This document shows positions 1 to 64,000 of a stretch of 64,000 bases of DNA, piece by piece. Positions within the stretch are counted from its first letter, which is position 1, and each line of letters begins with the position of its first letter. Position numbers and translations under genes: made by a program. The DNA lies in the NCBI GenBank assembly GCA_017549145.1, contig JAFYVM010000013.1, positions 41,831 through 105,830 on the forward strand, given 5' to 3'. The notes under the pieces were generated by a model. The model was not told the DNA's origin, did not search any database, and saw only the letters and a program-made list of their open reading frames with translations. The stretch comes from Bacteroidales bacterium (GTDB taxonomy: Bacteria; Bacteroidota; Bacteroidia; Bacteroidales; UBA932).

Positions 1-1
1 T

Positions 2-1057
2 TTACAGAATGGCGGAGCAGAGAAATTTGTCTGTGAATTGGCAAATGAATTAGTTAATGAATTCAATATTTCTTGTGATATCTCTATCATGTATGATACT
101 GATTCTTCCGTAGGCTTTAAGAATCATTTGAAAAATGTTAACTGTATTTGCTTACATAAGAAGAAGGGATTTGATATTGGATATTTATTTCGCTTATACA
201 GACTGATTAAAAAAAACAAGTATACTGTTGTCCATGCTCATTTAACTGCGATTACATATTTAATACTATCCGCAATTTTATTGCGAAATGTAAAATTTAT
301 CGCCACAATTCACTCTGACGCTTATTTTGAAGCATCTCATAAGGTAGATAAATTTATTCGTAGGGTGTTATTTAGAACGAAACGCGTTACTCCAATTACC
401 ATATCTGAAAAATCAAACAAATCTTTTAAGGAATGCTATTCTGTCGATGCCCGTATAATTTATAATGGCATTTCACCATATGATTCATCTGATTCATCCG
501 AATCAGATGGTCAATCTAAAAGTTCTAGTGGAGATCTAATTTTTATACATCCAGCTAGTTGTCAACCTGTGAAGAATCAGAAAATGTTATTGTCTGTTTT
601 TCAAAAAATAACTCAAAAGTATTCCAATGTTTATTTATATTGGTTTGGATCTACTTTTCATCACTCAGAGTTATTTTCTCAATTATCTGTTTATTTTTCT
701 GATAATGTAAAATATTGTGGGTGCGTTAATGATATCCGCAGTTATTTGTGTAAAGCACATGCTATATGTTTATCTTCTATCATCGAAGGCATGCCAATGG
801 TAATAATAGAGGCTTTTTCTGTCGGATGTATTCCATTGGTAACACCAGTAGGAGGGTGTCTAGATATGATAGTGACAGGGAAGAATGGCTTTATATCGCC
901 AAGTTTGGACGAGAACGATTATTATGAAATGATAGAACATTTCATCACATTACAAGGCCATGAAAGGAGAAATATTTCCGAACAATGTTTGGACTCCTTT
1001 AAGAATTATAGTATACGAAAGTCAGCCGAATCATATATATCCGCATATTTATCATAA
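2..1057 (+). CDS. Glycosyltransferase family 4, 5' end outside the window
   Basis: Predicted GT-B glycosyltransferase that transfers a sugar from a nucleotide donor to a surface-polysaccharide intermediate at the cytoplasmic membrane. The frame is open from base 2 and its first visible residues (QNGGAEKFVCELANEL) match the N-terminal glycine-rich loop of GT4 enzymes, so only a short N-terminal piece is missing; the TTG at 38 is not the true start. The C-terminal donor-binding signature EGMPMVIIE (two Glu eight apart) is encoded near 787-815. A Ser/Asp-rich segment near 480-535 lies between the two halves. It ends 14 bases before the next glycosyltransferase and shares the low G+C look of the first four genes. 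Donor and acceptor cannot be read from the sequence. Confidence 0.88.
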   Translation, partial: LQNGGAEKFVCELANELVNEFNISCDISIMYDTDSSVGFKNHLKNVNCICLHKKKGFDIGYLFRLYRLIKKNKYTVVHAHLTAITYLILSAILLRNVKFIATIHSDAYFEASHKVDKFIRRVLFRTKRVTPITISEKSNKSFKECYSVDARIIYNGISPYDSSDSSESDGQSKSSSGDLIFIHPASCQPVKNQKMLLSVFQKITQKYSNVYLYWFGSTFHHSELFSQLSVYFSDNVKYCGCVNDIRSYLCKAHAICLSSIIEGMPMVIIEAFSVGCIPLVTPVGGCLDMIVTGKNGFISPSLDENDYYEMIEHFITLQGHERRNISEQCLDSFKNYSIRKSAESYISAYLS

Positions 1058-1071
1058 AAGAACGAAATTAT

Positions 1072-2181
1072 ATGAAAGTTTTATTCTGTTCTCCATATTT
1101 AAGATCAGAGTCAATCGTTAAGGGAGGGATAAATACATGGGGAGGCTATATCGTTTCGTATTATGAGAATCAAGGAGATAATGACGTTAAACTATTGCCA
1201 ATATCTTTTGATCGTAGTATATATCAGTCTGCAGATAGATGCTTTTTAGGACGAATAATAGATGGCCTAAAAGATTATCGTATTCCAGTGAAGAGTGCGA
1301 TAGAAACCATGAAGACAGAAAAACCAGATGTTATGCATTTGTGTTCAAGTGCTGGTTATGGATTATTCCGAGATATCTATTTACTCAAGCTGGCTAAGAG
1401 GAGGGATATAAAGACAGTGATACATTTGCATTTTGGTAAATTACCGGAACTAATTAAGAAGAAAAATTGGGAGGGCAAACTATTACGTAAAATACTATCA
1501 TATTGTGATGCTGTTATTGTTATGACTCGGGCCTCTCAACAGTCCCTTGCAAAAGATAATTATAACGTTGTATATCTACCCAATCCGATTGGTGATGACA
1601 TTCTGAGGATTGTATCTAATGTAGGGGAAACAAAGCAGAGAAAATTAAACCATTTGCTATATATAGGACATGTCGTGCCAAACAAAGGTGTATATGAGTT
1701 AGTAAAGGCATGTTCTCAACTGCCTGATGTGAACATGAAGATAGTGGGAAGATGTCATCCTCATGTCAAAGAGGAATTGATAGCAATTGCGAAAGAACGT
1801 AATAGTTCTGAATGGCTGGAGTTTGTTGGTGAGATATCTCACTATGAAGTTATCTTGGAACTATTAGAAACAGACGTTTTTATATTGCCTAGCTATAGCG
1901 AAGGATTTCCAAATGTAATTTTGGAAGCGATGGCATGTGGCTGTCCAATTATTGCAACAGATGTTGGGGCTATTCCTGAAATGCTTGATATAGATGGATA
2001 TCCTTGTGGGATTTGTTGTAAGCCATACTCTGTTGATGAAATCAAAGAGGCAATTGTAACATTGCTTGATAATTTGGAATTTAAAAGAGAATTTTCTCAA
2101 AATGCCAAAATGAGATTACACAACCACTATACAATTTCTCGTATATGGAATCAATTGGTTAATATTTGGAAGAGTGTATAA
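1072..2181 (+). CDS. Glycosyltransferase family 4
   Basis: A complete 369-residue GT-B enzyme of the GT4 type, expected to work at the inner face of the membrane in polysaccharide repeat assembly. The N-terminus has the open glycine-rich loop (KGGINTWGGY). The C-terminal half has the sequence GHVVPNKGVYELVKA, typical of the start of the second Rossmann fold, and the donor-binding EGFPNVILE motif (E277 and E285). The ATG at 1072 follows the previous stop by 14 bases, so the genes are probably co-transcribed. Base composition is AT-rich. Sugar specificity is unknown. Confidence 0.9.
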   Translation: MKVLFCSPYLRSESIVKGGINTWGGYIVSYYENQGDNDVKLLPISFDRSIYQSADRCFLGRIIDGLKDYRIPVKSAIETMKTEKPDVMHLCSSAGYGLFRDIYLLKLAKRRDIKTVIHLHFGKLPELIKKKNWEGKLLRKILSYCDAVIVMTRASQQSLAKDNYNVVYLPNPIGDDILRIVSNVGETKQRKLNHLLYIGHVVPNKGVYELVKACSQLPDVNMKIVGRCHPHVKEELIAIAKERNSSEWLEFVGEISHYEVILELLETDVFILPSYSEGFPNVILEAMACGCPIIATDVGAIPEMLDIDGYPCGICCKPYSVDEIKEAIVTLLDNLEFKREFSQNAKMRLHNHYTISRIWNQLVNIWKSV

Positions 2182-2183
2182 AT

Positions 2184-2804
2184 ATGAAATTAATTGAACG
2201 TTTCAAGAAAAACTTATTAGTTAGAAGCTTATATTTTACCTCCATAAAGTTTCGTGAGTATTTCGTAACAAGACATCGTTTTGCTAAATGTGAAGAAGGG
2301 GTACGACTAACTCCACCATATAAGTTTATAGGCTCCCAGAATATATATATAGGCAAAAATGTCGCGATAGGATCAAACGCAATGATATCTGCATTAAATG
2401 CTAAATTTATATGTGCGGAAAATTGTGCTATAGCTGAAGGACTAACTGTACACACAGGAAATCATGCAAGGATTATTGGGAAATTTGTTACAGATATTAC
2501 AGAAGATAATAAACCCAAAGGATTTGATTTGGATATAATTGTTCAAGAAGATGTTTGGATAGGCTCGAATGTTACTTTATTAGCAGGATGTACAATAGGT
2601 AGGGGATGCACAATTGCAGCTGGTGCAGTAGTAAATAAGTCTACACCCCCTTATTCTGTGTGTGGAGGAGTACCTGCGAGATTTATAAAGTTTTATTGGA
2701 CAATAGATCAGATTGTTGAGCATGAATCGAAATTATATCCACCGGAGAGTCGTTTATCGCGAGAGTATCTGGTTGATATGTTTGCCCAACAGGGATTAAT
2801 GTAA
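2184..2804 (+). CDS. Left-handed beta-helix O-acyltransferase
   Basis: Predicted acetyl- or acyltransferase of the hexapeptide-repeat family, likely to decorate a sugar of the polysaccharide made by this cluster. The 206-residue protein has degenerate hexapeptide turns (IGKNVAIGSNAMI, IGSNVTLLAGCTIGRGCTIAAGAVV) and the typical C-terminal VCGGVPARFIK segment that closes the active site in trimeric enzymes of this type. I place the start at the ATG at 2184, two bases after the preceding stop; an in-frame TTG further upstream (2166) lies inside the previous gene and is unlikely. The acceptor is unknown. Confidence 0.85.
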   Translation: MKLIERFKKNLLVRSLYFTSIKFREYFVTRHRFAKCEEGVRLTPPYKFIGSQNIYIGKNVAIGSNAMISALNAKFICAENCAIAEGLTVHTGNHARIIGKFVTDITEDNKPKGFDLDIIVQEDVWIGSNVTLLAGCTIGRGCTIAAGAVVNKSTPPYSVCGGVPARFIKFYWTIDQIVEHESKLYPPESRLSREYLVDMFAQQGLM

Positions 2805-2882
2805 TATATACTAGATTAATCTTTTTCTTTGAGTTATGATATTCGGTGAAGATTAAAGGTAGTGCGAAACAATAGGAAATAT

Positions 2883-3758
2883 ATGCAAAGAATAGATATG
2901 ACAATTATCATCCTTACAAAAAATGAGGAGTTAAATATAGAGAGGTGTATAAATTCTGTTAAATCTTTGGCAAAAAGGATAGTTGTTATTGATAGTGCTA
3001 GTACAGATAGAACTGTTGAGATAGCTAGGTCCCTAGGAGCGGAAGTTTTTGAACATCTGCCATTTATAAGTCATGGAAATCAGTTTAATTGGGCTTTAGA
3101 TAATATTGATATAAATACTACGTGGGTATATCGTATAGATGCAGATGAAGAAGTCCCTGAAGACTTGCAAAATGAAATAAAGCAGGCTTGTATACTTCAT
3201 GCGAATGATGATGTAACTGCTTTTGAAATGCGTTTTAAGATATTTTTTATGGGGAGATTCCTTTATCATGGGGGAGCATATCCGTTTCGTAAGGTTAATA
3301 TCTTTAAGTATGGCAAGGCTAGATTTAATGAAATACTGATGAGGGATGATGTGATGATTATGGAAGGGCATGTAGAGAAATTATTGAATGACTGCCTGCA
3401 CTATGACTTTAAGGATTTAACTTCATGGATATTAAAACATAATTGGTATGCCGATTGTGAAGTGGATACATACTTCAAGCAGGATAAGGCAAACGAGGGA
3501 ATTGAGATGTTGTCTGAAGATGCAAAGAAAAGGAAAACCATAAAAAATAAATTCTATTATAACCTTCCTAAATTTTTAAGAGCTAAATTGTATTTTTGGT
3601 TCCGTTATTATATTCAGCTAGGTTTTTTAGATGGGCATGCTGGATTCGTCTATGCGTATCTTCAAGCGTATTGGTATCGTGTTTTAATAGATGCTAAAAT
3701 TACAGAGAGGGAGTGGAATAATATTAGATTAAATGAAGACACTTTGGATACTCACTGA
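2883..3758 (+). CDS. Glycosyltransferase family 2 (KdtX/WaaE-like)
   Basis: Predicted GT-A inverting glycosyltransferase. The N-terminus reads TIIILTKNEELNIERC and is followed by the nucleotide-binding DSASTDRT segment and a metal-binding DAD motif (about residues 86-88), as in the LPS-core glucosyltransferases WaaE/KdtX and related enzymes. The start at 2883 has an AGGA about eight bases upstream; the ATG at 2898 and a GTG at 2862 are alternatives. The last 26 bases overlap the next gene in another frame. It is the last of the four AT-rich genes at the left edge. Confidence 0.87.
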   Translation: MQRIDMTIIILTKNEELNIERCINSVKSLAKRIVVIDSASTDRTVEIARSLGAEVFEHLPFISHGNQFNWALDNIDINTTWVYRIDADEEVPEDLQNEIKQACILHANDDVTAFEMRFKIFFMGRFLYHGGAYPFRKVNIFKYGKARFNEILMRDDVMIMEGHVEKLLNDCLHYDFKDLTSWILKHNWYADCEVDTYFKQDKANEGIEMLSEDAKKRKTIKNKFYYNLPKFLRAKLYFWFRYYIQLGFLDGHAGFVYAYLQAYWYRVLIDAKITEREWNNIRLNEDTLDTH

Positions 3759-4911
3759 GATGTTTTTCCCCGAGGAAACAGCAACAGCATACATATTGAC
3801 TAAAATTGCCGACCATCTGGCGGGAGATATGGATGTCAATGTGATATGTGGTCCGGCGTCGTATGAGGGGAAGGAAAGAATTCAGGATGCTGCAGTTTTG
3901 AATGAGAGGGTGAAGATACACCGCGTCAGCGGGACTGTATTTGGTAAGAACAGATTGATATCAAGGGGGTTGAGATTCCTGTCCTTGACATGGAAACTTA
4001 CCAGGGAATTCAGAAAAAGGATTGCTGATGGTGATGAGGTTCTTGTGGTGACTAATCCTGCTCCCATACTTTTGTCTGTCGCCAGATTGCGTTCTAGAAA
4101 ATCATTCAGCTTAAATCTGTTGGTGCATGATGTCTTCCCGGAAAACACAATCCCTGCCGGAATCATAAAATCTGACAAGTCTCTGTTTTATAGAACCCTG
4201 AAGTCTTTGTTTGATAGAGCATACGCCAAGGCTGATAGACTGATTGTGCTTAGCCGTGATATGGAGGACATTGTTTCGAGAAAGATTGGAGAGCATGGAG
4301 GTAGGACAGTCATTATAGAAAATTGGGCTGACTTGGATAATATAAATCCAAAGGAAAGGCCTGCAGATGGTAAGATAGTCTTACAATATGCAGGTAATCT
4401 CGGTCGTGTTCAAGGATTGATGGAGTTGTTGAAATGTGTGAAAGATTCTTCCAATGACCTAATAGAAATGAGTTTCTTCGGTGGCGGAGCTGTGGAGAAA
4501 GACCTGAAGAATTTTGTTGAGATCAATAAGATGGATAATGTCCGTTTTTACGGAAATTATAGGAGAAATGAGCAGAATGTGATACTTAATTCTTGCGATC
4601 TGGCAATAGTAACATTGGCTGAAGGAATGTATGGATTAGGTGTTCCTTCGAAGACATATAATATTCTTGCTGCAGGAAAACCGATATTGTATATTGGAGA
4701 TGATAGAAGTGAGATAGCATTGATGATCAAGGAAAGCGGAATAGGTTATGTGTTTAAGCCTGATGAACTCGAAGATGTTACATCATTCCTTAAGAACCTT
4801 TCTGAGGAGAAGAGAGCAGAACTTATACAGATGGGAATAAAGGCGCGTCTTCTCGCTGAGAATTCATATTCTGAAAAAGTGATTTTGAATAAGTATTCAG
4901 AGATATTATGA
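3733..4911 (+). CDS. WbuB-like glycosyltransferase family 4
   Basis: A 392-residue GT4 enzyme resembling WbuB, known in enterobacterial O-antigen loci as a transferase for N-acetyl-L-fucosamine; the sugar here is inference. Seen in the sequence: an N-terminal LTEMFFPEETATAYILTKIA segment, a central LVHDVFPEN motif characteristic of this subgroup, and a C-terminal LGVPSKTYNILAAGKPIL donor-site region. It overlaps the preceding gene by 26 bases and the following cupin gene by 4 bases (ATGA), so translation is probably coupled. Base composition becomes clearly more G+C-rich here than in the four genes before it. Confidence 0.87.
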   Translation: MKTLWILTEMFFPEETATAYILTKIADHLAGDMDVNVICGPASYEGKERIQDAAVLNERVKIHRVSGTVFGKNRLISRGLRFLSLTWKLTREFRKRIADGDEVLVVTNPAPILLSVARLRSRKSFSLNLLVHDVFPENTIPAGIIKSDKSLFYRTLKSLFDRAYAKADRLIVLSRDMEDIVSRKIGEHGGRTVIIENWADLDNINPKERPADGKIVLQYAGNLGRVQGLMELLKCVKDSSNDLIEMSFFGGGAVEKDLKNFVEINKMDNVRFYGNYRRNEQNVILNSCDLAIVTLAEGMYGLGVPSKTYNILAAGKPILYIGDDRSEIALMIKESGIGYVFKPDELEDVTSFLKNLSEEKRAELIQMGIKARLLAENSYSEKVILNKYSEIL

Positions 4912-5315
4912 AATTAGATAATGCACTATTTGACGAGGTCTTGCTTAAGGCTCAGGAGTCGCCGAGAAGAAGGATGAATTTCGACCTCAGGACTACTCAT
5001 GATGATCTTTCGCAAAGGATGCTGAATGTGTTGATGACTGACACGGTAATTCCAATCCATAGGCATGTGGATACATCGGAAACAGTGGTTGTTTTGCGAG
5101 GTAAAGTGAGAGAGGAGTTTTATGATGTTACAGGAACAAAAACCGCTGAGTTTATACTTGAGGCTGGCGGAGAGTGTCCTGGAGTTCAGGTGCCAATGGG
5201 CCAATATCATACGTTAGTGTGTCTGGAAGATGGTAGCGTGATCTTCGAGGCGAAAGATGGTGCATATGACCCGATAAAGACTGAGGATTTTTTACACCTT
5301 GAAAATGATAGGTAG
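4908..5315 (+). CDS. wbuC: WbuC family cupin-fold metalloprotein
   Basis: A 135-residue small cupin of the WbuC family, often found immediately after wbuB in O-antigen and capsule loci; its biochemical role is not established. The metal-binding cupin motif is visible as HRHVDTSETVVVLRG followed by GQYHTLV (His ligands in both halves). The ATG overlaps the stop of the WbuB-like gene, and the stop overlaps or nearly touches the next start, so the three genes form one unit. The name rests on the motif pattern and the neighbour. Confidence 0.85.
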   Translation: MKLDNALFDEVLLKAQESPRRRMNFDLRTTHDDLSQRMLNVLMTDTVIPIHRHVDTSETVVVLRGKVREEFYDVTGTKTAEFILEAGGECPGVQVPMGQYHTLVCLEDGSVIFEAKDGAYDPIKTEDFLHLENDR

Positions 5316-5316
5316 G

Positions 5317-6396
5317 ATGAATAAGGAATCAGTATATAAGATTTTGCGTTTGACTTTGGGCGGGGAAGTGGCGGATTTTATCCCGATGTCAGCACAGGAG
5401 TGGAATTGGGCATTTAATACATTGAGCCTCCATGGATTGTCAGCATTGGGATGTGTGGCTATTGAGAAGTTGCCTGTGGAGCTAAGGCCTTCAAAAGATG
5501 TTCTTTTGAAGTTTATTACTGCTGATATGTCAACGCAACAGTCGTATACCAGACTAAAGAAACTAGCAGATAAAATTGAAGTACTTCTTAAAGATGCTGG
5601 GGTGAAATGTTTGTTGCTCAAGGGATTGTCGTTGGCGGAGTATTATCCTGTTCCTCATGCGCGTAAGTTTGTTGATATTGATCTGTATGCTCCTGATATG
5701 GGCAGCGTGATTGATGATGCATTCAAGTCGAAAGGTGTCAAGGTTGATACGGATTTCTATAGGCATTCACATATGAATCTTAGCGGAATTCTGGTTGAAA
5801 ATCACTATTGTTTATTGGATGTTCGAGGACGTCAGAAATTGGCTGATTTGGATGCTGATTTAAAGAAGATGGCTGTATCTCATTTGGCAACGTATGATGA
5901 GCCAGGCTTATATTATCCTGATGCTCACTTCTCATTGATTTTCAATCTTCATCATGCGATGTCGCATTTTATTTATGAGGGTATATCATTTAAATTCCTT
6001 GTAGATTGGATATACTTCTTGAGAAACGAAAAGGAACTTCTTTCTTCGGAACATACTGCATTAGGCTTACGCGATCATGAGCTTCTTAAGTTTGCTGCTG
6101 TGATGAGTGAGGTGTCGGTGAGACATCTTGGATTAGCCATAGATGACGTTCCAGAGTGTATTAGAACAGAAATGACTTTGCTGAAGCCTGCTGTAGTTGA
6201 GAAGTTTATTGATGATCTGTTCCGTCCATACGAGCAGGTTCATAAGAAAAGTATTATTGCAGAGCGAATGGGTAACGTTCGTAGAATTGTAAAATCAGCA
6301 TGGAAGCCTAAGGAGTTTCTCGGGCAGAGTGCAATAGGATTCGTATGGGATAAGTTTTTGCCGATTCTTAGGGGCAGGAAGTATGAGGCTGATTAG
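5317..6396 (+). CDS. Uncharacterised nucleotidyltransferase (NTP_transf_5-like)
   Basis: A protein of about 359 residues with the layout of the PF14907 uncharacterised nucleotidyltransferases. The conserved block LLKGLSLAEYYPVPHARKF (near residues 98-116) is followed by VDIDLYAP, which supplies the Asp-x-Asp metal ligands of the polymerase-beta-like fold. This family is common in capsule, exopolysaccharide and peptide-modification clusters, usually with HPr-kinase-like and PqqD-like proteins; its reaction is not known. The start is uncertain: ATG at 5317, ATG at 5305 inside the upstream stop region, or TTG at 5299. It closes the WbuB-WbuC group. A related partner, an HPr-kinase-like gene, lies about 5 kb downstream. 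Confidence 0.75.
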   Translation: MNKESVYKILRLTLGGEVADFIPMSAQEWNWAFNTLSLHGLSALGCVAIEKLPVELRPSKDVLLKFITADMSTQQSYTRLKKLADKIEVLLKDAGVKCLLLKGLSLAEYYPVPHARKFVDIDLYAPDMGSVIDDAFKSKGVKVDTDFYRHSHMNLSGILVENHYCLLDVRGRQKLADLDADLKKMAVSHLATYDEPGLYYPDAHFSLIFNLHHAMSHFIYEGISFKFLVDWIYFLRNEKELLSSEHTALGLRDHELLKFAAVMSEVSVRHLGLAIDDVPECIRTEMTLLKPAVVEKFIDDLFRPYEQVHKKSIIAERMGNVRRIVKSAWKPKEFLGQSAIGFVWDKFLPILRGRKYEAD

Positions 6397-6433
6397 ATCA
6401 GATGATTGGAATTTTTTAGATGGCGTCTATACG

Positions 6434-6464
6434 TTTGTAGAGTGTGGGGAAATTGTTAACTTTG
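6434..6464 (+). promoter_or_regulatory. Bacteroidetes-type promoter for the sugar-nucleotide genes
   Basis: TTTG at 6434-6437 and TAACTTTG at 6457-6464, separated by 19 bases, match the Bacteroidetes -33/-7 consensus (TTTG, TAnnTTTG). The predicted transcription start near 6470 leaves a leader of about 15 bases before the ATG at 6486. Confidence 0.7.
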
Positions 6465-6485
6465 TAAGTTCTAAAGATGTATGAT

Positions 6486-7724
6486 ATGAAGATAGCAGTT
6501 GCTGGAACCGGATACGTGGGAATGTCGATGGCGACATTGATTTCGCAGAACCATAGTGTGGTGGCTGTGGATATTGTACCGCAGAAGGTGGAGATGATCA
6601 ATCGCCGCGAGAGCCCGATTCAGGATGAGTATATCGAGAAGTATTTTGCTGAGAAGGAGCTGGATCTTGTGGCTACCTTGGATGGGGAGACTGCTTATCG
6701 TGATGCGGAGTTTGTAATTATTGCTGCGCCTACCAATTATGACCCTCAGCGCAATTTCTTCGATACTTCTGCAGTTGAGGCTGTAATCCAGAAGGTTCTT
6801 AGTGTGAATCCTGATGCGATTATGGTAATCAAGTCGACTATCCCTGTCGGCTTTACAGAGTCTGTTCGTGAAAAGTACAACACTGAGAATGTTCTTTTCT
6901 CGCCAGAGTTCCTTCGTGAGTCCAAGGCTTTGTATGATAATCTATATCCATCCAGAATCATTGTGGGTACTGATATGGAGAATCCTCGTCTCGTGGAGGC
7001 TGCTGATAAGTTTGCAGGTCTGCTACAGGAGGGGGCTTTGAAGCCTGAGGTAGATACGCTTATCATGGGCTTTACAGAGGCTGAGGCTGTGAAACTTTTT
7101 GCTAATACATATCTTGCGCTTCGAGTGTCATATTTCAATGAACTTGATACTTATGCGGAGATGAAGGGACTTAACACTCAGAATATCATCCGAGGTGTCT
7201 GCCTTGATCCACGTATTGGTGACCATTACAATAATCCTTCTTTCGGATACGGCGGATATTGCCTTCCTAAGGATACCAAGCAGCTGCTTGCAAACTATGA
7301 TGATGTGCCGCAGGAAATCATGCGTGCAATCGTGGAGAGTAACCGAACCCGTAAGGATTTTATCGCCGACCGTGTGCTTCAGATGGCCGGATATTATTCA
7401 TATAGTGAGGGATATCATTATGATGCATCTCAGGAACGCCACTGTGTGATTGGAGTTTATCGTTTGACTATGAAGTCGAATTCTGACAATTTCCGCCAGA
7501 GTTCTATCCAGGGCGTGATGAAGCGCATCAAGGCTAAGGGAGCTACAGTGATTGTATATGAGCCGTCGCTTGAGGATGGTTCTACATTCTTCGGAAGTCG
7601 TGTGGTTAACGATCTGGAGGCGTTCAAGGCAGAGTGTGATGCGATTATTGCCAATCGCTATGATTCTGTGCTTGATGATGTACAGGAGAAGGTTTATACT
7701 AGAGACGTATTCAAGAGGGACTGA
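6486..7724 (+). CDS. ugd: UDP-glucose 6-dehydrogenase
   Basis: Cytoplasmic NAD-dependent oxidation of UDP-glucose to UDP-glucuronate. The N-terminus has the Rossmann motif [17 protein letters not shown]. The catalytic cysteine lies in [14 protein letters not shown] (C259 with this start, close to the usual C260). A central SPEFLRES block and a C-terminal UDP-binding domain complete the family layout. I chose the ATG at 6486 because the family begins directly with the Rossmann strand; an in-frame ATG at 6477 would add three residues. The next gene starts four bases after the stop and uses its product, so the two make UDP-glucuronate and then UDP-galacturonate. Confidence 0.93.
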
Positions 7725-7727
7725 TTT

Positions 7728-8738
7728 ATGAGGGTTTTTATCACGGGCGTAGCGGGGTTTATCGGAAGTAATCTTGCAAAGACTATTTTGCAGCAGAGGG
7801 AAGATGTTCAGGTGCTCGGAATAGATAATCTTGACGATTATTATGATGTCGGATTGAAAGAATCGCGTTTAAGTGAACTTGCCGGATATCCGCAATTTAC
7901 CTTTGTTAAAGGAAGCATAGTAGATGCGAAGTTTTTACGAGGTGTCTTCGAGGATTTCAAACCTCAGATTGTAATCAATTTTGCTGCCCAGGTGGGTGTG
8001 CGTAATAGTGTTACAAATCCTGATGCTTACGTTGAGACAAATATCGTAGGCTTTTATAATATTCTGGAGGCATGCCGCCAATCATATCAGTTGTATGACG
8101 GTGGTGTCCAGCATCTTATATACGCTTCCTCGTCTTCAGTTTATGGGGCAGATCAGGAGTTGCCATATTCTACTGATAAAAAGTCAGATACCCCGGTTTC
8201 TCTGTACGCTGCAACCAAGAAAAGCAATGAGCTGATGGCTCACGCATATAGCAAGCTATACAATATTCCATCAACAGGATTGCGCTTCTTTACGGTCTAT
8301 GGACCGGCTGGCCGTCCAGATATGGCTTATTTCAAATTTACTGACCGACTCGTTAGGGGAGAGAAGATTCAGATCTTCAATTACGGTGATTGTATGAGAG
8401 ATTTTACATACGTTGATGACGTTATTGAGTGCGTCTATCGTGTGATGTTGAAAGCTCCTGAGTCGTATGCAGTATATAACGTGGGTAACAGCAAACCAGA
8501 GAATCTTCTCGAATTTGTAGATATATTGCAGCAGGAACTGATTAGTGCGGGTGTTCTTCCTTCTGATTATGATTTTGAATCGCATAAGGAATTGGTGCCT
8601 ATGCAGAAAGGCGATGTCCCTGTAACTTTTGCAGATACATCTGCATTGGAGCGCGATTTTGGCTTCAAACCATCTACTCCTCTTAGAGAAGGATTGAGGA
8701 GATTCGCTATGTGGTACGCAAAGTACTATAACAAGTAA
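7728..8738 (+). CDS. UDP-glucuronate 4-epimerase (extended SDR)
   Basis: An NAD-dependent extended short-chain dehydrogenase of 336 residues. The N-terminal GVAGFIGSNLAK matches GxxGxxG, and catalytic YxxxK is seen in YAATKKSNE. The segment RFFTVYGPAGRPDMAYFKF is typical of UDP-glucuronate 4-epimerases, as opposed to GalE or dTDP-glucose dehydratases. It would interconvert UDP-glucuronate and UDP-galacturonate in the cytoplasm, supplying an acidic sugar for the polysaccharide. Its position directly after the UDP-glucose dehydrogenase supports this. UDP-GlcNAc-type epimerases share the fold, so substrate is inferred from motif and context. Confidence 0.87.
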   Translation: MRVFITGVAGFIGSNLAKTILQQREDVQVLGIDNLDDYYDVGLKESRLSELAGYPQFTFVKGSIVDAKFLRGVFEDFKPQIVINFAAQVGVRNSVTNPDAYVETNIVGFYNILEACRQSYQLYDGGVQHLIYASSSSVYGADQELPYSTDKKSDTPVSLYAATKKSNELMAHAYSKLYNIPSTGLRFFTVYGPAGRPDMAYFKFTDRLVRGEKIQIFNYGDCMRDFTYVDDVIECVYRVMLKAPESYAVYNVGNSKPENLLEFVDILQQELISAGVLPSDYDFESHKELVPMQKGDVPVTFADTSALERDFGFKPSTPLREGLRRFAMWYAKYYNK

Positions 8739-8753
8739 TTAAAAATTATAGAT

Positions 8754-9947
8754 ATGCCTGTCATTTCTCAACGTGGTATTGAAATACCATCGTCACCTAT
8801 ACGAAAACTTACTCCTCTTGCAAATAATGCCAAGGCAAGGGGAATCAAAGTATATCATCTGAACATCGGTCAGCCGGATCTTCCGACTCCGGAGTCTGCT
8901 CTCGAGGCAGTTCGTCAGGTGGATCGAAAAGTTCTTGAGTATAGCCCAAGCCAGGGTTTCTTGAGCCTCCGCAAGAAACTTGCAGAGTATTATTCTAAGT
9001 ATCGTATTGAACTTTCACCAGATGATATCATTGTTACTGCCGGAGGTTCTGAGGCGGTGCTTTTCGCCTTTCTTTCATGTCTTAATCCGGGTGACGAGAT
9101 CATTATCCCTGAGCCTGCTTACGCTAACTATATGGCGTTTGCTGTGTCTGCCGGTGCTGTGATCAAGACTGTGCCTTCTTCAATTGAGACAGGTTTTGCT
9201 CTTCCTCCAGTGGAGAAGTTTGAAGAGCTTATTACAGAGCGCACAAAGGCAATTCTGATCTGTAATCCTAACAATCCTACAGGCTATCTTTATTCTCGCA
9301 AGGAGATGAATCAGATTCGTGACCTTGTGAAGAAGTATGACCTGTATCTGTTCTCGGACGAGGTTTACCGTGAGTTTATCTATACAGGTTCACCATATAT
9401 TTCAGCTTTCCATCTAGATGGTCTTGAGGATAATGTCGTGCTGATTGATTCGGTGTCTAAAAGATATTCAGAGTGCGGAATCCGTATAGGTGCTTTGGTG
9501 ACTAAGAATAAGGCTGTGCGTGATGCAGTGATGAAGTTCTGTCAGGCTCGTTTGAGTCCGCCGCTTTTGGGCCAGATTGTGGCTGAGGCGTCGATTGAGG
9601 GCACTGAGGAGTATTCGGCAGATGTTTATGAGCAGTATGTGGAGAGACGTAAGTGTCTGATTGATGGACTTAATAAGATTCCGGGAGTGTATTCACCGAT
9701 TCCTATGGGCGCGTTCTACACTATGGCTCGTATTCCAGTGGATGATGCGGAGAAGTTCTGCGCATGGTGCTTGACTGATTTTGATTATGAGGGCGAGACT
9801 ATTATGATGGCTCCGGGTAATGGCTTCTATGCTACACCAGGTATGGGACGTGATGAGGTGCGTATCGCTTATGCTTTGAATATTGAGGATTTGAAGCGTG
9901 CTGTGGTGATTCTGGAGAAGGCTTTGGAGGCTTATAATTCTTTGTAG
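8754..9947 (+). CDS. PLP-dependent aminotransferase, class I/II
   Basis: A 397-residue fold-type I aminotransferase of the aspartate aminotransferase superfamily. Seen: PNNPTG substrate/cofactor motif, SDEVYREF with the PLP-ring Asp, SVSKRYSECGIRIG with the Schiff-base lysine (K236), and a C-terminal VRIAYALN with the carboxylate-binding Arg. The amino acid substrate cannot be assigned; such genes often act on aspartate, alanine or aromatic acids. It sits 15 bases after the epimerase and before manC with no polysaccharide-specific signature, so it may be a housekeeping enzyme within the locus. A paired hairpin repeat begins three bases after its stop. Confidence 0.85.
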   Translation: MPVISQRGIEIPSSPIRKLTPLANNAKARGIKVYHLNIGQPDLPTPESALEAVRQVDRKVLEYSPSQGFLSLRKKLAEYYSKYRIELSPDDIIVTAGGSEAVLFAFLSCLNPGDEIIIPEPAYANYMAFAVSAGAVIKTVPSSIETGFALPPVEKFEELITERTKAILICNPNNPTGYLYSRKEMNQIRDLVKKYDLYLFSDEVYREFIYTGSPYISAFHLDGLEDNVVLIDSVSKRYSECGIRIGALVTKNKAVRDAVMKFCQARLSPPLLGQIVAEASIEGTEEYSADVYEQYVERRKCLIDGLNKIPGVYSPIPMGAFYTMARIPVDDAEKFCAWCLTDFDYEGETIMMAPGNGFYATPGMGRDEVRIAYALNIEDLKRAVVILEKALEAYNSL

Positions 9948-9949
9948 GA

Positions 9950-10008
9950 GATCCTTCGCTTCGCTCAGGATGACATGACACCTGTCATGCTGAACGCAGT
10001 GAAGCATC
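9950..10008. repeat. Inverted pair of 26-base hairpin elements
   Basis: Two copies of the dispersed element face each other: 9950-9975 forward (GATCCTTCGCT...) and 9983-10008 reversed, with seven bases between. They differ at five positions. Four of these are two compensatory base-pair changes (C-G to G-C in the outer stem, G-C to A-T in the inner stem) and one is in the loop. The pair lies between the aminotransferase stop and manC and could fold into one long cruciform. It may serve as a terminator or processing site, but has no T-run. Confidence 0.8.
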
Positions 10009-10029
10009 TTAATTCAGGAAGACAATTAC

Positions 10030-11094
10030 ATGAAAATGAATAGTAGTAATCATATAGTGATAATGGCAGGAGGAATCGGCAGCAGGTTCTGGCCGATGAG
10101 TACTCCTGAGTGTCCGAAGCAGTTCATTGATGTGATGGGCTGTGGTAAGACCATGATACAGATGACAGTGGAGAGGTTCGCTCCTCTTTGTCCGTTGGCG
10201 AATTTCTGGGTAGTGACCAGCGCGGAGTATGTGGATACAGTTCGTACTCAGTTGCCTCAGATTCCTGTGCAGAATATTCTTGCTGAGCCTGCTATGCGTA
10301 ATACTGCTCCGTGTATTGCTTATGCATGCTGGAAGATACGTCAGCAGTGCCCGGAGGCAAATGTTGTGGTGACTCCGGCTGATGCTTTAGTGGTTGATGT
10401 GGATGATTTCAGGAAGGTGATTGCCAGGGCATTGGAGTTCACTGCGGCTGAGAAACGTATTGTAACTGTAGGAATCCGTCCTACTCGTCCGGAGACTGGA
10501 TATGGTTATATAGCAGCGGGGGAGATTGCTGGTCAGGAAAATTCAATTGAAGTCAGAAAGGTAGATTCATTTAGGGAGAAGCCTGCTCTGGAGGTCGCTA
10601 AGGAGTATCTTGCTGCTGGAAATTATCTTTGGAATGCCGGTATCTTCGTGTGGAGCGTGAATACGATTGTGGAGTCTATGAAGACTTTTGTGCCTGATCT
10701 TGCGGCAAAGATGGATGAGATGTCAAGGGCATTCTATACAGCTGATGAACCTGCTGTGGTTCGTTCTATATTCCCGACTTGCGAGAAGATTTCGATTGAC
10801 TACGCTGTCATGGAGAAGGCTGATTATATCTACACCATTCCTGGTGATTTCGGATGGAGCGATGTGGGAACCTGGGGATCGCTATGGACGCTCCTCAAGC
10901 ATGATGCCAACGGAAATGCAGTTGTGGGAGATAATGTGTATTTGAATGAGTGCAGGGGATGTATCGTGCATGCTCCGGGTGCAGAAAGCGTCGTTCTTCA
11001 GGGCCTTGAGGATAGCATCGTGGTAGAGCGTGATGGACGACTTCTTATCTGCAAACTTTCTGAGGAACAGAGAATTAAGGATTTTAGAAAGTAG
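10030..11094 (+). CDS. manC: Mannose-1-phosphate guanylyltransferase
   Basis: Makes GDP-mannose from mannose 1-phosphate and GTP in the cytoplasm, feeding mannose, fucose or rhamnose branches of polysaccharide synthesis. The 354-residue protein begins with the nucleotidyltransferase signature MAGGIGSRFWPMSTPECPKQ and contains FREKP, NAGIFVW and DYAVMEK blocks typical of the family, and a C-terminal beta-helix portion. It lacks the isomerase domain of the bifunctional ManC/AlgA enzymes, so it is the short form. The start ATG at 10030 follows the paired hairpin repeat by 21 bases. A small charged protein starts two bases after its stop. Confidence 0.93.
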   Translation: MKMNSSNHIVIMAGGIGSRFWPMSTPECPKQFIDVMGCGKTMIQMTVERFAPLCPLANFWVVTSAEYVDTVRTQLPQIPVQNILAEPAMRNTAPCIAYACWKIRQQCPEANVVVTPADALVVDVDDFRKVIARALEFTAAEKRIVTVGIRPTRPETGYGYIAAGEIAGQENSIEVRKVDSFREKPALEVAKEYLAAGNYLWNAGIFVWSVNTIVESMKTFVPDLAAKMDEMSRAFYTADEPAVVRSIFPTCEKISIDYAVMEKADYIYTIPGDFGWSDVGTWGSLWTLLKHDANGNAVVGDNVYLNECRGCIVHAPGAESVVLQGLEDSIVVERDGRLLICKLSEEQRIKDFRK

Positions 11095-11096
11095 TT

Positions 11097-11282
11097 ATGG
11101 CTGATAATTATCTGGAAAAGAAGTTCGAGGATATGCGTGAACGGGCGTCTGCAAAGCAGGCGAAGGAGGAACGTCTCAGACAGGCGGCTTGGAAGAAGCG
11201 TATGGATGCATATCGTAAGCGTCTGGCTGATGAGGCTGCTGCTACGCAAAAGCCTAGCGATGTAGCGGAGGCTGAGGATTAA
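11097..11282 (+). CDS. Small highly charged protein (61 residues), function unknown
   Basis: An open frame that begins with ATG two bases after the manC stop and encodes a protein rich in Lys, Arg, Glu and Ala with no hydrophobic segment; heptad-like spacing suggests a single long helix. Short proteins beginning MADNYLEKK are, from memory, common in Bacteroidales annotations, but I know no function for them. The last 29 bases overlap the 3' end of the S24/S26-like gene on the other strand. Tight spacing and unbroken frame favour a real gene; antisense shadowing is the alternative. Confidence 0.6.
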   Translation: MADNYLEKKFEDMRERASAKQAKEERLRQAAWKKRMDAYRKRLADEAAATQKPSDVAEAED

Positions 11283-11724
11283 GTCTGCGCCAGAGAGCTA
11301 GTGGATAGCGGCGTAGAGGTCTGAAGGTGACCCATATCCAAGAGTATATTCTCCAAAGGAGATTTGTAGAAGTATAAGTGCGATTCTTGCGTGTGATGCT
11401 GTGCATGATGCCAGCAATGCCGTCAAGAGTCGCTTTTTCTTGCTGACCAATGTTTCCGTCACCTTCAAGTAGAATATGGTTTCCTTTTCGACGGATGATT
11501 CGATGTAGAACGATATTGCCTTTAATGTCTCGTACGAGAGCAACTGTGCCGGGACGAATATCAGAGTCTGTCCAAGGGCCTAGGGTAATATGATCTCGCA
11601 GATGAACAAGGAAAGGATTCATACTATAACCATTTGCTGTCAAGGTTACAGTCTTTCCCTCAGCAATCATTGTACTGATTTCTTTGAAGATGTCTTCTTT
11701 ATTTATGAGAATCTGCTTTGTCAT
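11254..11724 (-). CDS. S24/S26-like serine peptidase
   Basis: A 156-residue protein with the signal-peptidase/LexA fold motifs. Ser34 is in NGYSMNPFL, and His74 lies in a VLHRII context followed by LEGDGN (near residues 86-90). The Ser/His arrangement resembles SipW and eukaryotic-type signal peptidases rather than the Ser/Lys type. No N-terminal membrane anchor is visible; a mildly hydrophobic C-terminal segment (LLWRIYSWIWVTF) might touch the membrane. The ATG at 11724 is chosen over an upstream TTG at 11751. It is divergent from the HPr-kinase-like gene, and this gene pair with an ABC exporter recurs (from memory) in Bacteroidales peptide-maturation clusters. Actual substrate unknown. Confidence 0.75.
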   Translation of the reverse strand: MTKQILINKEDIFKEISTMIAEGKTVTLTANGYSMNPFLVHLRDHITLGPWTDSDIRPGTVALVRDIKGNIVLHRIIRRKGNHILLEGDGNIGQQEKATLDGIAGIMHSITRKNRTYTSTNLLWRIYSWIWVTFRPLRRYPLALWRRLNPQPPLHR

Positions 11725-11748
11725 TTTGATAATCCGCGTCGAGCAATG

Positions 11749-11756
11749 CAAAAGTA
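11749..11756 (-). promoter_or_regulatory. -7 element for the S24/S26-like gene
   Basis: CAAAAGTA on the + strand reads TACTTTTG on the minus strand, a match to TAnnTTTG, 25 bases before the ATG at 11724. No clear -33 TTG is seen. Confidence 0.5.
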
Positions 11757-11770
11757 CTGATAAATTTTGC

Positions 11771-11778
11771 TATCTTTG
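11771..11778 (+). promoter_or_regulatory. -7 element for the HPr-kinase-like gene
   Basis: TATCTTTG matches TAnnTTTG and lies eight bases before the ATG at 11787, so the transcript would have almost no leader. It sits 14 bases from the opposing minus-strand -7 element. Confidence 0.5.
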
Positions 11779-11786
11779 AAGGTTTT

Positions 11787-12680
11787 ATGGGAAATTCTTA
11801 CAAATATACAGTTGCAGGTCATACTTTCTGCATTTCTTTGCCAAATGGGTTTGATCCAGAGACCTTTTTGGCTCCTTACGTGCCTTTTACTGAAACTGGA
11901 CCTGATGCGCTTCCTGTCATCAATCTGAAAGTAGAGATCGTAGAGACGCTACGTTCAGTCGTAACAGGACAGGTGAAAGAAGTCTTCAATGATGAAGCAC
12001 CATATTTTTGGCTATTTGAGCAGGATGGAAAATTCTTGTATGGATTTTCATATACCAAGAAAGCACCAAATTGTATTGTGGCGACTTCAGATGATTATTC
12101 TGAGGCAGTGGTCTATGTCTCTGAAGCATATGCTCAAAAGTTGATGGAGTTTGCTTTGAGCAATGCTATAATGCTTCTTTACACATTCCGCACCTCTGGT
12201 CAGGATACCCTTATGGTGCATGCTTCCGTGATAAAATATAAGGGACGTGGTTATATGTTCCTTGGAAAGAGTGGTACAGGTAAGAGTACTCACAGCAGCT
12301 TGTGGCTTAAACACATTGAGGGTACAGAGCTTTTGAATGATGATAATCCTGTAGTGCGCGTTATTGATGGACAAGCATATGTGTATGGATCGCCATGGAG
12401 TGGAAAGACCCCTTGCTATAAGAATGACTTTGTACCCCTCGCTGGAATCGTAAGGTTGTCACAGGCTCCGTACAATAAGATAAATCGTCTTGTGCCACTT
12501 CTGGCTTATACTGCATTTATGCCGTCTTGTAGTTGTATGAGATGGGAACCAAGTGCGACTAATGCATTACATAAGTCTGTGGAGAAGGTGATTTCAGCAG
12601 TGAAATGCTGGCATCTGGAATGTCTTCCGGATGAGGAGGCAGCTCGTGTATGTTGCGCTGCTGTAGAGGTTAAAGAATAG
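11787..12680 (+). CDS. HPr-kinase-like P-loop protein
   Basis: A 297-residue protein with the P-loop of the HPr kinase/PEP carboxykinase-like family: LGKSGTGKSTHSSLW near residues 159-173, then LLNDDNPVV (Asp pair) and a VYGSPWSGK segment that is typical of this subgroup. It lacks the DRTA-binding hub domain and the other signatures of genuine HprK, so a role in HPr phosphorylation is unlikely. Relatives occur with PqqD-like proteins, S24-type peptidases, PF14907 nucleotidyltransferases and ABC exporters in peptide-modification or exopolysaccharide clusters. The ABC exporter gene starts four bases downstream. A likely role is ATP-dependent modification of a peptide or sugar, but this is inference. 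Confidence 0.75.
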   Translation: MGNSYKYTVAGHTFCISLPNGFDPETFLAPYVPFTETGPDALPVINLKVEIVETLRSVVTGQVKEVFNDEAPYFWLFEQDGKFLYGFSYTKKAPNCIVATSDDYSEAVVYVSEAYAQKLMEFALSNAIMLLYTFRTSGQDTLMVHASVIKYKGRGYMFLGKSGTGKSTHSSLWLKHIEGTELLNDDNPVVRVIDGQAYVYGSPWSGKTPCYKNDFVPLAGIVRLSQAPYNKINRLVPLLAYTAFMPSCSCMRWEPSATNALHKSVEKVISAVKCWHLECLPDEEAARVCCAAVEVKE

Positions 12681-12683
12681 GTT

Positions 12684-14321
12684 ATGAAACAGTTACGTTG
12701 GATTCTTAGGGTTTCAAGACCATATGGATGGTCGATAGCTGGGATGATGTCATGTCATCTTTTGCTGACCGTTTGTTCTCTTGGATTTGTCTATGTATGC
12801 AAGAGAATGGTTGATGAGGCTGTCGCTATGTTCAACGGAGCTGGGGAAGTATCGCATCTTTGGGCTTGTGCTGGTACAATGGCAGTGCTGATCATCGGCC
12901 GTGTCTTGCTCGCTGCTCTTCGCACTTATCTTCAGGCTAAGACTGATGTAAAGATGCGCAATGAACTGCGCGCGAGGATGTTTGATGTGATGTTGCATCT
13001 TCAGAACGATGGTGGTGAGAGACGTCATACGGGTGATCTTCTGAATCGTGTTCTCGAGGATGTGCGAGTGGTGGCTTCTGCAATGTCGGGGTCACTTCCT
13101 AATCTCTTCGGAGCTGGACTTCAGTTCGTTGCAGCTCTTGTGTTCTTGATGGTTCTGGATTTGCGTCTGGCTCTTGTGATTGTGGTGATTGTGCCTGTGG
13201 GAGTACTGGGAGGCCGTTTTGTGGCTAGACGTCTGCGTCAGATGACTCATGATATCCGTAGTACTGACAGTAAGGTGCAGTCGCATTTACAGGAGAGTAT
13301 GCAGAATCTGACTGTTCTTCAGACTATGGAATATACTGGCGCCAGTTCGTCTTCTCTTGGTGAACTTCAAGGCACTTTGTATTCGAATGAAATTCGCCGC
13401 ACCAGATTCAGTGTCATTTCAAGAATTATCATTTCGTTGGCTTTGTCAGCTGGACATGCTATCGCTTTTATATGGGGAGCGTTCGGTATCAGTACAGGAG
13501 CGGTTACTTTTGGCATGATGACAGCTTTCCTCCAGTTGGTGGGACAGATTCAGCGTCCGTTGATGGAACTGAGCCAGACTTTGCCGTCGCTTATCCATGC
13601 TATTGCTTCTGTTGATAGGATAATTGAGGTGGAGGAGCTACCGAGTGAGAAGGTGGATGAGTCTGTGATGCTTGATGGTGCTGTGGGGGTGCGTCTGGAG
13701 GATGTTACTTTTGCATATCCGGATTCGTCTGCTGCAGTACTTTCGGGATTTTCGTATGATTTTACTCCAGGCAGCAGGACTGCTGTTGTTGGTCCTACTG
13801 GAGTGGGCAAGAGTACATTGATCCGTTTGCTACTTTCGTTGCTCCGTCCTGGCAAGGGTAATATCAGTCTGTATTCCGAAAGTGCTGAAGACATAGCTGT
13901 TTCGGCTTCTACAAGGTGTAATCTTGTTTATGTCCCTCAGGGAAACAGTCTGTTCAGCGGTACCATCAGGGAGAATCTTCTTGTGGGTAATCCGGAAGCC
14001 AGTGATGAGCAGATGATGGAGGCTTTGAGGGTTGCTGCTGCAGATTTTGTTGAGCTGATGCCGCTTGGATTGGATAGCCAGTGTTTTGAGAAAGGGGCAG
14101 GACTCAGTGAGGGACAGGCTCAGAGAATTGCTATTGCGCGTGCGCTCCTGCGCCCTGGTAAGGTTTTGCTTCTGGATGAATTCAGCTCAGCGCTTGATTC
14201 AGAAACAGAGGATATTTTAATGGAACGACTGACTTCGCATATGCCGGATCGTACGATGATTTTCATTACCCATCGTGAACGTGTCGTGGACTTCTGCTCT
14301 GCTACGTTACGTCTTAAATAG
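12684..14321 (+). CDS. ABC exporter, fused permease and ATPase
   Basis: A 545-residue half-transporter of the exporter type: about six membrane segments in residues 1-320, then a nucleotide-binding domain. Walker A GPTGVGKST is near residues 369-377, the signature LSEGQ (variant of LSGGQ) near 473-477, Walker B LLLDE near 493-497, and the H-loop ITHRE near the C-terminus. There is no peptidase C39 domain, so any leader cleavage would need a separate protease, such as the S24/S26-like one nearby. It follows the HPr-kinase-like gene by four bases, which suggests that the two work on the same product. Lipid, peptide or polysaccharide cargo are all possible. Confidence 0.85.
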   Translation: MKQLRWILRVSRPYGWSIAGMMSCHLLLTVCSLGFVYVCKRMVDEAVAMFNGAGEVSHLWACAGTMAVLIIGRVLLAALRTYLQAKTDVKMRNELRARMFDVMLHLQNDGGERRHTGDLLNRVLEDVRVVASAMSGSLPNLFGAGLQFVAALVFLMVLDLRLALVIVVIVPVGVLGGRFVARRLRQMTHDIRSTDSKVQSHLQESMQNLTVLQTMEYTGASSSSLGELQGTLYSNEIRRTRFSVISRIIISLALSAGHAIAFIWGAFGISTGAVTFGMMTAFLQLVGQIQRPLMELSQTLPSLIHAIASVDRIIEVEELPSEKVDESVMLDGAVGVRLEDVTFAYPDSSAAVLSGFSYDFTPGSRTAVVGPTGVGKSTLIRLLLSLLRPGKGNISLYSESAEDIAVSASTRCNLVYVPQGNSLFSGTIRENLLVGNPEASDEQMMEALRVAAADFVELMPLGLDSQCFEKGAGLSEGQAQRIAIARALLRPGKVLLLDEFSSALDSETEDILMERLTSHMPDRTMIFITHRERVVDFCSATLRLK

Positions 14322-14329
14322 TAATTGGT

Positions 14330-14337
14330 TATATTTG
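14330..14337 (+). promoter_or_regulatory. -7 element for the sensor-TrkH group
   Basis: TATATTTG matches the Bacteroidetes -7 consensus 23 bases before the ATG at 14361. The -33 position is weak. Confidence 0.45.
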
Positions 14338-14360
14338 CAGGTTAAGTAATTTATATACAG

Positions 14361-15158
14361 ATGAAAGTACTTAGAAGAAAGGTGTATTTTTCGCTTGGTT
14401 CGGTGGCGGCAATCTTGCTGCTTTCGAGCGTTATTTCCATTTTGGAGTATCGTAGAATGAGCGATTATGTGTCGGAGTTGATAGCTTCTAACATCAGAAG
14501 CATCAATCATGCTCAGAAGCTTTCAGATATTACACAGGAGTATAACCACCAGATGCTTGCTGTGGTGGTTCAGAATGATATTTCTTTGATTCCGAAGTTT
14601 GATATTGAGCATTTTATGGCTCAGTCAGATTCCTTGAAGAATTCGTTTACATCTCAGAAGGCACTTCCTATGGTGGATTCTGTTGTTACTTCGTTTGATG
14701 ATTTCATGAAGACATCTCAGAAGTTTGATGAGGTATTTCTGGCAGATAGTGTCGATACCGGTGAGTGGTTCTTCGGTACTTTGCAGCCGTCATATAACAA
14801 GTTCCTTGAGGATATGACCGTCTTGAATGAGACAATTTATAAAGATCTTCGTTCAAATTCTGCAGATTTTGATGCAGGATTCTATCGCAGTATCATCCCA
14901 AGTGTGGTATCGGTAGGAGCTGGTCTGTTGTTGATTCTGCTTCTATTGGTGTTCACATTGTCTGATTATGTGAGACCGATCAATAAGATGGCAGAGGGAC
15001 TGAATGCTTACCGTACTTCAGCCAGACGATATAATTATGAGTTTGATGGCGATGATCAGCTGGCCGAGATCAATGAGGGAATTACCGAGGTTGTGGAGGA
15101 GAATATCGAGCTCAAGGTTCGCATCAAGACTCTTCGTGAGGACAGAAATCAGGCATAG
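14361..15158 (+). CDS. Orphan membrane sensor with four-helix and HAMP-like domains
   Basis: A 265-residue inner-membrane protein with two membrane segments (about 8-28 and 178-200). Between them is a helical periplasmic region resembling the four-helix-bundle ligand domain of chemoreceptors and histidine kinases. After the second segment comes a HAMP-like stretch (DYVRPINKMAEGL) and a coiled-coil tail, but no kinase, methyl-accepting or cyclase domain: the protein ends where such a domain would begin. Its stop is two bases before the TrkH gene, so a role in sensing ions or osmotic state for the transporter is plausible. I do not recognise a named family. Confidence 0.7.
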   Translation: MKVLRRKVYFSLGSVAAILLLSSVISILEYRRMSDYVSELIASNIRSINHAQKLSDITQEYNHQMLAVVVQNDISLIPKFDIEHFMAQSDSLKNSFTSQKALPMVDSVVTSFDDFMKTSQKFDEVFLADSVDTGEWFFGTLQPSYNKFLEDMTVLNETIYKDLRSNSADFDAGFYRSIIPSVVSVGAGLLLILLLLVFTLSDYVRPINKMAEGLNAYRTSARRYNYEFDGDDQLAEINEGITEVVEENIELKVRIKTLREDRNQA

Positions 15159-15160
15159 GT

Positions 15161-16612
15161 ATGAATGTAAAGGCTATATCTCTTAATGTGGGCAAGGCGC
15201 TGCTGGTCAGTGCTTTGTTTATGGCTTTGTCTATTGGCGTGTCGCTGGTGAATGGAAGAGATGAGGCTTTTACTCCTCTTCTTATCAGTTTTGTGATTAC
15301 GGCGATTGTAGGAGCATTCCCGTTTATTTTTGTGCATAAGACCCAGGCGCTCTCATTGAATGATGGATTCTTGACCATCGTTTTGTCATGGGTGCTTTCA
15401 TTCATCTTCGGTATGCTTCCGTATGTTCTATATGGAGGTGAGTTTACGTTGATTAATGCCTGGTTTGAAAGTGTGTCGGGCTATACGACTACAGGATCAA
15501 CTATTCTGACTGATGTGGAGGCGCTTCCAAAGAGCCTTTTGTTTTGGCGCTCATCTACGCATTTTATTGGTGGATTGGGAGTTGTGGTCTTCCTTCTTCT
15601 TGTAATGCCTACAGCCAGCCCATATCGTCTCAAGCTTACAAATATGGAGATGTCGACTCTTTCAAAGGGTGGATATCGATATAATTCTTCTAAGGTCATA
15701 AGAATCATTACTGGTGTATATCTTTCGTTTGCGATTGTTATTTTCTTCAGCCTCTGGGCTGCAGGAATGACTCTATTTGATGCTGTGAATCATGCATTCA
15801 GCCTTGCTGCAACAGGCGGATTCAGTACTCGTAATCTTTCTGTGGGATATTACCAGTCAGATGTTCTTCATCTGATCATCATTTTCTTCATGGCAGTCTG
15901 TGCATTGCATTTTGGACTTATCTATGCGGTGTTCGTGACGCGCTCGCTGAAGCCGATGCGTAGTTCCGTTGTTGGATATTATTTCGGTTCGATTGCTGTG
16001 GCTTCGATAATCGTGGGATTGGTGCTCAGGTCTCAGGGTGGCTACAATCATCTTGGCAGGGCGTTGATGGATTCTACGTTTACTGTGGTTAGTTACATGT
16101 CCACAACGGGATTTGCTATTTGTGATAATTCGACCTGGCCTGTGGTGGCTGGAGTGGTGCTGATGTTTGTTGCGTTCCAGTGTGGATGTTCAGGATCGAC
16201 TACGGGAGGTATCAAGGTGGACCGTATCCTGATTGCTTTCAAGTCCATCGGTAATGAGATCCGTCGCAGGGTTCATCCTAATGCTGTGTCACAGATTCGT
16301 TTGGATGGACATTATTTGCCTGACAGTACTGTGAATTCCGTGATGATGTATATTGTTACATATATCCTCATGGCTGTTATTTCTATTGTAGTGGTGATGT
16401 TATGTGGGTCGAGTCCTACTGAAGCGATATCTGGTGTGATTTCGTCAATTGGTAGCGTGGGACCTGGTATCGGTGAGTTGGGTGCAATGGATAATTTCTC
16501 TGCTGAGCCTTCAGTGGCAAAGTTTGTTTATGCTTTCGATATGTTCTTAGGTCGTGTGGAGATATATCCTGTGCTTGTGGTGTTGTCTATGATGTTTAAC
16601 CGCGGCAAGTAA
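15161..16612 (+). CDS. trkH: TrkH-family potassium uptake protein
   Basis: The 483-residue membrane subunit of a Trk/Ktr potassium uptake system. Four P-loop/selectivity regions are visible: TTTGSTIL, AATGGFST, MSTTGFA and SSIGSVGPG, each between hydrophobic segments. The CGCSGSTTGGIKVDR block is also typical. The cytoplasmic NAD-binding partner (TrkA or KtrA) is not in this window; it may be elsewhere, or the neighbouring orphan sensor may influence the pump. The gene starts two bases after the sensor gene and its stop shares one base with the next start (TAATG). Confidence 0.92.
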   Translation: MNVKAISLNVGKALLVSALFMALSIGVSLVNGRDEAFTPLLISFVITAIVGAFPFIFVHKTQALSLNDGFLTIVLSWVLSFIFGMLPYVLYGGEFTLINAWFESVSGYTTTGSTILTDVEALPKSLLFWRSSTHFIGGLGVVVFLLLVMPTASPYRLKLTNMEMSTLSKGGYRYNSSKVIRIITGVYLSFAIVIFFSLWAAGMTLFDAVNHAFSLAATGGFSTRNLSVGYYQSDVLHLIIIFFMAVCALHFGLIYAVFVTRSLKPMRSSVVGYYFGSIAVASIIVGLVLRSQGGYNHLGRALMDSTFTVVSYMSTTGFAICDNSTWPVVAGVVLMFVAFQCGCSGSTTGGIKVDRILIAFKSIGNEIRRRVHPNAVSQIRLDGHYLPDSTVNSVMMYIVTYILMAVISIVVVMLCGSSPTEAISGVISSIGSVGPGIGELGAMDNFSAEPSVAKFVYAFDMFLGRVEIYPVLVVLSMMFNRGK

Positions 16613-18057
16613 TGGGAAGGGCGGATTATCTCTATTCTGGATTTCTTTCGAAGTTTCAATATGAGCCTACTGTATGTCAGGATGGTTTGCTGCGTGATGT
16701 GGCGGATTTTATAAGTTCGGATGAGGATGATATCCTCGTGGTGAACGGATATGCAGGTACGGGTAAGACTACGGCTATTTCTGCCGTGATTTCTGTTCTA
16801 AAGGATTATCAGACGAAGTGTGTGCTGCTTGCGCCTACTGGTCGTGCGGCTAAGGTGCTTTCTTCGTATGCGGGGCAGCCTGCGTTCACAGTGCATAAGC
16901 ATATCTATCGTCAGAAGTCGGTGGGAGGAGATGGATTCGGACAGTTTTCTCTGTTCATGAATAAGGATAAGGAGACTGTGTTTGTAGTGGATGAGGTCTC
17001 ACTGATGGGTATTGATGCCGGTCAGCAACAGTCTACTGCTGCATTTGGAACAGGAAATCTTCTTGAAGATCTGATCACATTTGTGCGTAACGGTGCGGAG
17101 TGTAAGTTGATTCTGATAGGTGATTCTGCTCAGTTGCCGCCTGTGGGTCTTGATGCAAGTCCGGCGCTTATGAAAGATTATATGTCAATGATGGGTGGAG
17201 TGAGATTCGCAGAGCTTTCGACAGTGGTCCGTCAGCAGCAGGAGTCTGGAATTTTACATAATGCTACGCTTGTCAGACAGCTGATTTCTGAGCTGGAGTA
17301 TGGTCCGGGGCTGATTGATTTGTGTGATCTTGGACTTGAACTGGAAGGGTTTGATGATATTGAGAGAATTAGTGGGGGAGAGCTCATTGAGAAGATTTCG
17401 GATGCGTATTCAGCTTATGGTGAGGATGAGACGATAATTCTGTGCCGTTCTAATAAGAGGGCAATCAAGTATAATCTTGGAATTCGTTCGACAGTTCAGT
17501 TTAAGGAGGAGAGGTTGGTTCGTGATGATAAGCTCATGATTGTGAAGAACTGTTATCAGTTCCTGGATGGACTTGAGGGTGTGAGCTATATTGCGAATGG
17601 AGATATTGCGAAGTTGCAGAAGATTTCGAAGTTTGAGGAGAGATATGGGCTTCATTTCGCGGAAGCGCGTATTTCCTTCCCTGATTACGATGATCAGGAG
17701 ATTGTTGCAAAGGTTATTCTTGATACCTTGGAGTCGGAGAGTGCTTCGCTTACATATGATCAGTCTAATATGCTTTACCAGGGTGTGAATGATGATTATT
17801 CGCATCTGACTACAAAGAAGAAGCGTTATGAGGCTGTTCGCGAGGATAAGTATTATAATGCGTTGCAGCTGAAGTATGCCAATGCGATTACATGTCATAA
17901 GTCGCAGGGTGGTCAGTGGCGATGTGTGTTTATTGATAATGCGTTTTGGCAGGAGGAACTTACTGTGGATGACTTGAAGTGGCTTTACACAGCCCTCACC
18001 CGTGCTACAGAAAAGGTCTACCTTGTCAACTTTAAAGATGAGTTGTTCGCTTCCTAA
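16612..18057 (+). CDS. RecD-like ATP-dependent DNA helicase
   Basis: A 481-residue superfamily 1 helicase of the RecD/Dda type. Walker A GYAGTGKTTAI is near residues 45-55, Walker B VFVVDEVSLMG near 123-133, motif III IGDSAQLPPVG near 170-180, and the C-terminal UvrD_C_2 block includes CHKSQGGQW and ALTRATEKVYLV. It is shorter than RecD2 and lacks its N-terminal HhH region. It would translocate 5' to 3' on DNA during repair or replication; RecB and RecC are not adjacent. ATG overlaps the TrkH stop by one base. A reversed hairpin element abuts its stop codon. Confidence 0.87.
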   Translation: MGRADYLYSGFLSKFQYEPTVCQDGLLRDVADFISSDEDDILVVNGYAGTGKTTAISAVISVLKDYQTKCVLLAPTGRAAKVLSSYAGQPAFTVHKHIYRQKSVGGDGFGQFSLFMNKDKETVFVVDEVSLMGIDAGQQQSTAAFGTGNLLEDLITFVRNGAECKLILIGDSAQLPPVGLDASPALMKDYMSMMGGVRFAELSTVVRQQQESGILHNATLVRQLISELEYGPGLIDLCDLGLELEGFDDIERISGGELIEKISDAYSAYGEDETIILCRSNKRAIKYNLGIRSTVQFKEERLVRDDKLMIVKNCYQFLDGLEGVSYIANGDIAKLQKISKFEERYGLHFAEARISFPDYDDQEIVAKVILDTLESESASLTYDQSNMLYQGVNDDYSHLTTKKKRYEAVREDKYYNALQLKYANAITCHKSQGGQWRCVFIDNAFWQEELTVDDLKWLYTALTRATEKVYLVNFKDELFAS

Positions 18058-18083
18058 TGTCATTCTGAGCGAAGCGAAGAATC
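18058..18083 (-). repeat. Dispersed hairpin element, copy with T-A stem pair
   Basis: Reversed copy directly after the TAA of the helicase gene. The outer-stem pair is T-A (ATTCT/AGAAT) where other copies have C-G or G-C, so pairing is kept. Confidence 0.75.
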
Positions 18084-18108
18084 TATTTAAAATGTAACTA
18101 TAAAGATT

Positions 18109-20493
18109 ATGAGAAAGATATTCTGTATGATGGTATTGGCGGCGGGGATGATGTGGAGCGCTGCTGCTAAGGAGTTCGAGAGTGTGCCACGTGCATGGAA
18201 GTGGCTGAATAATACTGAGGTTATATTCACTTATGACGGTACATATTATGACAATACTGGCTTCAAGGTTGATGCCCGTACTGGTCGTCGTACTGATGGT
18301 GTGTCCGCTCCAGAGAAGTACGATGATTTTCCTGTAAATCCAGTGGGTGGAGTTAATCTTACATATTCTCCGGATTCGACAAAGATTGCATTTACCCGTA
18401 ACAACGATCTTTATGTCGTTGATATCGCTACGGAGAAGGAGACTCGATTGACTTTTGATGGTAATGAGCTCATCCTCAATGGATATGCTTCATGGGTTTA
18501 CTATGAGGAGATTCTCGGACGTTCGTCTAAATATAAGGCATTTTGGTGGTCACCTGACAGCAAGAAGATCGGTTTCTATCGTTTCGATAACACTGAGGTG
18601 CCTGTATTCCCGATTTACTCTGCATATGGAAAGGATTATGCAGGTCATATTTCCTATCCGCTCCCGTCGCCTCCGGGTTCGCCTAGCCCTAAGGTGACTA
18701 ATCTTGGTTTGGGTGGTTCGCTTAGTGAGACTCGTTATCCTAAGTGTGGACAGACTAATCCGCAGGTTCGTATTGGAGTGGTGGATTTGGAGGAGATCCT
18801 TCGCTGCGCTCAGGATGACAGAGGCGCTCAGGATGACAAAGGGGCTCAGGATGACAGAGGCGCTCAGGATGAGAGAGGTACTCAGAATGATAGTAATGTG
18901 GTGTGGGCAGATTTTGATGAGACTGAGGATCAGTATTTCGGTATTCCGTTCTGGGGACCGGATTCAAAGGAGTTCTTCATTGCTCGTATGCCACGTCTTC
19001 AGAATACGATTGATCTATATGCTGTGAGTGCAGCAGACGGCTCAAAGCGCCATGTGTACAATGAGACCTATAAGACATGGCTAAACTGGTTCAATGGCGT
19101 AATTTTCACCGAGAAGGGCTTGTATATGGCTCGTGAGTTTGAGTCAGGCTGGCAGCAGATTTACTTCCTATCTTATGATGGTAAGGAGTTCCGTAAATTG
19201 ACTTCTGGTACTAACTGGTCTGTGTCATTGGTACGCGTGGATGAGAAGAAGGGCGATGTGTATTTCACTGCCAAGCGCGATGCTACAGTGCGTCAGGCTT
19301 TGTACAAGGTGAATGCTAAGGGAGTGATTACTGCGTTGACAGATCCTGCTTACAATGCTGTGGGAGTAAGTTTTTCTCCTGATGGAAAGTATTTCGTGGC
19401 TTCATATTCAAATGTTACTACTCCTACCAAGGTGGCTGTGTTCCAGAATGATGGTGGCATCGTATCAGCTGGTCATGGCGGTGATATCGAGAAGGCGAAC
19501 CTTACTGGTCCGGTTGCTCAGAAACTTAAGGCTGGAAAGTATGGTTTGAAGGGTCTTGTGGTGGCTGATGCGGCAGGGGAGGATTATGATCCATCGAAGT
19601 ATGCTCTTGGTCAGCTTGTACATATGACTACAGCTGACGGATTTACTCTTCCAGGAATGATTGTGTATCCAAAGGGATTTGATGCTGCGAAGAAGTATCC
19701 GGTGCATGTGGATATTTACGGTGGCCCTAATTCGCCAGTAGTACGCGACAGATGGACTATGCCGAATGCAAATAATCAGTGGTGGTCTGAGAACGGAATC
19801 ATCCAGATCTGGGTGGATCCGCGAGCTGGTGGACATAATGGCCGCAAGGGTCTTGATATGATCTACAGACAGCTTACTGTCAATGAGGTGAAGGACTTCT
19901 GTGCATGGGGTGAGTGGCTTCAGGCTCTGCCTTATGTGAAGGCTGATAAGATAGGTGTAGAAGGTTTCTCATTCGGCGGAACAATGACTACAATGCTGGT
20001 GATGCGTGCTTCTGATAAGTTCCATTATGGAATCGCCGGCGGTGGAGTATATGATTGGGCGCTTTATGATTCGCATTATACAGAGCGCTATATGGATACT
20101 CCTGCTAACAATCCTGAGGGATATGAGGTGTCTAAGGTGCTTAATTATGTGGCGGAGTATCCGGTGGGATATGGTAGATCCTTCGCTGGCGCTCAGGATG
20201 ACAAAAAGGGTGCTCAGGATGACAAAAAGGGTGCTCAGGATGACAAAAAGAGCGCTCAGGATGACAAAAAGGGCGCTCAGGATGGCAAGGTAATGCTGAA
20301 GATTACGCATGGAACGGGAGATGATAATGTACATCATCAGAATACGCTTCTGCTCGTAGATGAGCTGCACAAGGCTCAGAAGAAGTTTGACTTCATGATC
20401 TACCCGGACGGTATGCATGGCTACTACAGCTACCAGGGCGCACACTTCCTCCTCGCAAATCGCGACTTCTGGCTCAAATACCTTTTGGACTAG
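18109..20493 (+). CDS. Dipeptidyl peptidase IV (S9B) with two repeat insertions
   Basis: Exported serine exopeptidase that releases X-Pro/X-Ala dipeptides, probably periplasmic. A signal peptide covers about residues 1-20. A beta-propeller domain (DPPIV_N) is followed by the alpha/beta hydrolase domain with Ser621 (GFSFGG), Asp738 (HGTGDDNVH) and His770 (DGMHGYYS). The 794-residue length exceeds the usual 720-740 because of two low-complexity inserts: residues about 230-262 (GAQDDR-type units) in the propeller and about 690-728 (GAQDDKK units) just before the catalytic Asp. Both arise from the hairpin element found throughout this window and keep the frame. A further unusual Pro/Gly/Ser-rich loop precedes the first insert. 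Catalytic residues are intact, so the enzyme may still work. Confidence 0.9.
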   Translation: MRKIFCMMVLAAGMMWSAAAKEFESVPRAWKWLNNTEVIFTYDGTYYDNTGFKVDARTGRRTDGVSAPEKYDDFPVNPVGGVNLTYSPDSTKIAFTRNNDLYVVDIATEKETRLTFDGNELILNGYASWVYYEEILGRSSKYKAFWWSPDSKKIGFYRFDNTEVPVFPIYSAYGKDYAGHISYPLPSPPGSPSPKVTNLGLGGSLSETRYPKCGQTNPQVRIGVVDLEEILRCAQDDRGAQDDKGAQDDRGAQDERGTQNDSNVVWADFDETEDQYFGIPFWGPDSKEFFIARMPRLQNTIDLYAVSAADGSKRHVYNETYKTWLNWFNGVIFTEKGLYMAREFESGWQQIYFLSYDGKEFRKLTSGTNWSVSLVRVDEKKGDVYFTAKRDATVRQALYKVNAKGVITALTDPAYNAVGVSFSPDGKYFVASYSNVTTPTKVAVFQNDGGIVSAGHGGDIEKANLTGPVAQKLKAGKYGLKGLVVADAAGEDYDPSKYALGQLVHMTTADGFTLPGMIVYPKGFDAAKKYPVHVDIYGGPNSPVVRDRWTMPNANNQWWSENGIIQIWVDPRAGGHNGRKGLDMIYRQLTVNEVKDFCAWGEWLQALPYVKADKIGVEGFSFGGTMTTMLVMRASDKFHYGIAGGGVYDWALYDSHYTERYMDTPANNPEGYEVSKVLNYVAEYPVGYGRSFAGAQDDKKGAQDDKKGAQDDKKSAQDDKKGAQDGKVMLKITHGTGDDNVHHQNTLLLVDELHKAQKKFDFMIYPDGMHGYYSYQGAHFLLANRDFWLKYLLD
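18795..18894 (+). repeat. Hairpin element with 18-base tandem expansion inside a CDS
   Basis: Head copy at 18795-18820 (GATCCTTCGCTGCGCTCAGG...). Its 3' half then repeats as five 18-base units starting at 18805, 18823, 18841, 18859 and 18877, encoding CAQDDR, GAQDDK, GAQDDR, GAQDER and GTQNDS. The last units are more diverged. Confidence 0.85.
20177..20292 (+). repeat. Hairpin element with 21-base tandem expansion inside a CDS
   Basis: Head copy at 20177-20203 has one extra base in the loop, which puts the tail in the same GAQDD reading frame as the first insert. Five 21-base units (starts 20188, 20209, 20230, 20251, 20272) encode GAQDDKK, with one SAQDDKK and a final GAQDGK. The near identity of the units suggests recent expansion. 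Confidence 0.87.
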
Positions 20494-20507
20494 ATCTATA
20501 GACCTCA

Positions 20508-20557
20508 ATCAGACCGTCACACAGAGTTTTGCCCAAATCTCAGTGTGACGGTCTGAT
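20508..20557 (+). terminator. Stem-loop after the DPP IV gene
   Basis: Arms 20508-20522 and 20543-20557 are a perfect 15-base inverted repeat (ATCAGACCGTCACAC and its complement) with a 20-base loop. No long T-run follows, so it may be a processing hairpin or a non-canonical terminator. Confidence 0.6.
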
Positions 20558-20575
20558 GCTTATGCGATTTCAATG

Positions 20576-20583
20576 TAAATTTG
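20576..20583 (+). promoter_or_regulatory. -7 element for the SH3 lipoprotein gene
   Basis: TAAATTTG matches TAnnTTTG, 37 bases before the ATG at 20621; no clear -33 element. Confidence 0.45.
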
Positions 20584-20620
20584 TAGAAACCCTGAATTAA
20601 TAATCTAAAACATAATAATT

Positions 20621-21331
20621 ATGAAAAGAGTTTATTCAATTTTGCTAGCTGGCGTGGCTCTGGTAGCCGTTGCGTCTTGCGGAAACAGAGGTAAGAAAGT
20701 TCAGGTTGTGATGCCTGAGGAAGAGGTTGTCAAGACAGCTGCAAATGAAGCTTCTGAGCAGACCAGGATGTATTCAAATTCATACGACGGATATACCAAT
20801 GTACGTAAGAGCCCTTCTTCAAAGGGAGAAGTTATGGGAAAACTTAGAAACGGTAACGAGTATGTTGTTGTTATCGGTGAGGTAGACAAATGGCTTGAGG
20901 TCGAATATTACGATCAGATCGGATACGTTCATAAGGATTATGTCAGTGAGACTCCTTCAAAACCTGTTACAGTGGATGTTGATGCCAACTGGCTTAATGG
21001 ATGTTGGACTGATTACGGTTATGTCTATTATGTAGTGTTCAGCAATGGCAAATTTGCTTGCGAGCATCAGTATGGTACTATGGGATACGGAAAATGGCAT
21101 CTTGAAGGAAGTGAAATCGTATTCGTTATAACCTATGTTACAGAATATGGTAGAGAAATGGAATGTAAGACTGGTCAGAAAGAAAGATATATTATCAACA
21201 GAGTTTCTAGCAAGATGGGCCAGATGACTAAGTGGAATATGCCAGCACAGCTTGAGGAAGGGGAGGATGGAATTACTAAGAGTTATTTCAATGCTCTCAA
21301 GAAATCAGCTAATAAATATGTGAGAAGGTAA
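20621..21331 (+). CDS. SH3-domain lipoprotein
   Basis: A 236-residue exported lipoprotein. The signal peptide ends in a lipobox (VASC, Cys near residue 20). Residues about 50-105 look like a bacterial SH3 domain (GYTNVRKSPSSKGEVMGKL, then WLEVEYYDQIGYVHKDYV), a fold that usually binds cell-wall peptides. The rest, with several aromatic-rich strands (NGCWTDYGYVYYVVFSNG), resembles a small beta-barrel of unknown function. It stands alone between a stem-loop upstream and a convergent beta-barrel gene whose stop is two bases away. Role unknown; envelope maintenance is a guess. Confidence 0.8.
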   Translation: MKRVYSILLAGVALVAVASCGNRGKKVQVVMPEEEVVKTAANEASEQTRMYSNSYDGYTNVRKSPSSKGEVMGKLRNGNEYVVVIGEVDKWLEVEYYDQIGYVHKDYVSETPSKPVTVDVDANWLNGCWTDYGYVYYVVFSNGKFACEHQYGTMGYGKWHLEGSEIVFVITYVTEYGREMECKTGQKERYIINRVSSKMGQMTKWNMPAQLEEGEDGITKSYFNALKKSANKYVRR

Positions 21332-21333
21332 TT

Positions 21334-23943
21334 TTATTTATTTCCCGCGCGGAAGTGCCAGATGCATTGGAAAGAGAAATAACGTCCAATGCCGATGTTG
21401 TAACCGTCCGATCGTCCCGTTGCATTAATGCTATGCCAATAAGATTTTAGGCTTGAGTTGAAGAGGTCATTAACGCCGATATTAAACTCAAGCCTTTTGC
21501 TTTTAAGAAACCTCTTACCCAGGAAAATATCACATAGGTAGATGTTATCTTTATATAGCCCTGAAGTGCTTACATTCTGCTGGTAGACAAAACCGCCTGT
21601 GAATGTGAAATCAGCCGGTAGTATCCATCTGAGTTGTGTTGAAGCTCGATGTGTATAGAAGTTGTTCTGTACACTTCCAAACTTTCCGTTATAGCTGTTT
21701 AGAGTGTATCTGAAGTAGTAGCGGATGGTAAAGTCAATCTTCTTGCTGATGTTACTGTCTAGGCGTCCGGATATCTGATATGAGTCTTTATTGATAGGTA
21801 CGCTTTCTTCGTTTATCATGCCGGGAATTCGCTGAATGGCTCCTTGGGTGCTGATGTTGAAATTGCATCGTATAAAGTCCAGAGGTATTCCCAACGATAC
21901 CCTATATTCTGCTTTGTGATATCCACCCATATTTATTCTCTTGGTAAATTGGTTATCCTTGCCAAGAGTTATGAGCTTGCCGTTTTCATCTGTCATTACA
22001 ACAAAGTCTGGATTATTGATTACAAGGGAGTCACAGAAGTAATTGGGACTACCTGTGTAAGAACCACTGACAGATAACGTTGTACCTGCCTTTTTATTTG
22101 TATGGATATAGCTCACTTCTGCTTTGTTAGTGTAGGCTGGCTCTAGGTTAGGATTTCCGGCTCTTACATTGCTGGTACTGCTTCTGTCCACAATATCCTG
22201 CATAGATGAGTTTCCTGGGTTTACGGTTCTACCGCTTGCCTCAAGTCTGAAAACATTGGATTTATTTAACGGAAGATTTACTGTCAATGTATATAGAGGA
22301 TGGTGAAATGTCCTTTTAGCATAACTCTCATACGGCAGTATTGAAGATCCATTGTAAATGGTATTCAGGTAAGCTACAGCAGCTGTGATGTTAGTTTTTT
22401 TAAGTGTGTAGTTATATCTGAGTCTCAATATGTGAGATAAGTAGGTACTGCTGTTTATTGCGGAAACTCTCTCTTTAGCAGTTTCACTATATATTCCATG
22501 TTTTGTGTCAAATGGAAATATCAGGTTTTCACCTTCAGTGCTATTGACGCTGAAAGAGTATTCGGTTGATAAAGAAGCACGTTTGCTCAGCGGTTCTGTA
22601 TAGGTCAGTTTGGCAGATCCTACATGCTGGATTGAATTGCGGTAACGGTTCTGTATATTTATATTGTCGGCGGCATTTACGTCACTGGTGTCTGCCTCAA
22701 ATATCTTCCATCTATATTCCCAACTTTGGTCTAGACCTTTTTGCCAATTTAAGGTATATGCACCGTTTGCGCTTAGATATCTTCTTCTTTTCTTGAATCT
22801 ATAGACGTAACTGAGATTGGCTCCGGCCTTAAGTATAAAACGATCGTTACTGGATTCATTTTTCTGTTTACGTTGGAAGATCTCATTACCATCAGCATAT
22901 ACGTAGTCATAAAGACTGAACATATTGCGGCTATTGCTCAGGTTATCATATGAAAAATTGGGACGAACCGTTATTGCCTGCCTCTTAGTTGGCTTAAAAG
23001 TGATTTTTCCTGTGAACTTGTGTGTGTTATTGTTGGCGTTGTAATCACTGTGGCTTTGTGTTGATAATTCCTTAGACTCAGTGTTTGTCTGCGTGAATTT
23101 GTGGCTGAATGGTGTGTTGTGATTATTGATGTCGCTAAAGAAATAGCTCAAGTTGACAGTCTTACTGGTATAGTTTGCACCAATGGAATGTACGCTGGAG
23201 ATTCCTGATAGTGCCTTTACCTTGAATGTATTACTATTGGCTATATCAAGACTTGTTGTGCCGGAAACTATGTCAGAATTACTGAAGTTGAATTTGCTGA
23301 TATTGTTGCTCATACCGATGAGCGAAATAGTGTTCTTATCCCCGAATCGGGTTAAGTTTCCTCCTGCAATATATCTAGCACTCGGCTTGTCTGTCGATTT
23401 TGCGTTATCATCAAATCCTCCGCTTCCATATATTCTGCCACTATAAACTGAGTTCCCGCTTTTTTTCTTCGTGACGATGTTTATTGCAGTATGTCCTTCT
23501 CCATCGTCAACGCCTGTTTCTCTCGCTGTGTCACTTAGCTTATTGATAATTTCAATCTGCTTGACCATGTCAGCCGGTACGTTTCGTAAGGCAGTCAAGA
23601 CTTCGCTTCCAAAAAACTCTTGACCATCTAGCAGGATTTGTTTTACCTCCTTTCCGTTTGCTTCTATTCCGTTGTCAGAAACAATGATTCCGGGCATCTT
23701 GGATACAAGACGCTCGGAATCTGCGTTTTCTATAACTTGATATGCTGCAGCATTGTAGATCAGTGTGTCACCCTTTTGCTCTGAACGGGTGGCACGTTCG
23801 GTACGTACTGATGCATCAAGTTTTATGGGCTCGCTGAAGATGCTTTTCTTATTCTCCTTTTCCTGTGAGTGCAGAATATTGACGTTTGCTAAGACAAATA
23901 TCAGCAATGTCACACATCTGCTATGTTTAAGAAGTCGCATCAT
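21334..23943 (-). CDS. TonB-dependent-receptor-like outer membrane beta-barrel protein
   Basis: An outer-membrane protein of about 869 residues. It has a signal peptide (residues 1-26), then a TonB plug-like region (LVSKMPGIIVSDNGIEANGK, ILLDGQEFFG, VPADMVKQIEIINKL) and a long C-terminal barrel like PF14905. The carboxypeptidase-like N-terminal domain common in Bacteroidetes relatives is absent, and no SusD partner follows. Substrate is unknown. Start: ATG at 23943, or the adjacent ATG at 23940; frame continues upstream but enters the ffh end. It lies 19 bases behind ffh, so it may share its transcript. Confidence 0.85.
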   Translation of the reverse strand: MMRLLKHSRCVTLLIFVLANVNILHSQEKENKKSIFSEPIKLDASVRTERATRSEQKGDTLIYNAAAYQVIENADSERLVSKMPGIIVSDNGIEANGKEVKQILLDGQEFFGSEVLTALRNVPADMVKQIEIINKLSDTARETGVDDGEGHTAINIVTKKKSGNSVYSGRIYGSGGFDDNAKSTDKPSARYIAGGNLTRFGDKNTISLIGMSNNISKFNFSNSDIVSGTTSLDIANSNTFKVKALSGISSVHSIGANYTSKTVNLSYFFSDINNHNTPFSHKFTQTNTESKELSTQSHSDYNANNNTHKFTGKITFKPTKRQAITVRPNFSYDNLSNSRNMFSLYDYVYADGNEIFQRKQKNESSNDRFILKAGANLSYVYRFKKRRRYLSANGAYTLNWQKGLDQSWEYRWKIFEADTSDVNAADNINIQNRYRNSIQHVGSAKLTYTEPLSKRASLSTEYSFSVNSTEGENLIFPFDTKHGIYSETAKERVSAINSSTYLSHILRLRYNYTLKKTNITAAVAYLNTIYNGSSILPYESYAKRTFHHPLYTLTVNLPLNKSNVFRLEASGRTVNPGNSSMQDIVDRSSTSNVRAGNPNLEPAYTNKAEVSYIHTNKKAGTTLSVSGSYTGSPNYFCDSLVINNPDFVVMTDENGKLITLGKDNQFTKRINMGGYHKAEYRVSLGIPLDFIRCNFNISTQGAIQRIPGMINEESVPINKDSYQISGRLDSNISKKIDFTIRYYFRYTLNSYNGKFGSVQNNFYTHRASTQLRWILPADFTFTGGFVYQQNVSTSGLYKDNIYLCDIFLGKRFLKSKRLEFNIGVNDLFNSSLKSYWHSINATGRSDGYNIGIGRYFSFQCIWHFRAGNK

Positions 23944-23962
23944 GATCTCTGTGCGATCGGTT

Positions 23963-25294
23963 CTATCGACGACGGCCGATCCCACGCATCATATTGCCCA
24001 TTGGACCTGCTCCCATTACTGTTTTCATCACTTTACGTGTGCCTTCGAACTGCTTGAGGAGCTTGTTTACTTCTGGAAGTGAAGTACCAGAACCGTCAGC
24101 GATTCTCTTGCGGCGGCTACCGTTGAGGCACTCTGGGTGCTCACGCTCGTATGGAGTCATTGAGAGGATGATTGCCTCGATGCCCTTGAATGAGTCGTTG
24201 TCCATGTCAACATCCTTGAGAGCCTTGCCCATACCCGGAATCATTGAAGCGAGGTCCTTGATGTTACCCATCTTCTTGATCTGCTGAATCTGGTTGTAGA
24301 AATCCCAGAGGGTGAACTGGTCCTTAGCGAGCTTCTTCTTGAGTTCACGCGCCTGAGCTTCGTCAAACTGCTCCTGAGCCTTCTCTACGAGGGAAACAAC
24401 GTCTCCCATGCCGAGGATACGGTCTGCGATACGAGATGGGTGGAATACGTCGAGGGCTTCCATTTTCTCGCCTGAGCTGACGAACTTGATCGGCTTACCG
24501 ACAACTGCCTTGATTGAGAGGGCAGCACCACCACGGGTGTCACCATCCATCTTGGTGAGGACAACTCCGTCAAAGTTAAGTCTGTCGTTGAATGCCTTGG
24601 CAGTCTCTACTGCGTCCTGTCCTGTCATCGCATCCACTACGAAGAGTGTCTCAGATGGCTGGAGTGCAGTGTGGAGCGCAGAGATCTCGTCCATGAGCTC
24701 CTGGTCTACTGCGAGACGTCCGGCTGTATCGACGATTACTACTGAGTAGCCTTCTGCCTTAGCCTTCTTGACTGCGTTCTGAGCAATCTGGATCGGATCC
24801 TGTACGCCTGGCTCTGAGTAAACCTCTACACCGATCTGCTCTCCGAGGACTTTCAACTGGTCAATCGCTGCTGGACGGAAGTAGTCGCAGGCTGCGAGGA
24901 GAACCTTCATTCCTCTCTTGCTCTTGATGTTGAGGGCGAGCTTTCCTGAGAATGTTGTCTTACCGGAACCGTTAAGACCGGCTACAAGGACAATAGCAGG
25001 TGAGCCTTTTACGTTGATGTCTGCAGACTCACTTCCCATGAGGGCTGCGAGCTCGTCGTGAACGATCTTCACGATCATCTGCTGTGGCTTAACTGCAGTG
25101 AGGACGTTCTGACCGATGGCTTTCTTCTTTACATCGTCGCAGAACTGCTTTGCAATCTTATAGCTGACGTCGGCGTCCAAAAGGGCGCGACGGATGTCTT
25201 TCATAGCTTCCGAGATGTTTACCTCGGTGATTTTTCCTTCTCCCTTGAGGATCTTAAACGATCGCTCAAGTCTTTCGCTTAAATTCTCGAACAT
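23963..25294 (-). CDS. ffh: Signal recognition particle protein Ffh
   Basis: The SRP GTPase that binds signal sequences of nascent membrane proteins with 4.5S RNA and hands them to FtsY. The 443-residue protein has the helical N domain, the G domain with GLNGSGKTTFSGKL (G1), DTAGRL (G3) and TKMDGD (G4), and a Met-rich C-terminal M domain (MIPGMGKALKDVDMD, RKVMKTVMG). Length and order are as in the family. It is followed closely by an outer-membrane beta-barrel gene and lies 15 bases after lysA on the same strand. Confidence 0.97.
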   Translation of the reverse strand: MFENLSERLERSFKILKGEGKITEVNISEAMKDIRRALLDADVSYKIAKQFCDDVKKKAIGQNVLTAVKPQQMIVKIVHDELAALMGSESADINVKGSPAIVLVAGLNGSGKTTFSGKLALNIKSKRGMKVLLAACDYFRPAAIDQLKVLGEQIGVEVYSEPGVQDPIQIAQNAVKKAKAEGYSVVIVDTAGRLAVDQELMDEISALHTALQPSETLFVVDAMTGQDAVETAKAFNDRLNFDGVVLTKMDGDTRGGAALSIKAVVGKPIKFVSSGEKMEALDVFHPSRIADRILGMGDVVSLVEKAQEQFDEAQARELKKKLAKDQFTLWDFYNQIQQIKKMGNIKDLASMIPGMGKALKDVDMDNDSFKGIEAIILSMTPYEREHPECLNGSRRKRIADGSGTSLPEVNKLLKQFEGTRKVMKTVMGAGPMGNMMRGIGRRR

Positions 25295-25309
25295 ATATTT
25301 CTGTTTTTA

Positions 25310-26515
25310 TTATTCAAAGTAGTCAACCGCTTCAGGTGCGTTTTCAATGGCATCGCTGAATACTGATGGAGCGAGGTCCTTCATGTTGTAGCGGCTTGCC
25401 ATAACCTGTCCATAGGCACCTGTGCTGCGGATTGCCATGATGTCTCCTCGAACACTGAGTGGGAGAAGACGACCTGCTCCCCAAACGTCGCTGGACTCAC
25501 AAACAGGTCCAACGATGTCGTATGCCTGATGGGTAGGGAAGAATGTTCTCTGGGCTGCAGAGAGGTTCTCGATCTTATGGTATGCACCGTAAAGGGCTGG
25601 TCTGATGAGGTCGTTCATACCTGCATCCATGATGAGGAAGTTCTTGGTCTCTCCGCTCTTGACGAACAACACGCGTGAAATCAATGTTGCGCACTGAGCT
25701 ACGAGTGAACGGCCTGGTTCAACGTGAACTGTCTGGTCATCGCGCTTAACGATGTTGTCTGAAATAGTCTGGAACCATGTCTCGAAGTCTGCGATCGGGT
25801 TCTCATCCGGATCGTCATAATCCACTCCAAGACCACCACCAAGGTTGATATTGTCGACCTTAAGACCCTGTCTTTCGAAGTATGCTACAATCTCGTTTAC
25901 TCGCTGGCACTCGAGCGCGAACACCTCGTCAACGCGGGTAATCTGTGATCCGATGTGGAAATGGAGACCGTAGAACTGAATGTTTTCGCTTTTCTTGAGT
26001 ATGTCAATCAGCTTTTCGAATTCGTGCTGTGAGATACCGAACTTGTTCTCGTAGAGACCAGTAGTCACGTATTTGTGAGTGTGGGCGTCGATGTCAGGGT
26101 TGATACGTACTGATACTCTTGCCTTTACTCCGTGGATATGTGCCATCTCGTTGATGACGTAGAGCTCCTGAAGTGACTCGCAGTTGAATGCCTCGATGCC
26201 GAGTTTCAATGAGTTGTAGATCTCTTTGTCGCTCTTACCTACACCTGCAAATACAATCTTATCTGCCGGGAAGCCGCAGTCGTGTGCATGGAGAACTTCG
26301 TTACCACTTACGCAGTCTGCACCGAAGCCTTTGGCACTGATTTCTTCGAGAAGTCTTCTCTCAACGTTTGCCTTGACTGCGTAGTGAATCTTAATATTAT
26401 ATCTTTCAGCCATTTCCGCTACATGATCTATTGTGCGACGGAACAAATCCATGTCGTAATAATAGAATGGGGTAGCGATGCTTTCCAGTTTCTCTATGGT
26501 CTTGATATCCAACAT
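25310..26515 (-). CDS. lysA: Diaminopimelate decarboxylase
   Basis: PLP enzyme for the last step of lysine synthesis, meso-diaminopimelate to lysine and CO2. The 401-residue protein (ATG at 26515; upstream codons to 26578 are in frame but unlikely) has the Schiff-base lysine K48 in HYAVKAN, the LGGGLGVDY phosphate-binding loop, the EPGRSLVAQ motif and GPVCESSDVW with the active-site Cys. Fold type III barrel and C-terminal sheet domains are both present. It is first in the lysA-ffh-beta-barrel run and is divergent from an AraC-type regulator, which might control it. Confidence 0.95.
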   Translation of the reverse strand: MLDIKTIEKLESIATPFYYYDMDLFRRTIDHVAEMAERYNIKIHYAVKANVERRLLEEISAKGFGADCVSGNEVLHAHDCGFPADKIVFAGVGKSDKEIYNSLKLGIEAFNCESLQELYVINEMAHIHGVKARVSVRINPDIDAHTHKYVTTGLYENKFGISQHEFEKLIDILKKSENIQFYGLHFHIGSQITRVDEVFALECQRVNEIVAYFERQGLKVDNINLGGGLGVDYDDPDENPIADFETWFQTISDNIVKRDDQTVHVEPGRSLVAQCATLISRVLFVKSGETKNFLIMDAGMNDLIRPALYGAYHKIENLSAAQRTFFPTHQAYDIVGPVCESSDVWGAGRLLPLSVRGDIMAIRSTGAYGQVMASRYNMKDLAPSVFSDAIENAPEAVDYFE

Positions 26516-26646
26516 TTTATAGAATTTGTTAGGTGGTCCCTTATATAGCTTTTGCGAAAACGGCAAAAACGATTGCAAAAATAGCTAAAAAATCCGTAAT
26601 TTCGCAGCCTGAACGAATAAACACAACACTTAACTCATATTTACTG

Positions 26647-27816
26647 ATGTCAGAATTAGTAGACATTGTTTTTAGTATTGAACTTTCTTTGGTCATGGGT
26701 ATGGTGACCTCTTTTGTGCTGGGCTTTCTATTGATTCTGATCAAGGTACCTAGTACTGAGTATTCGAAGAAAATCGTGAATACTAAAAACACCATCGCAG
26801 CTTGTTATATGATGGTTTCTGTGTTGTTTTTCTTGACTCTAAGATATTCTGGTATAAAGGATTACGATATTTTGGCGTCCTTGATGATGTTTACCATCAC
26901 GGCCACAGCTTCTGTGATTCTGTCCTTCTCTCTGATTACCGTTCTTGACCCGCGTGGATTCGATAAGGATAAGTTTATTCTGAATCTAGGCCTTGCTATT
27001 GTGTTGAGCTATGTCCTGGGCAAGTCATTCTGGTGGGAGTCGCATCCTGCAAAAATCGCCACTATATCGCTCTGTATCTGTATTTTTATCTGTCAGTGTG
27101 TTGTGCATATCTTCAAGTTCCGCAAGACATATCAGGAGTGTGTGAAGAAGCTTGAGGTGTACTATGATGATGAGGAGGATCACAAGATCAGATGGGTGAG
27201 ATTCTGCTATACCATCATGATGCTTACGCAGATGTTCGTGCTTGTTTATCTTCTCCTTCCAAGCGGTATGATGAAGATTTACATTGCATTCTATTCGCTT
27301 TTCCTTCTGTATTTTACAGCCAATTTCATCTCGTTCCTCGGCAGTCATAAGTTGCTTTTGGATGCGTTTGCATATAAGACTCTTTCTGGTCAGGACCTTA
27401 TTGATCTGATTAATTCAAGAAGGGATAGAAAGGCCGGTCGCAAGAAGGTGGATGTGGTTGGAACGAATGAGGTGGAGTTCGTCAGACTTGACAGGTCTAT
27501 CGATAAGTGGGTGAAGGATAAGCGATTCCGTGAGTATGACAAGTCTCGTGAGGAGATTGCAGAGGAACTCGGAACATCGAAGGATCTACTTCATATCTAT
27601 TTTTCGACACGTATGGGAGTGGACTTCCGTACATGGAGAACTCAGCTCAGAATTGAGGACGCAAAAGTCCTTCTCCTTGAAAAGAAGAATGTCTCAATAA
27701 ATGTGGTGGGTGAGATGGCAGGATTCAGTGACAGAGCCAATTTCTACCGCCAGTTCGTGAAGTTTGTCGGCTGTTCTCCTAGAGAGTGGAGAGAGCGCGA
27801 TGGCAAGATTGCTTAA
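26647..27816 (+). CDS. Membrane-embedded AraC-family regulator
   Basis: A 389-residue protein with about six hydrophobic segments in residues 5-230 (for example GMVTSFVLGFLLILI and CYTIMMLTQMFVLVYLLLPS) and an AraC-type double helix-turn-helix at the C-terminus (LLLEKKNVSINVVGEMAGF, then RANFYRQFVKFVGCSPREW). Such membrane AraC proteins are a recurring Bacteroidetes type that may sense envelope or membrane signals; the ligand is unknown. ATG at 26647 is preferred over an upstream GTG in the lysA leader. A TAnnTTCG sequence at 26597-26604 could be its -7 element. The last 38 bases overlap the 3' end of the GSCFA gene. Confidence 0.85.
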   Translation: MSELVDIVFSIELSLVMGMVTSFVLGFLLILIKVPSTEYSKKIVNTKNTIAACYMMVSVLFFLTLRYSGIKDYDILASLMMFTITATASVILSFSLITVLDPRGFDKDKFILNLGLAIVLSYVLGKSFWWESHPAKIATISLCICIFICQCVVHIFKFRKTYQECVKKLEVYYDDEEDHKIRWVRFCYTIMMLTQMFVLVYLLLPSGMMKIYIAFYSLFLLYFTANFISFLGSHKLLLDAFAYKTLSGQDLIDLINSRRDRKAGRKKVDVVGTNEVEFVRLDRSIDKWVKDKRFREYDKSREEIAEELGTSKDLLHIYFSTRMGVDFRTWRTQLRIEDAKVLLLEKKNVSINVVGEMAGFSDRANFYRQFVKFVGCSPREWRERDGKIA

Positions 27817-28645
27817 ACTTCTTTATGTTGGCTTCTAGCGTTGCGTGCTGCTCGGCTGGAAGTGCCCAATTCAAGAATCTTTCTCTAATATAATCTACTG
27901 CTTGTGCGCTTGGGTGGCACATGTCTTCTGCGTAGAATCTATAGTCTCTCAACTCGTCCATAACTATTTCATAGGCAGGGAAGTAGTCTGCGCATTTTTC
28001 GTTTGCGCGGATGGCTGAGTCTGCACCTAGGAGCAGGGCTGATTTACTGAGCTGGTTGCCGTGGGCTCCGTCTTTGAAATGGCGGATAGGGCTTACAGTA
28101 AATATGAATTCCTTGTCTTTGCAGGCGCTGATAATTGAACTTAGGATGGCAGCTGTCTGATCTGATGGGAGGAATTCACGTACGAACTCTGCTGCAGGGT
28201 GCTTGAGGCAGTTGCATACGATTCGGTCTGTGGAGAGGTGTCTGTAGCACCAGCTCGTGCCTAGAGTGATGATGACCTTGTTGCATTCTTTGAAGAATTC
28301 AGATGCTTTATTCAGAGCCTGATTTGCATTGTTGAGGAATTCCTGTCGGGTTTCTCTTGCGAATGTTGTGTGGTGGTGAAACGAACAGATTCTTTCTGAT
28401 CCGGCGCCTATCTGGGTGCAGTCCTCTTCTGTAAAAGGTGTGCCCTGAATGAGCCTGAGGACTGATTCGTAGATGGAGGCAGGGTTGTAGAGGGTGCCGA
28501 ATGGATTGACGCATACGTCAAATCCATAGTTAAGAAGTTGCTTTCCTATGTTGTCGGTGAAGCAGCTTCCGAGCATCATAATCTTGTCATTGTAGGATAT
28601 GCCAACTCTGCATTTGTCGTCGGCTACTGGAGTCTGTAGTTTCAT
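27779..28645 (-). CDS. GSCFA family protein
   Basis: A 288-residue protein with the signature LGSCFTDNIG near residues 26-35 that names the GSCFA family, a Bacteroidetes-enriched group with an SGNH-hydrolase-like fold. Further blocks VNPFGTLYNP, LGTSWCY and VSPIRH (probable catalytic His) and a C-terminal DMCHPS agree with esterase-like chemistry. No signal peptide is visible. Its substrate is not established. It converges on the AraC-type gene with a 38-base overlap and diverges from the outer-membrane protein gene at 28735. Confidence 0.87.
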   Translation of the reverse strand: MKLQTPVADDKCRVGISYNDKIMMLGSCFTDNIGKQLLNYGFDVCVNPFGTLYNPASIYESVLRLIQGTPFTEEDCTQIGAGSERICSFHHHTTFARETRQEFLNNANQALNKASEFFKECNKVIITLGTSWCYRHLSTDRIVCNCLKHPAAEFVREFLPSDQTAAILSSIISACKDKEFIFTVSPIRHFKDGAHGNQLSKSALLLGADSAIRANEKCADYFPAYEIVMDELRDYRFYAEDMCHPSAQAVDYIRERFLNWALPAEQHATLEANIKKFKQSCHRALSTL

Positions 28646-28650
28646 GTGGG

Positions 28651-28658
28651 CAAAATTA
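28651..28658 (-). promoter_or_regulatory. -7 element for the GSCFA gene
   Basis: CAAAATTA on the + strand reads TAATTTTG on the minus strand, six bases before the ATG at 28645, implying an almost leaderless transcript. No -33 element recognised. Confidence 0.35.
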
Positions 28659-28681
28659 TCAAAAAAATCAAAACTGTTTTC

Positions 28682-28689
28682 TATATTTG
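28682..28689 (+). promoter_or_regulatory. -7 element for the outer-membrane protein gene
   Basis: TATATTTG matches TAnnTTTG. The predicted transcript would carry the hairpin element at 28708-28733 in its leader. Confidence 0.45.
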
Positions 28690-28707
28690 ATGAATATTTG
28701 GATTACA

Positions 28708-28733
28708 GATCCTTCGCTTTGCTCAGGATGACA
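28708..28733 (+). repeat. Dispersed hairpin element in a leader region
   Basis: A full forward copy (loop base changed to T) ends one base before the ATG at 28735, so the start codon follows directly on the GGATGACA tail. Confidence 0.78.
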
Positions 28734-28734
28734 T

Positions 28735-29886
28735 ATGAAAAGAGGTTTACATATATATTTGATTTTGCTGCTGGGATGCTTTTCAGATGTGGCTTTTGCA
28801 TCTGAGCCGGCAGCTGATAGTGCGAAGGTGAAGGTTAGTTTTGCATACGACCTGAACTTTGATATGCAGTTTGATAACAGGGAGTTCTATAAAAGTGCCT
28901 ATACAAGCTCGATGACGATTTTCGGTACAAGGCTTACTCCGTCTGTGGGAGTCGCACTTGAGCAGAAAAATGGCACCAGACATCGTCTGATGGCAGGAAT
29001 TGATGTGCTGAAGAATTTCGGAGCTGCGAATGATAATTCAGAGCTTTTCAAGGAGATGACTTTGTACTATAATGTCCAGAAGCAGCTCGGTAAAACAGGT
29101 TTTGAGATGGTGGCTGGAGTGTTCCCACGCAGGTTCGCTGAGGGCAGCTATTCACAGGCATTCTATTCTGATTCTCTTCGTTTCTATGATAATAATCTTG
29201 AAGGACTTTTGTTGAAGTTCTCTCGTCCGAAGGCTCATTTTGAGGTTGGTTGCGATTGGATGGGAATGTTTGATACCTATAGTCGCGAGCGTTTCCAGAT
29301 TTTCTCAGCGGGAGAGGGACGAGTGCTGCCTTTCATGTCAATAGGATATGCAGCTTCCCTATATCACTTTTCTTGTTCGGGTGTCTCTGATGGCGTGGTA
29401 GACAATGCTTTAGTTAATCCTTATTTGCGTTTTGACCTTGCCTATAAGGCAAATCTTCAGACGCTTTCTGTACGTTTGGGATGGCTGCAGGCCTTACAGA
29501 ATGACAGAGCACATGTAGGTCACTATGTATTCCCGGGTGGTGCAGAGGTCGTCATGGAGGTGCAGAAATGGAATGTGGGAGTGAAGAACGATATGTTCAT
29601 AGGAAAGAATATGATGCCGTATTACAATACTGTTGATAACGCTGGTTATAAGTATGGCAGCCTATTATACATGGGTTCACCTTTTTATAGGGTGTGGGAC
29701 AATGGTCGAGATGGAGTTGGCTTGGCAGATCGTCTTGAGATATATTATGCTCCGAAGTTTGGTGCTCCGTACCTGGATCTGAAGGTGTCTGCTGTCTTTC
29801 ATTTTGATGGAGAAAAGTATTGTGGATGCCGCCAGATGGTGTCTTTGAATTTTAATTTGGAGGAGCTGCTTCGCGGCAACAGGTAG
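28735..29886 (+). CDS. Predicted outer-membrane beta-barrel protein
   Basis: A 383-residue exported protein of no family I can name. The signal peptide spans about residues 1-22 (LHIYLILLLGCFSDVAFAS). The mature part is a series of alternating hydrophobic/polar strands with many aromatic residues and ends in a strand-like VSLNFNLEELL, in keeping with a small porin-like barrel. The start ATG directly abuts a hairpin repeat. The gene is four bases upstream of a 5'-nucleotidase-like lipoprotein, so it may provide an outer-membrane route for that enzyme's substrate or product; this is inference. Confidence 0.72.
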   Translation: MKRGLHIYLILLLGCFSDVAFASEPAADSAKVKVSFAYDLNFDMQFDNREFYKSAYTSSMTIFGTRLTPSVGVALEQKNGTRHRLMAGIDVLKNFGAANDNSELFKEMTLYYNVQKQLGKTGFEMVAGVFPRRFAEGSYSQAFYSDSLRFYDNNLEGLLLKFSRPKAHFEVGCDWMGMFDTYSRERFQIFSAGEGRVLPFMSIGYAASLYHFSCSGVSDGVVDNALVNPYLRFDLAYKANLQTLSVRLGWLQALQNDRAHVGHYVFPGGAEVVMEVQKWNVGVKNDMFIGKNMMPYYNTVDNAGYKYGSLLYMGSPFYRVWDNGRDGVGLADRLEIYYAPKFGAPYLDLKVSAVFHFDGEKYCGCRQMVSLNFNLEELLRGNR

Positions 29887-29890
29887 AGAT

Positions 29891-31615
29891 ATGAAGAAGA
29901 TATTAGGACTGATAATAGCTGCTGCGGCGATAGCATGCGGCCCGAAGGATGGAGAATATACATTCCATTTGCTTACGACTAATGATGTTCATGGACATTA
30001 TTTCGATTCACTTTACGTGCAGCCACAGGTGCGTGGCTCGCTGATGTCGGTTTCTGCGCATGTGGATAGCCTGCGTGGAGAGTGGGGAAGAGAGAATGTG
30101 ATTCTGGTGGATGCAGGAGATTATCTTCAGGGTGATAATGCAGCCTATTATTATAACTATGTGGATATTGATTCGGTGCATTTGTTTGCGAGAATGGTGG
30201 ATTACATCGGCTATGATGCTGTAGTTGTGGGAAATCATGATATTGAGACAGGACATCCTGTGTATGACCGAATTGCAGGTCAGATGAAGACTCCGATGTT
30301 GGCTGCAAATGCTCTTGATACTTCTGATGGTAAGGCATATTTCAAAGAGTATGTGATTCTTAAACGCCATGGTCTTAAGATCGCTGTGATCGGCTGTACA
30401 AATCCTAATATCGGCAATTGGCTTTCGCCTAAACTTTGGTCTGGAATGGAGTTCAAGAATCTGCTGCCGTATGCTCAGGAGTTGGTAGATAGAGTTCGTG
30501 CTGAGGAGAAACCGGATGTGGTGATCTTTGCTGCGCACACAGGATCAGGAGAGGGTAACGGTAAGTATCTTGAGAACCAGGGACTGGATCTGTATCAGTC
30601 ACTTAGAGGAGTGGATATGGTGGTGAGCGCACATGATCACAGACCACGTGTCGAGCAGAATGATTCGATTGTTTTCATTAATTCCGGTTCGCATTGCCGC
30701 AATCTTGGACATGGTACCATAACTCTTATCGTGGAAGATGGAAAGGTGATTTCAAAGTTTCTTAGCAGCGATTTGATTGAGGTCAATGAGACTAAGGTTG
30801 ATATGGAGATGCAGAAGGCTTTCCGTGCCGATTTTGAGGCTGTACGTGCCTTTACAAAGCAGGAGGTGGGTCAGTTGACTATGGATCTGCGTACTCGAGA
30901 TGCTTATTGTGGAATGTCAGATTATGTCAATCTTATCCATACGCTTTCGCTTGGTTGCGCTCCTGCTCAGATTTCGTTTGCTGCGCCTCTGACTTTTGAT
31001 GGATTCGTGAAGGGTGGAACCATTCTATATAATGATCTGTTTACAATCTATCCTTATGAGAATCAGCTATATGTGATCAAGATGAGCGGACGTGAGGTGA
31101 AGGATGCACTTGAGTATTCGTATGATAAGTGGATCAATACCATGAGCGCGGGCCAGAAGCATCTTTTGAAAATCAAGGAGGGTGCTGATTCTCGTACTGG
31201 TACTAAAGGTTGGTCTTTTGTGAATCGTCCATATAACTTCGATTCTGCTGCGGGACTCTTTTATGATGTAGATGTCACCAAGCCATTCGGCCAGCGTGTT
31301 CAGATATCAACTTTGGCAGATGGAACTGCATTTGATGAGTCTGCTCAGTACAATGTCGCAGTGACTTCATATCGCGCCAATGGTGGCGGTGGTATCCTTA
31401 GAGAGGGCGCAGGCATTGAAACAGACAAGATAGATGAAAGGGTGGTGGAATACTATCCTGAGATTCGTGAGCTTCTATACGAATACCTTCTCAAGAATAA
31501 GGTCATTGAGTCTGAGGTGATTGGCAACCCATCAGTTATAGGCGCCTGGAAGTTCGTTCCAGAAGAAAAAGCCACACCAGCTTTGAATGCTGATATGGCT
31601 TTACTATTTCAATAG
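29891..31615 (+). CDS. 5'-nucleotidase/cyclic phosphodiesterase-like lipoprotein
   Basis: An exported metallophosphatase of the UshA/5'-nucleotidase family, expected to release nucleosides and phosphate from nucleotides in the periplasm or at the surface. The signal peptide ends in a lipobox (AIAC, Cys near residue 17). Metal-binding motifs are TNDVHGH, DAGDYLQGD, GNHDIETGH and later AHTGSGEGN and SAHDH. The C-terminal 5'-nucleotidase domain includes FTIYPYEN and YRANGGGGIL. The 574-residue length is normal. It follows the outer-membrane protein gene by four bases and converges on metH. Confidence 0.9.
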   Translation: MKKILGLIIAAAAIACGPKDGEYTFHLLTTNDVHGHYFDSLYVQPQVRGSLMSVSAHVDSLRGEWGRENVILVDAGDYLQGDNAAYYYNYVDIDSVHLFARMVDYIGYDAVVVGNHDIETGHPVYDRIAGQMKTPMLAANALDTSDGKAYFKEYVILKRHGLKIAVIGCTNPNIGNWLSPKLWSGMEFKNLLPYAQELVDRVRAEEKPDVVIFAAHTGSGEGNGKYLENQGLDLYQSLRGVDMVVSAHDHRPRVEQNDSIVFINSGSHCRNLGHGTITLIVEDGKVISKFLSSDLIEVNETKVDMEMQKAFRADFEAVRAFTKQEVGQLTMDLRTRDAYCGMSDYVNLIHTLSLGCAPAQISFAAPLTFDGFVKGGTILYNDLFTIYPYENQLYVIKMSGREVKDALEYSYDKWINTMSAGQKHLLKIKEGADSRTGTKGWSFVNRPYNFDSAAGLFYDVDVTKPFGQRVQISTLADGTAFDESAQYNVAVTSYRANGGGGILREGAGIETDKIDERVVEYYPEIRELLYEYLLKNKVIESEVIGNPSVIGAWKFVPEEKATPALNADMALLFQ

Positions 31616-31627
31616 ATTTTAATTAGT

Positions 31628-34600
31628 TCACTTTAGCAGATGTCCGAGGAAGCGGCGGGCGGTGTCTGCGTCCATTCCTTTGCGCTCGACATAATTGTCG
31701 TACTGCTTTTGGCTGATGCGTCTGATCTGTGGGTATACAGCTTCTGGGTGCATAAAGATCAGACCACAGATACTTGCTTCAGGAGTCATGGCATAGCTTT
31801 CTGTCAGCTGGATTCCCAACGGCCCGGCATGACTATGGCTGTGAGCATGATCGTGGCTACAGCCACATGTGCAGTGCCCTTCTTTGTGCATCATACTTCC
31901 GTCCAAAATTTCCAGTACTTCACCCTTCAAAGTGTGGTCAGGGCAGCTGCTATATCCGATTGCAGGCTTGATGAGTTTGGAGCTTGCATTTATAGTGTCA
32001 TTGAGCCATAGTGATGCCGCCTCTGCCAATGTCATACGCACAGCCTTTCCAATCATGTCCTCGTAGGCATTAGAACATGCCGGGCAACAGCAACCATGCT
32101 CATGCGCCTTGCTTCTCTTGTGAACACAGATAGCGAACATTCCGAAGGCAGACTTCTTGGCAAATGACTCTGGCGCAACAAAATCGCAAAGAGATAGATT
32201 CTTGTCGCCTTCCTGTCTCATCATTGGCCATTTGTGTGTCTTACCGTCTGCGGTAAAGCAGATTTCATTAGCTCTGTTGGCGCTCGCAGGGAAGAATCTA
32301 GCTGACAACATGATCTTAAAATCGGCCACAGCAAGTTCGTCTTCTGCGTCTCTTCTGAGCTGCATCAACTCCATTGCTTCTGGAGATGCGCTTCCGTATT
32401 TGACTCCCCAGATTGCGTAGAACATCTTCCAATCGAAATATGGCAGAATTTCCTCCAATGGAAGTTCCTTGACTGGAATATCAGCAGGGATTTCAGTTAT
32501 ATAGGTGTCATTCTCAAAACGCTGATCTTCTTGTGTTTCCTCTGTATTGTCAACAGCTTCCTCCGCAGGATCTGTGGACTCGTCCCTATTATAAAGTTCT
32601 CTAAGCTTCTTCTGTTCAAGGTGCTGCTCAGCTTCGAACGCCTCTCTGTCAATCATGCATTTCTTTGCGAGAACTGCGGCTGCAGAGGCGTCAGCTCCAT
32701 AGAATACATGGTCATAGAGTGGAGCTAGTTTGACTGCAGTGTGCAGAGCAGAAGTAGTAGCACCTCCAATCAGCAGTGGGGTAGTCATGCCCCTTGCTGT
32801 CATCTCACGGCAAAGCTCTTCCATCTGAAACAGCGATGGGGTAATCAATCCGCTCACTGCGATAATGTCGGCATTCAATTTCTCAGCAGCATCCAAGATG
32901 GTCTCCTTGTCCACCATCACGCCTAAATCATGCACCTCAAATCCATTGCATGTAAGCACAATTCCAGTGATATTCTTTCCAATATCATGCACATCTCCCT
33001 TCACCGTAGCAAGTACCACTTTCTTACGAACACCAGCAGTGGAGTTTAGCTGCTGGCAACAACCCACACTCTCCATGTAAGGAGATAAGGCCTCCACCGC
33101 ATCCCTCATTACCTTTGCCGATTTGACAACCTGAGGTAAAAACATCTTTCCATCGCCAAACAACTTTCCGACAGCCTCCATACCTTCCATGAGAGGTCCT
33201 TCAATAATAGCCACTGCAGAGCCATACTCTGCAAGGGCCTCCTGGATATCAGACTCAAGTGTCTCAGTTCTACCTTTTATCAGGGCATTCTGCAGGCGCT
33301 GGAATACAGGCTGCTTAGGGAGATCCTTCGCTTCGCTCAGGATGACGTGGGAGGTGCTCTGGGAGATATGGGATGCACCAGACTGACCTGCAGCGATTGC
33401 TGTTATTGCTGTGGCCTTTTCAATAAGCCTTTCTGTTGCCTGAGGATCTGTGTTAAAGATTACATCTTCCACGCATTTCAGCAGCTCTGGCTCAATCTCG
33501 TCATATACCTGGAGCATAGACGGATTGACGATTGCCATATCAAGTCCTGCTTTAATTGCATGGTATAGGAATGCCGAATGCATTGCTTCGCGCACGGCAT
33601 TGTTGCCACGGAAAGCAAATGATAGATTAGATACACCACCTGAGGTCAGTGATCCAGGGAGATTCGTCTTGATCCAGCGTACTGCCTCAATGAAATCGAT
33701 TGCATAGAGCGCATGCTCCTCGATTCCGGTTCCGATGGAAAGGATATTAACATCGAAGATTATGTCTGATGGAGATATGCCTGCCTCCTCTGTGAGGAGT
33801 TTGTATGCTCTCTGGCAGATCTCAATTTTTCTGTCGTATGTTGTTGCCTGACCCTGCTCGTCAAAGGCCATCACTACAATGGCTGCTCCGTATGACTTGA
33901 TTTTTCGTGCTTTCTCTATGAATGCTTCTGCACCCTCCTTCAAACTGATGGAGTTCACAATGCATTTGCCCTGGGCATTCTGAAGTCCTGCCAGGATTGT
34001 TTCCCAATGTGAAGAGTCAATCATCAATGCGGCTTTTGCAACTGCCGGATCATTGGAAATGTAGCGTACGAAACGCTCCATCTCACGAGTGCTGTCCAGC
34101 ATTGCATCATCCATATTTATGTCTATGATTCGTGCTCCGTCCTCAATCTGCTTAGCTGCAATCTGCAGAGCTTCGTCATATTTGCCTTCGGATATGAGTC
34201 TGGCAAATTTACGAGAACCTGCCACATTGGTCCTCTCACCGACATTGGTGAAATTGCTGTTTGCCAGATCCACCTTTACGGTCTCCAGTCCGCACACAGT
34301 CAGTGGCTCATCCGTAAAAACCCCCATTTTTGCGGATGAGTCTTGCTTTTTAGGGTTGTCATCCGTAAAAAAACCTATTTTTGCGGACGGGATGTCTTTA
34401 TGTATGTCAGTTTTCAGATCTCTAGGTGCAAGTCCAGAAACAGCCTGTGCGATGGCACGTATATGATCCGGAGTCGTTCCGCAGCAGCCCCCGACAATAT
34501 TCACGAGTCCACGTGATGCTAATTCGCGAACCTGAGATGCCATCTCTGCAGGAGTCTGGTCATAGCCTCCCATCTCGTTTGGCAGACCTGCATTAGGGTA

Positions 34601-35470
34601 GCAGCTTACTCCGCAGTCACACCATGAACTGATTTCCTTCACGAGAGGCATCATCTCTGCCGCTCCTAGCGAGCAGTTCAGACCAAATGCTGTAATAGGG
34701 TAGTGACGCACCGCAGTATAAAATGCCTCCAATGTCTGTCCTGTCAGCGTTCTTCCACTCCTGTCTCCAACCGACACCGACACCACTACATCCGGAACCC
34801 CCATTAAGGTTGCACTTGGATTGTGGGAATTTTGTGCAGGGGATGTGCAGTGGGGGTCTTCGTAAACACAACCCCCACTGCATGCTGCAGCAATTCCAGC
34901 CAGCGCTGCCTTGACATTAAGCGCATCAAAACAAGTCTCAACAAGCAACAGATCCACCCCACCACGAATCAACGCCTCAGCCTGCACGCGATAAGCCTCG
35001 CGCATCTGTTCAAAAGAATATGGACGGAATCCAGGATCAGAAGCGTCAGGAGAAAGCGATAGTGACTTGGATGTAGGACCGATACTTCCTGCCACCCACA
35101 CCTTACGGCTAAGTCCTACAGACGCCGCTAAGGCTGCAGCCTCATCAGCAGCCTCACGAGCCACTCGCGCGCCCTCGTATGCCATTTGAGATGCAAACTC
35201 TTCGCAGCCATACTCAGACTGCGAAATAGTATTTGCACTGAATGTATTTGTTTCAATGATGTCAGCCCCTGCTGCGATATACTCTTTGTGGATTGCCTTG
35301 ATTACATCAGGACGAGTAAGATTCAGGCACTCATTATTGCCATAAAGCTCTTTATTACACGCAGCAAACGGTCCAGTGTGATAATCATCCTCACTTAGAC
35401 CGTATCTCTGAATCATGGTGCCCATCGCACCGTCCAATACAAGTATTTTATCTTTTGGAATAAATGTCAT
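31628..35470 (-). CDS. metH: Cobalamin-dependent methionine synthase with several in-frame inserts
   Basis: Methylates homocysteine using methyltetrahydrofolate and B12. The 1280-residue protein has in order: Hcy/Zn domain (start GAMGTMIQRYGL, Zn site GGCCGTTPDH), pterin domain (NVGERTNVAGSRKF), B12 domain (GDVHDIGKN with the cobalt His) and the activation domain (YSSCPDHT). It is longer than usual because of inserts: near residue 197-209 (palindromic), 359-389 (two 17-residue units SAKxGxFTD), 709-718 (VILSEAKDL from the dispersed hairpin), and two Cys/His-rich loops in the activation domain (HEHGCCCPAC and HCTCGCSHDHAHSHSH). ATG at 35470 is chosen; upstream codons overlap the previous gene. 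Active-site motifs are intact. Confidence 0.95.
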   Translation of the reverse strand: MTFIPKDKILVLDGAMGTMIQRYGLSEDDYHTGPFAACNKELYGNNECLNLTRPDVIKAIHKEYIAAGADIIETNTFSANTISQSEYGCEEFASQMAYEGARVAREAADEAAALAASVGLSRKVWVAGSIGPTSKSLSLSPDASDPGFRPYSFEQMREAYRVQAEALIRGGVDLLLVETCFDALNVKAALAGIAAACSGGCVYEDPHCTSPAQNSHNPSATLMGVPDVVVSVSVGDRSGRTLTGQTLEAFYTAVRHYPITAFGLNCSLGAAEMMPLVKEISSWCDCGVSCYPNAGLPNEMGGYDQTPAEMASQVRELASRGLVNIVGGCCGTTPDHIRAIAQAVSGLAPRDLKTDIHKDIPSAKIGFFTDDNPKKQDSSAKMGVFTDEPLTVCGLETVKVDLANSNFTNVGERTNVAGSRKFARLISEGKYDEALQIAAKQIEDGARIIDINMDDAMLDSTREMERFVRYISNDPAVAKAALMIDSSHWETILAGLQNAQGKCIVNSISLKEGAEAFIEKARKIKSYGAAIVVMAFDEQGQATTYDRKIEICQRAYKLLTEEAGISPSDIIFDVNILSIGTGIEEHALYAIDFIEAVRWIKTNLPGSLTSGGVSNLSFAFRGNNAVREAMHSAFLYHAIKAGLDMAIVNPSMLQVYDEIEPELLKCVEDVIFNTDPQATERLIEKATAITAIAAGQSGASHISQSTSHVILSEAKDLPKQPVFQRLQNALIKGRTETLESDIQEALAEYGSAVAIIEGPLMEGMEAVGKLFGDGKMFLPQVVKSAKVMRDAVEALSPYMESVGCCQQLNSTAGVRKKVVLATVKGDVHDIGKNITGIVLTCNGFEVHDLGVMVDKETILDAAEKLNADIIAVSGLITPSLFQMEELCREMTARGMTTPLLIGGATTSALHTAVKLAPLYDHVFYGADASAAAVLAKKCMIDREAFEAEQHLEQKKLRELYNRDESTDPAEEAVDNTEETQEDQRFENDTYITEIPADIPVKELPLEEILPYFDWKMFYAIWGVKYGSASPEAMELMQLRRDAEDELAVADFKIMLSARFFPASANRANEICFTADGKTHKWPMMRQEGDKNLSLCDFVAPESFAKKSAFGMFAICVHKRSKAHEHGCCCPACSNAYEDMIGKAVRMTLAEAASLWLNDTINASSKLIKPAIGYSSCPDHTLKGEVLEILDGSMMHKEGHCTCGCSHDHAHSHSHAGPLGIQLTESYAMTPEASICGLIFMHPEAVYPQIRRISQKQYDNYVERKGMDADTARRFLGHLLK
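33322..33347 (+). repeat. Dispersed hairpin element inside metH
   Basis: Forward copy on the + strand, read by the minus-strand gene as VILSEAKDL. It sits in the linker between the pterin-binding and B12-binding domains. Confidence 0.8.
34307..34389. repeat. Tandem pair of AT-cored palindromes inside metH
   Basis: Two hairpins 51 bases apart: arms CTCATCCGTAAAAA (34307-34320) and TTTTTGCGGATGAG (34327-34340), pairing except for one G-T; then ATCCGTAAAAA (from 34361) and TTTTTGCGGA (34378-34387). Each gives SAKxGxFTD on the minus strand. They lie between the Hcy and pterin domains. This is a different family from the 26-base element. Confidence 0.78.
34846..34882. repeat. Perfect 12-base inverted repeat inside metH
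   Basis: Arms TGCAGTGGGGGT (34846-34857) and ACCCCCACTGCA (34871-34882) with a 13-base loop, in the Hcy-binding domain at about residues 197-209. No related copy is seen elsewhere in the window. Confidence 0.7.
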
Positions 35471-35475
35471 ACTAA

Positions 35476-36021
35476 TTATTTTTCTATCTCCAGCCACTCT
35501 ACTTCGCCACCCCATATTTCCAGGAATCGATGGAAGTCTGCATTGCTTATAACCGTGCTTGCAGTGTTGTCGCAAGGATGCCAGCTTAGTCTTTCCGCGT
35601 CTTTTAAGTCCGCATCCAGATAAAGTTTTACACGATGACCGTTCTCAAACAACTCCTTCTGCATCACTCCCTCCTTGGTCGCTAGATCCATATCCTGAAT
35701 CAAGCCAAAGAGTGAAACGGAGCCAGGCTGTACTCCCAAGCATCTATCCATTCTCTCTGCAGAAGCAAATGAAAGTTTACCCTGATGGAGGCTCTTTTCC
35801 AATGAGTGGATGTCCAATTCCTTATGGCACTCAAAGATTACGAGGTAATGTCTGTTGCCTTTATGATTACGGAAAAACAAGTTCTTGCAGTGGGTGGAAT
35901 CAATCTCCTTCCAATATTCAAGAGCCAGCTCTATAGTAGGAAGAGGTGGATGGTAATGAGTCTTATACTCAATGCCATGATTCTCTAGAAACTTATGTAC
36001 TTTATCTATCTTTTCGTTCAT
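35476..36021 (-). CDS. ProX/YbaK-type aminoacyl-tRNA deacylase
   Basis: A free-standing trans-editing enzyme of 181 residues, probably hydrolysing Ala- or Cys-tRNA(Pro) mischarged by prolyl-tRNA synthetase. Family blocks seen: HYHPPLPTIELA at the N-terminus, CKNLFFRNHKGNRHYLVI with the conserved Lys and Asn, KLSFASAERM, and GVQPGSVSLFGL, where the GxxPGxV loop lies. Length fits the ProX subgroup. It lies two bases after the decarboxylase beta gene and five bases before metH, with no obvious functional link to either. Confidence 0.87.
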   Translation of the reverse strand: MNEKIDKVHKFLENHGIEYKTHYHPPLPTIELALEYWKEIDSTHCKNLFFRNHKGNRHYLVIFECHKELDIHSLEKSLHQGKLSFASAERMDRCLGVQPGSVSLFGLIQDMDLATKEGVMQKELFENGHRVKLYLDADLKDAERLSWHPCDNTASTVISNADFHRFLEIWGGEVEWLEIEK

Positions 36022-36023
36022 GA

Positions 36024-37166
36024 TTATCCAAGGAAGCTTAACAATATACCAGCAGCTACAGCTGAGCCGATCACTCCTGCCACATTAGGGCCCATAGCGT
36101 GCATCAACAGATGGTTGTTAGGATCAAACTCGCGTCCTACATTCTGTGATACGCGTGCGGCATCAGGTACTGCTGAAACACCTGCGTTACCGATCAGAGG
36201 GTTAATCTTATTCTCCTCTTTGCAGAAGAGGTTCATAATCTTAGTGAAGCCGATTCCTCCGATAGTTGCAAGGATGAATGAGAAGAGTCCAAGAACAAAA
36301 ATCTTAATTGAAATATGTGTCAGGAAGATATCTGCCTGAGTTGAACATCCTACAGTAAGACCGATGAGGATTGTTACTACGTCAATGAGGGGTCCTCGTG
36401 CAGTCTCTGCCAAACGCTTTGTTACTCCACTCTCCTTCAATAGGTTACCGAAGAATAGCATTCCAAGAAGTGGAATGCCTGATGGCACGATGAGGGCAGT
36501 GAGGATGAATCCGAAGATAGGGAATATGATCTTCTCTCTCTGGCTTACTACGCGAGGAGATTTCATCTTGATTGCTCTTTCCTTTTTGGTAGTCATCAGG
36601 AGCATGATCGGACGCTGGATAACTGGCACCAAAGCCATGTATGAATACGCCGACACTGCAATCGCTCCCATTAACTCAGGGGCAAGTCTTGAGGCAAGAA
36701 AGATGGCTGTAGGACCGTCTGCTCCACCGATGATACCGATAGCTCCTGACTCTGCTGGAGTGAATCCAAGCAGCATGGCAATGATGTAGGCACCGAAGAT
36801 TCCAATCTGTGCTGCTGCTCCGATGAGCATGAGTCGAGGTTGGGCAATAAGAGATGTAAAGTCTGTCATCGCACCGATTCCCAAGAATATGAGAGGCGGA
36901 TACCATCCTTTGACAACTCCCTGATATAGAATGTTCAGCACAGAGCCTTCCTCGTAGATGCCGATCTGAAGACCATTAACGAAAGGAATGTTTCCGATGA
37001 TCATTCCAAAGCCTATCGGCACAAGCAGAAGTGGCTCCCACTCTTTTTTGATTGCAAGCCAGATCAGGGCAATTCCCGTACAGATCATTCCCAGATGCTG
37101 TATGGTCATATTCGCAAAACCGGTGTATTGCAGGAACTGCTGTATGCTTTCAGTTATTGTGTTCAT
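36024..37166 (-). CDS. Sodium-pumping decarboxylase beta subunit
   Basis: The integral-membrane subunit (380 residues) of a Na+-translocating decarboxylase of the OadB/MmdB/GcdB family. It decarboxylates carboxybiotin and couples this to Na+ export. Seen: PLIFLGIGAMTDF, the conserved GIIGGADGPTAIF with its membrane Asp, and the C-terminal HAMGPNVAGVIGSAVAAG. Ten or so hydrophobic segments. The substrate of the complex depends on the alpha subunit two genes upstream, which is of the propionyl/methylmalonyl-CoA type. Genes are closely spaced on the minus strand (six bases to the biotin-carrier gene). Confidence 0.92.
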   Translation of the reverse strand: MNTITESIQQFLQYTGFANMTIQHLGMICTGIALIWLAIKKEWEPLLLVPIGFGMIIGNIPFVNGLQIGIYEEGSVLNILYQGVVKGWYPPLIFLGIGAMTDFTSLIAQPRLMLIGAAAQIGIFGAYIIAMLLGFTPAESGAIGIIGGADGPTAIFLASRLAPELMGAIAVSAYSYMALVPVIQRPIMLLMTTKKERAIKMKSPRVVSQREKIIFPIFGFILTALIVPSGIPLLGMLFFGNLLKESGVTKRLAETARGPLIDVVTILIGLTVGCSTQADIFLTHISIKIFVLGLFSFILATIGGIGFTKIMNLFCKEENKINPLIGNAGVSAVPDAARVSQNVGREFDPNNHLLMHAMGPNVAGVIGSAVAAGILLSFLG

Positions 37167-37172
37167 TTGCTT

Positions 37173-37739
37173 CTATTCTATTGTGATGATGACTGTGCCT
37201 TCAAGTACGGAATCTCCCTTTTCTACCTTCACCTCTTTCACTCTTCCGTCACGTTCAGACTGCAGGTCGTTTTCCATTTTCATCGCCTCCAGGACAGCCA
37301 CTACCTGACCAGCCTTAATGATTTCACCCTCCTTTACCTTCACAGAAGTAATGACTCCAGGAAGTGGAGCAGTGATGATGTTACTTGTTGTCTTGACAAT
37401 GATTACTCCTGATTTGATTGCCAATGGAGCCAGACTGCGAATATCTATATTATCTTTTTTGCGGATGGTCAGAACATAGCTTTCTGAATCGTGCGGATCC
37501 TGAACTTCAATAGTTTGGCTTTCCTCCTTGACAACCACTTCCTCTACCTGTTTTTTCTCTTTGAAGATAAAGTTTATCAATCTTCCGAAGAGAAAATATA
37601 GAACAAAAAGAAGGGCAAGGGAGAGGAATACGACAGATATGGATACGAGAGTGATGATCCATCCGTATGGATCTTTCTCGGCTAATTCCATGCTCTTGGT
37701 AAGCACGTTTTCCGCTTGTATGAGATCTAGTGGGAACAT
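37173..37739 (-). CDS. Decarboxylase gamma-like anchor fused to a biotin carrier
   Basis: A 188-residue fusion of an OadG/MmdD-like membrane anchor and a biotinyl domain. Residues 26-57 form one hydrophobic segment (WIITLVSISVVFLSLALLF). After a charged linker comes the biotin domain with the attachment lysine K154 in EAMKMEN and the PLPGVI turn upstream. Many relatives carry these as two separate genes, so one protein both anchors the complex and ferries the carboxyl group between alpha and beta subunits. It lies three bases after the alpha gene and six before the beta gene. Confidence 0.9.
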   Translation of the reverse strand: MFPLDLIQAENVLTKSMELAEKDPYGWIITLVSISVVFLSLALLFVLYFLFGRLINFIFKEKKQVEEVVVKEESQTIEVQDPHDSESYVLTIRKKDNIDIRSLAPLAIKSGVIIVKTTSNIITAPLPGVITSVKVKEGEIIKAGQVVAVLEAMKMENDLQSERDGRVKEVKVEKGDSVLEGTVIITIE

Positions 37740-37742
37740 GGC

Positions 37743-39305
37743 TTACAAAGGCAGGTTGTCGTGTTTCTTCCAAGGGTTAGATGCCTTCTTATCAGCGAGC
37801 TGCTCAAGAGCTCTGATGACGCGGAATCTAGTATTGCGAGGCTCGATGATATCATCGATATATCCGTATGAGGCTGCATTATAAGGGTTGCAGAACAAGT
37901 CATTATACTCCTGTCTTTTCTGCTCAGTAGCGGCCTGACGTTCTGTTGGATCTTCGATCTTGCTGAGCTCTTTAGAATAAAGAATCTCCACTGCACCTTC
38001 TGCGCCCATTACTGCAATGTTTGCTGATGGCCATGCATAGTTGATGTCTCCACGCAACTGCTTGCAGCTCATTGTGATATGAGCTCCTCCATAAGATTTT
38101 CTAAGGGTTACTGTAACCTTAGGTACTGTAGCCTCTCCGTATGCATAAAGTAACTTTGCTCCGTGAGAAATGATTCCTCCATATTCCTGCTGAGTTCCGC
38201 AAAGGAAACCAGGAACATCTACAAGTGAAACAATCGGAATATTGAATGCGTCGCAGAAACGGACGAAACGTGCAGCCTTGCGTGATGCGTTGATGTCAAG
38301 TACTCCTGCGAGTACCTTAGGCTGATTTGCCACGATACCTACTGAGCGTCCGTTCATGTGGGCGAAGCCAATGATGATGTTCTTGGCCCAACTACGCTGA
38401 ACCTCAAGGAATCTACCCTCATCAACAATGCTTCCGATAACTTCGTGCATATCGTAGGCCTTATTAGGGTTGTCCGGGATAATTTCGTTGAGAGCGTCAT
38501 CATAACGTCCCGCAGGGTCACTTGTCTTTACGACGGGTGCTTGCTCGCGGTTGTTCGAAGGAAGGAAACTCAGCAGTGTCCGGATAGTCTGAATGCCTTC
38601 CTCCTCATCTTTCGCTGCAAAGTGAGCGACTCCACTCTTTTTAGTATGCACTACTGCTCCACCGAGCTCTTCCTGAGTGACATTCTCACCAGTTACAGCC
38701 TTAACGACAGATGGACCTGTAAGGAACATGTACGATGTGTCCTTTACCATTACTGTGAAGTCTGTAAGAGCAGGGGAGTAAACTGCACCACCAGCGCATG
38801 GACCGAATATGCCGGAAATCTGAGGTACTACTCCTGATGCCAGGATGTTTCTTTCAAAGATTTCTCCATAGCCTGCCAGCGAGCAGATGCCCTCCTGGAT
38901 ACGTGCTCCACCAGAGTCATTGATACCGATGAGTGGGGCTCCTACCTTTACTGCCATATCCATTACCTTGCATATTTTCAAGGCCATGGTTTCTGACATA
39001 GAACCGCCATTGACAGTAAAGTCCTGGGCATATACATATACAAGTCTGCCGTCGATGGTTCCCATTCCGGTAACCACTCCGTCTCCGTCGTATTTTACTT
39101 TATCTATTCCGAAGTTCGTACATCTGTGCTGTACAAACATATCAAATTCTTCAAAGCTTCCTTCGTCTAGAAGCATCGCTATTCTTTCGCGCGCAGTCAG
39201 CTTGCCCTTTTGATGCTGGGCATCTATCCTTTTCTGACCTCCTCCGAGTTTGGCTGCCGCTTTGCGCTCAACCAACTCTTGAATCTTTTCCTTCTGAATG
39301 CTCAT
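37743..39305 (-). CDS. mmdA: Methylmalonyl-CoA decarboxylase alpha / acyl-CoA carboxyltransferase
   Basis: A 520-residue carboxyltransferase of the crotonase superfamily that moves the carboxyl group from methylmalonyl-CoA to biotin, or the reverse. Seen: the N-terminal [17 protein letters not shown] block, [18 protein letters not shown] (first oxyanion hole), and [16 protein letters not shown] with [19 protein letters not shown] (second half). With the biotin carrier and beta subunit behind it, the unit is best read as a Na+ pumping methylmalonyl-CoA decarboxylase of the propionate pathway. Methylmalonyl-CoA epimerase, often adjacent in relatives, is not in the window. A -7 element lies 31 bases upstream. 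Confidence 0.92.
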
Positions 39306-39335
39306 ACGATTTCGTTTAGGGTGTATCTATCTTTG

Positions 39336-39343
39336 CAAAGTTA
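39336..39343 (-). promoter_or_regulatory. -7 element for the decarboxylase-metH unit
   Basis: CAAAGTTA on the + strand reads TAACTTTG on the minus strand, 31 bases before the ATG at 39305. No clear -33. All five genes down to metH are closely spaced and could use it. Confidence 0.5.
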
Positions 39344-39362
39344 GCATTTTTTATTAAAAATA

Positions 39363-39393
39363 AAAGGGACGGTGCTTTGAGCATCGTCCCTTT
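39363..39393 (-). terminator. Intrinsic terminator after yebC
   Basis: Arms 39363-39376 and 39380-39393 (AAAGGGACGGTGCT with its complement, one G-T pair), three-base loop. On the minus strand the stem is followed by TTTTATTTTT, a typical U-tract. Confidence 0.82.
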
Positions 39394-39413
39394 GTAGGTA
39401 TGTCGTAAAAAAA

Positions 39414-40145
39414 TTACGGCTGCATTGTTGTGTAAACGTTCTGAACGTCGTCGTCCTCCTCGATACGCTCGATGAGCTTCTCAACGTCTGCTTTAGCATC
39501 ACCCTCAAGAACTTTGAGGTCAACGTTTGGAAGGCGAGTGAACTCTCCAGCTACAAGCTCATAACCATTCTCCTCAATCCACTTCTGGATAGCATTGAAT
39601 GCTGTGAACTCACCATAAAGTACGATCTCCTTTTCTTCGTTCTCGTTCTCCTCCTCAAAGATTTCCTCTACACCATAGTCGATGAGCTCAAGCTCAAGCT
39701 CCTCAAGGTCATAAGGGTTAGTTGTCTTCATACGGAACATACACTTGCGGTCGAACATATAGTCAACGCTACCTGAAGTTCCAAGTGAACCGCCGCTCTT
39801 TGTGAAGTATGAACGTACGTTTGCTACAGTACGATTGTTATTATCAGTAGCAGCCTCTACAAGAACAGCGATTCCATGAGGACCGTATCCCTCGAATACT
39901 ACCTCCTTGTAATCTGCCTGATCCTTATCTGTTGCTCTCTTGATTGCACGCTCGATATTGTCCTTAGGCATGTTCTCGCTTCGTGCAGTCTGGATAAGTG
40001 CGCGAAGACGTGGGTTACCTGTTACGTCTGCACCACCCTGCTTTACAGCGATAGTGATTTCCTTACCGATCTTTGTGAAGACGCGAGCCATGTGGCCCCA
40101 TCTTTTGAATTTACGTTCTTTTCTAAACTCAAACGCTCTTCCCAT
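39414..40145 (-). CDS. yebC: YebC/PmpR family protein
   Basis: A 243-residue TACO1/YebC-family protein, reported as a DNA-binding regulator in some bacteria and as a translation factor for proline-rich stretches in others. Seen: the N-terminal GRAFEFRKERKFKRWGHMAR (the family normally has AGHSKW then KR), GGADVTGNPRLRALIQTA, SENMPKDNIERAIKR and YEGYGPHGIA-type block (here FEGYGPHGIAVLVE), and KSGGSLGTSGSVDYMFD. The acidic region near residues 160-170 (EEENENEEKE) is long. It ends with a strong terminator, so is probably monocistronic. Confidence 0.93.
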   Translation of the reverse strand: MGRAFEFRKERKFKRWGHMARVFTKIGKEITIAVKQGGADVTGNPRLRALIQTARSENMPKDNIERAIKRATDKDQADYKEVVFEGYGPHGIAVLVEAATDNNNRTVANVRSYFTKSGGSLGTSGSVDYMFDRKCMFRMKTTNPYDLEELELELIDYGVEEIFEEENENEEKEIVLYGEFTAFNAIQKWIEENGYELVAGEFTRLPNVDLKVLEGDAKADVEKLIERIEEDDDVQNVYTTMQP

Positions 40146-40288
40146 AACTAAAATGATTTCTAAAGGTGCTTTCTGCGTTGTCGTTGTTTCTAAATCCTCA
40201 CAACCAGAAGGTTGCTGCGGTTTATAAACTTCCTTCCGCCTTGAAATCCCTCTTTATAAATAATTTTAAATAATCCTTTTAATGCCTA

Positions 40289-40951
40289 CTACTGAATACG
40301 TCCGATGTACTTGTCAATCTCGTAGCCCTCTGGTGAAGCAGCGTACTGATCCTTGATGAGTTCATAGTACTCAAGAGCCTTCTCGTTCTGTCCGAGCTTC
40401 TCAGCTACAAGACCAGCCTTAAGAAGGTAACCTGCAGCGTACATGTTCTCAACAACAGCAGCAGCCTTCTCGAAGTAGTTGAGAGCTGTCTCGTAGTTCT
40501 CAAGTCCTACATAAGCGTCACCGATGCATGCAAGAGCACGTGCAGCGAGGATAGCGTCCTTACCGTTGTATGCCTTGAGGTAGTTGATAGCATCCTCATA
40601 GTTTCCGAGCTGAAGCTCACATACACCTGCGTAGAAGTTAGCAGCCTTACCAGCCTTTGCGCCGTACTCATCAATGATCTGAGCAAAACCAAGAACGTTA
40701 CCGTCACCGTTAAGAGCAAGCTCATAATCTGCAGCGCGGAAGTTCTCCTCTGCAAGTGCCATCTGACCCTCAGCCTCAGCTACAGCTGGCTGATAAGCGA
40801 ACTTAACCCAGCAGAATGCTGCAAGAGCAACAACTACAAGTCCTGCAAGGATACCGCCCATAAGTTTACCGTTCTCATTGAAGAACTTCTCTGTCTTTGA
40901 AACCGCCTCGACAACTGCCTCGGCATTCTGATTTTTGATTTCTTTAGCCAT
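40289..40951 (-). CDS. Membrane-anchored TPR protein (YfgM-like)
   Basis: A 220-residue protein with a short cytoplasmic N-terminus, one membrane segment near residues 31-51 (LMGGILAGLVVVALAAFCWV) and several tetratricopeptide repeats (for example AANFYAGVCELQLGNYEDAI, DAYVGLENYETALNYFEKA, LVAEKLGQNEKALEYYE). Layout resembles YfgM, a periplasmic chaperone cofactor that associates with the SecYEG translocon; the role here is inferred from the layout. ATG at 40951 is preferred to one 27 bases upstream. The 40146-40288 stretch between this gene and yebC holds no feature I can recognise. Confidence 0.82.
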   Translation of the reverse strand: MAKEIKNQNAEAVVEAVSKTEKFFNENGKLMGGILAGLVVVALAAFCWVKFAYQPAVAEAEGQMALAEENFRAADYELALNGDGNVLGFAQIIDEYGAKAGKAANFYAGVCELQLGNYEDAINYLKAYNGKDAILAARALACIGDAYVGLENYETALNYFEKAAAVVENMYAAGYLLKAGLVAEKLGQNEKALEYYELIKDQYAASPEGYEIDKYIGRIQ

Positions 40952-41015
40952 ATTAATTGTAATTTTATTATTTGTCAATCTGGTTTACGACCATACAGGG
41001 CACGTAAACAGCCCG

Positions 41016-41046
41016 CAAATTTAGAAAAAAATGTTCAACTTCCCAA
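41016..41046 (-). promoter_or_regulatory. Promoter for the TPR protein gene
   Basis: On the minus strand TAAATTTG (41023 to 41016) has TTG (41046 to 41044) 20 bases upstream, fitting the Bacteroidetes consensus. Predicted leader of about 60 bases to the ATG at 40951. Confidence 0.6.
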
Positions 41047-41116
41047 GAAATTATATCCCATTTCATATTTGTGTAAATATAGTCCTATAAATTCAAGGTT
41101 TTCTCCAAAATAAAAC

Positions 41117-41124
41117 TATCTTTG
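41117..41124 (+). promoter_or_regulatory. -7 element for the recF group
   Basis: TATCTTTG 21 bases before the recF ATG at 41146; no clear -33 element. Confidence 0.5.
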
Positions 41125-41145
41125 TAAGGATATAGAATATCGTAT

Positions 41146-42243
41146 ATGCCCGTACTGGAAAAAATAGTAATATCGGACTTCAGGAATATTCAGCTTCAGG
41201 AATTGGAGTTCTCGCCTAATGTTAACTGCATCAGCGGTAATAACGGCGAGGGTAAGACCAATCTCCTGGATGCTATCTATTATCTGGCGATGACTAAAAG
41301 CGCCTTTGCTTCGTCTGATAAATTTGCTCTTCGCCACGGTTGTGACGAGTTTTCACTTGCGGGTACATACCGAATGGAAAACGCTCTTCAGAGCCGCTTT
41401 GCTTTGAAGATGACTTCGAAGGGTGAGAAGAAGGTCAAACGTGATGACAAACCATATCAGAAGATTTCGGAACATGTAGGCGTTTTGCCGGTTGTGATGG
41501 TTTCTCCAGCTGATGTTTCGATGGTCAGCGAGTCTGGAGAAGAGCGTAGAAGGTTTGTGAATTCAGTGCTGTCGCAGATGGACCGTGAGTATATGACGGC
41601 TATGCAGCAGTACAACAGACTCCTTCTTCAGAGAAATACGGTTTTGAAAGAGCCTTCTGTGGATCGTGCCCTTCTTGAGGTTATAGATATGAGGCTATCT
41701 ATCTTGGCAGAACCTATTTATCAGGCACGTAAAAAGTTTGTGGATCAGCTTAAGCCGATAGTTTCCGAGTACTATAGATTGCTGTCTGGTGATTCGGAGC
41801 AGGTGGATATCGAGTATGAGTCAGAACTTTCAAAAGCAGGACTTGATCAGCTTCTGGTAAGCTCATTCGAGCGTGATCGAATCATGAAACATACGACTGT
41901 AGGTGTACACAGAGATGATTTTGCATTTAAGATGAACGGTCATCCTATACGTCGTTTTGGTTCTCAGGGACAACAGAAATCTTTCCTCGTTTCTCTCAAG
42001 TTCGCACAATATGAAATCATGAAGAAGAATTATGGCTTTGCTCCGATACTTCTTCTGGATGATGTGTTCGATAAGTTGGATATGGGACGTATCTCGAACC
42101 TTCTTCAGATGGTTGCGAGCAATGATTTCGGACAGATTTTCATTACCGACAGCAACAAGGTGCGTATGGCAGGAATTGTGGACAGACTGACTCAGGATCG
42201 AGCTTATTTTGAGACTGTCGGTGGAACATTTACTAGGATTTAA
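41146..42243 (+). CDS. recF: DNA replication and repair protein RecF
   Basis: An ATP-binding SMC-like protein that helps load RecA at gaps with RecO and RecR. The 365-residue protein has Walker A GNNGEGKTNLLDA (31-43), the signature-like region RRFGSQGQQKSFLVSLKF and Walker B ILLLDDVFDKLD. N-terminal KIVISDFRNIQLQELEFS is the usual RecF opening. It heads a run recF, dciA-like, pdxB with 1-4 base spacing or overlap. In many bacteria recF sits beside dnaA/dnaN; here dnaN is about 17 kb away. Confidence 0.96.
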   Translation: MPVLEKIVISDFRNIQLQELEFSPNVNCISGNNGEGKTNLLDAIYYLAMTKSAFASSDKFALRHGCDEFSLAGTYRMENALQSRFALKMTSKGEKKVKRDDKPYQKISEHVGVLPVVMVSPADVSMVSESGEERRRFVNSVLSQMDREYMTAMQQYNRLLLQRNTVLKEPSVDRALLEVIDMRLSILAEPIYQARKKFVDQLKPIVSEYYRLLSGDSEQVDIEYESELSKAGLDQLLVSSFERDRIMKHTTVGVHRDDFAFKMNGHPIRRFGSQGQQKSFLVSLKFAQYEIMKKNYGFAPILLLDDVFDKLDMGRISNLLQMVASNDFGQIFITDSNKVRMAGIVDRLTQDRAYFETVGGTFTRI

Positions 42244-42244
42244 T

Positions 42245-42589
42245 ATGGCTTTTGACGGTAGAAGTAATAAACTCAGACGCAAGGAGGCGATTGGAATGGA
42301 TGAACTGGTGAGTCAGTTCGTTCGTGATATGAAGCTTGTCTCTGGACTTAATCGTCAAAGAGTTGCTGATATATGGAACCAGATATCCGGAGCAGGGAAG
42401 TACACGCTTTCGACAGTTTATGAGAAAGGTGTTCTGACATGTTTCATAAGTTCATCTCTAGTAAGGAATCAGTTGTATTTTCAGAGGGATGTGCTTGTTC
42501 ATAAGATGAATGAATGTCTTGCGGCTGACGAGTTATTTGAGAATGCTGCAGATGGTAGTCCGGCTATAAAAACATTGGTGTTGAAATGA
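42245..42589 (+). CDS. DciA-like protein (DUF721)
   Basis: A 114-residue protein of the DUF721 group, which includes DciA, a loader or activator of the replicative helicase DnaB in bacteria without DnaC. Seen: MDELVSQFVRDMKLVSGLNR at the N-terminus with VADIWNQISG, then the compact KH-like core FISSSLVRNQLYFQRDVLV. The ATG at 42245 follows the recF TAA directly by one base; earlier in-frame starts lie inside recF. The recF-DUF721 pairing is common in Bacteroidetes. Its last four bases overlap pdxB (ATGA). Confidence 0.85.
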   Translation: MAFDGRSNKLRRKEAIGMDELVSQFVRDMKLVSGLNRQRVADIWNQISGAGKYTLSTVYEKGVLTCFISSSLVRNQLYFQRDVLVHKMNECLAADELFENAADGSPAIKTLVLK

Positions 42590-43623
42590 AAATTGTTGCA
42601 GATAAGAATGTACCATTTCTTGAGGGAGTGTTTGAACCGTATGCAGAAGTGGTCTATATGAAAGGCGAGGACATCTCAAAGGATGACCTTATGGATGCTG
42701 ATGCAATGATTATCCGTACCCGAACAAAGTGCAATGAGGCATTGTTGGAGGGTACTAAGGTGAGAATGATTGCCACGGCTACTATTGGCCTGGATCATAT
42801 TGATTTGGATTATTGCCGCGCAAAAGGTATTGAGGTGCACAACGCAGAGGGATGTAATGCCGGAGGAGTGTTACAGTATGTATTCTCGGCGTTGTATGGA
42901 GTAGCAGCTAGAAAATCCATCAAGTTGGATGATTTTACAATGGGTATTGTGGGAGTAGGACATGTGGGTTCGCTGGTGGAGAAGATGGCACGTTACCTTG
43001 GATTCAAGGTGCTTTTGTGTGATCCGCCACGCGCAGCAGCAGAGGGAGATGAGAAGTTCTGTTCATTGGAGTATCTGTTGGAAAATTCGCAGATAGTTAC
43101 ATTGCATGTTCCGTTGGATGAAACGACCCGCAAGATGGCTGATGCAAATTTCTTTGCAATGATGCCTACAGGTTCGATCTTCATCAATGCATCTCGTGGT
43201 GAGGTGGTGGATGAGGAGGCTTTGATGCTTACTTTGCCTAAGTTTGGTGCAGTGGTGATAGATACATGGAATAATGAGCCTGATGTAAATGAAGAGCTCG
43301 TTGAAATGGTGGATATCGCGACACCACATATTGCAGGGTATTCTTACCAAGGTAAGTTGAATGGTACGGCTGCGTCGGTACAGGCTGTTGCACGTCACTT
43401 TGGTATTGAATCACTATATGATTTTTATCCACATGAGGAAGGTGACGAGGATCGTAGTCCTGTGCTACTTGACCTGAAGGGTAAGAAGCAGGGTGAGGTG
43501 GCTGCTGTATTCCAGTATAATTATCCAATTTATACTGATGATTTCAGATTCAGAATGGAGCCGCATAATTTTGAAAAAATGCGTTCCAACTATCAATATC
43601 GTAGAGAAATATATGTTGAATAA
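42586..43623 (+). CDS. pdxB: Erythronate-4-phosphate dehydrogenase
   Basis: NAD-dependent D-2-hydroxyacid dehydrogenase of pyridoxal phosphate synthesis. The 345-residue protein opens with MKIVADKNVPFLEG, the usual PdxB start. It has the Rossmann GIVGVGHVGSLVEK, the catalytic Arg in NASRGEVVDE, Glu in WNNEPDVNEEL and His in TPHIAGYSYQGK. The C-terminal dimerisation domain is present. It overlaps the DciA-like gene by four bases. Deoxyxylulose-dependent PLP synthesis is therefore likely here, and would serve the PLP enzymes of this window such as LysA. Confidence 0.94.
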   Translation: MKIVADKNVPFLEGVFEPYAEVVYMKGEDISKDDLMDADAMIIRTRTKCNEALLEGTKVRMIATATIGLDHIDLDYCRAKGIEVHNAEGCNAGGVLQYVFSALYGVAARKSIKLDDFTMGIVGVGHVGSLVEKMARYLGFKVLLCDPPRAAAEGDEKFCSLEYLLENSQIVTLHVPLDETTRKMADANFFAMMPTGSIFINASRGEVVDEEALMLTLPKFGAVVIDTWNNEPDVNEELVEMVDIATPHIAGYSYQGKLNGTAASVQAVARHFGIESLYDFYPHEEGDEDRSPVLLDLKGKKQGEVAAVFQYNYPIYTDDFRFRMEPHNFEKMRSNYQYRREIYVE

Positions 43624-43641
43624 CCATAAACTAATAACACT

Positions 43642-45222
43642 ATGTTAAGAAAAGAAGATTTGGCACAGATCGAACAGAGAGGTTCATCTGTAAAGACAGT
43701 TGAAGAGCAGATCGAGCGCTTCAAGAAAGGTTTCCCTTGGATGAAGATTGTGGCTCCTGCTACTCCAGAGCGTGGAATTCAGGTGCTTGATGAGGCTCAG
43801 GCTGCAGCTGCAGTTGAGTATTATGAGGGTGCTGAGATCAATGGAAAATGCAAGTTCGTTCCAGCTTCTGGTGCAGCTTCGCGTATGTTCAAGGATCTTT
43901 TCAGCGGTCTTGACGCATTGAAGGAAGGAAAGGAACTTGCTGATTCAGCTCCTGCTGCAAAATTCGTAGATCAGATTGCTGAGTTTGCATTCTACACTCC
44001 TGAGCTTTTTGGTGAGCAGACATGCAAGTGCCCTGAGTATCGTAAGGATGTTCTTTCAAAGACTCTTACTGATGCAGGACTTGGCTATGGTGCAAAACCT
44101 AAGGGTGTGCTTAAGTTCCATAAATATACAGATGGTGAGATCCGTACAGCATTTGCAGAGCACCTTGTGGAGGCTCAGAACTATATGAGAAATGAGGATG
44201 GTTCAGCTAATCTTGTTGTGACTATTTCTCCAGAGCACCAGCATCTTTTCGAGGAGGCTTATGCTGAGGTTAAGGCTGCTTATGAGGCTAAATATGGCGT
44301 GAAGTATAATATCAACTTTACATTCCAGGATAAGGCTACTGACACAGTTGCTGTAGATGTTGAGAATCGTCCGTTCAGAACTGAGACTGATTCACTCCTT
44401 TTCCGTCCTGCAGGTCACGGTGCGCTTATCTATAACTTGAATGCAATTGCTGATGAGGTCGTTTCTATCAAGAACATCGATAACGTTGCTAACGAGAGAC
44501 TCCTTGGCGAGACAGCAAAATGGAAGAAAGTTCTTCTTGGAAAGGCTCTTGAACTTCGCGACACACTTCACGGATATCTACGTGAACTTGATATCGTTAC
44601 AAACCAGAATATCGCTAATGCATTTGCTCCTGCAATCCCTGCTCATACGGGATTTGGCAATGAGGATGTTTACCAGAGCGAGGAGGTACGCAACCTCTGT
44701 GATGATATCGAGGCATTCCTTGATCAGACTCTTTGCATTAAGATGCCTGTAGCAGAAAGCTGCAAGGCTCGCGTAGAGGCTCTTCGTGAGAAACTTAACA
44801 GACCTGTTCGCGTGGCAGGTATGGTGAAGAATCAGGGTGAGCCTGGTGGTGGTCCATTCGTAATTGCAGAGAAGGATGGCTCTACTTCACTTCAGGTGCT
44901 TGAGAGCGTTCAGATCAATATGTCAGACGAGCATGCCAAGAATGCACTTGCAACAGCTACTCACTTCAATCCAGTGGATATCGTATGCTGCTTGCATGAC
45001 TATAAGGGAGAGAGCTTCGACCTTCTTAAGTATGTTGATGAGGATGCAGGATTTATCTCATCTAAGAGTTACCAGGGTCGCGAGTTGAAGGCTCTTGAGC
45101 TTCCAGGTCTTTGGAATGGTGCGATGAGTAAGTGGAATACACTTTTCGTTGAGGTTCCTCTTGAGACATTCAACCCTGTAAAGGTTGTTCTTGATCTCCT
45201 TCGTCCTGCTCACCAGAGCTAA
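43642..45222 (+). CDS. DUF4301 family protein
   Basis: A 526-residue cytoplasmic protein that matches my memory of DUF4301, a Bacteroidetes-centred family. Seen: GFPWMKIVAPATPERGI, PASGAASRMFKDLF near residues 74-87 (a phosphate-loop-like GAASRMF resembling sugar-nucleotidyltransferase GxGSR motifs), FRPAGHGALIYNLN near 250, and MVKNQGEPGGGPF near 394. The GxGxR-like and GHG patterns suggest nucleotide-sugar chemistry, but no function is established. Its end overlaps the convergent methyltransferase gene by four bases. Codon use is ordinary for the region. Confidence 0.85.
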   Translation: MLRKEDLAQIEQRGSSVKTVEEQIERFKKGFPWMKIVAPATPERGIQVLDEAQAAAAVEYYEGAEINGKCKFVPASGAASRMFKDLFSGLDALKEGKELADSAPAAKFVDQIAEFAFYTPELFGEQTCKCPEYRKDVLSKTLTDAGLGYGAKPKGVLKFHKYTDGEIRTAFAEHLVEAQNYMRNEDGSANLVVTISPEHQHLFEEAYAEVKAAYEAKYGVKYNINFTFQDKATDTVAVDVENRPFRTETDSLLFRPAGHGALIYNLNAIADEVVSIKNIDNVANERLLGETAKWKKVLLGKALELRDTLHGYLRELDIVTNQNIANAFAPAIPAHTGFGNEDVYQSEEVRNLCDDIEAFLDQTLCIKMPVAESCKARVEALREKLNRPVRVAGMVKNQGEPGGGPFVIAEKDGSTSLQVLESVQINMSDEHAKNALATATHFNPVDIVCCLHDYKGESFDLLKYVDEDAGFISSKSYQGRELKALELPGLWNGAMSKWNTLFVEVPLETFNPVKVVLDLLRPAHQS

Positions 45223-46511
45223 ACACGAGAAGTAACAAATAGCAGGTTACCTGCTGTGTCTGATTTCAGACCAAAGATATGGGCGTCATCTCCAGAGGTG
45301 ATGCCCAGTTTCTTTCTTAGAGTGTCAGTGTCCATAGGTATGTTTCTCGCTGTGACTTCTGACTTAGGATATGACTGACCGGCAGCTTTGATGCTGCGTT
45401 TGTCGAGAGACGACTGACTGATGATCTTATATGTCTTGCCTAGCTGAGAAAGTGGAGTCTCCTTACCTATTATATAATAGTGTGTGGAGCGTCCGAGTTT
45501 CTTAAGACCGAAACGTTGGCAGAGAGTGTTGAATGCTCCTGCTTTCATCAAGGCTTTGCCTGGTTCAAAAAGGAATTGTGCCTGAGCTATATCTTCCTTG
45601 GTCGCTATTGCTGTTGCGGAGCTCTTCTCTTCTGATGGGGTGAAACGGAGAGATCCTTCGCTTCGCTCAGGATGACATTGGAGCTCAGGATGAGAAGAGA
45701 GTTCGACTGCGGTGATGGTATATTCATCAGACCATTCGCGGTCCATCCAGATGAGAAGTTCCTTGCATTCTCCACCCATTGCAACCACATGTACTTCTCT
45801 ACAGCATTTGCCGAGTCGTTCGCATACCATGGTGATGTCAGCCATTGGGGAGAGTTTAAGCAAGATATTACGGCTCTGAGTGAATAACTCGTCTTTTAGA
45901 GTCAGTACATCTGGTGTGCATTCTTCGATCAGGAAAACTTTCTTTCCAGTCTCGGAACGGCGGGCTGGATCCAAGTATATAATGTCTGGTTGGAAGGTAC
46001 TTAGGATTTGGGAAGGAGATCCTTCGCTTCTCTCAGGATGACAGCTTGTAGAAACTGTGATGTTTTCGACTTGGATATTGATAGCTCCGAGGGCAGCGAA
46101 GTTGTGTCTGGCTGCGTCACAGAGCACGCTGAGCATCTCGCAGTAGAGTACTTTGTCAGCTACTTTAGAGAATGACCATGAATCCACTCCGTATCCACCT
46201 GTGAGGTCGGCTAAACGCATTCTATGATCTGACTCCACAGTTCCTGTCGGACGAGTCTGTTCAAAGATTGATTGAGCATAAGCCGCTTTGAATGTACCGG
46301 TAGCACTGCTGCTGCATTGCTCTGCTGATAGCTTCAGCGGAAAGATAAGTCCCGGATTGTCATACCACTCCTGAACCTTACCTTTCAATTTTCTACGGCT
46401 TTCTATACAATTAACCGCAAGATCGATATCGATTTCGGGCCATTTGGCGCGGTCGAGAATCAATCTTGCAGTATCATCGTTTAGATGCTCCTGTACGAAT
46501 TGAGCTATCAA
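45219..46511 (-). CDS. THUMP-like SAM-dependent methyltransferase with two repeat insertions
   Basis: A 430-residue class I methyltransferase-like protein with the Bacteroidetes THUMP-like C-terminal domain; probable RNA substrate, unproven. Motif I appears as LADLTGGYGVDSWSFS near residues 104-119, motif IV as DIIYLDPARR near 176-185, and the C-terminal domain contains YYIIGKETPLSQLGK and ARNIPMDTDTLRKKLG. Two copies of the dispersed hairpin element are read in frame as CHPERSEGS: at about residues 157-165, between motifs I and IV, and at about 279-287, before the C-terminal domain. The core motifs are intact. Stop overlaps the convergent DUF4301 gene. Confidence 0.82.
   Translation of the reverse strand: MIAQFVQEHLNDDTARLILDRAKWPEIDIDLAVNCIESRRKLKGKVQEWYDNPGLIFPLKLSAEQCSSSATGTFKAAYAQSIFEQTRPTGTVESDHRMRLADLTGGYGVDSWSFSKVADKVLYCEMLSVLCDAARHNFAALGAINIQVENITVSTSCHPERSEGSPSQILSTFQPDIIYLDPARRSETGKKVFLIEECTPDVLTLKDELFTQSRNILLKLSPMADITMVCERLGKCCREVHVVAMGGECKELLIWMDREWSDEYTITAVELSSHPELQCHPERSEGSLRFTPSEEKSSATAIATKEDIAQAQFLFEPGKALMKAGAFNTLCQRFGLKKLGRSTHYYIIGKETPLSQLGKTYKIISQSSLDKRSIKAAGQSYPKSEVTARNIPMDTDTLRKKLGITSGDDAHIFGLKSDTAGNLLFVTSRV
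45652..45695 (+). repeat. Hairpin element plus one 18-base partial unit inside a CDS
   Basis: Head copy 45652-45677, then TTGGAGCTCAGGATGAGA (45678-45695), which repeats the tail. The unit length of 18 keeps the host frame (SSHPELQCHPERSEG on the minus strand). Confidence 0.8.
46018..46043 (+). repeat. Dispersed hairpin element inside the methyltransferase gene
   Basis: Forward copy with one substitution (T at position 14, breaking an inner pair). Read on the minus strand as CHPERSEGS. Confidence 0.8.
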
Positions 46512-46525
46512 AATATATAATTAGG

Positions 46526-47947
46526 TTAGTTTGCTTGGTTGTAATATAGGTCGATTGTTGTAGGGAAATCCACCATGACAGTCTCCTTTACTGGTACGGT
46601 TTCCATAATTGGGTCACCGTTGTTGTCATAAAGAGGTGAGCCATATTCGTCAGTCTTCGGAACTTCGGTGTAAACGATATTGCCGTTTTCATCAACCTTA
46701 TCCTGAGTAACAGGCTTGCTGATCATGTATGAAACTTCAATGTTCAGTGTGTACTTGCCATTGTCGTTTCTCTCTACTGAGAATACGCTTCCTTCATTTG
46801 CTCTTGTTCTGTCAGGTGATGATGCATCGTAAGAATATACCTGGAACATGTCGTATGAAAACTCCCATGCCTCAGTCGTGTTTCTTGCATCGATTTCGCC
46901 TTCGTTCAGAAGCTTCTTTGAAACCTTGAAACTTGGAGCAAGATTAGCATTAACAACTCCATTCTCGAGGTGCTCGCCAGGAGTAAGACGGAATGTGATT
47001 TCGTTTGCTGTCTCGCTGATGCTCATGCTCTTGAGCTCAAATTTTCCATTATAGCCGTAGCCTTCGCTGCCGGAATCAAAGATACAACGGTTTGCCTTGT
47101 TTGCATATCTGAAGCGGTAAGCACCCTCATAATTTGCGGCGAGAGTCTTGCCGCCGTCATTTGTCAATTTGATGGAAATGCTGATGTTTTCCTCAGAAGG
47201 AACCACGAGGATCTTGCCGTATGAAGAGCTGATCTTGAATTCCTCGCCGTTGTCGAAGAGAACCTCTGTTTCGATCGGGGTGCTGCTTCCTCCGACAGTT
47301 ACAGGAACTCCAATGTTTTTCTTGGCAAGTCTGAGCTCGATTGCGCGTGTTTCATTTTCATAGATGACAAGTCTGCTTGGCTCTCCATCTTCCATTTCAA
47401 AATAGTCGACTGCAGTGATGCTCTTAGGCTGTCTGTTATATGCCCACTGGTTTTCAAGCTCTTCCAATGTGTACACTGAGTATGGACCATTATAGCTTCC
47501 TTCAATAGCGTTCTGGACTGCCTTGAGCTTCTGAGAAGAGAACTCAAATGAGATCATCTTGTTGTCAGAATCCAGATCGCACTTCAATGTGCAGAAGCCC
47601 GAATTGACTTTGTCATCATACTTTACAAAGTTTCCTTCCTGCTCGAACGACTGCTTTCCTTTTCCGATTTTAGAATCAGGGATAGTAATGACAAGTTCTC
47701 CTACAGATGCTTCAATCTCATCCACTGTCGTGTAACCGGCAGTTTCTGAAATCCAGATCTGAGTCTGATTGTTGTCAAGTTCGTAGACGACAACAGAGCG
47801 GATATTGTAGGTGTTTCCTTCATAAACGAATGATCCAAGAACTTCCTCTGGCTGAATTGTGCTTTGAGGAGTCTCTTCGCATGAAACAGCTGCAAGAACA
47901 GCAGCGAGTGAAATTACTATAGCTGAAAGTTTAGTTAAAATCTTCAT
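46526..47947 (-). CDS. Lipoprotein of unknown function
   Basis: A 473-residue exported lipoprotein: signal peptide with a lipobox AVSC (Cys near residue 23), then a mostly beta-rich mature region with no domain that I recognise. It appears to hold several similar strand-rich segments (VLGSFVYEGNTYNIRSVVVY, KISSSYGKILVV), and a charged loop near the C-terminus (TQDKVDENGNIVYTEVPKTD) with Asp/Asn-rich turns that could bind calcium. It starts 14 bases after the methyltransferase gene in the transcription sense (its stop is at 46526, before 46511), so the two may be one transcript. Likely surface-exposed or periplasmic. Confidence 0.78.
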   Translation of the reverse strand: MKILTKLSAIVISLAAVLAAVSCEETPQSTIQPEEVLGSFVYEGNTYNIRSVVVYELDNNQTQIWISETAGYTTVDEIEASVGELVITIPDSKIGKGKQSFEQEGNFVKYDDKVNSGFCTLKCDLDSDNKMISFEFSSQKLKAVQNAIEGSYNGPYSVYTLEELENQWAYNRQPKSITAVDYFEMEDGEPSRLVIYENETRAIELRLAKKNIGVPVTVGGSSTPIETEVLFDNGEEFKISSSYGKILVVPSEENISISIKLTNDGGKTLAANYEGAYRFRYANKANRCIFDSGSEGYGYNGKFELKSMSISETANEITFRLTPGEHLENGVVNANLAPSFKVSKKLLNEGEIDARNTTEAWEFSYDMFQVYSYDASSPDRTRANEGSVFSVERNDNGKYTLNIEVSYMISKPVTQDKVDENGNIVYTEVPKTDEYGSPLYDNNGDPIMETVPVKETVMVDFPTTIDLYYNQAN

Positions 47948-48181
47948 TTTGCTTGTGTCTATATCGGTGCGAAGATAGCAATTTTTATTTGTTCGGAGAC
48001 AGATTAAATTAAAAATTTAAATTTCACGAGGAGTGGTCCGTAGATTGCTAATGTTTTGAGTGTTACGTCCTCACAACGTGATTAGGCCAATCATCGAATG
48101 AGGCTCTTCATATACTCTCGTTGTCAACGTCGCCGGACCATTGGGGCCCGGCGATAAAAATGTTCTTATGGCCTCAATCCA
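47948..48181. other. Intergenic region with a G+C-rich stem-loop
   Basis: The longest gene-free stretch of the window. It has an AT-rich start, then about 130 bases of more mixed composition with a stem-loop (CGCCGG ... CCGGCG near 48132-48154, loop of about 11) and a short CGTTGTCAACG hairpin just before it. No reading frame of interest. It could hold a small RNA or leader, but I cannot identify one. Confidence 0.4.
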
Positions 48182-48212
48182 TTGTCTCCTTTATGTAAAA
48201 AACTTATCTTTG
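48182..48212 (+). promoter_or_regulatory. Promoter for the porin-like gene
   Basis: TTG at 48182-48184 and TATCTTTG at 48205-48212 with 20 bases between, matching the Bacteroidetes pattern; ATG at 48234. Confidence 0.65.
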
Positions 48213-48233
48213 CGACCGAAAAATCGTACCTAT

Positions 48234-49430
48234 ATGAAAAAGCTATTCGTAGTATTGTTTATATGTTTGAATATCAATGCCTTCGCTCAAAATCGCATGA
48301 CGCTTGTTGATGATGAACTTCCATCTATCGTAGAGCGTATCATGGACAGGAGGGATTCAGTGAAGAATGACGGTTATAAGGTACGAAAGATCACGACTCA
48401 CTTCAACCTCGAGTTTGCCGGTTCTGCTAACGTGTATCTGACAGAAGGAAAGTTTGATGAGATGTCATTCAAGATGAACCGAGTAAGACTGGAGTTCTAT
48501 GGCAGACTGCATGAGAAACTTTCATATCACTTCCGTCAGTCTTTCAATAAGAATAGCAATCCTTACTCTCTGGATAATATGTCGTCATCGATTGAGTATG
48601 CAAATATCAAGTGGCATACCGGTGATCGTTTTGACTTGGTGATGGGTAAACAGTACCTTGCTGTTGCTGGATATGAAGGATATGTTAATGGATTGAAGGT
48701 TAGAGAGTTCTGTGAGTTTAACAACCATTTTGAAATATACCAGACTGGTATTAAGGGAGTAATGCGAGTTTCGCCAGACCACCTTCTTTCACTCCAGGTT
48801 ACAAACAACAGAAACAGCACAGATGACAAGGTCTATGCGTTTGGCCTACCTCAGGGAATAGAGCCGACAAAATTCCCGCTTCTTGGAACACTTCTTTGGA
48901 ACGGATGGTTCGCTGACAAGAGTCTTCATCTTATGTATTCGGCGTCGGCCGGTCAGTTGGCAAAGGGAAAGAATGTATATCATTTCATGTGTGGAAATGT
49001 GTATGAGAAGGAACCGATTCTAGCTTATCTTGATGTGCTTTATTCTCGTTCAGGTATTGATTATCAGCAGCGTATTACATCGGCAGTGAATAGGGGAGTT
49101 ACTGTAGAGAATACTCAACATCTGACATTTATCGCAAATGTAGATTATCAGTTCCACCCGAAATGGAATGCCTATTTGAAAGGTGCGTACGAGACAGCAA
49201 GCGTATATGCTGATAATGGCATCTTCTCTAAAGGACGCTATATCACATCATGGAATGGCCAGGCATGCGTCGAGTGGTTTCCGATTACTCAGGATAAGGG
49301 ATTCAAGGTATTTGCTCACTATGTCTATAAAGGACACAGCCTCTCAGAAAAAGCAAAAACGCTGGGAGCGGCAATGCCACATACCCAGCGTATCTCTCTC
49401 GGAATTCAGTATATAATTCCTGTATTATAA
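48234..49430 (+). CDS. Porin-like outer-membrane protein
   Basis: A 398-residue exported protein, signal peptide about residues 1-18 (KKLFVVLFICLNINAFAQ). The mature part has many beta-strand-like stretches such as SFKMNRVRLEFYGRLHEKL and SYHFRQSFNK, and ends in QRISLGIQYIIPVL with a terminal hydrophobic strand, typical of phosphate-selective porin-like barrels (OprO/OprP type) of Bacteroidetes. The substrate is unknown. I prefer the ATG at 48234 behind a good promoter to an upstream in-frame GTG-type start at 48141. The last six bases overlap the convergent yicC gene. Confidence 0.8.
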   Translation: MKKLFVVLFICLNINAFAQNRMTLVDDELPSIVERIMDRRDSVKNDGYKVRKITTHFNLEFAGSANVYLTEGKFDEMSFKMNRVRLEFYGRLHEKLSYHFRQSFNKNSNPYSLDNMSSSIEYANIKWHTGDRFDLVMGKQYLAVAGYEGYVNGLKVREFCEFNNHFEIYQTGIKGVMRVSPDHLLSLQVTNNRNSTDDKVYAFGLPQGIEPTKFPLLGTLLWNGWFADKSLHLMYSASAGQLAKGKNVYHFMCGNVYEKEPILAYLDVLYSRSGIDYQQRITSAVNRGVTVENTQHLTFIANVDYQFHPKWNAYLKGAYETASVYADNGIFSKGRYITSWNGQACVEWFPITQDKGFKVFAHYVYKGHSLSEKAKTLGAAMPHTQRISLGIQYIIPVL

Positions 49431-50309
49431 GATATTCAGGCTCTGTTCCTTGATCTTCTCAAGTTCATCCTTCATCTTGACGACAATCTTCTGGATCTCT
49501 GTGTGATTAGCCTTTGATCCGGTAGTGTTGATTTCTCGTCCCATCTCCTGAGCAATGAATCCGAGTTTCTTACCAGGGCACTCCTCGTTGGTAATGGTGT
49601 CAATGAAGTATTTGCAATGCTGGCGAAGACGTACGCGCTCCTCGTTGAGGTCGAGCTTCTCAATGTAGTAAATCATCTCCTGCTCAAGGCGGCTTGGATC
49701 CGGGTCAGCCTTAAGCTCAGCAAAACGGTTCAAAATTTTTTCTCTGATAGCTTCTACTCGCTCCTGCTCGAACTGCTCCACCTGTCTTGAGTATTCCAGA
49801 ATGTTCTCCACCTTTGAAGTTACATCCTTGTAAAGGACTTCACCCTCCTGAGCTCGGAATGCATTGATATTGGCTAGTGCCTGATCGATGCATGCCTCTA
49901 CAACTGTCCAGTTGTCCTCAGTAATCACGTCCTGCTTCTTGGCATCCATGACTTCCGGCATACGGAGGACAGTAGCGATGAGGTCGTTAGGATTATTGAT
50001 CAGAAGGCTAGATGTGCCGATTTTCTTACCCAGTTCCTGGATCTGCTGGAAATACTCCATTGCGAGATCAATGTTGATCTTCTTGGCGCTATCTGCAGCA
50101 TTTGCTTCAAAAGTGATGAAGAAATCGATGTTTCCACGTGTAAGGGCTGCTGCAATCTTCTGTCTTACAGTCATTTCCTTATCCTTTGGAAGCATTGATG
50201 TCTTGAGACTTATATCTGCAGTCTTTCCGTTCAGTGAACGGACCTCTACAGTGATTTTACCTGTTTCCAAAATCGCTTCGGCCTTGCCGTAGCCAGTCAT
50301 TGATTTTAT
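49425..50309 (-). CDS. yicC: YicC family endoribonuclease
   Basis: A 294-residue protein of the YicC/YloC family, described as an RNase with a role in small-RNA decay and stationary-phase survival. The N-terminus IKSMTGYGKAE and the C-terminal LGFIAQEMGREINTTGSKA, followed by a long helix (IQKIVVKMKDELEKIKEQ), are the family signatures. ATG at 50309 is chosen since the family begins MIxSMTGYG; upstream codons to 50342 are in frame. It is divergent from glnS with overlapping promoter regions. Confidence 0.93.
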   Translation of the reverse strand: MKSMTGYGKAEAILETGKITVEVRSLNGKTADISLKTSMLPKDKEMTVRQKIAAALTRGNIDFFITFEANAADSAKKINIDLAMEYFQQIQELGKKIGTSSLLINNPNDLIATVLRMPEVMDAKKQDVITEDNWTVVEACIDQALANINAFRAQEGEVLYKDVTSKVENILEYSRQVEQFEQERVEAIREKILNRFAELKADPDPSRLEQEMIYYIEKLDLNEERVRLRQHCKYFIDTITNEECPGKKLGFIAQEMGREINTTGSKANHTEIQKIVVKMKDELEKIKEQSLNIL

Positions 50310-50339
50310 CATAGTGCTAAAAATCTTGTTTGCTTGGCG

Positions 50340-50347
50340 CAAAAATA
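50340..50347 (-). promoter_or_regulatory. -7 element for yicC
   Basis: CAAAAATA on the + strand reads TATTTTTG on the minus strand, about 31 bases before the ATG. Confidence 0.45.
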
Positions 50348-50359
50348 CTGAAAAATCCG

Positions 50360-50367
50360 TATATTCG
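50360..50367 (+). promoter_or_regulatory. Possible -7 element for glnS (TAnnTTCG variant)
   Basis: TATATTCG differs from the consensus at one base and sits 36 bases before the ATG at 50403. The same variant occurs before the AraC-type gene. Confidence 0.4.
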
Positions 50368-50402
50368 CGAGATTATTTGCAAATACAATTATTACCAAAG
50401 AT

Positions 50403-52073
50403 ATGGAAGAGGTAAACAAGGAAGTTGTTGAGACCAAGAATCTCAACTTTTTGGAAGAAATTATCGAGGCAGATCTTGCCAGCGGAAAGCATGAATCTAT
50501 CATGACCCGTTTCCCGCCTGAGCCAAACGGCTACCTTCACATCGGACATGCGAAGAGTATCTGCATCAACTTCGGACTTGCTAAGAAATATGGCGGAAAG
50601 ACAAACCTCCGCTTTGACGATACAAACCCTGTAAAGGAGGATACCGAGTATGTTGACTCTATCAAGGAGGACATCAAGTGGCTTGGTTTCGAGTGGGAGA
50701 ACGAGCGTTATGCTTCTGACTACTTCGATCAGCTTTATGAGTGGGCTGAGGAGCTCATCAAGAAGGGCCTTGCTTATGTAGATGACCAGACTCAGGAGGA
50801 AATCCGTGCAGGTCGTGGTACAGTTCAGGTACCAGGTACAGAGAGCCCTTACCGTAACCGTAGCGTAGAGGAGAACCTCGAGCTATTCCGCGGAATGCGT
50901 GACGGTAAGTATGCTGAGGGAGAGAAGGTGCTTCGTGCAAAGATTGACATGGCGCATCCTAACATGCTCTTCCGCGACCCGCTCCTTTATCGTATCATCC
51001 ACGCTCATCATCACCGTACAGGCGACAAGTGGTGCATCTATCCGATGTATGACTACGCTCACGGACAGTCAGACAGTATTGAGAACATCACTCACTCAAT
51101 CTGTACTCTCGAGTTCGACGTTCATCGTCCTCTCTACGACTGGTTCATCGAGAAGCTTGGAATTTTCCCATCGCATCAGTACGAGTTCGCAAGACTTAAC
51201 CTTACATACACAGTTATGTCCAAGCGTAAGCTCCTCGAACTTGTCAAGAATAACTTTGTAAACGGCTGGGACGACCCTCGTATGCCGACTATCTGCGGTA
51301 TCCGTCGTCGTGGTTACACTCCTGAGTCAATACGTATGTTCGCAGAGAAGGTGGGTGTTGCAAAGCGTGAGCAGCTTATCGACCTCCAGCTTATGGAGTG
51401 GTGCGTTCGCCAGGACCTCAATGAGCGTGCTAACCGCTATATGGTAGTTCAGGATCCGGTTAAGCTTACTATCACTAACTGGGAACCAGGCAAGGTCGAG
51501 TGGTTCGATGCTCCTCTTAACCCTGCAGATCCAGAAGGACCATCACGTAAGGTTCCTTTCACTGGTGAGGTATACATCGATCGAAATGACTTTATGGAGG
51601 AGCCTCCTAAGAAGTACTTCCGTCTCAAGCCAGATGGAGAGGTTCGTCTTAAGTATACATACATCGTAAAGTGCCAGGAGGTTGTTAAGGATGCTGATGG
51701 CAACATCGTTGAGATCAAGTGTACTTACGATCCTACATCTAAGCCAGGTGGTGGCGAGTGGCGTTCAGTCAAGGGTACAATCCACTGGGTGTCAACTGAG
51801 CACGCTAAGGAGATTGAGCTCCGTCTTTACGACAAGCTCTTCACTGAGGCACAGATGGGACAGATTCCAGAGGGCGAGGACTACAAGAACTACCTCAATC
51901 CGGAGTCTCTCGTAGTAGCAAAGGGATATGCTGAGCCAGCCCTTCTCGAGGATGAGTCAGGAATCGCAGTTCAGTTTGAGCGCGTAGGTTACTTCTTCAA
52001 GGACTACGACAGCACACCTGATCACTTCGTATTCAATAAGACAACAGCTCTTAAGGACAGCTTCAAGTTCTAA
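50403..52073 (+). CDS. glnS: Glutamine--tRNA ligase
   Basis: Class I aminoacyl-tRNA synthetase charging tRNA(Gln). The 556-residue protein has the HIGH motif in PPEPNGYLHIGHAKSIC, the DDTNPVKED segment that distinguishes GlnRS/GluRS, and the KMSKS-like TVMSKRKLL. The C-terminal beta-barrel anticodon domain is present (YFRLKPDGEVRLKY, HWVSTEHAKEIELRL). Proteins of this type are GlnRS rather than non-discriminating GluRS because of the long beta-barrel domain. The start follows a short leader, and a strong terminator lies 17 bases after the stop, so it is monocistronic. Confidence 0.96.
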   Translation: MEEVNKEVVETKNLNFLEEIIEADLASGKHESIMTRFPPEPNGYLHIGHAKSICINFGLAKKYGGKTNLRFDDTNPVKEDTEYVDSIKEDIKWLGFEWENERYASDYFDQLYEWAEELIKKGLAYVDDQTQEEIRAGRGTVQVPGTESPYRNRSVEENLELFRGMRDGKYAEGEKVLRAKIDMAHPNMLFRDPLLYRIIHAHHHRTGDKWCIYPMYDYAHGQSDSIENITHSICTLEFDVHRPLYDWFIEKLGIFPSHQYEFARLNLTYTVMSKRKLLELVKNNFVNGWDDPRMPTICGIRRRGYTPESIRMFAEKVGVAKREQLIDLQLMEWCVRQDLNERANRYMVVQDPVKLTITNWEPGKVEWFDAPLNPADPEGPSRKVPFTGEVYIDRNDFMEEPPKKYFRLKPDGEVRLKYTYIVKCQEVVKDADGNIVEIKCTYDPTSKPGGGEWRSVKGTIHWVSTEHAKEIELRLYDKLFTEAQMGQIPEGEDYKNYLNPESLVVAKGYAEPALLEDESGIAVQFERVGYFFKDYDSTPDHFVFNKTTALKDSFKF

Positions 52074-52089
52074 GAGACCTGATACATAT

Positions 52090-52128
52090 AAAAGCCGATA
52101 AAGAAGAAATCTTTTATCGGCTTTTTTT
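52090..52128 (+). terminator. Intrinsic terminator after glnS
   Basis: Arms 52090-52102 (AAAAGCCGATAAA) and 52113-52125 with an A/G-rich loop, followed by a run of T. A canonical rho-independent terminator. Confidence 0.88.
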
Positions 52129-52166
52129 ATTTGGCACTCTTTGTGTCAAAATCTTGCATCCAAGTA

Positions 52167-52196
52167 TTGCATATATAAATTTAATTACTACCTTTG
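52167..52196 (+). promoter_or_regulatory. Promoter for ferritin
   Basis: TTG at 52167-52169 and TACCTTTG at 52189-52196 with 19 bases between. The leader would be about 55 bases. Confidence 0.65.
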
Positions 52197-52257
52197 TGAT
52201 GTAATTTAGAATAATTCAAAATAAGAAATAAGTTTTACGCCTTAAAATCAATAAGTT

Positions 52258-52776
52258 ATGTTAAGCTCTAATCTTTATAAAGCTATTAACGAGCAGATCA
52301 ATGCCGAGTTGTGGTCAGCTTACCTTTATCTTTCAATGTCTATGGATTGCCAAGCTAAAGGTTATAATGGTATTGCCAATTGGTTCTATGTTCAGTTCCA
52401 GGAAGAGCAGGCTCACGCACGTATCTTTATGAACTACCTGAATTCGCGTGATGCTAAGGTGGAGCTTCTTCCAATCGCAGAGGTAAGAACTTCGTGGGAT
52501 TCAGTTCTCGATATGTTCAAGCAGACTCTTGAGCATGAGAAGAAGGTTACAGGTCTTATCAATAACATCGCTGCGATTGCAAATGAGGACCGTGATTATG
52601 CTTCGATCAATCGTATCACTTGGTTCATTGATGAGCAGGTTGAGGAAGAGGAGTCAGCACGTGAAATGATTGCTGCTTTTGAGGCTGTTGAGGGTAATAA
52701 GTATGGAATGTACATGCTCGATAAGGAACTTGCTACCCGTACTTACGTTGCTCCTTCACCACTTGCAGCTGAGTAA
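52258..52776 (+). CDS. ftnA: Bacterial ferritin
   Basis: Iron-storage protein forming 24-subunit cages with ferroxidase activity. The 172-residue four-helix bundle shows the family start LSSNLYKAINEQINAELWSA, the metal ligand cluster with Glu in NWFYVQFQEEQAHARIF, and NRITWFIDEQVEEEESAREM near residues 122-141. Haem-binding Met of bacterioferritin is not seen. Long leader and its own promoter suggest regulation. The flavodiiron protein gene follows after about 200 bases, so oxygen and iron stress defence genes are adjacent. Confidence 0.95.
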   Translation: MLSSNLYKAINEQINAELWSAYLYLSMSMDCQAKGYNGIANWFYVQFQEEQAHARIFMNYLNSRDAKVELLPIAEVRTSWDSVLDMFKQTLEHEKKVTGLINNIAAIANEDRDYASINRITWFIDEQVEEEESAREMIAAFEAVEGNKYGMYMLDKELATRTYVAPSPLAAE

Positions 52777-52831
52777 CATTTCGTGAGCTCAATCTGTAAA
52801 ATGTAATGAGTTGTCTCACAATAACTTACGT

Positions 52832-52865
52832 AAAGTGCGTGCTCCCCGTTGGCGGCACGCACTTT
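52832..52865 (+). terminator. Stem-loop after ferritin
   Basis: Perfect arms AAAGTGCGTGC (52832-52842) and GCACGCACTTT (52855-52865) with a 12-base loop. Only a short T-run follows, so the terminator call is moderate. Confidence 0.6.
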
Positions 52866-52942
52866 GTGTAATGCGTTGAGCCTGAGAGGTTTGCATTCTG
52901 AGCTTCTGCCTCATTAGGATGTTTTGCTCACCACTTTTTTAT

Positions 52943-52950
52943 TATCTTTG
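52943..52950 (+). promoter_or_regulatory. -7 element for the flavodiiron protein gene
   Basis: TATCTTTG 23 bases before the ATG at 52974; no well-placed -33 element. Confidence 0.5.
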
Positions 52951-52973
52951 TTTTTGTTGATCTTTATAAAATT

Positions 52974-54152
52974 ATGATGCAGAAAATTAGTAAAAGAATT
53001 TACTCGGTAGGAGTAAATGATCACGATAAAGTCCTCTTTGAGGGTCTTTGGCCTTTACCTTATGGTGTGAGCTACAATTCTTATCTCGTGGTGGATGAGA
53101 AGGTGGCGTTGATAGATACTGTGGAGGCCGGTTTTGAGGAGGAATTTTTAGAGAACATCAGCCAGGCTATCGGTGATAGGGCTATTGACTACCTCGTGGT
53201 CAATCACATGGAGCCGGACCATTCTTCGCTTGTGGGATATATGCTTGAGAGATATCCCAAGCTTAAGATTGTGGCTAATGCCAAGACAGTTCCGATGTTG
53301 CAGGGATATTATGGTACTCCGCTCGAGAAGATCTTAGTTATGAAAGAAGGGGAGTCTGTAAGCCTTGGACATTCGACACTGAGTTTCTATATGATTCCGA
53401 TGGTACATTGGCCAGAGACCATGGTGACATGGCTGGCAGAGGAACAGACAGTATTCTCGGGTGATGCATTCGGAACATTCGGAGTTGTCGGTGAGGATAT
53501 CGTGGATTCTACCATGACCTTCGAACTCTACCGTGATGAGATGATCCGCTACTATTCTAATATTGTAGGAAAATATGGAACTCCGGTGCAGTCAGCGCTG
53601 AATAAGCTGGCTGGACTTCCTGTTGCACGAATCTGTAGCACCCACGGACCAGTATGGGAGAACAATGTTAATGATGTCGTGCGTCTATATGATAAGCTCA
53701 GCAAGTACGAGGTTGAAAGGGGAGTCTGCATCGTTTACGGGTCAATGTACGGCAATACAGCAGCTGCTGCAGACGCCTTAGCTATCGAGCTGGAGTCGCG
53801 CGGCATTCCGTGCGCAGTTCATGACCTGGCTGGCAATAATGCAGGTGAACTTGGCATTTCAGGTGCTTTGAGGGATGCCTTTAAGTACGATACTCTAATT
53901 GTCGGCTCACCTACATATAATAATGGTATATTCCCACCAGTGGAGACCTTCATGCGAGCTCTTAAATCTCGTCTTATCAAGGACCGCAGATTTTACGCTT
54001 TCGGATCATACACTTGGGCAGGCTCCAGCGTAAATCAGCTCAATGCCCTGGCACAGGAAATGAACTTCGAACTCCTAGGTCCCGGCACCTCTTTTGCCCA
54101 AGCCTACTCCCGCGACAAGTTCAACGTCGCCGCAATAGTTGATTTGGTGTAG
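52974..54152 (+). CDS. Flavodiiron protein (FprA family)
   Basis: Reduces oxygen to water, or nitric oxide to nitrous oxide, using electrons from rubredoxin or ferredoxin; a defence protein of anaerobes. The 392-residue protein has the metallo-beta-lactamase-like diiron domain with H78-x-E80-x-D82-H83 (HMEPDH), further ligands in MVHWPETM, FSGDAFG and CSTHGPVW, and a C-terminal flavodoxin domain with the FMN loop YGSMYGNTAA. No rubredoxin domain is fused, so an external donor is needed. It stands next to ferritin with its own -7 element and ends in a long two-way terminator. Confidence 0.95.
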   Translation: MMQKISKRIYSVGVNDHDKVLFEGLWPLPYGVSYNSYLVVDEKVALIDTVEAGFEEEFLENISQAIGDRAIDYLVVNHMEPDHSSLVGYMLERYPKLKIVANAKTVPMLQGYYGTPLEKILVMKEGESVSLGHSTLSFYMIPMVHWPETMVTWLAEEQTVFSGDAFGTFGVVGEDIVDSTMTFELYRDEMIRYYSNIVGKYGTPVQSALNKLAGLPVARICSTHGPVWENNVNDVVRLYDKLSKYEVERGVCIVYGSMYGNTAAAADALAIELESRGIPCAVHDLAGNNAGELGISGALRDAFKYDTLIVGSPTYNNGIFPPVETFMRALKSRLIKDRRFYAFGSYTWAGSSVNQLNALAQEMNFELLGPGTSFAQAYSRDKFNVAAIVDLV

Positions 54153-54187
54153 CACCTTCCGGGCTGTCCGTAAAGAGGTCGTACAAC

Positions 54188-54268
54188 AAAAATCCCCTAC
54201 CTTATAAGCGCCCATTTTGCCGGATAGGCTCGCGAAGCGATCTGGGCGAGTTGAGGTAGGGGATTTTT
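54188..54268. terminator. Long bidirectional stem-loop between convergent genes
   Basis: Outer arms AAAAATCCCCTACC (54188-54201) and GGTAGGGGATTTTT (54255-54268) are perfect, and inner CGCCCA/TGGGCG arms (54209-54214 and 54242-54247) could extend the structure. T-runs flank it on both strands, so it may terminate the flavodiiron gene and the S46 peptidase gene. Confidence 0.8.
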
Positions 54269-54283
54269 GCGATGTCGCTATTG

Positions 54284-56365
54284 CTACTCTACAAAAGTCA
54301 TTTCATCAAAGAGGTAAGCAGCTCCACCAATTTTCTCGATGGTGAAGAGTACATATCGGATGTCGAGGCTGATGTTGCGGCAGAAGTCCAGGTCGAAGTC
54401 TATGTCACTCATTGTGCCTTCCCAAACTCTATCGAAATTGATTCCGATAAGGTTACCCTCTGCGTTGATCACTGGGCTACCTGAGTTACCTCCTGTAGTG
54501 TGGTTAGTCGCGATGAAACATACTGGAACTTCGCCTCTCTCGTCAACCCATCTTCCGAAATCCTTGTTGTGGTAGATGTCTCTGAGTTTCTGAGGAATGT
54601 TATAGTCAAAAATCTCTGGGTTATCCTTCTCGATGATTCCCTTGAGGGTCGATGACGGATGGTAGTATGCACCGTCGTAAGGAGAGTAACCCTTGATGTG
54701 ACCATATGAAACTCGGAGTGTCAGGTTTGCATCAGGGTAGTATACTGTGCGATCTGGTGCAAAGTCCATCTGACCACGCATGTAAGTTCTATAAAGAAGC
54801 TGAAGGTCGCGGTTCAGGGCTCTAGCCTTATTAAGGTGTGGCAGTGCCCAGTTCTGCATCTCAATGTAATATATGCTGGCTGGGTCGTGTATAAGAACGT
54901 CGTGATAATTCTCACCAAGACTCTCCATCTTAGCCTCATCTGCAAATACGCTATTTGCAAACAGACTGTCTGCCCATGTCTCAACCTTGCCGTATTTCTG
55001 CATCTGCTCTTTGTAGAACGCTGGCTGATGGTCATCAGGAATCATATTGCCGAACTCCTTCATCAATGCCACAAAACACTCCTTGTCAATAGGCATATAA
55101 TAGTCCTTGAAGAATGACTTGCTGATGTTCTTGACAGATTCAAGGCTATGTCCTGAAACCTGTCTTGCAAGACGTGAGATCTCTATAGTCTGTGCTGTCT
55201 CAGAGAAGATATCCACGATGAAGTGATGTGTCTCAAGTTCTTTGTAGATACTGTCAATGTGCTCTACTATGCCCTCATACTCTGTGCCCTTTGCCCATTC
55301 GATGAATCTTTTCTCGTAGTCTTGGTTGGTCTGCACTGTCTTCATCTTCTTGATTCCGCCAGCTTCTCCCTGCCACTTCTTCCATGCATTTGCTACGATG
55401 GCTTTCTTTGTCGAATACTGGATACGCACAGCCTGGCTCTTGCTCATGTGCTTGTTCATGATGTCAAGACGAAGTGTTCTGAGAGCCACCTTGCATGGGT
55501 CTGAAATTTCAGAAATGTAACGTACTCCCTCAGAGTGGATGTACTCCTGGGTGTAGCCAGGGAAACCGTAAATGAAAGTGAAGTCACCTTCCTTTATACC
55601 ACCTGTGCTGATTTTGAAGTATTTCTTTGGCTGATATGGAACGTTGTCTTTAGAATATTCTGCAGGATTGTTGTCCTTGTCTGCATAGATACGGAAAAGG
55701 CTGAAGTCTCCGGTGTGACGTGGCCACATCCAGTTATCAGTTTCGCCGCCGAACTTACCGATTGATGTTGGAGGGGCGCCTACGAAACGCACATCCTTGA
55801 ACTCGCGATATACGAAAAGGAAATACTGATTACCATAATATAGTGCCTCCACTGTCGCTCTAAGGCCCTTGCCTGCTGATGTGGCAATATCAATCAAGTT
55901 AGTTGAATTGTGACGGATAAGCTCGATTCTCTGCTCTTCAGTCATGTCAGGGGTGTAACCCCTCAATACTATTGAAGTCACATCTTCCATTCTCTCGAGG
56001 AAACTGACTGATAGACCTGGGTTAGGAAGTTCCTCTTCGCGTTTCATTGCCCAGAAACCATCTTTCAGGTAGTCGTGCTCAACGCTACTGTGTTTCTGAA
56101 TCTGCGCATATCCGCAATGGTAGTTGGTAAGAATAAGACCTTCTCCAGAGAGCAACTCTGCTGAGCAGCCTCTGCCGAACATCATGACTGCATCTTTGAG
56201 TGATGCCTGATTGATGCTGTAAATATCTTCTGCGCTAAGCTTAAAGCCCTTTGCCTGCATATCTGCGATTCTCTCGTGGATAAGCGACGGAAGCCACATT
56301 CCTTCGTCAGCACGGGCACTGATTCCTGCCAGACAGGCAATGATTACTACTAATAATTTCTTCAT
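54284..56365 (-). CDS. dpp11: S46 dipeptidyl peptidase, DPP11-type (Asp/Glu specific)
   Basis: Exported serine dipeptidyl peptidase of the DPP7/DPP11 family, chymotrypsin-like, which frees N-terminal dipeptides in the periplasm. The 693-residue protein has a signal peptide (1-19), catalytic His83 (LTNYHCGY), Asp in the TDNWMWPRHTGDFS block and Ser628 (GGNSGSP). Specificity: the residue 18 after the catalytic Ser decides DPP7 (Gly) or DPP11 (Arg) in Porphyromonas enzymes. Here it is Arg646 (GINFDRVWEG), which favours DPP11 and cleavage after Asp/Glu. With DPP IV in the same window it suggests peptide-based nutrition. Confidence 0.9.
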   Translation of the reverse strand: MKKLLVVIIACLAGISARADEGMWLPSLIHERIADMQAKGFKLSAEDIYSINQASLKDAVMMFGRGCSAELLSGEGLILTNYHCGYAQIQKHSSVEHDYLKDGFWAMKREEELPNPGLSVSFLERMEDVTSIVLRGYTPDMTEEQRIELIRHNSTNLIDIATSAGKGLRATVEALYYGNQYFLFVYREFKDVRFVGAPPTSIGKFGGETDNWMWPRHTGDFSLFRIYADKDNNPAEYSKDNVPYQPKKYFKISTGGIKEGDFTFIYGFPGYTQEYIHSEGVRYISEISDPCKVALRTLRLDIMNKHMSKSQAVRIQYSTKKAIVANAWKKWQGEAGGIKKMKTVQTNQDYEKRFIEWAKGTEYEGIVEHIDSIYKELETHHFIVDIFSETAQTIEISRLARQVSGHSLESVKNISKSFFKDYYMPIDKECFVALMKEFGNMIPDDHQPAFYKEQMQKYGKVETWADSLFANSVFADEAKMESLGENYHDVLIHDPASIYYIEMQNWALPHLNKARALNRDLQLLYRTYMRGQMDFAPDRTVYYPDANLTLRVSYGHIKGYSPYDGAYYHPSSTLKGIIEKDNPEIFDYNIPQKLRDIYHNKDFGRWVDERGEVPVCFIATNHTTGGNSGSPVINAEGNLIGINFDRVWEGTMSDIDFDLDFCRNISLDIRYVLFTIEKIGGAAYLFDEMTFVE

Positions 56366-56395
56366 TATATTTATACTATACTACTTTTCAATTTA

Positions 56396-56461
56396 GATCC
56401 TTCGCTTCGCTCAGGATGACAAGGTGGAGCTCAGGATGACAAGGTGGAGCTCAGGATGACA
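56396..56461 (+). repeat. Hairpin element with two 20-base tandem units, intergenic
   Basis: Head copy 56396-56421, then AGGTGGAGCTCAGGATGACA at 56422-56441 and again at 56442-56461. The unit is 20 bases here, outside any gene, whereas intragenic units are 18 or 21. The last unit abuts the stop codon of the next minus-strand gene. Confidence 0.85.
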
Positions 56462-57001
56462 CTAGAAGATGATGCTGAAACTGAAGATTTCCTTTTCGCA
56501 GAATTCTCCTCTTAATGCAACTGTTCCATCTTCTTTGTTGGCTAACTTCTGTTGCTCTTTCAGCTCAACTGCTACGAAGTCGCCGATTCTGAGTGAGGTC
56601 AGCTGGGATGTGTTGCAGATGGCCTCTTCGAGGAGATCCTTAGCTCCGCTCAGGATGACAGAGGAGTACTGATTGATAGGGGAGACGTTGACCACGAACT
56701 TCTTCTCATCCTCAAATACCACTGGTTGAAACAAAGGATGCGGCAAAATGCTACTCTTGTCAACTACTGTAGAATTACCACAGTACATCAGCATTCCGCA
56801 ACCGATACCATCATAGTATCTCTCTACGAACTTCTTTCCAACGCATTTTCCGGCCTTGCTGATACGTGCAAAAACCACTGGCGTCCAATATATCTCATTA
56901 ACGCACTCGGGAGAGTAGAAATCTTTATTTTCTCTCTCCCAAGTCGTATCAGGGCGGCAGTAACAAAGGTCACTGCCGTATGGTTTGACGATAATATTCA
57001 T
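56462..57001 (-). CDS. Protein of unknown function (179 residues)
   Basis: A cytoplasmic protein I do not recognise. The N-terminal half has conserved-looking blocks (IIVKPYGSDLCYCRPDTTWE, EIYWTPVVFARISKAGKCVG, RYYDGIGCGMLMYC), and the region from about residue 132 (LRIGDFVAVELKEQQKL) resembles the end of fumarylacetoacetate-hydrolase-type proteins, but the fit is weak. One dispersed hairpin element is read in frame as VILSGAKDLLEE at about residues 115-126. It is the third gene of the dnaN-exonuclease group, 15 bases after the exonuclease gene, and may be expressed with it. Confidence 0.68.
   Translation of the reverse strand: MNIIVKPYGSDLCYCRPDTTWERENKDFYSPECVNEIYWTPVVFARISKAGKCVGKKFVERYYDGIGCGMLMYCGNSTVVDKSSILPHPLFQPVVFEDEKKFVVNVSPINQYSSVILSGAKDLLEEAICNTSQLTSLRIGDFVAVELKEQQKLANKEDGTVALRGEFCEKEIFSFSIIF
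56635..56660 (+). repeat. Dispersed hairpin element inside the 179-residue gene
   Basis: Diverged forward copy (GATCCTTAGCTCCGCTCAGG...), read on the minus strand as VILSGAKDL. The outer stem ATCCT/AGGAT is intact. Confidence 0.75.
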
Positions 57002-57016
57002 CTATAAATCTACTTC

Positions 57017-57949
57017 TTAAAATAGCGAACCCTGTCCGCCGAACTTGCTGCTCAATCTGCTGAATGCATCTCCCATTTCCTCATCTGTCAGAGGTCTGGT
57101 CTGAGCTTCTTTACGCTGCTGGTATGCAGCTCTCTTTTCCTGGTCAAACTGTTCCTTCAAGAGTGCAAACTGACGCTTGGTGTCCAATGTGAAGTCACCA
57201 TTGCTGATCCATGCGAAGTAAGAAGGCTCGCTGAAGTAAACCTCACGAGCTGTCTTACCCTTGTGCTTACCAAAGCTGATGGTTGGCTCATCCTTATCAT
57301 TAAGAACGAGACGGCCAGCATAGTCCACAGTTCTCTGCTTTGTAGAGAAACGTGCAAGCTTGGTCATGTTGTTATCAATGCGTGGATCTCCATTATATCT
57401 GTCAAGCTGTCCTTTCAATACCTCGTATGTTGCCAAGGTGTCAGCTTCCGCAGCATGAGCATTCTCAAGGTCTTTTCCGCAGTAGAACATATACGCCGCC
57501 TTAAGAGTACGAGGCTCCATCATATGGAAGATGTTCTGAACATCCACCATCTGCATCTTGTGCAGATCGATCTCAGGCTTCTTGTCAGTATACATTCTGA
57601 CGCGCTCGAACTCCTCTGCAAGAAGAGGAAGGTCGAATTTGGCGGAGTTGAACCCTGCAAGGTCGCTGCCTGCAAGCCACTCTACGAGTTCGTCAACGAT
57701 CAAGTAAAAGGTCGGCTTATCAGCAAGGTCCTCTGCTGAGATTCCGTGTACAGCCTGAGCTGAAGGGTTGATTTCCTTCTGGCAGTTGCCTGCGTAGTCC
57801 CATGGCTTCACTCTCCATGTCTTCACGCGCTGTTCTCCGCCTGGGAATATCTTGACAAAGCAGAGCTCAATGATCGAGTCTGATGCGATATTGAGCCCTG
57901 TACTTTCTATGTCAAAAAACAATAATGGTCTTTCGAGATTCAGTTCCAT
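57017..57949 (-). CDS. DnaQ-like 3'-5' exonuclease
   Basis: A 310-residue DEDD-family exonuclease like the proofreading epsilon subunit of DNA polymerase III. D13 and E15 form the first motif (FFDIESTGL), later motif II is GFNSAKFDLPLLAEEF and motif III contains NAHAAEADTLATYE, with HAAEAD giving the DEDDh His. A C-terminal segment (SFGKHKGKTAREVYFSEPSYFAW) adds a small extra domain. It starts two bases after dnaN's end on the same strand, so proofreading and sliding clamp are co-expressed. Whether it is the true epsilon or an accessory exonuclease is undecided. Confidence 0.88.
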   Translation of the reverse strand: MELNLERPLLFFDIESTGLNIASDSIIELCFVKIFPGGEQRVKTWRVKPWDYAGNCQKEINPSAQAVHGISAEDLADKPTFYLIVDELVEWLAGSDLAGFNSAKFDLPLLAEEFERVRMYTDKKPEIDLHKMQMVDVQNIFHMMEPRTLKAAYMFYCGKDLENAHAAEADTLATYEVLKGQLDRYNGDPRIDNNMTKLARFSTKQRTVDYAGRLVLNDKDEPTISFGKHKGKTAREVYFSEPSYFAWISNGDFTLDTKRQFALLKEQFDQEKRAAYQQRKEAQTRPLTDEEMGDAFSRLSSKFGGQGSLF

Positions 57950-57951
57950 AA

Positions 57952-59073
57952 TTACGAAATCATAATAGGCATGATGATGCCGCAGATCTTCTCGCTATCC
58001 TCCTCCTCTTCTGCAGGAAGAATAAGGGCTGCTCTCTTGCTGTCGAGGAACTTCATTACAATCTCACCGCAGTTCATGTTTGAGAGGATCTCAATGATGT
58101 ACGGAGACTTGAAACCGATTGTAAGAGGCTCACCATCGTACTGACACATTACCTTCTCGTATGCTGCGATTGAGAAACCGAGGTCCTGAGCAGAAATCTC
58201 AAGGCTACCGCTCTGGAGGTCAAACTTGATATGGTTAGAAGCCTTGTTCGCGCAGACAGACACACGGCGAACAGTGTTGAGAAGCTGTACGCGGTTGATC
58301 TTAAGAACGTTAGAGTTGTTCTGTGGGATTACGTCTCTGTACTTAGGGTATTTTCCTACAACAAGTCGGCAGATAACGATAGTCTGACCGAATGTGAATG
58401 TTGCATTCTTTGAATCAAATGCTACCTCAACCTCTTCTGCATCCTTGCCGATGATTGCCTTAAGGATGGCAGCTGGTTTCTTGTGGAGGATGAATGATGC
58501 CTTCTCCGCAGCCTGTACATCTGCAGTTGTGTAGCAGATAAGCTTGTGTGAGTCTGAAGCTACGAGAGTTGTCGAAGCCTGGTCGATATCGAAATAGATA
58601 CCGTTCATTGCAGGGCGGATCTCGTCGTCAGCTGTTGCATAGATAGTGCTTGAAATTCCTTCAAGAAGGCTCTGTGCAGGGAACTTGATAGTTACCGCAG
58701 TCTCATCACAGCCTGTGATTTCAGGATAGTCTTCAGCAGGGAAGTATGGGAGAGTAGATTCTCCGCTTGCCCAGCTGCATACGAATGAACTGTCGTTTGT
58801 TGTGTTGATTGTCAGCGGCTGGTCAGGAAGCTCCTTGAGGAGGTCCATCATGTGCTTTGCTGGAACCGCAATTCTTCCTTCTTCAGCTGTTTCCTCTACC
58901 TCGATCTTGGTTTTAAGTGTCAACTCAGTGTCAGATGCTGTAATCTCCAATGTCTTTCCCTTAAGATCGAACAAGAAGTTCTCAAGGATAGGGAGTGGCG
59001 ATTTTGCTGGAATGGCTTTTGATACTGCCATTACTCCTCTGAGCAGTTCTGAACTTGAAATGATTAGTTTCAT
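57952..59073 (-). CDS. dnaN: DNA polymerase III beta sliding clamp
   Basis: The ring-shaped processivity factor of DNA polymerase III. The 373-residue protein has three similar clamp domains. It begins MKLIISSSELLRGVMAVSKA, has VPAKHMMDLLKELPD in domain I, GIYFDI in domain II, and ends PAEEEEDSEKICGIIMPIMI, near the usual MPMR motif; here the terminal residues are PIMIS. It leads the group with the exonuclease and the 179-residue gene. A -7 element lies 43 bases upstream of the ATG. Confidence 0.95.
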   Translation of the reverse strand: MKLIISSSELLRGVMAVSKAIPAKSPLPILENFLFDLKGKTLEITASDTELTLKTKIEVEETAEEGRIAVPAKHMMDLLKELPDQPLTINTTNDSSFVCSWASGESTLPYFPAEDYPEITGCDETAVTIKFPAQSLLEGISSTIYATADDEIRPAMNGIYFDIDQASTTLVASDSHKLICYTTADVQAAEKASFILHKKPAAILKAIIGKDAEEVEVAFDSKNATFTFGQTIVICRLVVGKYPKYRDVIPQNNSNVLKINRVQLLNTVRRVSVCANKASNHIKFDLQSGSLEISAQDLGFSIAAYEKVMCQYDGEPLTIGFKSPYIIEILSNMNCGEIVMKFLDSKRAALILPAEEEEDSEKICGIIMPIMIS

Positions 59074-59115
59074 ACTATCGTGATTTTAAATTTTAATAGC
59101 GTTTCATTAAGTCTA

Positions 59116-59123
59116 CAAATATA
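59116..59123 (-). promoter_or_regulatory. -7 element for dnaN
   Basis: CAAATATA on the + strand reads TATATTTG on the minus strand, 43 bases before the dnaN ATG. No clear -33. Confidence 0.5.
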
Positions 59124-59241
59124 AGAAAAAAATCGATAAGTGGCATATTTTTTGAAAATTTGCAGACCGGTTTTGTTCGGCGGGTTGTTTACTCGCAAAA
59201 AATGTACTCAATAGATTGAAAATTTATAATTTTAAGAGAAT

Positions 59242-60681
59242 ATGAGAAGAGGAATTTTGTTTGCTCTGCTATCATCTGTGGTGGCAGGGTTGACAGCTTT
59301 TGCTGTGGTTAAGTATGCAATGTATGATCAGGCTCCTACTGTCGTTCAGGTGGATGAGGGCGCTCGCTACAGAACTGTCAATTTGTCTGAAGATAACTGG
59401 CCGGATTTTACATATGCAGCTGAGTCTGCAGTAGATGCTGTAGTGTATGTGAGAGTTAAGGCAACTGAGACTGCTCAGGAAGTGCCAGGTTCTATTTTTG
59501 ACTTTTTCTTCGGAATGCCTCAGCAGGGAACCCCAAGGCAGCGCGAGAGAGTGGGAAGTGGTTCGGGCGTGATTATCCGCGAGGATGGATATATCGTTAC
59601 AAATAACCATGTTATTGAGGGGGCTACCGAGATTGAGGTGACTCTCAATAATAACGAAAAGTATTCTGCAGTTCTTATTGGTACTGACCCGGCAACAGAT
59701 GTCGCATTGCTTAAAGTGGATGCTAAAGGACTTCCTTTTATTCCATTTGCAGATTCTGATAAACTTCGCTTGGGTGAGTGGGTGATTGCTATTGGATCTC
59801 CATATGATCTTCGTTCTACAATCACAGCTGGAATCGTGAGTGCCAAGGGACGTTCGATGCCTAATTATTCAGGTGAGTTCAAGATTGAGTCGTTCATTCA
59901 GACGGATGCGGCTGTGAACCCTGGAAACAGCGGTGGCGCACTCGTGGATAAGGCAGGCCGTCTTGTGGGAATCAATACAGCTATCATTTCACAGACTGGA
60001 TCATATACAGGCTATTCATTCGCAGTTCCGTCTAATATCGTTAAAAAGATTGTGTATGATCTTATTGATTTCGGTAGTGTGAAGAGAGCTATGCTTGGTA
60101 TTACAATGCAGGCAATTGACGATAAAATCGCAGACGAGTTGAAACTTTCTTCAAGAAACGGCGTATATATTGTTGAGGTTTTGAAAAATAGTGCTGCTGA
60201 CAAGGCTGGATTGGCTAAGGGAGACGTTATTGTTGCAGTTGATTCTGTGAAGATTACAACCCCTTCTTCAGTACAGGAAGTTGTAAGCCGATTCTCACCG
60301 GGAGACAAGGCAAAGGTGACAGTTATCCGTGATGGAAAGGAAAAGACCCTGGAGGTTGTTTTCAAGGGTACAGCTCAGGAGAATGGCACGGTTGCAGAGG
60401 ATGGCTCAGTTGCATTCTATGGCTCTTCGCTTAAGGAAGCCGACAAGGAAACACTTGCAAAATTTGGATTGAAGAACGGTGTTCAGATTACTGAATTGGG
60501 CGCTGGAAAACTCAAGGATGCAGGTGCAGTAGAAGGATTTATAATTCTTTATGTAAACGATCAGCCAGTCAAGTCACCTCAAGAAGTAGTTGATATAGTT
60601 AAGAAGTCAAAGAGATCTGTGTTTGTGGAGGGAATCACACCTTCTGGAAGAACAGGATATTTTGGATTCGGAGTAAATTAA
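59242..60681 (+). CDS. HtrA/DegP-family serine protease
   Basis: Periplasmic chaperone-protease that degrades misfolded envelope proteins. The 479-residue protein has an N-terminal hydrophobic segment (ILFALLSSVVAGLTAFAVV) acting as signal or anchor, then the trypsin-like domain with H123 (IVTNNHVIEGA), D153 (ATDVALLKV) and S230 (NPGNSGGALVD), and two PDZ-like domains (GITMQAIDDKIADEL and later ITELGAGKLKDAGA). Catalytic triad intact. It is first in the htrA-rpoD-argS unit with a 13-base gap to rpoD, an arrangement that could tie envelope stress to sigma factor level. Confidence 0.92.
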   Translation: MRRGILFALLSSVVAGLTAFAVVKYAMYDQAPTVVQVDEGARYRTVNLSEDNWPDFTYAAESAVDAVVYVRVKATETAQEVPGSIFDFFFGMPQQGTPRQRERVGSGSGVIIREDGYIVTNNHVIEGATEIEVTLNNNEKYSAVLIGTDPATDVALLKVDAKGLPFIPFADSDKLRLGEWVIAIGSPYDLRSTITAGIVSAKGRSMPNYSGEFKIESFIQTDAAVNPGNSGGALVDKAGRLVGINTAIISQTGSYTGYSFAVPSNIVKKIVYDLIDFGSVKRAMLGITMQAIDDKIADELKLSSRNGVYIVEVLKNSAADKAGLAKGDVIVAVDSVKITTPSSVQEVVSRFSPGDKAKVTVIRDGKEKTLEVVFKGTAQENGTVAEDGSVAFYGSSLKEADKETLAKFGLKNGVQITELGAGKLKDAGAVEGFIILYVNDQPVKSPQEVVDIVKKSKRSVFVEGITPSGRTGYFGFGVN

Positions 60682-60694
60682 CATAAACATATAG

Positions 60695-61555
60695 ATGAGA
60701 CAATTAAAGATTACCAAATCAATTACCAATCGTGAGAGTGCTTCTCTTGATAAGTACCTTCAGGAGATTGGTCGTGAGGAACTGATTACTGTTGAGGAAG
60801 AGGTGGAGCTCGCCCAGAGAATCCGTAAAGGAGATCAGGCTGCACTCGAGAAATTGACTAGAGCAAACCTTCGTTTCGTGGTTTCTGTAGCAAAGCAGTA
60901 TCAGAATCAGGGACTCAGCCTTCCGGACCTTATCAATGAAGGAAACCTTGGACTTATCAAGGCTGCGGAGAAGTTCGATGAGACTCGTGGATTCAAGTTT
61001 ATTTCATACGCTGTATGGTGGATCCGTCAGTCAATTCTTCAGGCTCTCGCAGAGCAGTCAAGAATTGTAAGATTGCCTCTTAACCAGGTTGGATCACTTA
61101 ATAAGATCAATAAAGCTCTTTCAAAGTTTGAACAGGAGAACGAGAGAATGCCTTCTAGCGAGGAACTCTCAGAGATGATCGATGTTCCAAAGGACAAGAT
61201 CGCTGATACACTTCGCGTTTCTGGTCGCCACGTGTCTGTGGATGCACCTTTCGTTGAGGGTGAGGATAACAGCCTTCTTGACGTGCTCGTAAACAATGAC
61301 TCTCCAAGCGCTGACCGTGGTCTCGTGAATGAGTCACTCAACAAGGAGATTGAGCGTGCACTTTCAACTCTAACTCCACGTGAAAGAGATATCGTCAAGT
61401 CTTTCTTCGGAATCGGATGTCAGGAGATGACACTTGAGGAAATCGGTGAGCGTTTCGGACTTACTCGTGAGCGTGTCCGCCAGATCAAGGAGAAGGCAAT
61501 CCGTCGCCTCAAGAATAATTCAAAAAGTAAACTTTTGAAAAGCTATTTAGGATAA
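60695..61555 (+). CDS. rpoD: Primary sigma factor RpoD, short Bacteroidetes form
   Basis: The housekeeping sigma-70 that recognises TAnnTTTG promoters like those listed here. The 286-residue protein lacks region 1.1. It has region 1.2 ([16 protein letters not shown]), region 2 ([32 protein letters not shown]), region 3 ([13 protein letters not shown]) and region 4.2 ([20 protein letters not shown]). Length is typical of Bacteroidetes. Its TAA overlaps the argS ATG by one base, so translation of the two is coupled. The start codon follows 13 bases after htrA. Confidence 0.96.
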
Positions 61556-63345
61556 TGACTCCAGAACTATTCATTATATCTAAAGCGTCTGAAGCAATTC
61601 AGGCGCTTTACGGCGTTGAAATGCCAGCATCTCAGTTGCAGGTGCAGGTGACTCGTAAAGAGTTTGAGGGAGACTATACATTGGTAGTGTTCCCATTGTT
61701 GAAGATTTCCAAGACTACACCTGAGAACACAGGAAACGCAATAGGTGAGTGGCTTAAGACAAATGTCGCTGAGATTTCAGCTTATAACACTGTCAAAGGC
61801 TTCCTTAACCTTTCGTTCTCTAATGTTTATTGGAATGGTCTCTTTGCTCAGATCGCTGGTGCAGAGGATTACGGACAGCTTGCTCCAACAGGTAGAACAA
61901 TCATGGTGGAGTACTCGTCTCCAAATACAAACAAGCCACTTCACCTTGGTCATATCAGAAACAACCTCCTCGGTTGGTCAGTTGCAAAGCTTCTTGAGGT
62001 TTGCGGACATAACGTATTGAAGGTTAATCTTGTAAATGACCGTGGTATTCACATCTGTAAGTCTATGTATGCATGGAAGGTCCTCGGAAACGGAGAGACT
62101 CCTGCATCAAGTGGCAAGAAGGGTGACCACCTTGTGGGTGACTACTATGTTGCATTCAACAACCTTTATAAAAAGGAGGTTGATGAGCTTGTAGCTGCTG
62201 GAATGTCTAAGGAAGAGGCTGAGAAGAATGCACCTTCACTTAAGGCCGCTCAGGAGATGCTCTTCAAGTGGGAGAACGGTGATGCAGAGGTTGTCGAGCT
62301 TTGGAAGACTATGAACGGTTGGGTTTACGAGGGCTTCGACAAGACTTATAACGATCTTGGTATCAACTTCGACAGAACATACTATGAGTCACAGACTTAC
62401 CTCTTCGGTAAGGCTCTTGTTCAGAAGGGACTTGAGGCAGGTATCTTTGAAACTCAGGAGGATAATTCAGTATGGTGTGACCTTACTGCTGACGGACTCG
62501 ACAGAAAACTTCTTCTTCGTGGCGATGGTACATCAGTATATATGACTCAGGATCTTGGAACAGCAGAGCAGCGCTTCTCAGAGTACTCTCTTGACGAGCA
62601 TATCTATGTTGTAGGTAACGAGCAGAACTACCACTTCCAGGTGCTTAAGCTCATTCTTGGCAAGCTTGGTTTTGACTGGGCTGACAGCATCTATCACCTT
62701 TCTTATGGTATGGTAGAGCTTCCTGAGGGTAAGATGAAGTCACGTGAGGGAACTGTTGTTGATGCTGATGATCTGATCGCAGCTATGTACAACACAGCTA
62801 AGGAGACATCACTTGAGCTTGGTAAGATCAACAACCTCAGCGAGGAGGAGCAGGATGCTCTCTTCAAGATGATCAGCCTTGGTGCGCTCAAGTACTTTAT
62901 CCTCAAGGTTGACCCACGCAAGACTATGCTCTTCGATCCTAAGGAGTCTATCGACTTCAATGGTAACACTGGTCCATTTATCCAGTACACTCACGCTCGT
63001 ATCAAGTCTATCTTGAGAAAGGCTGATGAGCAGGGAATTGCACATGAGGTATCTGCACTTACAGGCGATATGGAACTTTCTGCTAAGGAGATTCGTATCA
63101 TTAAGATCCTTAACACATTCCCAGCTAAGGTCGCTGAGGCAGGTGCAGCTCACTCTCCAGCTCTTGTTGCAAACTATGCTTATGAGCTTGCTAAGGAGTT
63201 CAATCAGTACTACCACGATACTCCAATCCTTCGTGAGGAGAATCAGACAGTGCTTCAGGCTCGTCTTGTACTTATTGAGACTATTTCTAAGGTTCTCAGC
63301 AAGGCGATGTCAATTCTTGGAATTACTCTTCCAGAGCGCATGTAA
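61555..63345 (+). CDS. argS: Arginine--tRNA ligase
   Basis: Class I synthetase charging tRNA(Arg). The 596-residue protein has the N-terminal additional domain, the HIGH motif in SSPNTNKPLHLGHIRNN, a KMSKS-like GKMKSREGT, and the C-terminal anticodon-binding domain with EFNQYYHDTPIL, as in the family. The TAATG junction with rpoD suggests translational coupling. A terminator at 63391 closes the unit. The normal length and intact motifs mark it as functional. Confidence 0.97.
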   Translation: MTPELFIISKASEAIQALYGVEMPASQLQVQVTRKEFEGDYTLVVFPLLKISKTTPENTGNAIGEWLKTNVAEISAYNTVKGFLNLSFSNVYWNGLFAQIAGAEDYGQLAPTGRTIMVEYSSPNTNKPLHLGHIRNNLLGWSVAKLLEVCGHNVLKVNLVNDRGIHICKSMYAWKVLGNGETPASSGKKGDHLVGDYYVAFNNLYKKEVDELVAAGMSKEEAEKNAPSLKAAQEMLFKWENGDAEVVELWKTMNGWVYEGFDKTYNDLGINFDRTYYESQTYLFGKALVQKGLEAGIFETQEDNSVWCDLTADGLDRKLLLRGDGTSVYMTQDLGTAEQRFSEYSLDEHIYVVGNEQNYHFQVLKLILGKLGFDWADSIYHLSYGMVELPEGKMKSREGTVVDADDLIAAMYNTAKETSLELGKINNLSEEEQDALFKMISLGALKYFILKVDPRKTMLFDPKESIDFNGNTGPFIQYTHARIKSILRKADEQGIAHEVSALTGDMELSAKEIRIIKILNTFPAKVAEAGAAHSPALVANYAYELAKEFNQYYHDTPILREENQTVLQARLVLIETISKVLSKAMSILGITLPERM

Positions 63346-63390
63346 TATTGTGTTTTCTGTAACATATTGTAAATCAATATATTGATGTTG

Positions 63391-63418
63391 CAAAGGTGGG
63401 CTTTTTTGCCCACCTTTG
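63391..63418. terminator. Bidirectional terminator after argS
   Basis: Arms CAAAGGTGGGC (63391-63401) and GCCCACCTTTG (63408-63418) with a T6 loop. It can serve argS and the minus-strand rluA fragment. A perfect 14-base palindrome, ATCAATATATTGAT, lies just upstream at 63373-63386. Confidence 0.7.
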
Positions 63419-63473
63419 TTGTTGTATCTGCTTGATTTACAGTGTGTTGTGAATTACGGTAGATTTGGCAAGG

Positions 63474-63896
63474 TTACCAGCAGAGCTTTTGGGACGTGAA
63501 TGTGAGTTCTGCGCCGGTGTTGGGGTGGCGGAAGGTGATGCTTAGGGCATGTAGGCAAAGGCGCTGTGGAAGAGTGTCTGAGCTATGAGCTCTATTGGCG
63601 AGAGTCGCTTCTGGGGAAATGCATGTGTGTGCGCCATATAGGAGATCGCCTACAATAGGGCTGCCGAGTCCGAGAGTGTGAGCGCAGTGGACGCGCAACT
63701 GGTGTGTACGTCCTGTGTGAGGGTGGAGGAGTATGTCTGCTGTGCCGTCAGGGTTTTCTTTGACGATTTCGTATTCAGTGTAGGCAGGTTTGCCTTGTTT
63801 GAAGTCTACTTTCTGTCTTGGCCTTTCGTCGTAGTCGGCACTTAGTGGTAGGTCAATGCTACTGCGTGTTGTTGGAGACTCGGGGATGCGGAACAA
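63474..63896 (-). pseudogene. 5'-truncated RluA-family pseudouridine synthase
   Basis: The C-terminal portion of an RluA-type pseudouridine synthase (23S rRNA or tRNA modification). From about residue 14 it matches the family (IDLPLSADYDERPRQKVDF, GKPAYTEYEIV, HTGRTHQLRVHC, GSPIVGDLLYG, LCLHALSITF). The N-terminal half, including the catalytic Asp in the HRLDxxTSG motif, is missing: upstream codons run through a G+C-rich palindrome and reach an in-frame stop at 63930-63932. The initial residues (MFRIPESPTTRSS, starting at a TTG) are unlike the family. A broken gene or an assembly junction at about 63890 is likely. Confidence 0.75.
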
Positions 63897-63921
63897 CCCC
63901 TCCCACTTCGTGGGCCCCCCC
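63897..63921. repeat. G+C-rich palindrome at the pseudogene junction
   Basis: CCCAC (63902-63906) and GTGGG (63910-63914) flank a TTC loop, with runs of C on both sides. It marks the point where the RluA homology stops. Confidence 0.55.
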
Positions 63922-63934
63922 TGTATATGTTAAT

Positions 63935-64000
63935 ATGGGTGAATATAGGAAATATTTAGGCTCTCCGTTATATGAAGTTAGACAGCTTAAAAACTTATAT
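63935..64000 (+). CDS. Possible start of an ORF leaving the window
   Basis: ATG at 63935 followed by 21 open codons to the window end, rich in Tyr, Lys and Leu (MGEYRKYLGSPLYEVRQ). Too short to identify; it may be a mobile-element or accessory gene that has replaced the 5' part of the rluA-type gene, or be chance. Confidence 0.25.
   Translation, partial: MGEYRKYLGSPLYEVRQLKNLY

Follow-up and report, generated by a model that had tools for sequence, protein, structure and literature searches.

A TGTC-tagged hairpin repeat of Bacteroidales and its probable partner, a single-domain GIY-YIG nuclease

The 26-nt element dispersed over a 64,000-nt stretch of Bacteroidales DNA (the whole of which is called the window here) can be described with good confidence as a TGTC-tagged, REP-like hairpin whose probable partner, as judged from sequence comparison, is a single-domain GIY-YIG nuclease (~93 aa) of the Ssn type. 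The pairing of GIY-YIG nucleases with repeats has reportedly already been published as Ssn, and the additions made here are the trans-phylum spread of the element, a left-right bracketing test and a polar 5' ladder of half-elements. The bracketing test names, in a single step, a specific and testable partner for many versions of the repeat, and it offers an explanation of the protein remnants CHPERSEGS and VILSEAKDL; the ladder hints, at the level of sequence, at the place where the enzyme may act. The original prediction, which knew of no mechanism, was right in what it observed of the element, while it missed both the likeness to CGTC/TGTC-tagged REPs and the nuclease gene, the probable partner, that adjoins the hairpin.

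Sequence, fold and class of the element

On its tag-bearing strand the 26-nt consensus reads TGTC-AT-x-CT-GA-R-C-GNA-G-Y-GA-AG-x'-AT-C, that is, five base pairs, a 2x2 GA/GA mismatch, two further pairs and a 3-nt GNA loop, with the unpaired TGTC tag at one end; the sequence had earlier been written as the complement of this strand. The 3' tail is a C, followed by T in 60 of 64 copies of the window's own genome, with no fixed base beyond. Eleven copies had been claimed in the window, and a scan that left the paired positions free recovered ten of these sites at one mismatch or fewer, the eleventh being a variant; the 23-mer core gave nine window matches at up to three mismatches and none in 100 shuffles. 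According to the pattern scan, the copies TGTCATCCTGAGCGAAGCGAAGGATC (9950..9975, minus strand) and TGTCATGCTGAACGCAGTGAAGCATC (9983..10008, plus strand) form an inverted pair, their TGTC tags facing each other across a 7-nt spacer. As had been reported, they differ at five positions, four of which make up two compensated stem pairs (C:G to G:C and G:C to A:T), and the copy at 18058..18083 (plus strand) does carry T:A as its outer pair. The same scan placed on the minus strand a copy at 28708..28733, in which the first loop base G is replaced by A.

Preservation of pairing under substitution, also part of the original prediction, was upheld by permutation tests on two sets. The own-genome set comprised 64 copies with up to two mismatches at 21 fixed positions and the pairing columns free, drawn from 64 pattern places and the window; the pattern used to collect them had both pairs fixed, so that single changes were favoured over double ones and the set is biased against compensation. 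The outer pair X:X' was Watson-Crick in 64/64 of these copies and the inner pair R:Y in 61/64, values reached by none of 5000 permutations in either case. The cross-phylum set held one exact copy from each of 119 listed loci, and each of the two pairs was Watson-Crick in 114/119 (0/5000 permutations), the inner one being partly conditioned because the scan fixed R and Y and left only the outer pair free. By mutual information, the two swapped pairs were the top two among 325 column pairs in both sets. After duplicates had been collapsed to 22 own and 26 cross-phylum distinct sequences, the outer pair still gave 0/5000, and the inner pair 31/5000 (own) and 4/5000 (cross-phylum). The fold energy computed for the 26-mer was no better than that of shuffles and weak on both strands, under a nearest-neighbour model that leaves GNA and tandem G-A stability unscored. 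In DNA, exceptional stability is a property of GNA triloops with a C-G closing pair and of G-A mismatches in tandem. Listed copies in G198 (L220) and G226 (L228) read TGTCATTCAGAG.., where A replaces T at element position 9 and a T:A pair is broken; their neighbouring GIY-YIG proteins are closely related to each other.

CGTC-tagged REPs, in the part of the survey by Di Nocera et al. (2013, PMC3733652) drawn on here, often bear a TGTC tag, open with A-T and T-A pairs and have no dedicated transposase; their stem is 8-9 bp long, their loop 4-5 nt, their short unpaired tail mostly CCA, and their dimers mostly carry the tags outside. Set against this part of the survey, the element shares the unpaired CGTC/TGTC tag at one end and the first A-T and T-A pairs, features that were fixed letters of the search pattern with mismatches allowed, and likewise compensatory stem variants, inverted pairs, intragenic copies, occurrence in several phyla and no Y1 transposase alongside. 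Its stem, in contrast, is interrupted by the 2x2 GA/GA mismatch and capped by a GNA loop of 3 nt, its tail is another one, and it shows a 5' ladder, more phyla and a candidate enzyme. The element is a variant of the CGTC-tagged REP class rather than a member of it, because stem and loop sizes and tail differ. The survey's authors allow that bulged forms may have been missed, equate Neisseria CGTC-1 with dRS3 and do not decide what enzyme, if there is one, mobilises CGTC REPs (PMC3733652). As for inverted pairs, the three close ones of the window's genome (9950/9983, L053 and L061) have their tags inside, while pairs in other genomes, for example L083, L087 and L148 among the matches listed, have them outside.

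Copy number, spread and genomic setting

The window's own genome, an assembly of 2.35 Mb in 78 contigs that is 83% complete, holds 73 copies at one mismatch or fewer to the 26-nt pattern, and the reversed-pattern control gave none. Within its phylum, 83 of 296 genomes carry at least one copy, with a maximum of 134. It had been suggested that the family may be broad, and this is supported by a species-genome scan for the exact element that returned at least 119 stretches from several phyla. The record titles of the matches listed name, among others, Bacteroidales, Acidobacteria, Chloroflexi, Planctomycetes, Verrucomicrobia, Nitrospirae, Nitrospinae, Calothrix and Lachnospiraceae, together with Gammaproteobacteria, Fibrobacter, Patescibacteria, Gemmatimonadales, Calditrichaeota, Caldisericales, Poribacteria and Sulfurihydrogenibium; many of these multi-phylum records come from metagenome bins, which may contain stray contigs. 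At least 120 stretches with the exact element were also found in IMG/VR viral contigs, their viral carriage being putative. Literature searches with the element's sequence words returned, among the matches listed, papers sharing only a 10-mer and none about repeats by title; searches with the peptide words CHPERSEGS and VILSEAKDL found none; and those on GIY-YIG with repeats or ssDNA gave none naming the element among the matches listed.

By a home-made ORF caller, the tagged strand was the coding strand in 50 of the 59 clear cases among the 64 own copies (9 antisense; binomial p 5e-8), and copies lay close after stop codons (median 12 nt, 33 cases) and before ATG (median 18.5 nt, 34 cases). 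Both observations would suit a host-domesticated RNA element, in which the hairpin acts between cistrons in mRNA, on stability or processing, and is kept there by selection, with dispersal secondary. Such a role is nonetheless unlikely to account for the element: the 119 listed loci of other organisms show no strand bias (37 vs 27 of 64 clear cases, p 0.26), 24 of the 64 own copies lie inside ORFs, and hairpins beside nuclease genes would be left unexplained.

The translated remnants in proteins that had been attributed to the family do occur in frame in the window, all on the minus strand. The copy at 33322..33347, which has a CGTC tag, encodes VILSEAKDL within a 1315-aa ORF (MetH-like by eye), and that at 45652..45677 encodes CHPERSEGS within a 430-aa ORF. 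The latter holds a second in-frame element at 46018..46043, where C is changed to A at position 13 and one pair is broken; a further copy, with one substitution in the 3' GA, lies in frame in a 179-aa ORF (56635..56660). An in-frame insertion was also seen in an aldehyde dehydrogenase, its inserted residues being absent from the two PDB relatives among the alignments listed. At the MetH-like site all 18 aligned relatives are without the element, and, the site being a variable linker, the boundaries of the insertion are approximate. In three of the five relatives viewed, this linker carries other GTCA-type-tagged hairpins, starting GTCATTGCCGG, GTCATTGCCTG and GTCATTCCCGG (L365, L363 and L371, in G319, G321 and G303), which look like separate hits on one tolerant linker. 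For the 9950/9983 junction, both flanks, where found in one genome, were non-adjacent, and neither this junction nor the MetH-like linker yielded a clean empty site in the relatives compared.

A GIY-YIG gene beside the hairpin

Clustering of 777 ORFs from the 119 listed loci gave ten families present in at least three loci. The larger ones are, by eye, transport ATPases (6 loci) and sensor kinases (5 loci); one of the two 4-locus families is a single-domain GIY-YIG nuclease, each member lying within ~200 bp of the element (Edaphobacter, two Pedobacter and one Patescibacteria contig). The four proteins tested, of ~93 aa, all passed Pfam PF01541, and a profile built from them found matches in 162 of the 296 phylum genomes. 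Across the phylum, the presence of such a match was not associated with copy number (21/35 genomes with at least five copies vs 162/296 overall, counted by eye), which counts against the partnership, and Y1 matches fared no worse on this scale (26/35 vs 210/296). The test was therefore moved to bracketing and to the genus.

For the bracketing test, 90 GIY-YIG genes were taken, namely the top-scoring match from each of 30 genomes plus 60 places in rough rank order, a part of all matches from which some second copies and contig ends were skipped by no written rule. A tagged hairpin was defined as a [CT]GTCAT tag with five closing pairs within 250 bp of the gene. It was found beside 47/90 genes, on both sides in 32, and at 0/30 loci of a Y1 transposase control; with gene ends set by profile, which matters for the truncated loci L244, L254, L274 and L287, and 260 bp allowed, the count is 48/90, again with 32 two-sided. 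This strict rule gave none beside the other 43/90. The left and right hairpins differ on average by 1.25 edits within a gene and by 7.47 between genes (0/10,000 permutations as low), and they are identical in 15 of the 32 two-sided cases. Over 48 genes, protein and hairpin distances correlate (r 0.315, 0/5000 in a Mantel test with kinship uncorrected), and a flank word of at least 14 nt is shared at 67/90 GIY-YIG loci vs 8/30 Y1 loci. The window's hairpin type (up to two mismatches at fixed positions, within 300 bp) stands beside 18/90 genes, whose proteins are clustered (11 changes vs a shuffled mean of 17.4, 0/500 as low) but do not form a single clade.

It is quite unlikely that the GIY-YIG gene is a mere passenger near hairpin repeats spread otherwise, by slippage or recombination. 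In favour of such a reading, tandem clusters and ladders show the element to be subject to recombination or slippage, and 14 of the 35 element-rich genomes have no GIY-YIG match; against it, the hairpins to the left and right of a gene match each other, and protein distances correlate with hairpin distances.

An ordinary REP moved by a Y1 (RAYT/TnpA-REP) transposase is very improbable, and the family search in the 296 genomes led to the rejection of a RAYT partner, Y1 genes not being associated with the element. The earlier statement that no RAYT-like gene is present holds for the window's contig; three weak Y1_Tnp matches were found on other contigs of the genome. These ORFs of ~305-318 aa (G000:C9:6800-7066, C15:97844-98029 and C71:20609-20794; L013-L015), one of which passes the Pfam cut-off, have no element at up to five mismatches in their loci. 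One element of G173 does lie ~640 bp from a Y1 gene. Against this stand the 0/30 Y1 loci with a tagged hairpin within 250 bp; the 29/30 whole loci without an element at up to five mismatches, the thirtieth having one 4-mismatch match; the similar share of Y1 matches in genomes with at least five copies (26/35) and overall (210/296, counted by eye); the 46, 36 and 59 copies of G005, G243 and G280, which have no Y1 match by eye; and the tag, which is TGTC and not GTAG. The TnpA-REP gene that had been proposed as a check does not accompany the element in these genomes and loci. In the portions of the REPtron literature used here (PMC6006769, PMC2817692), RAYT/TnpA-REP genes with GTAG REPs share the layout of a small nuclease gene flanked by a genome-dispersed hairpin, with another nuclease family and another tag.

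In the genus of the window's genome, a GIY-YIG match was found in 6 of the 37 genomes searched. These six carry 0, 15, 19, 42, 57 and 66 copies of the element, as against 0-5 in 27 of the other 31 and 11, 13, 24 and 73 (the window's) in the remaining four (Mann-Whitney p 0.003, kinship uncorrected). Within the genus, the gene adjoins the window's hairpin type only in G319, G322 and G323, which with 42, 57 and 66 copies rank 2-4 of 37. In the first two, the hairpin stands on both sides of the gene with the tags outside; in G323, it stands on one side, tag outside, and a longer variant on the other. In G301 and G306 the gene lies beside another hairpin, TGTCATTTCGAGCGTAGTCGAGAAATC (type B), and in G314 beside still other types. 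G301 has 17 copies of the type-B hairpin and none of the window's element, whereas the counts in other genomes speak against a link of this hairpin with the gene (5 in G306, which has the gene; 20 in G321 and 14 in G300, where none was found). The window's own 83% complete assembly ranks first of the 37 in copy number and contains no matching single-domain gene; its nuclease gene would have been lost or would lie in the unassembled part. Its only GIY-YIG match (G000:C37:2748-3047, L213) sits in a 609-aa frame, UvrC by eye, with an element ~48 bp from the domain.

Homologues of the G322 protein were also found by tblastn in 32 of 72,556 plasmid records, some of them chromosome-sized, and in none of the phage records. 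At all four homologue loci fetched from these 32 records, tagged hairpins stand beside the gene, under a slightly looser tag rule. The Neisseria gonorrhoeae homologue shares 45% identity with the G322 protein, and its gene is surrounded by 16 CGTC hairpins; that of Sinorhizobium has three tagged hairpins, all on one side; that of Planktothrix has three near-copies of the window's hairpin distributed over both sides; and that of Spirosoma has tagged hairpins on both sides. GIY-YIG ssDNA nucleases (Ssn), reportedly the subject of work by Chenal, Veyrier and others in Nature Communications in 2025, are said to cut such repeats (NTS). By the Ssn/NTS criteria, the two systems have in common a single-domain GIY-YIG protein beside CGTC-tagged repeats, and a cognate repeat that is both multicopy and beside the gene is found in G319, G322 and G323. 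The hairpin sequence and the host differ, the window's own assembly is without the gene, and cleavage by the present nucleases is putative. Two of the plasmid-filed records, NZ_CP119140.1 and NZ_CP119142.1, are Neisseria gonorrhoeae of chromosome-like size (2.17 Mb each). On Planktothrix agardhii plasmid p1 (L511), the GIY-YIG gene has as its neighbours, on one side, a gene annotated as an MmeI-type restriction enzyme and, on the other, one annotated as the DISARM helicase drmA.

Proposed mechanism and the 5' ladder

With a GIY-YIG nuclease as the probable partner, the enzyme would recognise tag and hairpin on single-stranded DNA, exposed during replication, transcription or DNA uptake, and would cut the strand so folded. 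Repair from the cut end could then copy the hairpin to new sites, and the same repair may duplicate the 5' arm with neighbouring bases, leaving a polar ladder.

The ladder consists of tandem half-elements directly 5' of the tag, each made of the 5' arm and a few other bases in a unit of 17-21 nt. In the window, three 18-nt units (18821..18874, minus strand) precede the element at 18795..18820 (minus strand, pattern scan), and two 20-nt units (56422..56461, minus strand) precede the one at 56396..56421 (minus strand), which lies between two ORFs. A single 21-nt unit (20204-20224) stands 5' of the variant at 20177..20203 (minus strand), a 27-nt form with one extra loop base that was found by its 23-mer core, and one unit (45678-45695) stands 5' of the element at 45652. 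Among the own copies, a same-strand arm occurs within 70 nt on the 5' side in 24/64 (23 when the inverted pair, with a unit of 49, is set aside) and on the 3' side in 0/64; among the 119 listed loci, an arm occurs within 40 nt in 19 on the 5' side and in none on the 3' side. Taken together, 42/183 copies have a ladder 5' and none 3'. In 18 of 24 cases, the match between the last unit and the element extends over 10-15 nt, most often 13, which brings it to the loop base. The ladder is interpreted here as a sign that repair or replication resumed from a 3' end at this base; a stalled fork that slips, with no nuclease involved, would also make one.

It is conceivable, though doubtful, that hairpin and GIY-YIG gene form an autonomous selfish unit across bacterial phyla, which would nick a folded single strand and re-prime from the nick. 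On this view, the 3' end at the nick would have left its mark as the 5' ladder of half-elements that stops at the loop base, and CGTC REPs in general would be non-autonomous copies of the unit. Beside GIY-YIG genes themselves, hairpins of the window's type have a ladder on the 5' side in 4 and on the 3' side in 0 of 30 cases, and the polarity is weaker for other hairpin types (9 vs 4 of 164).
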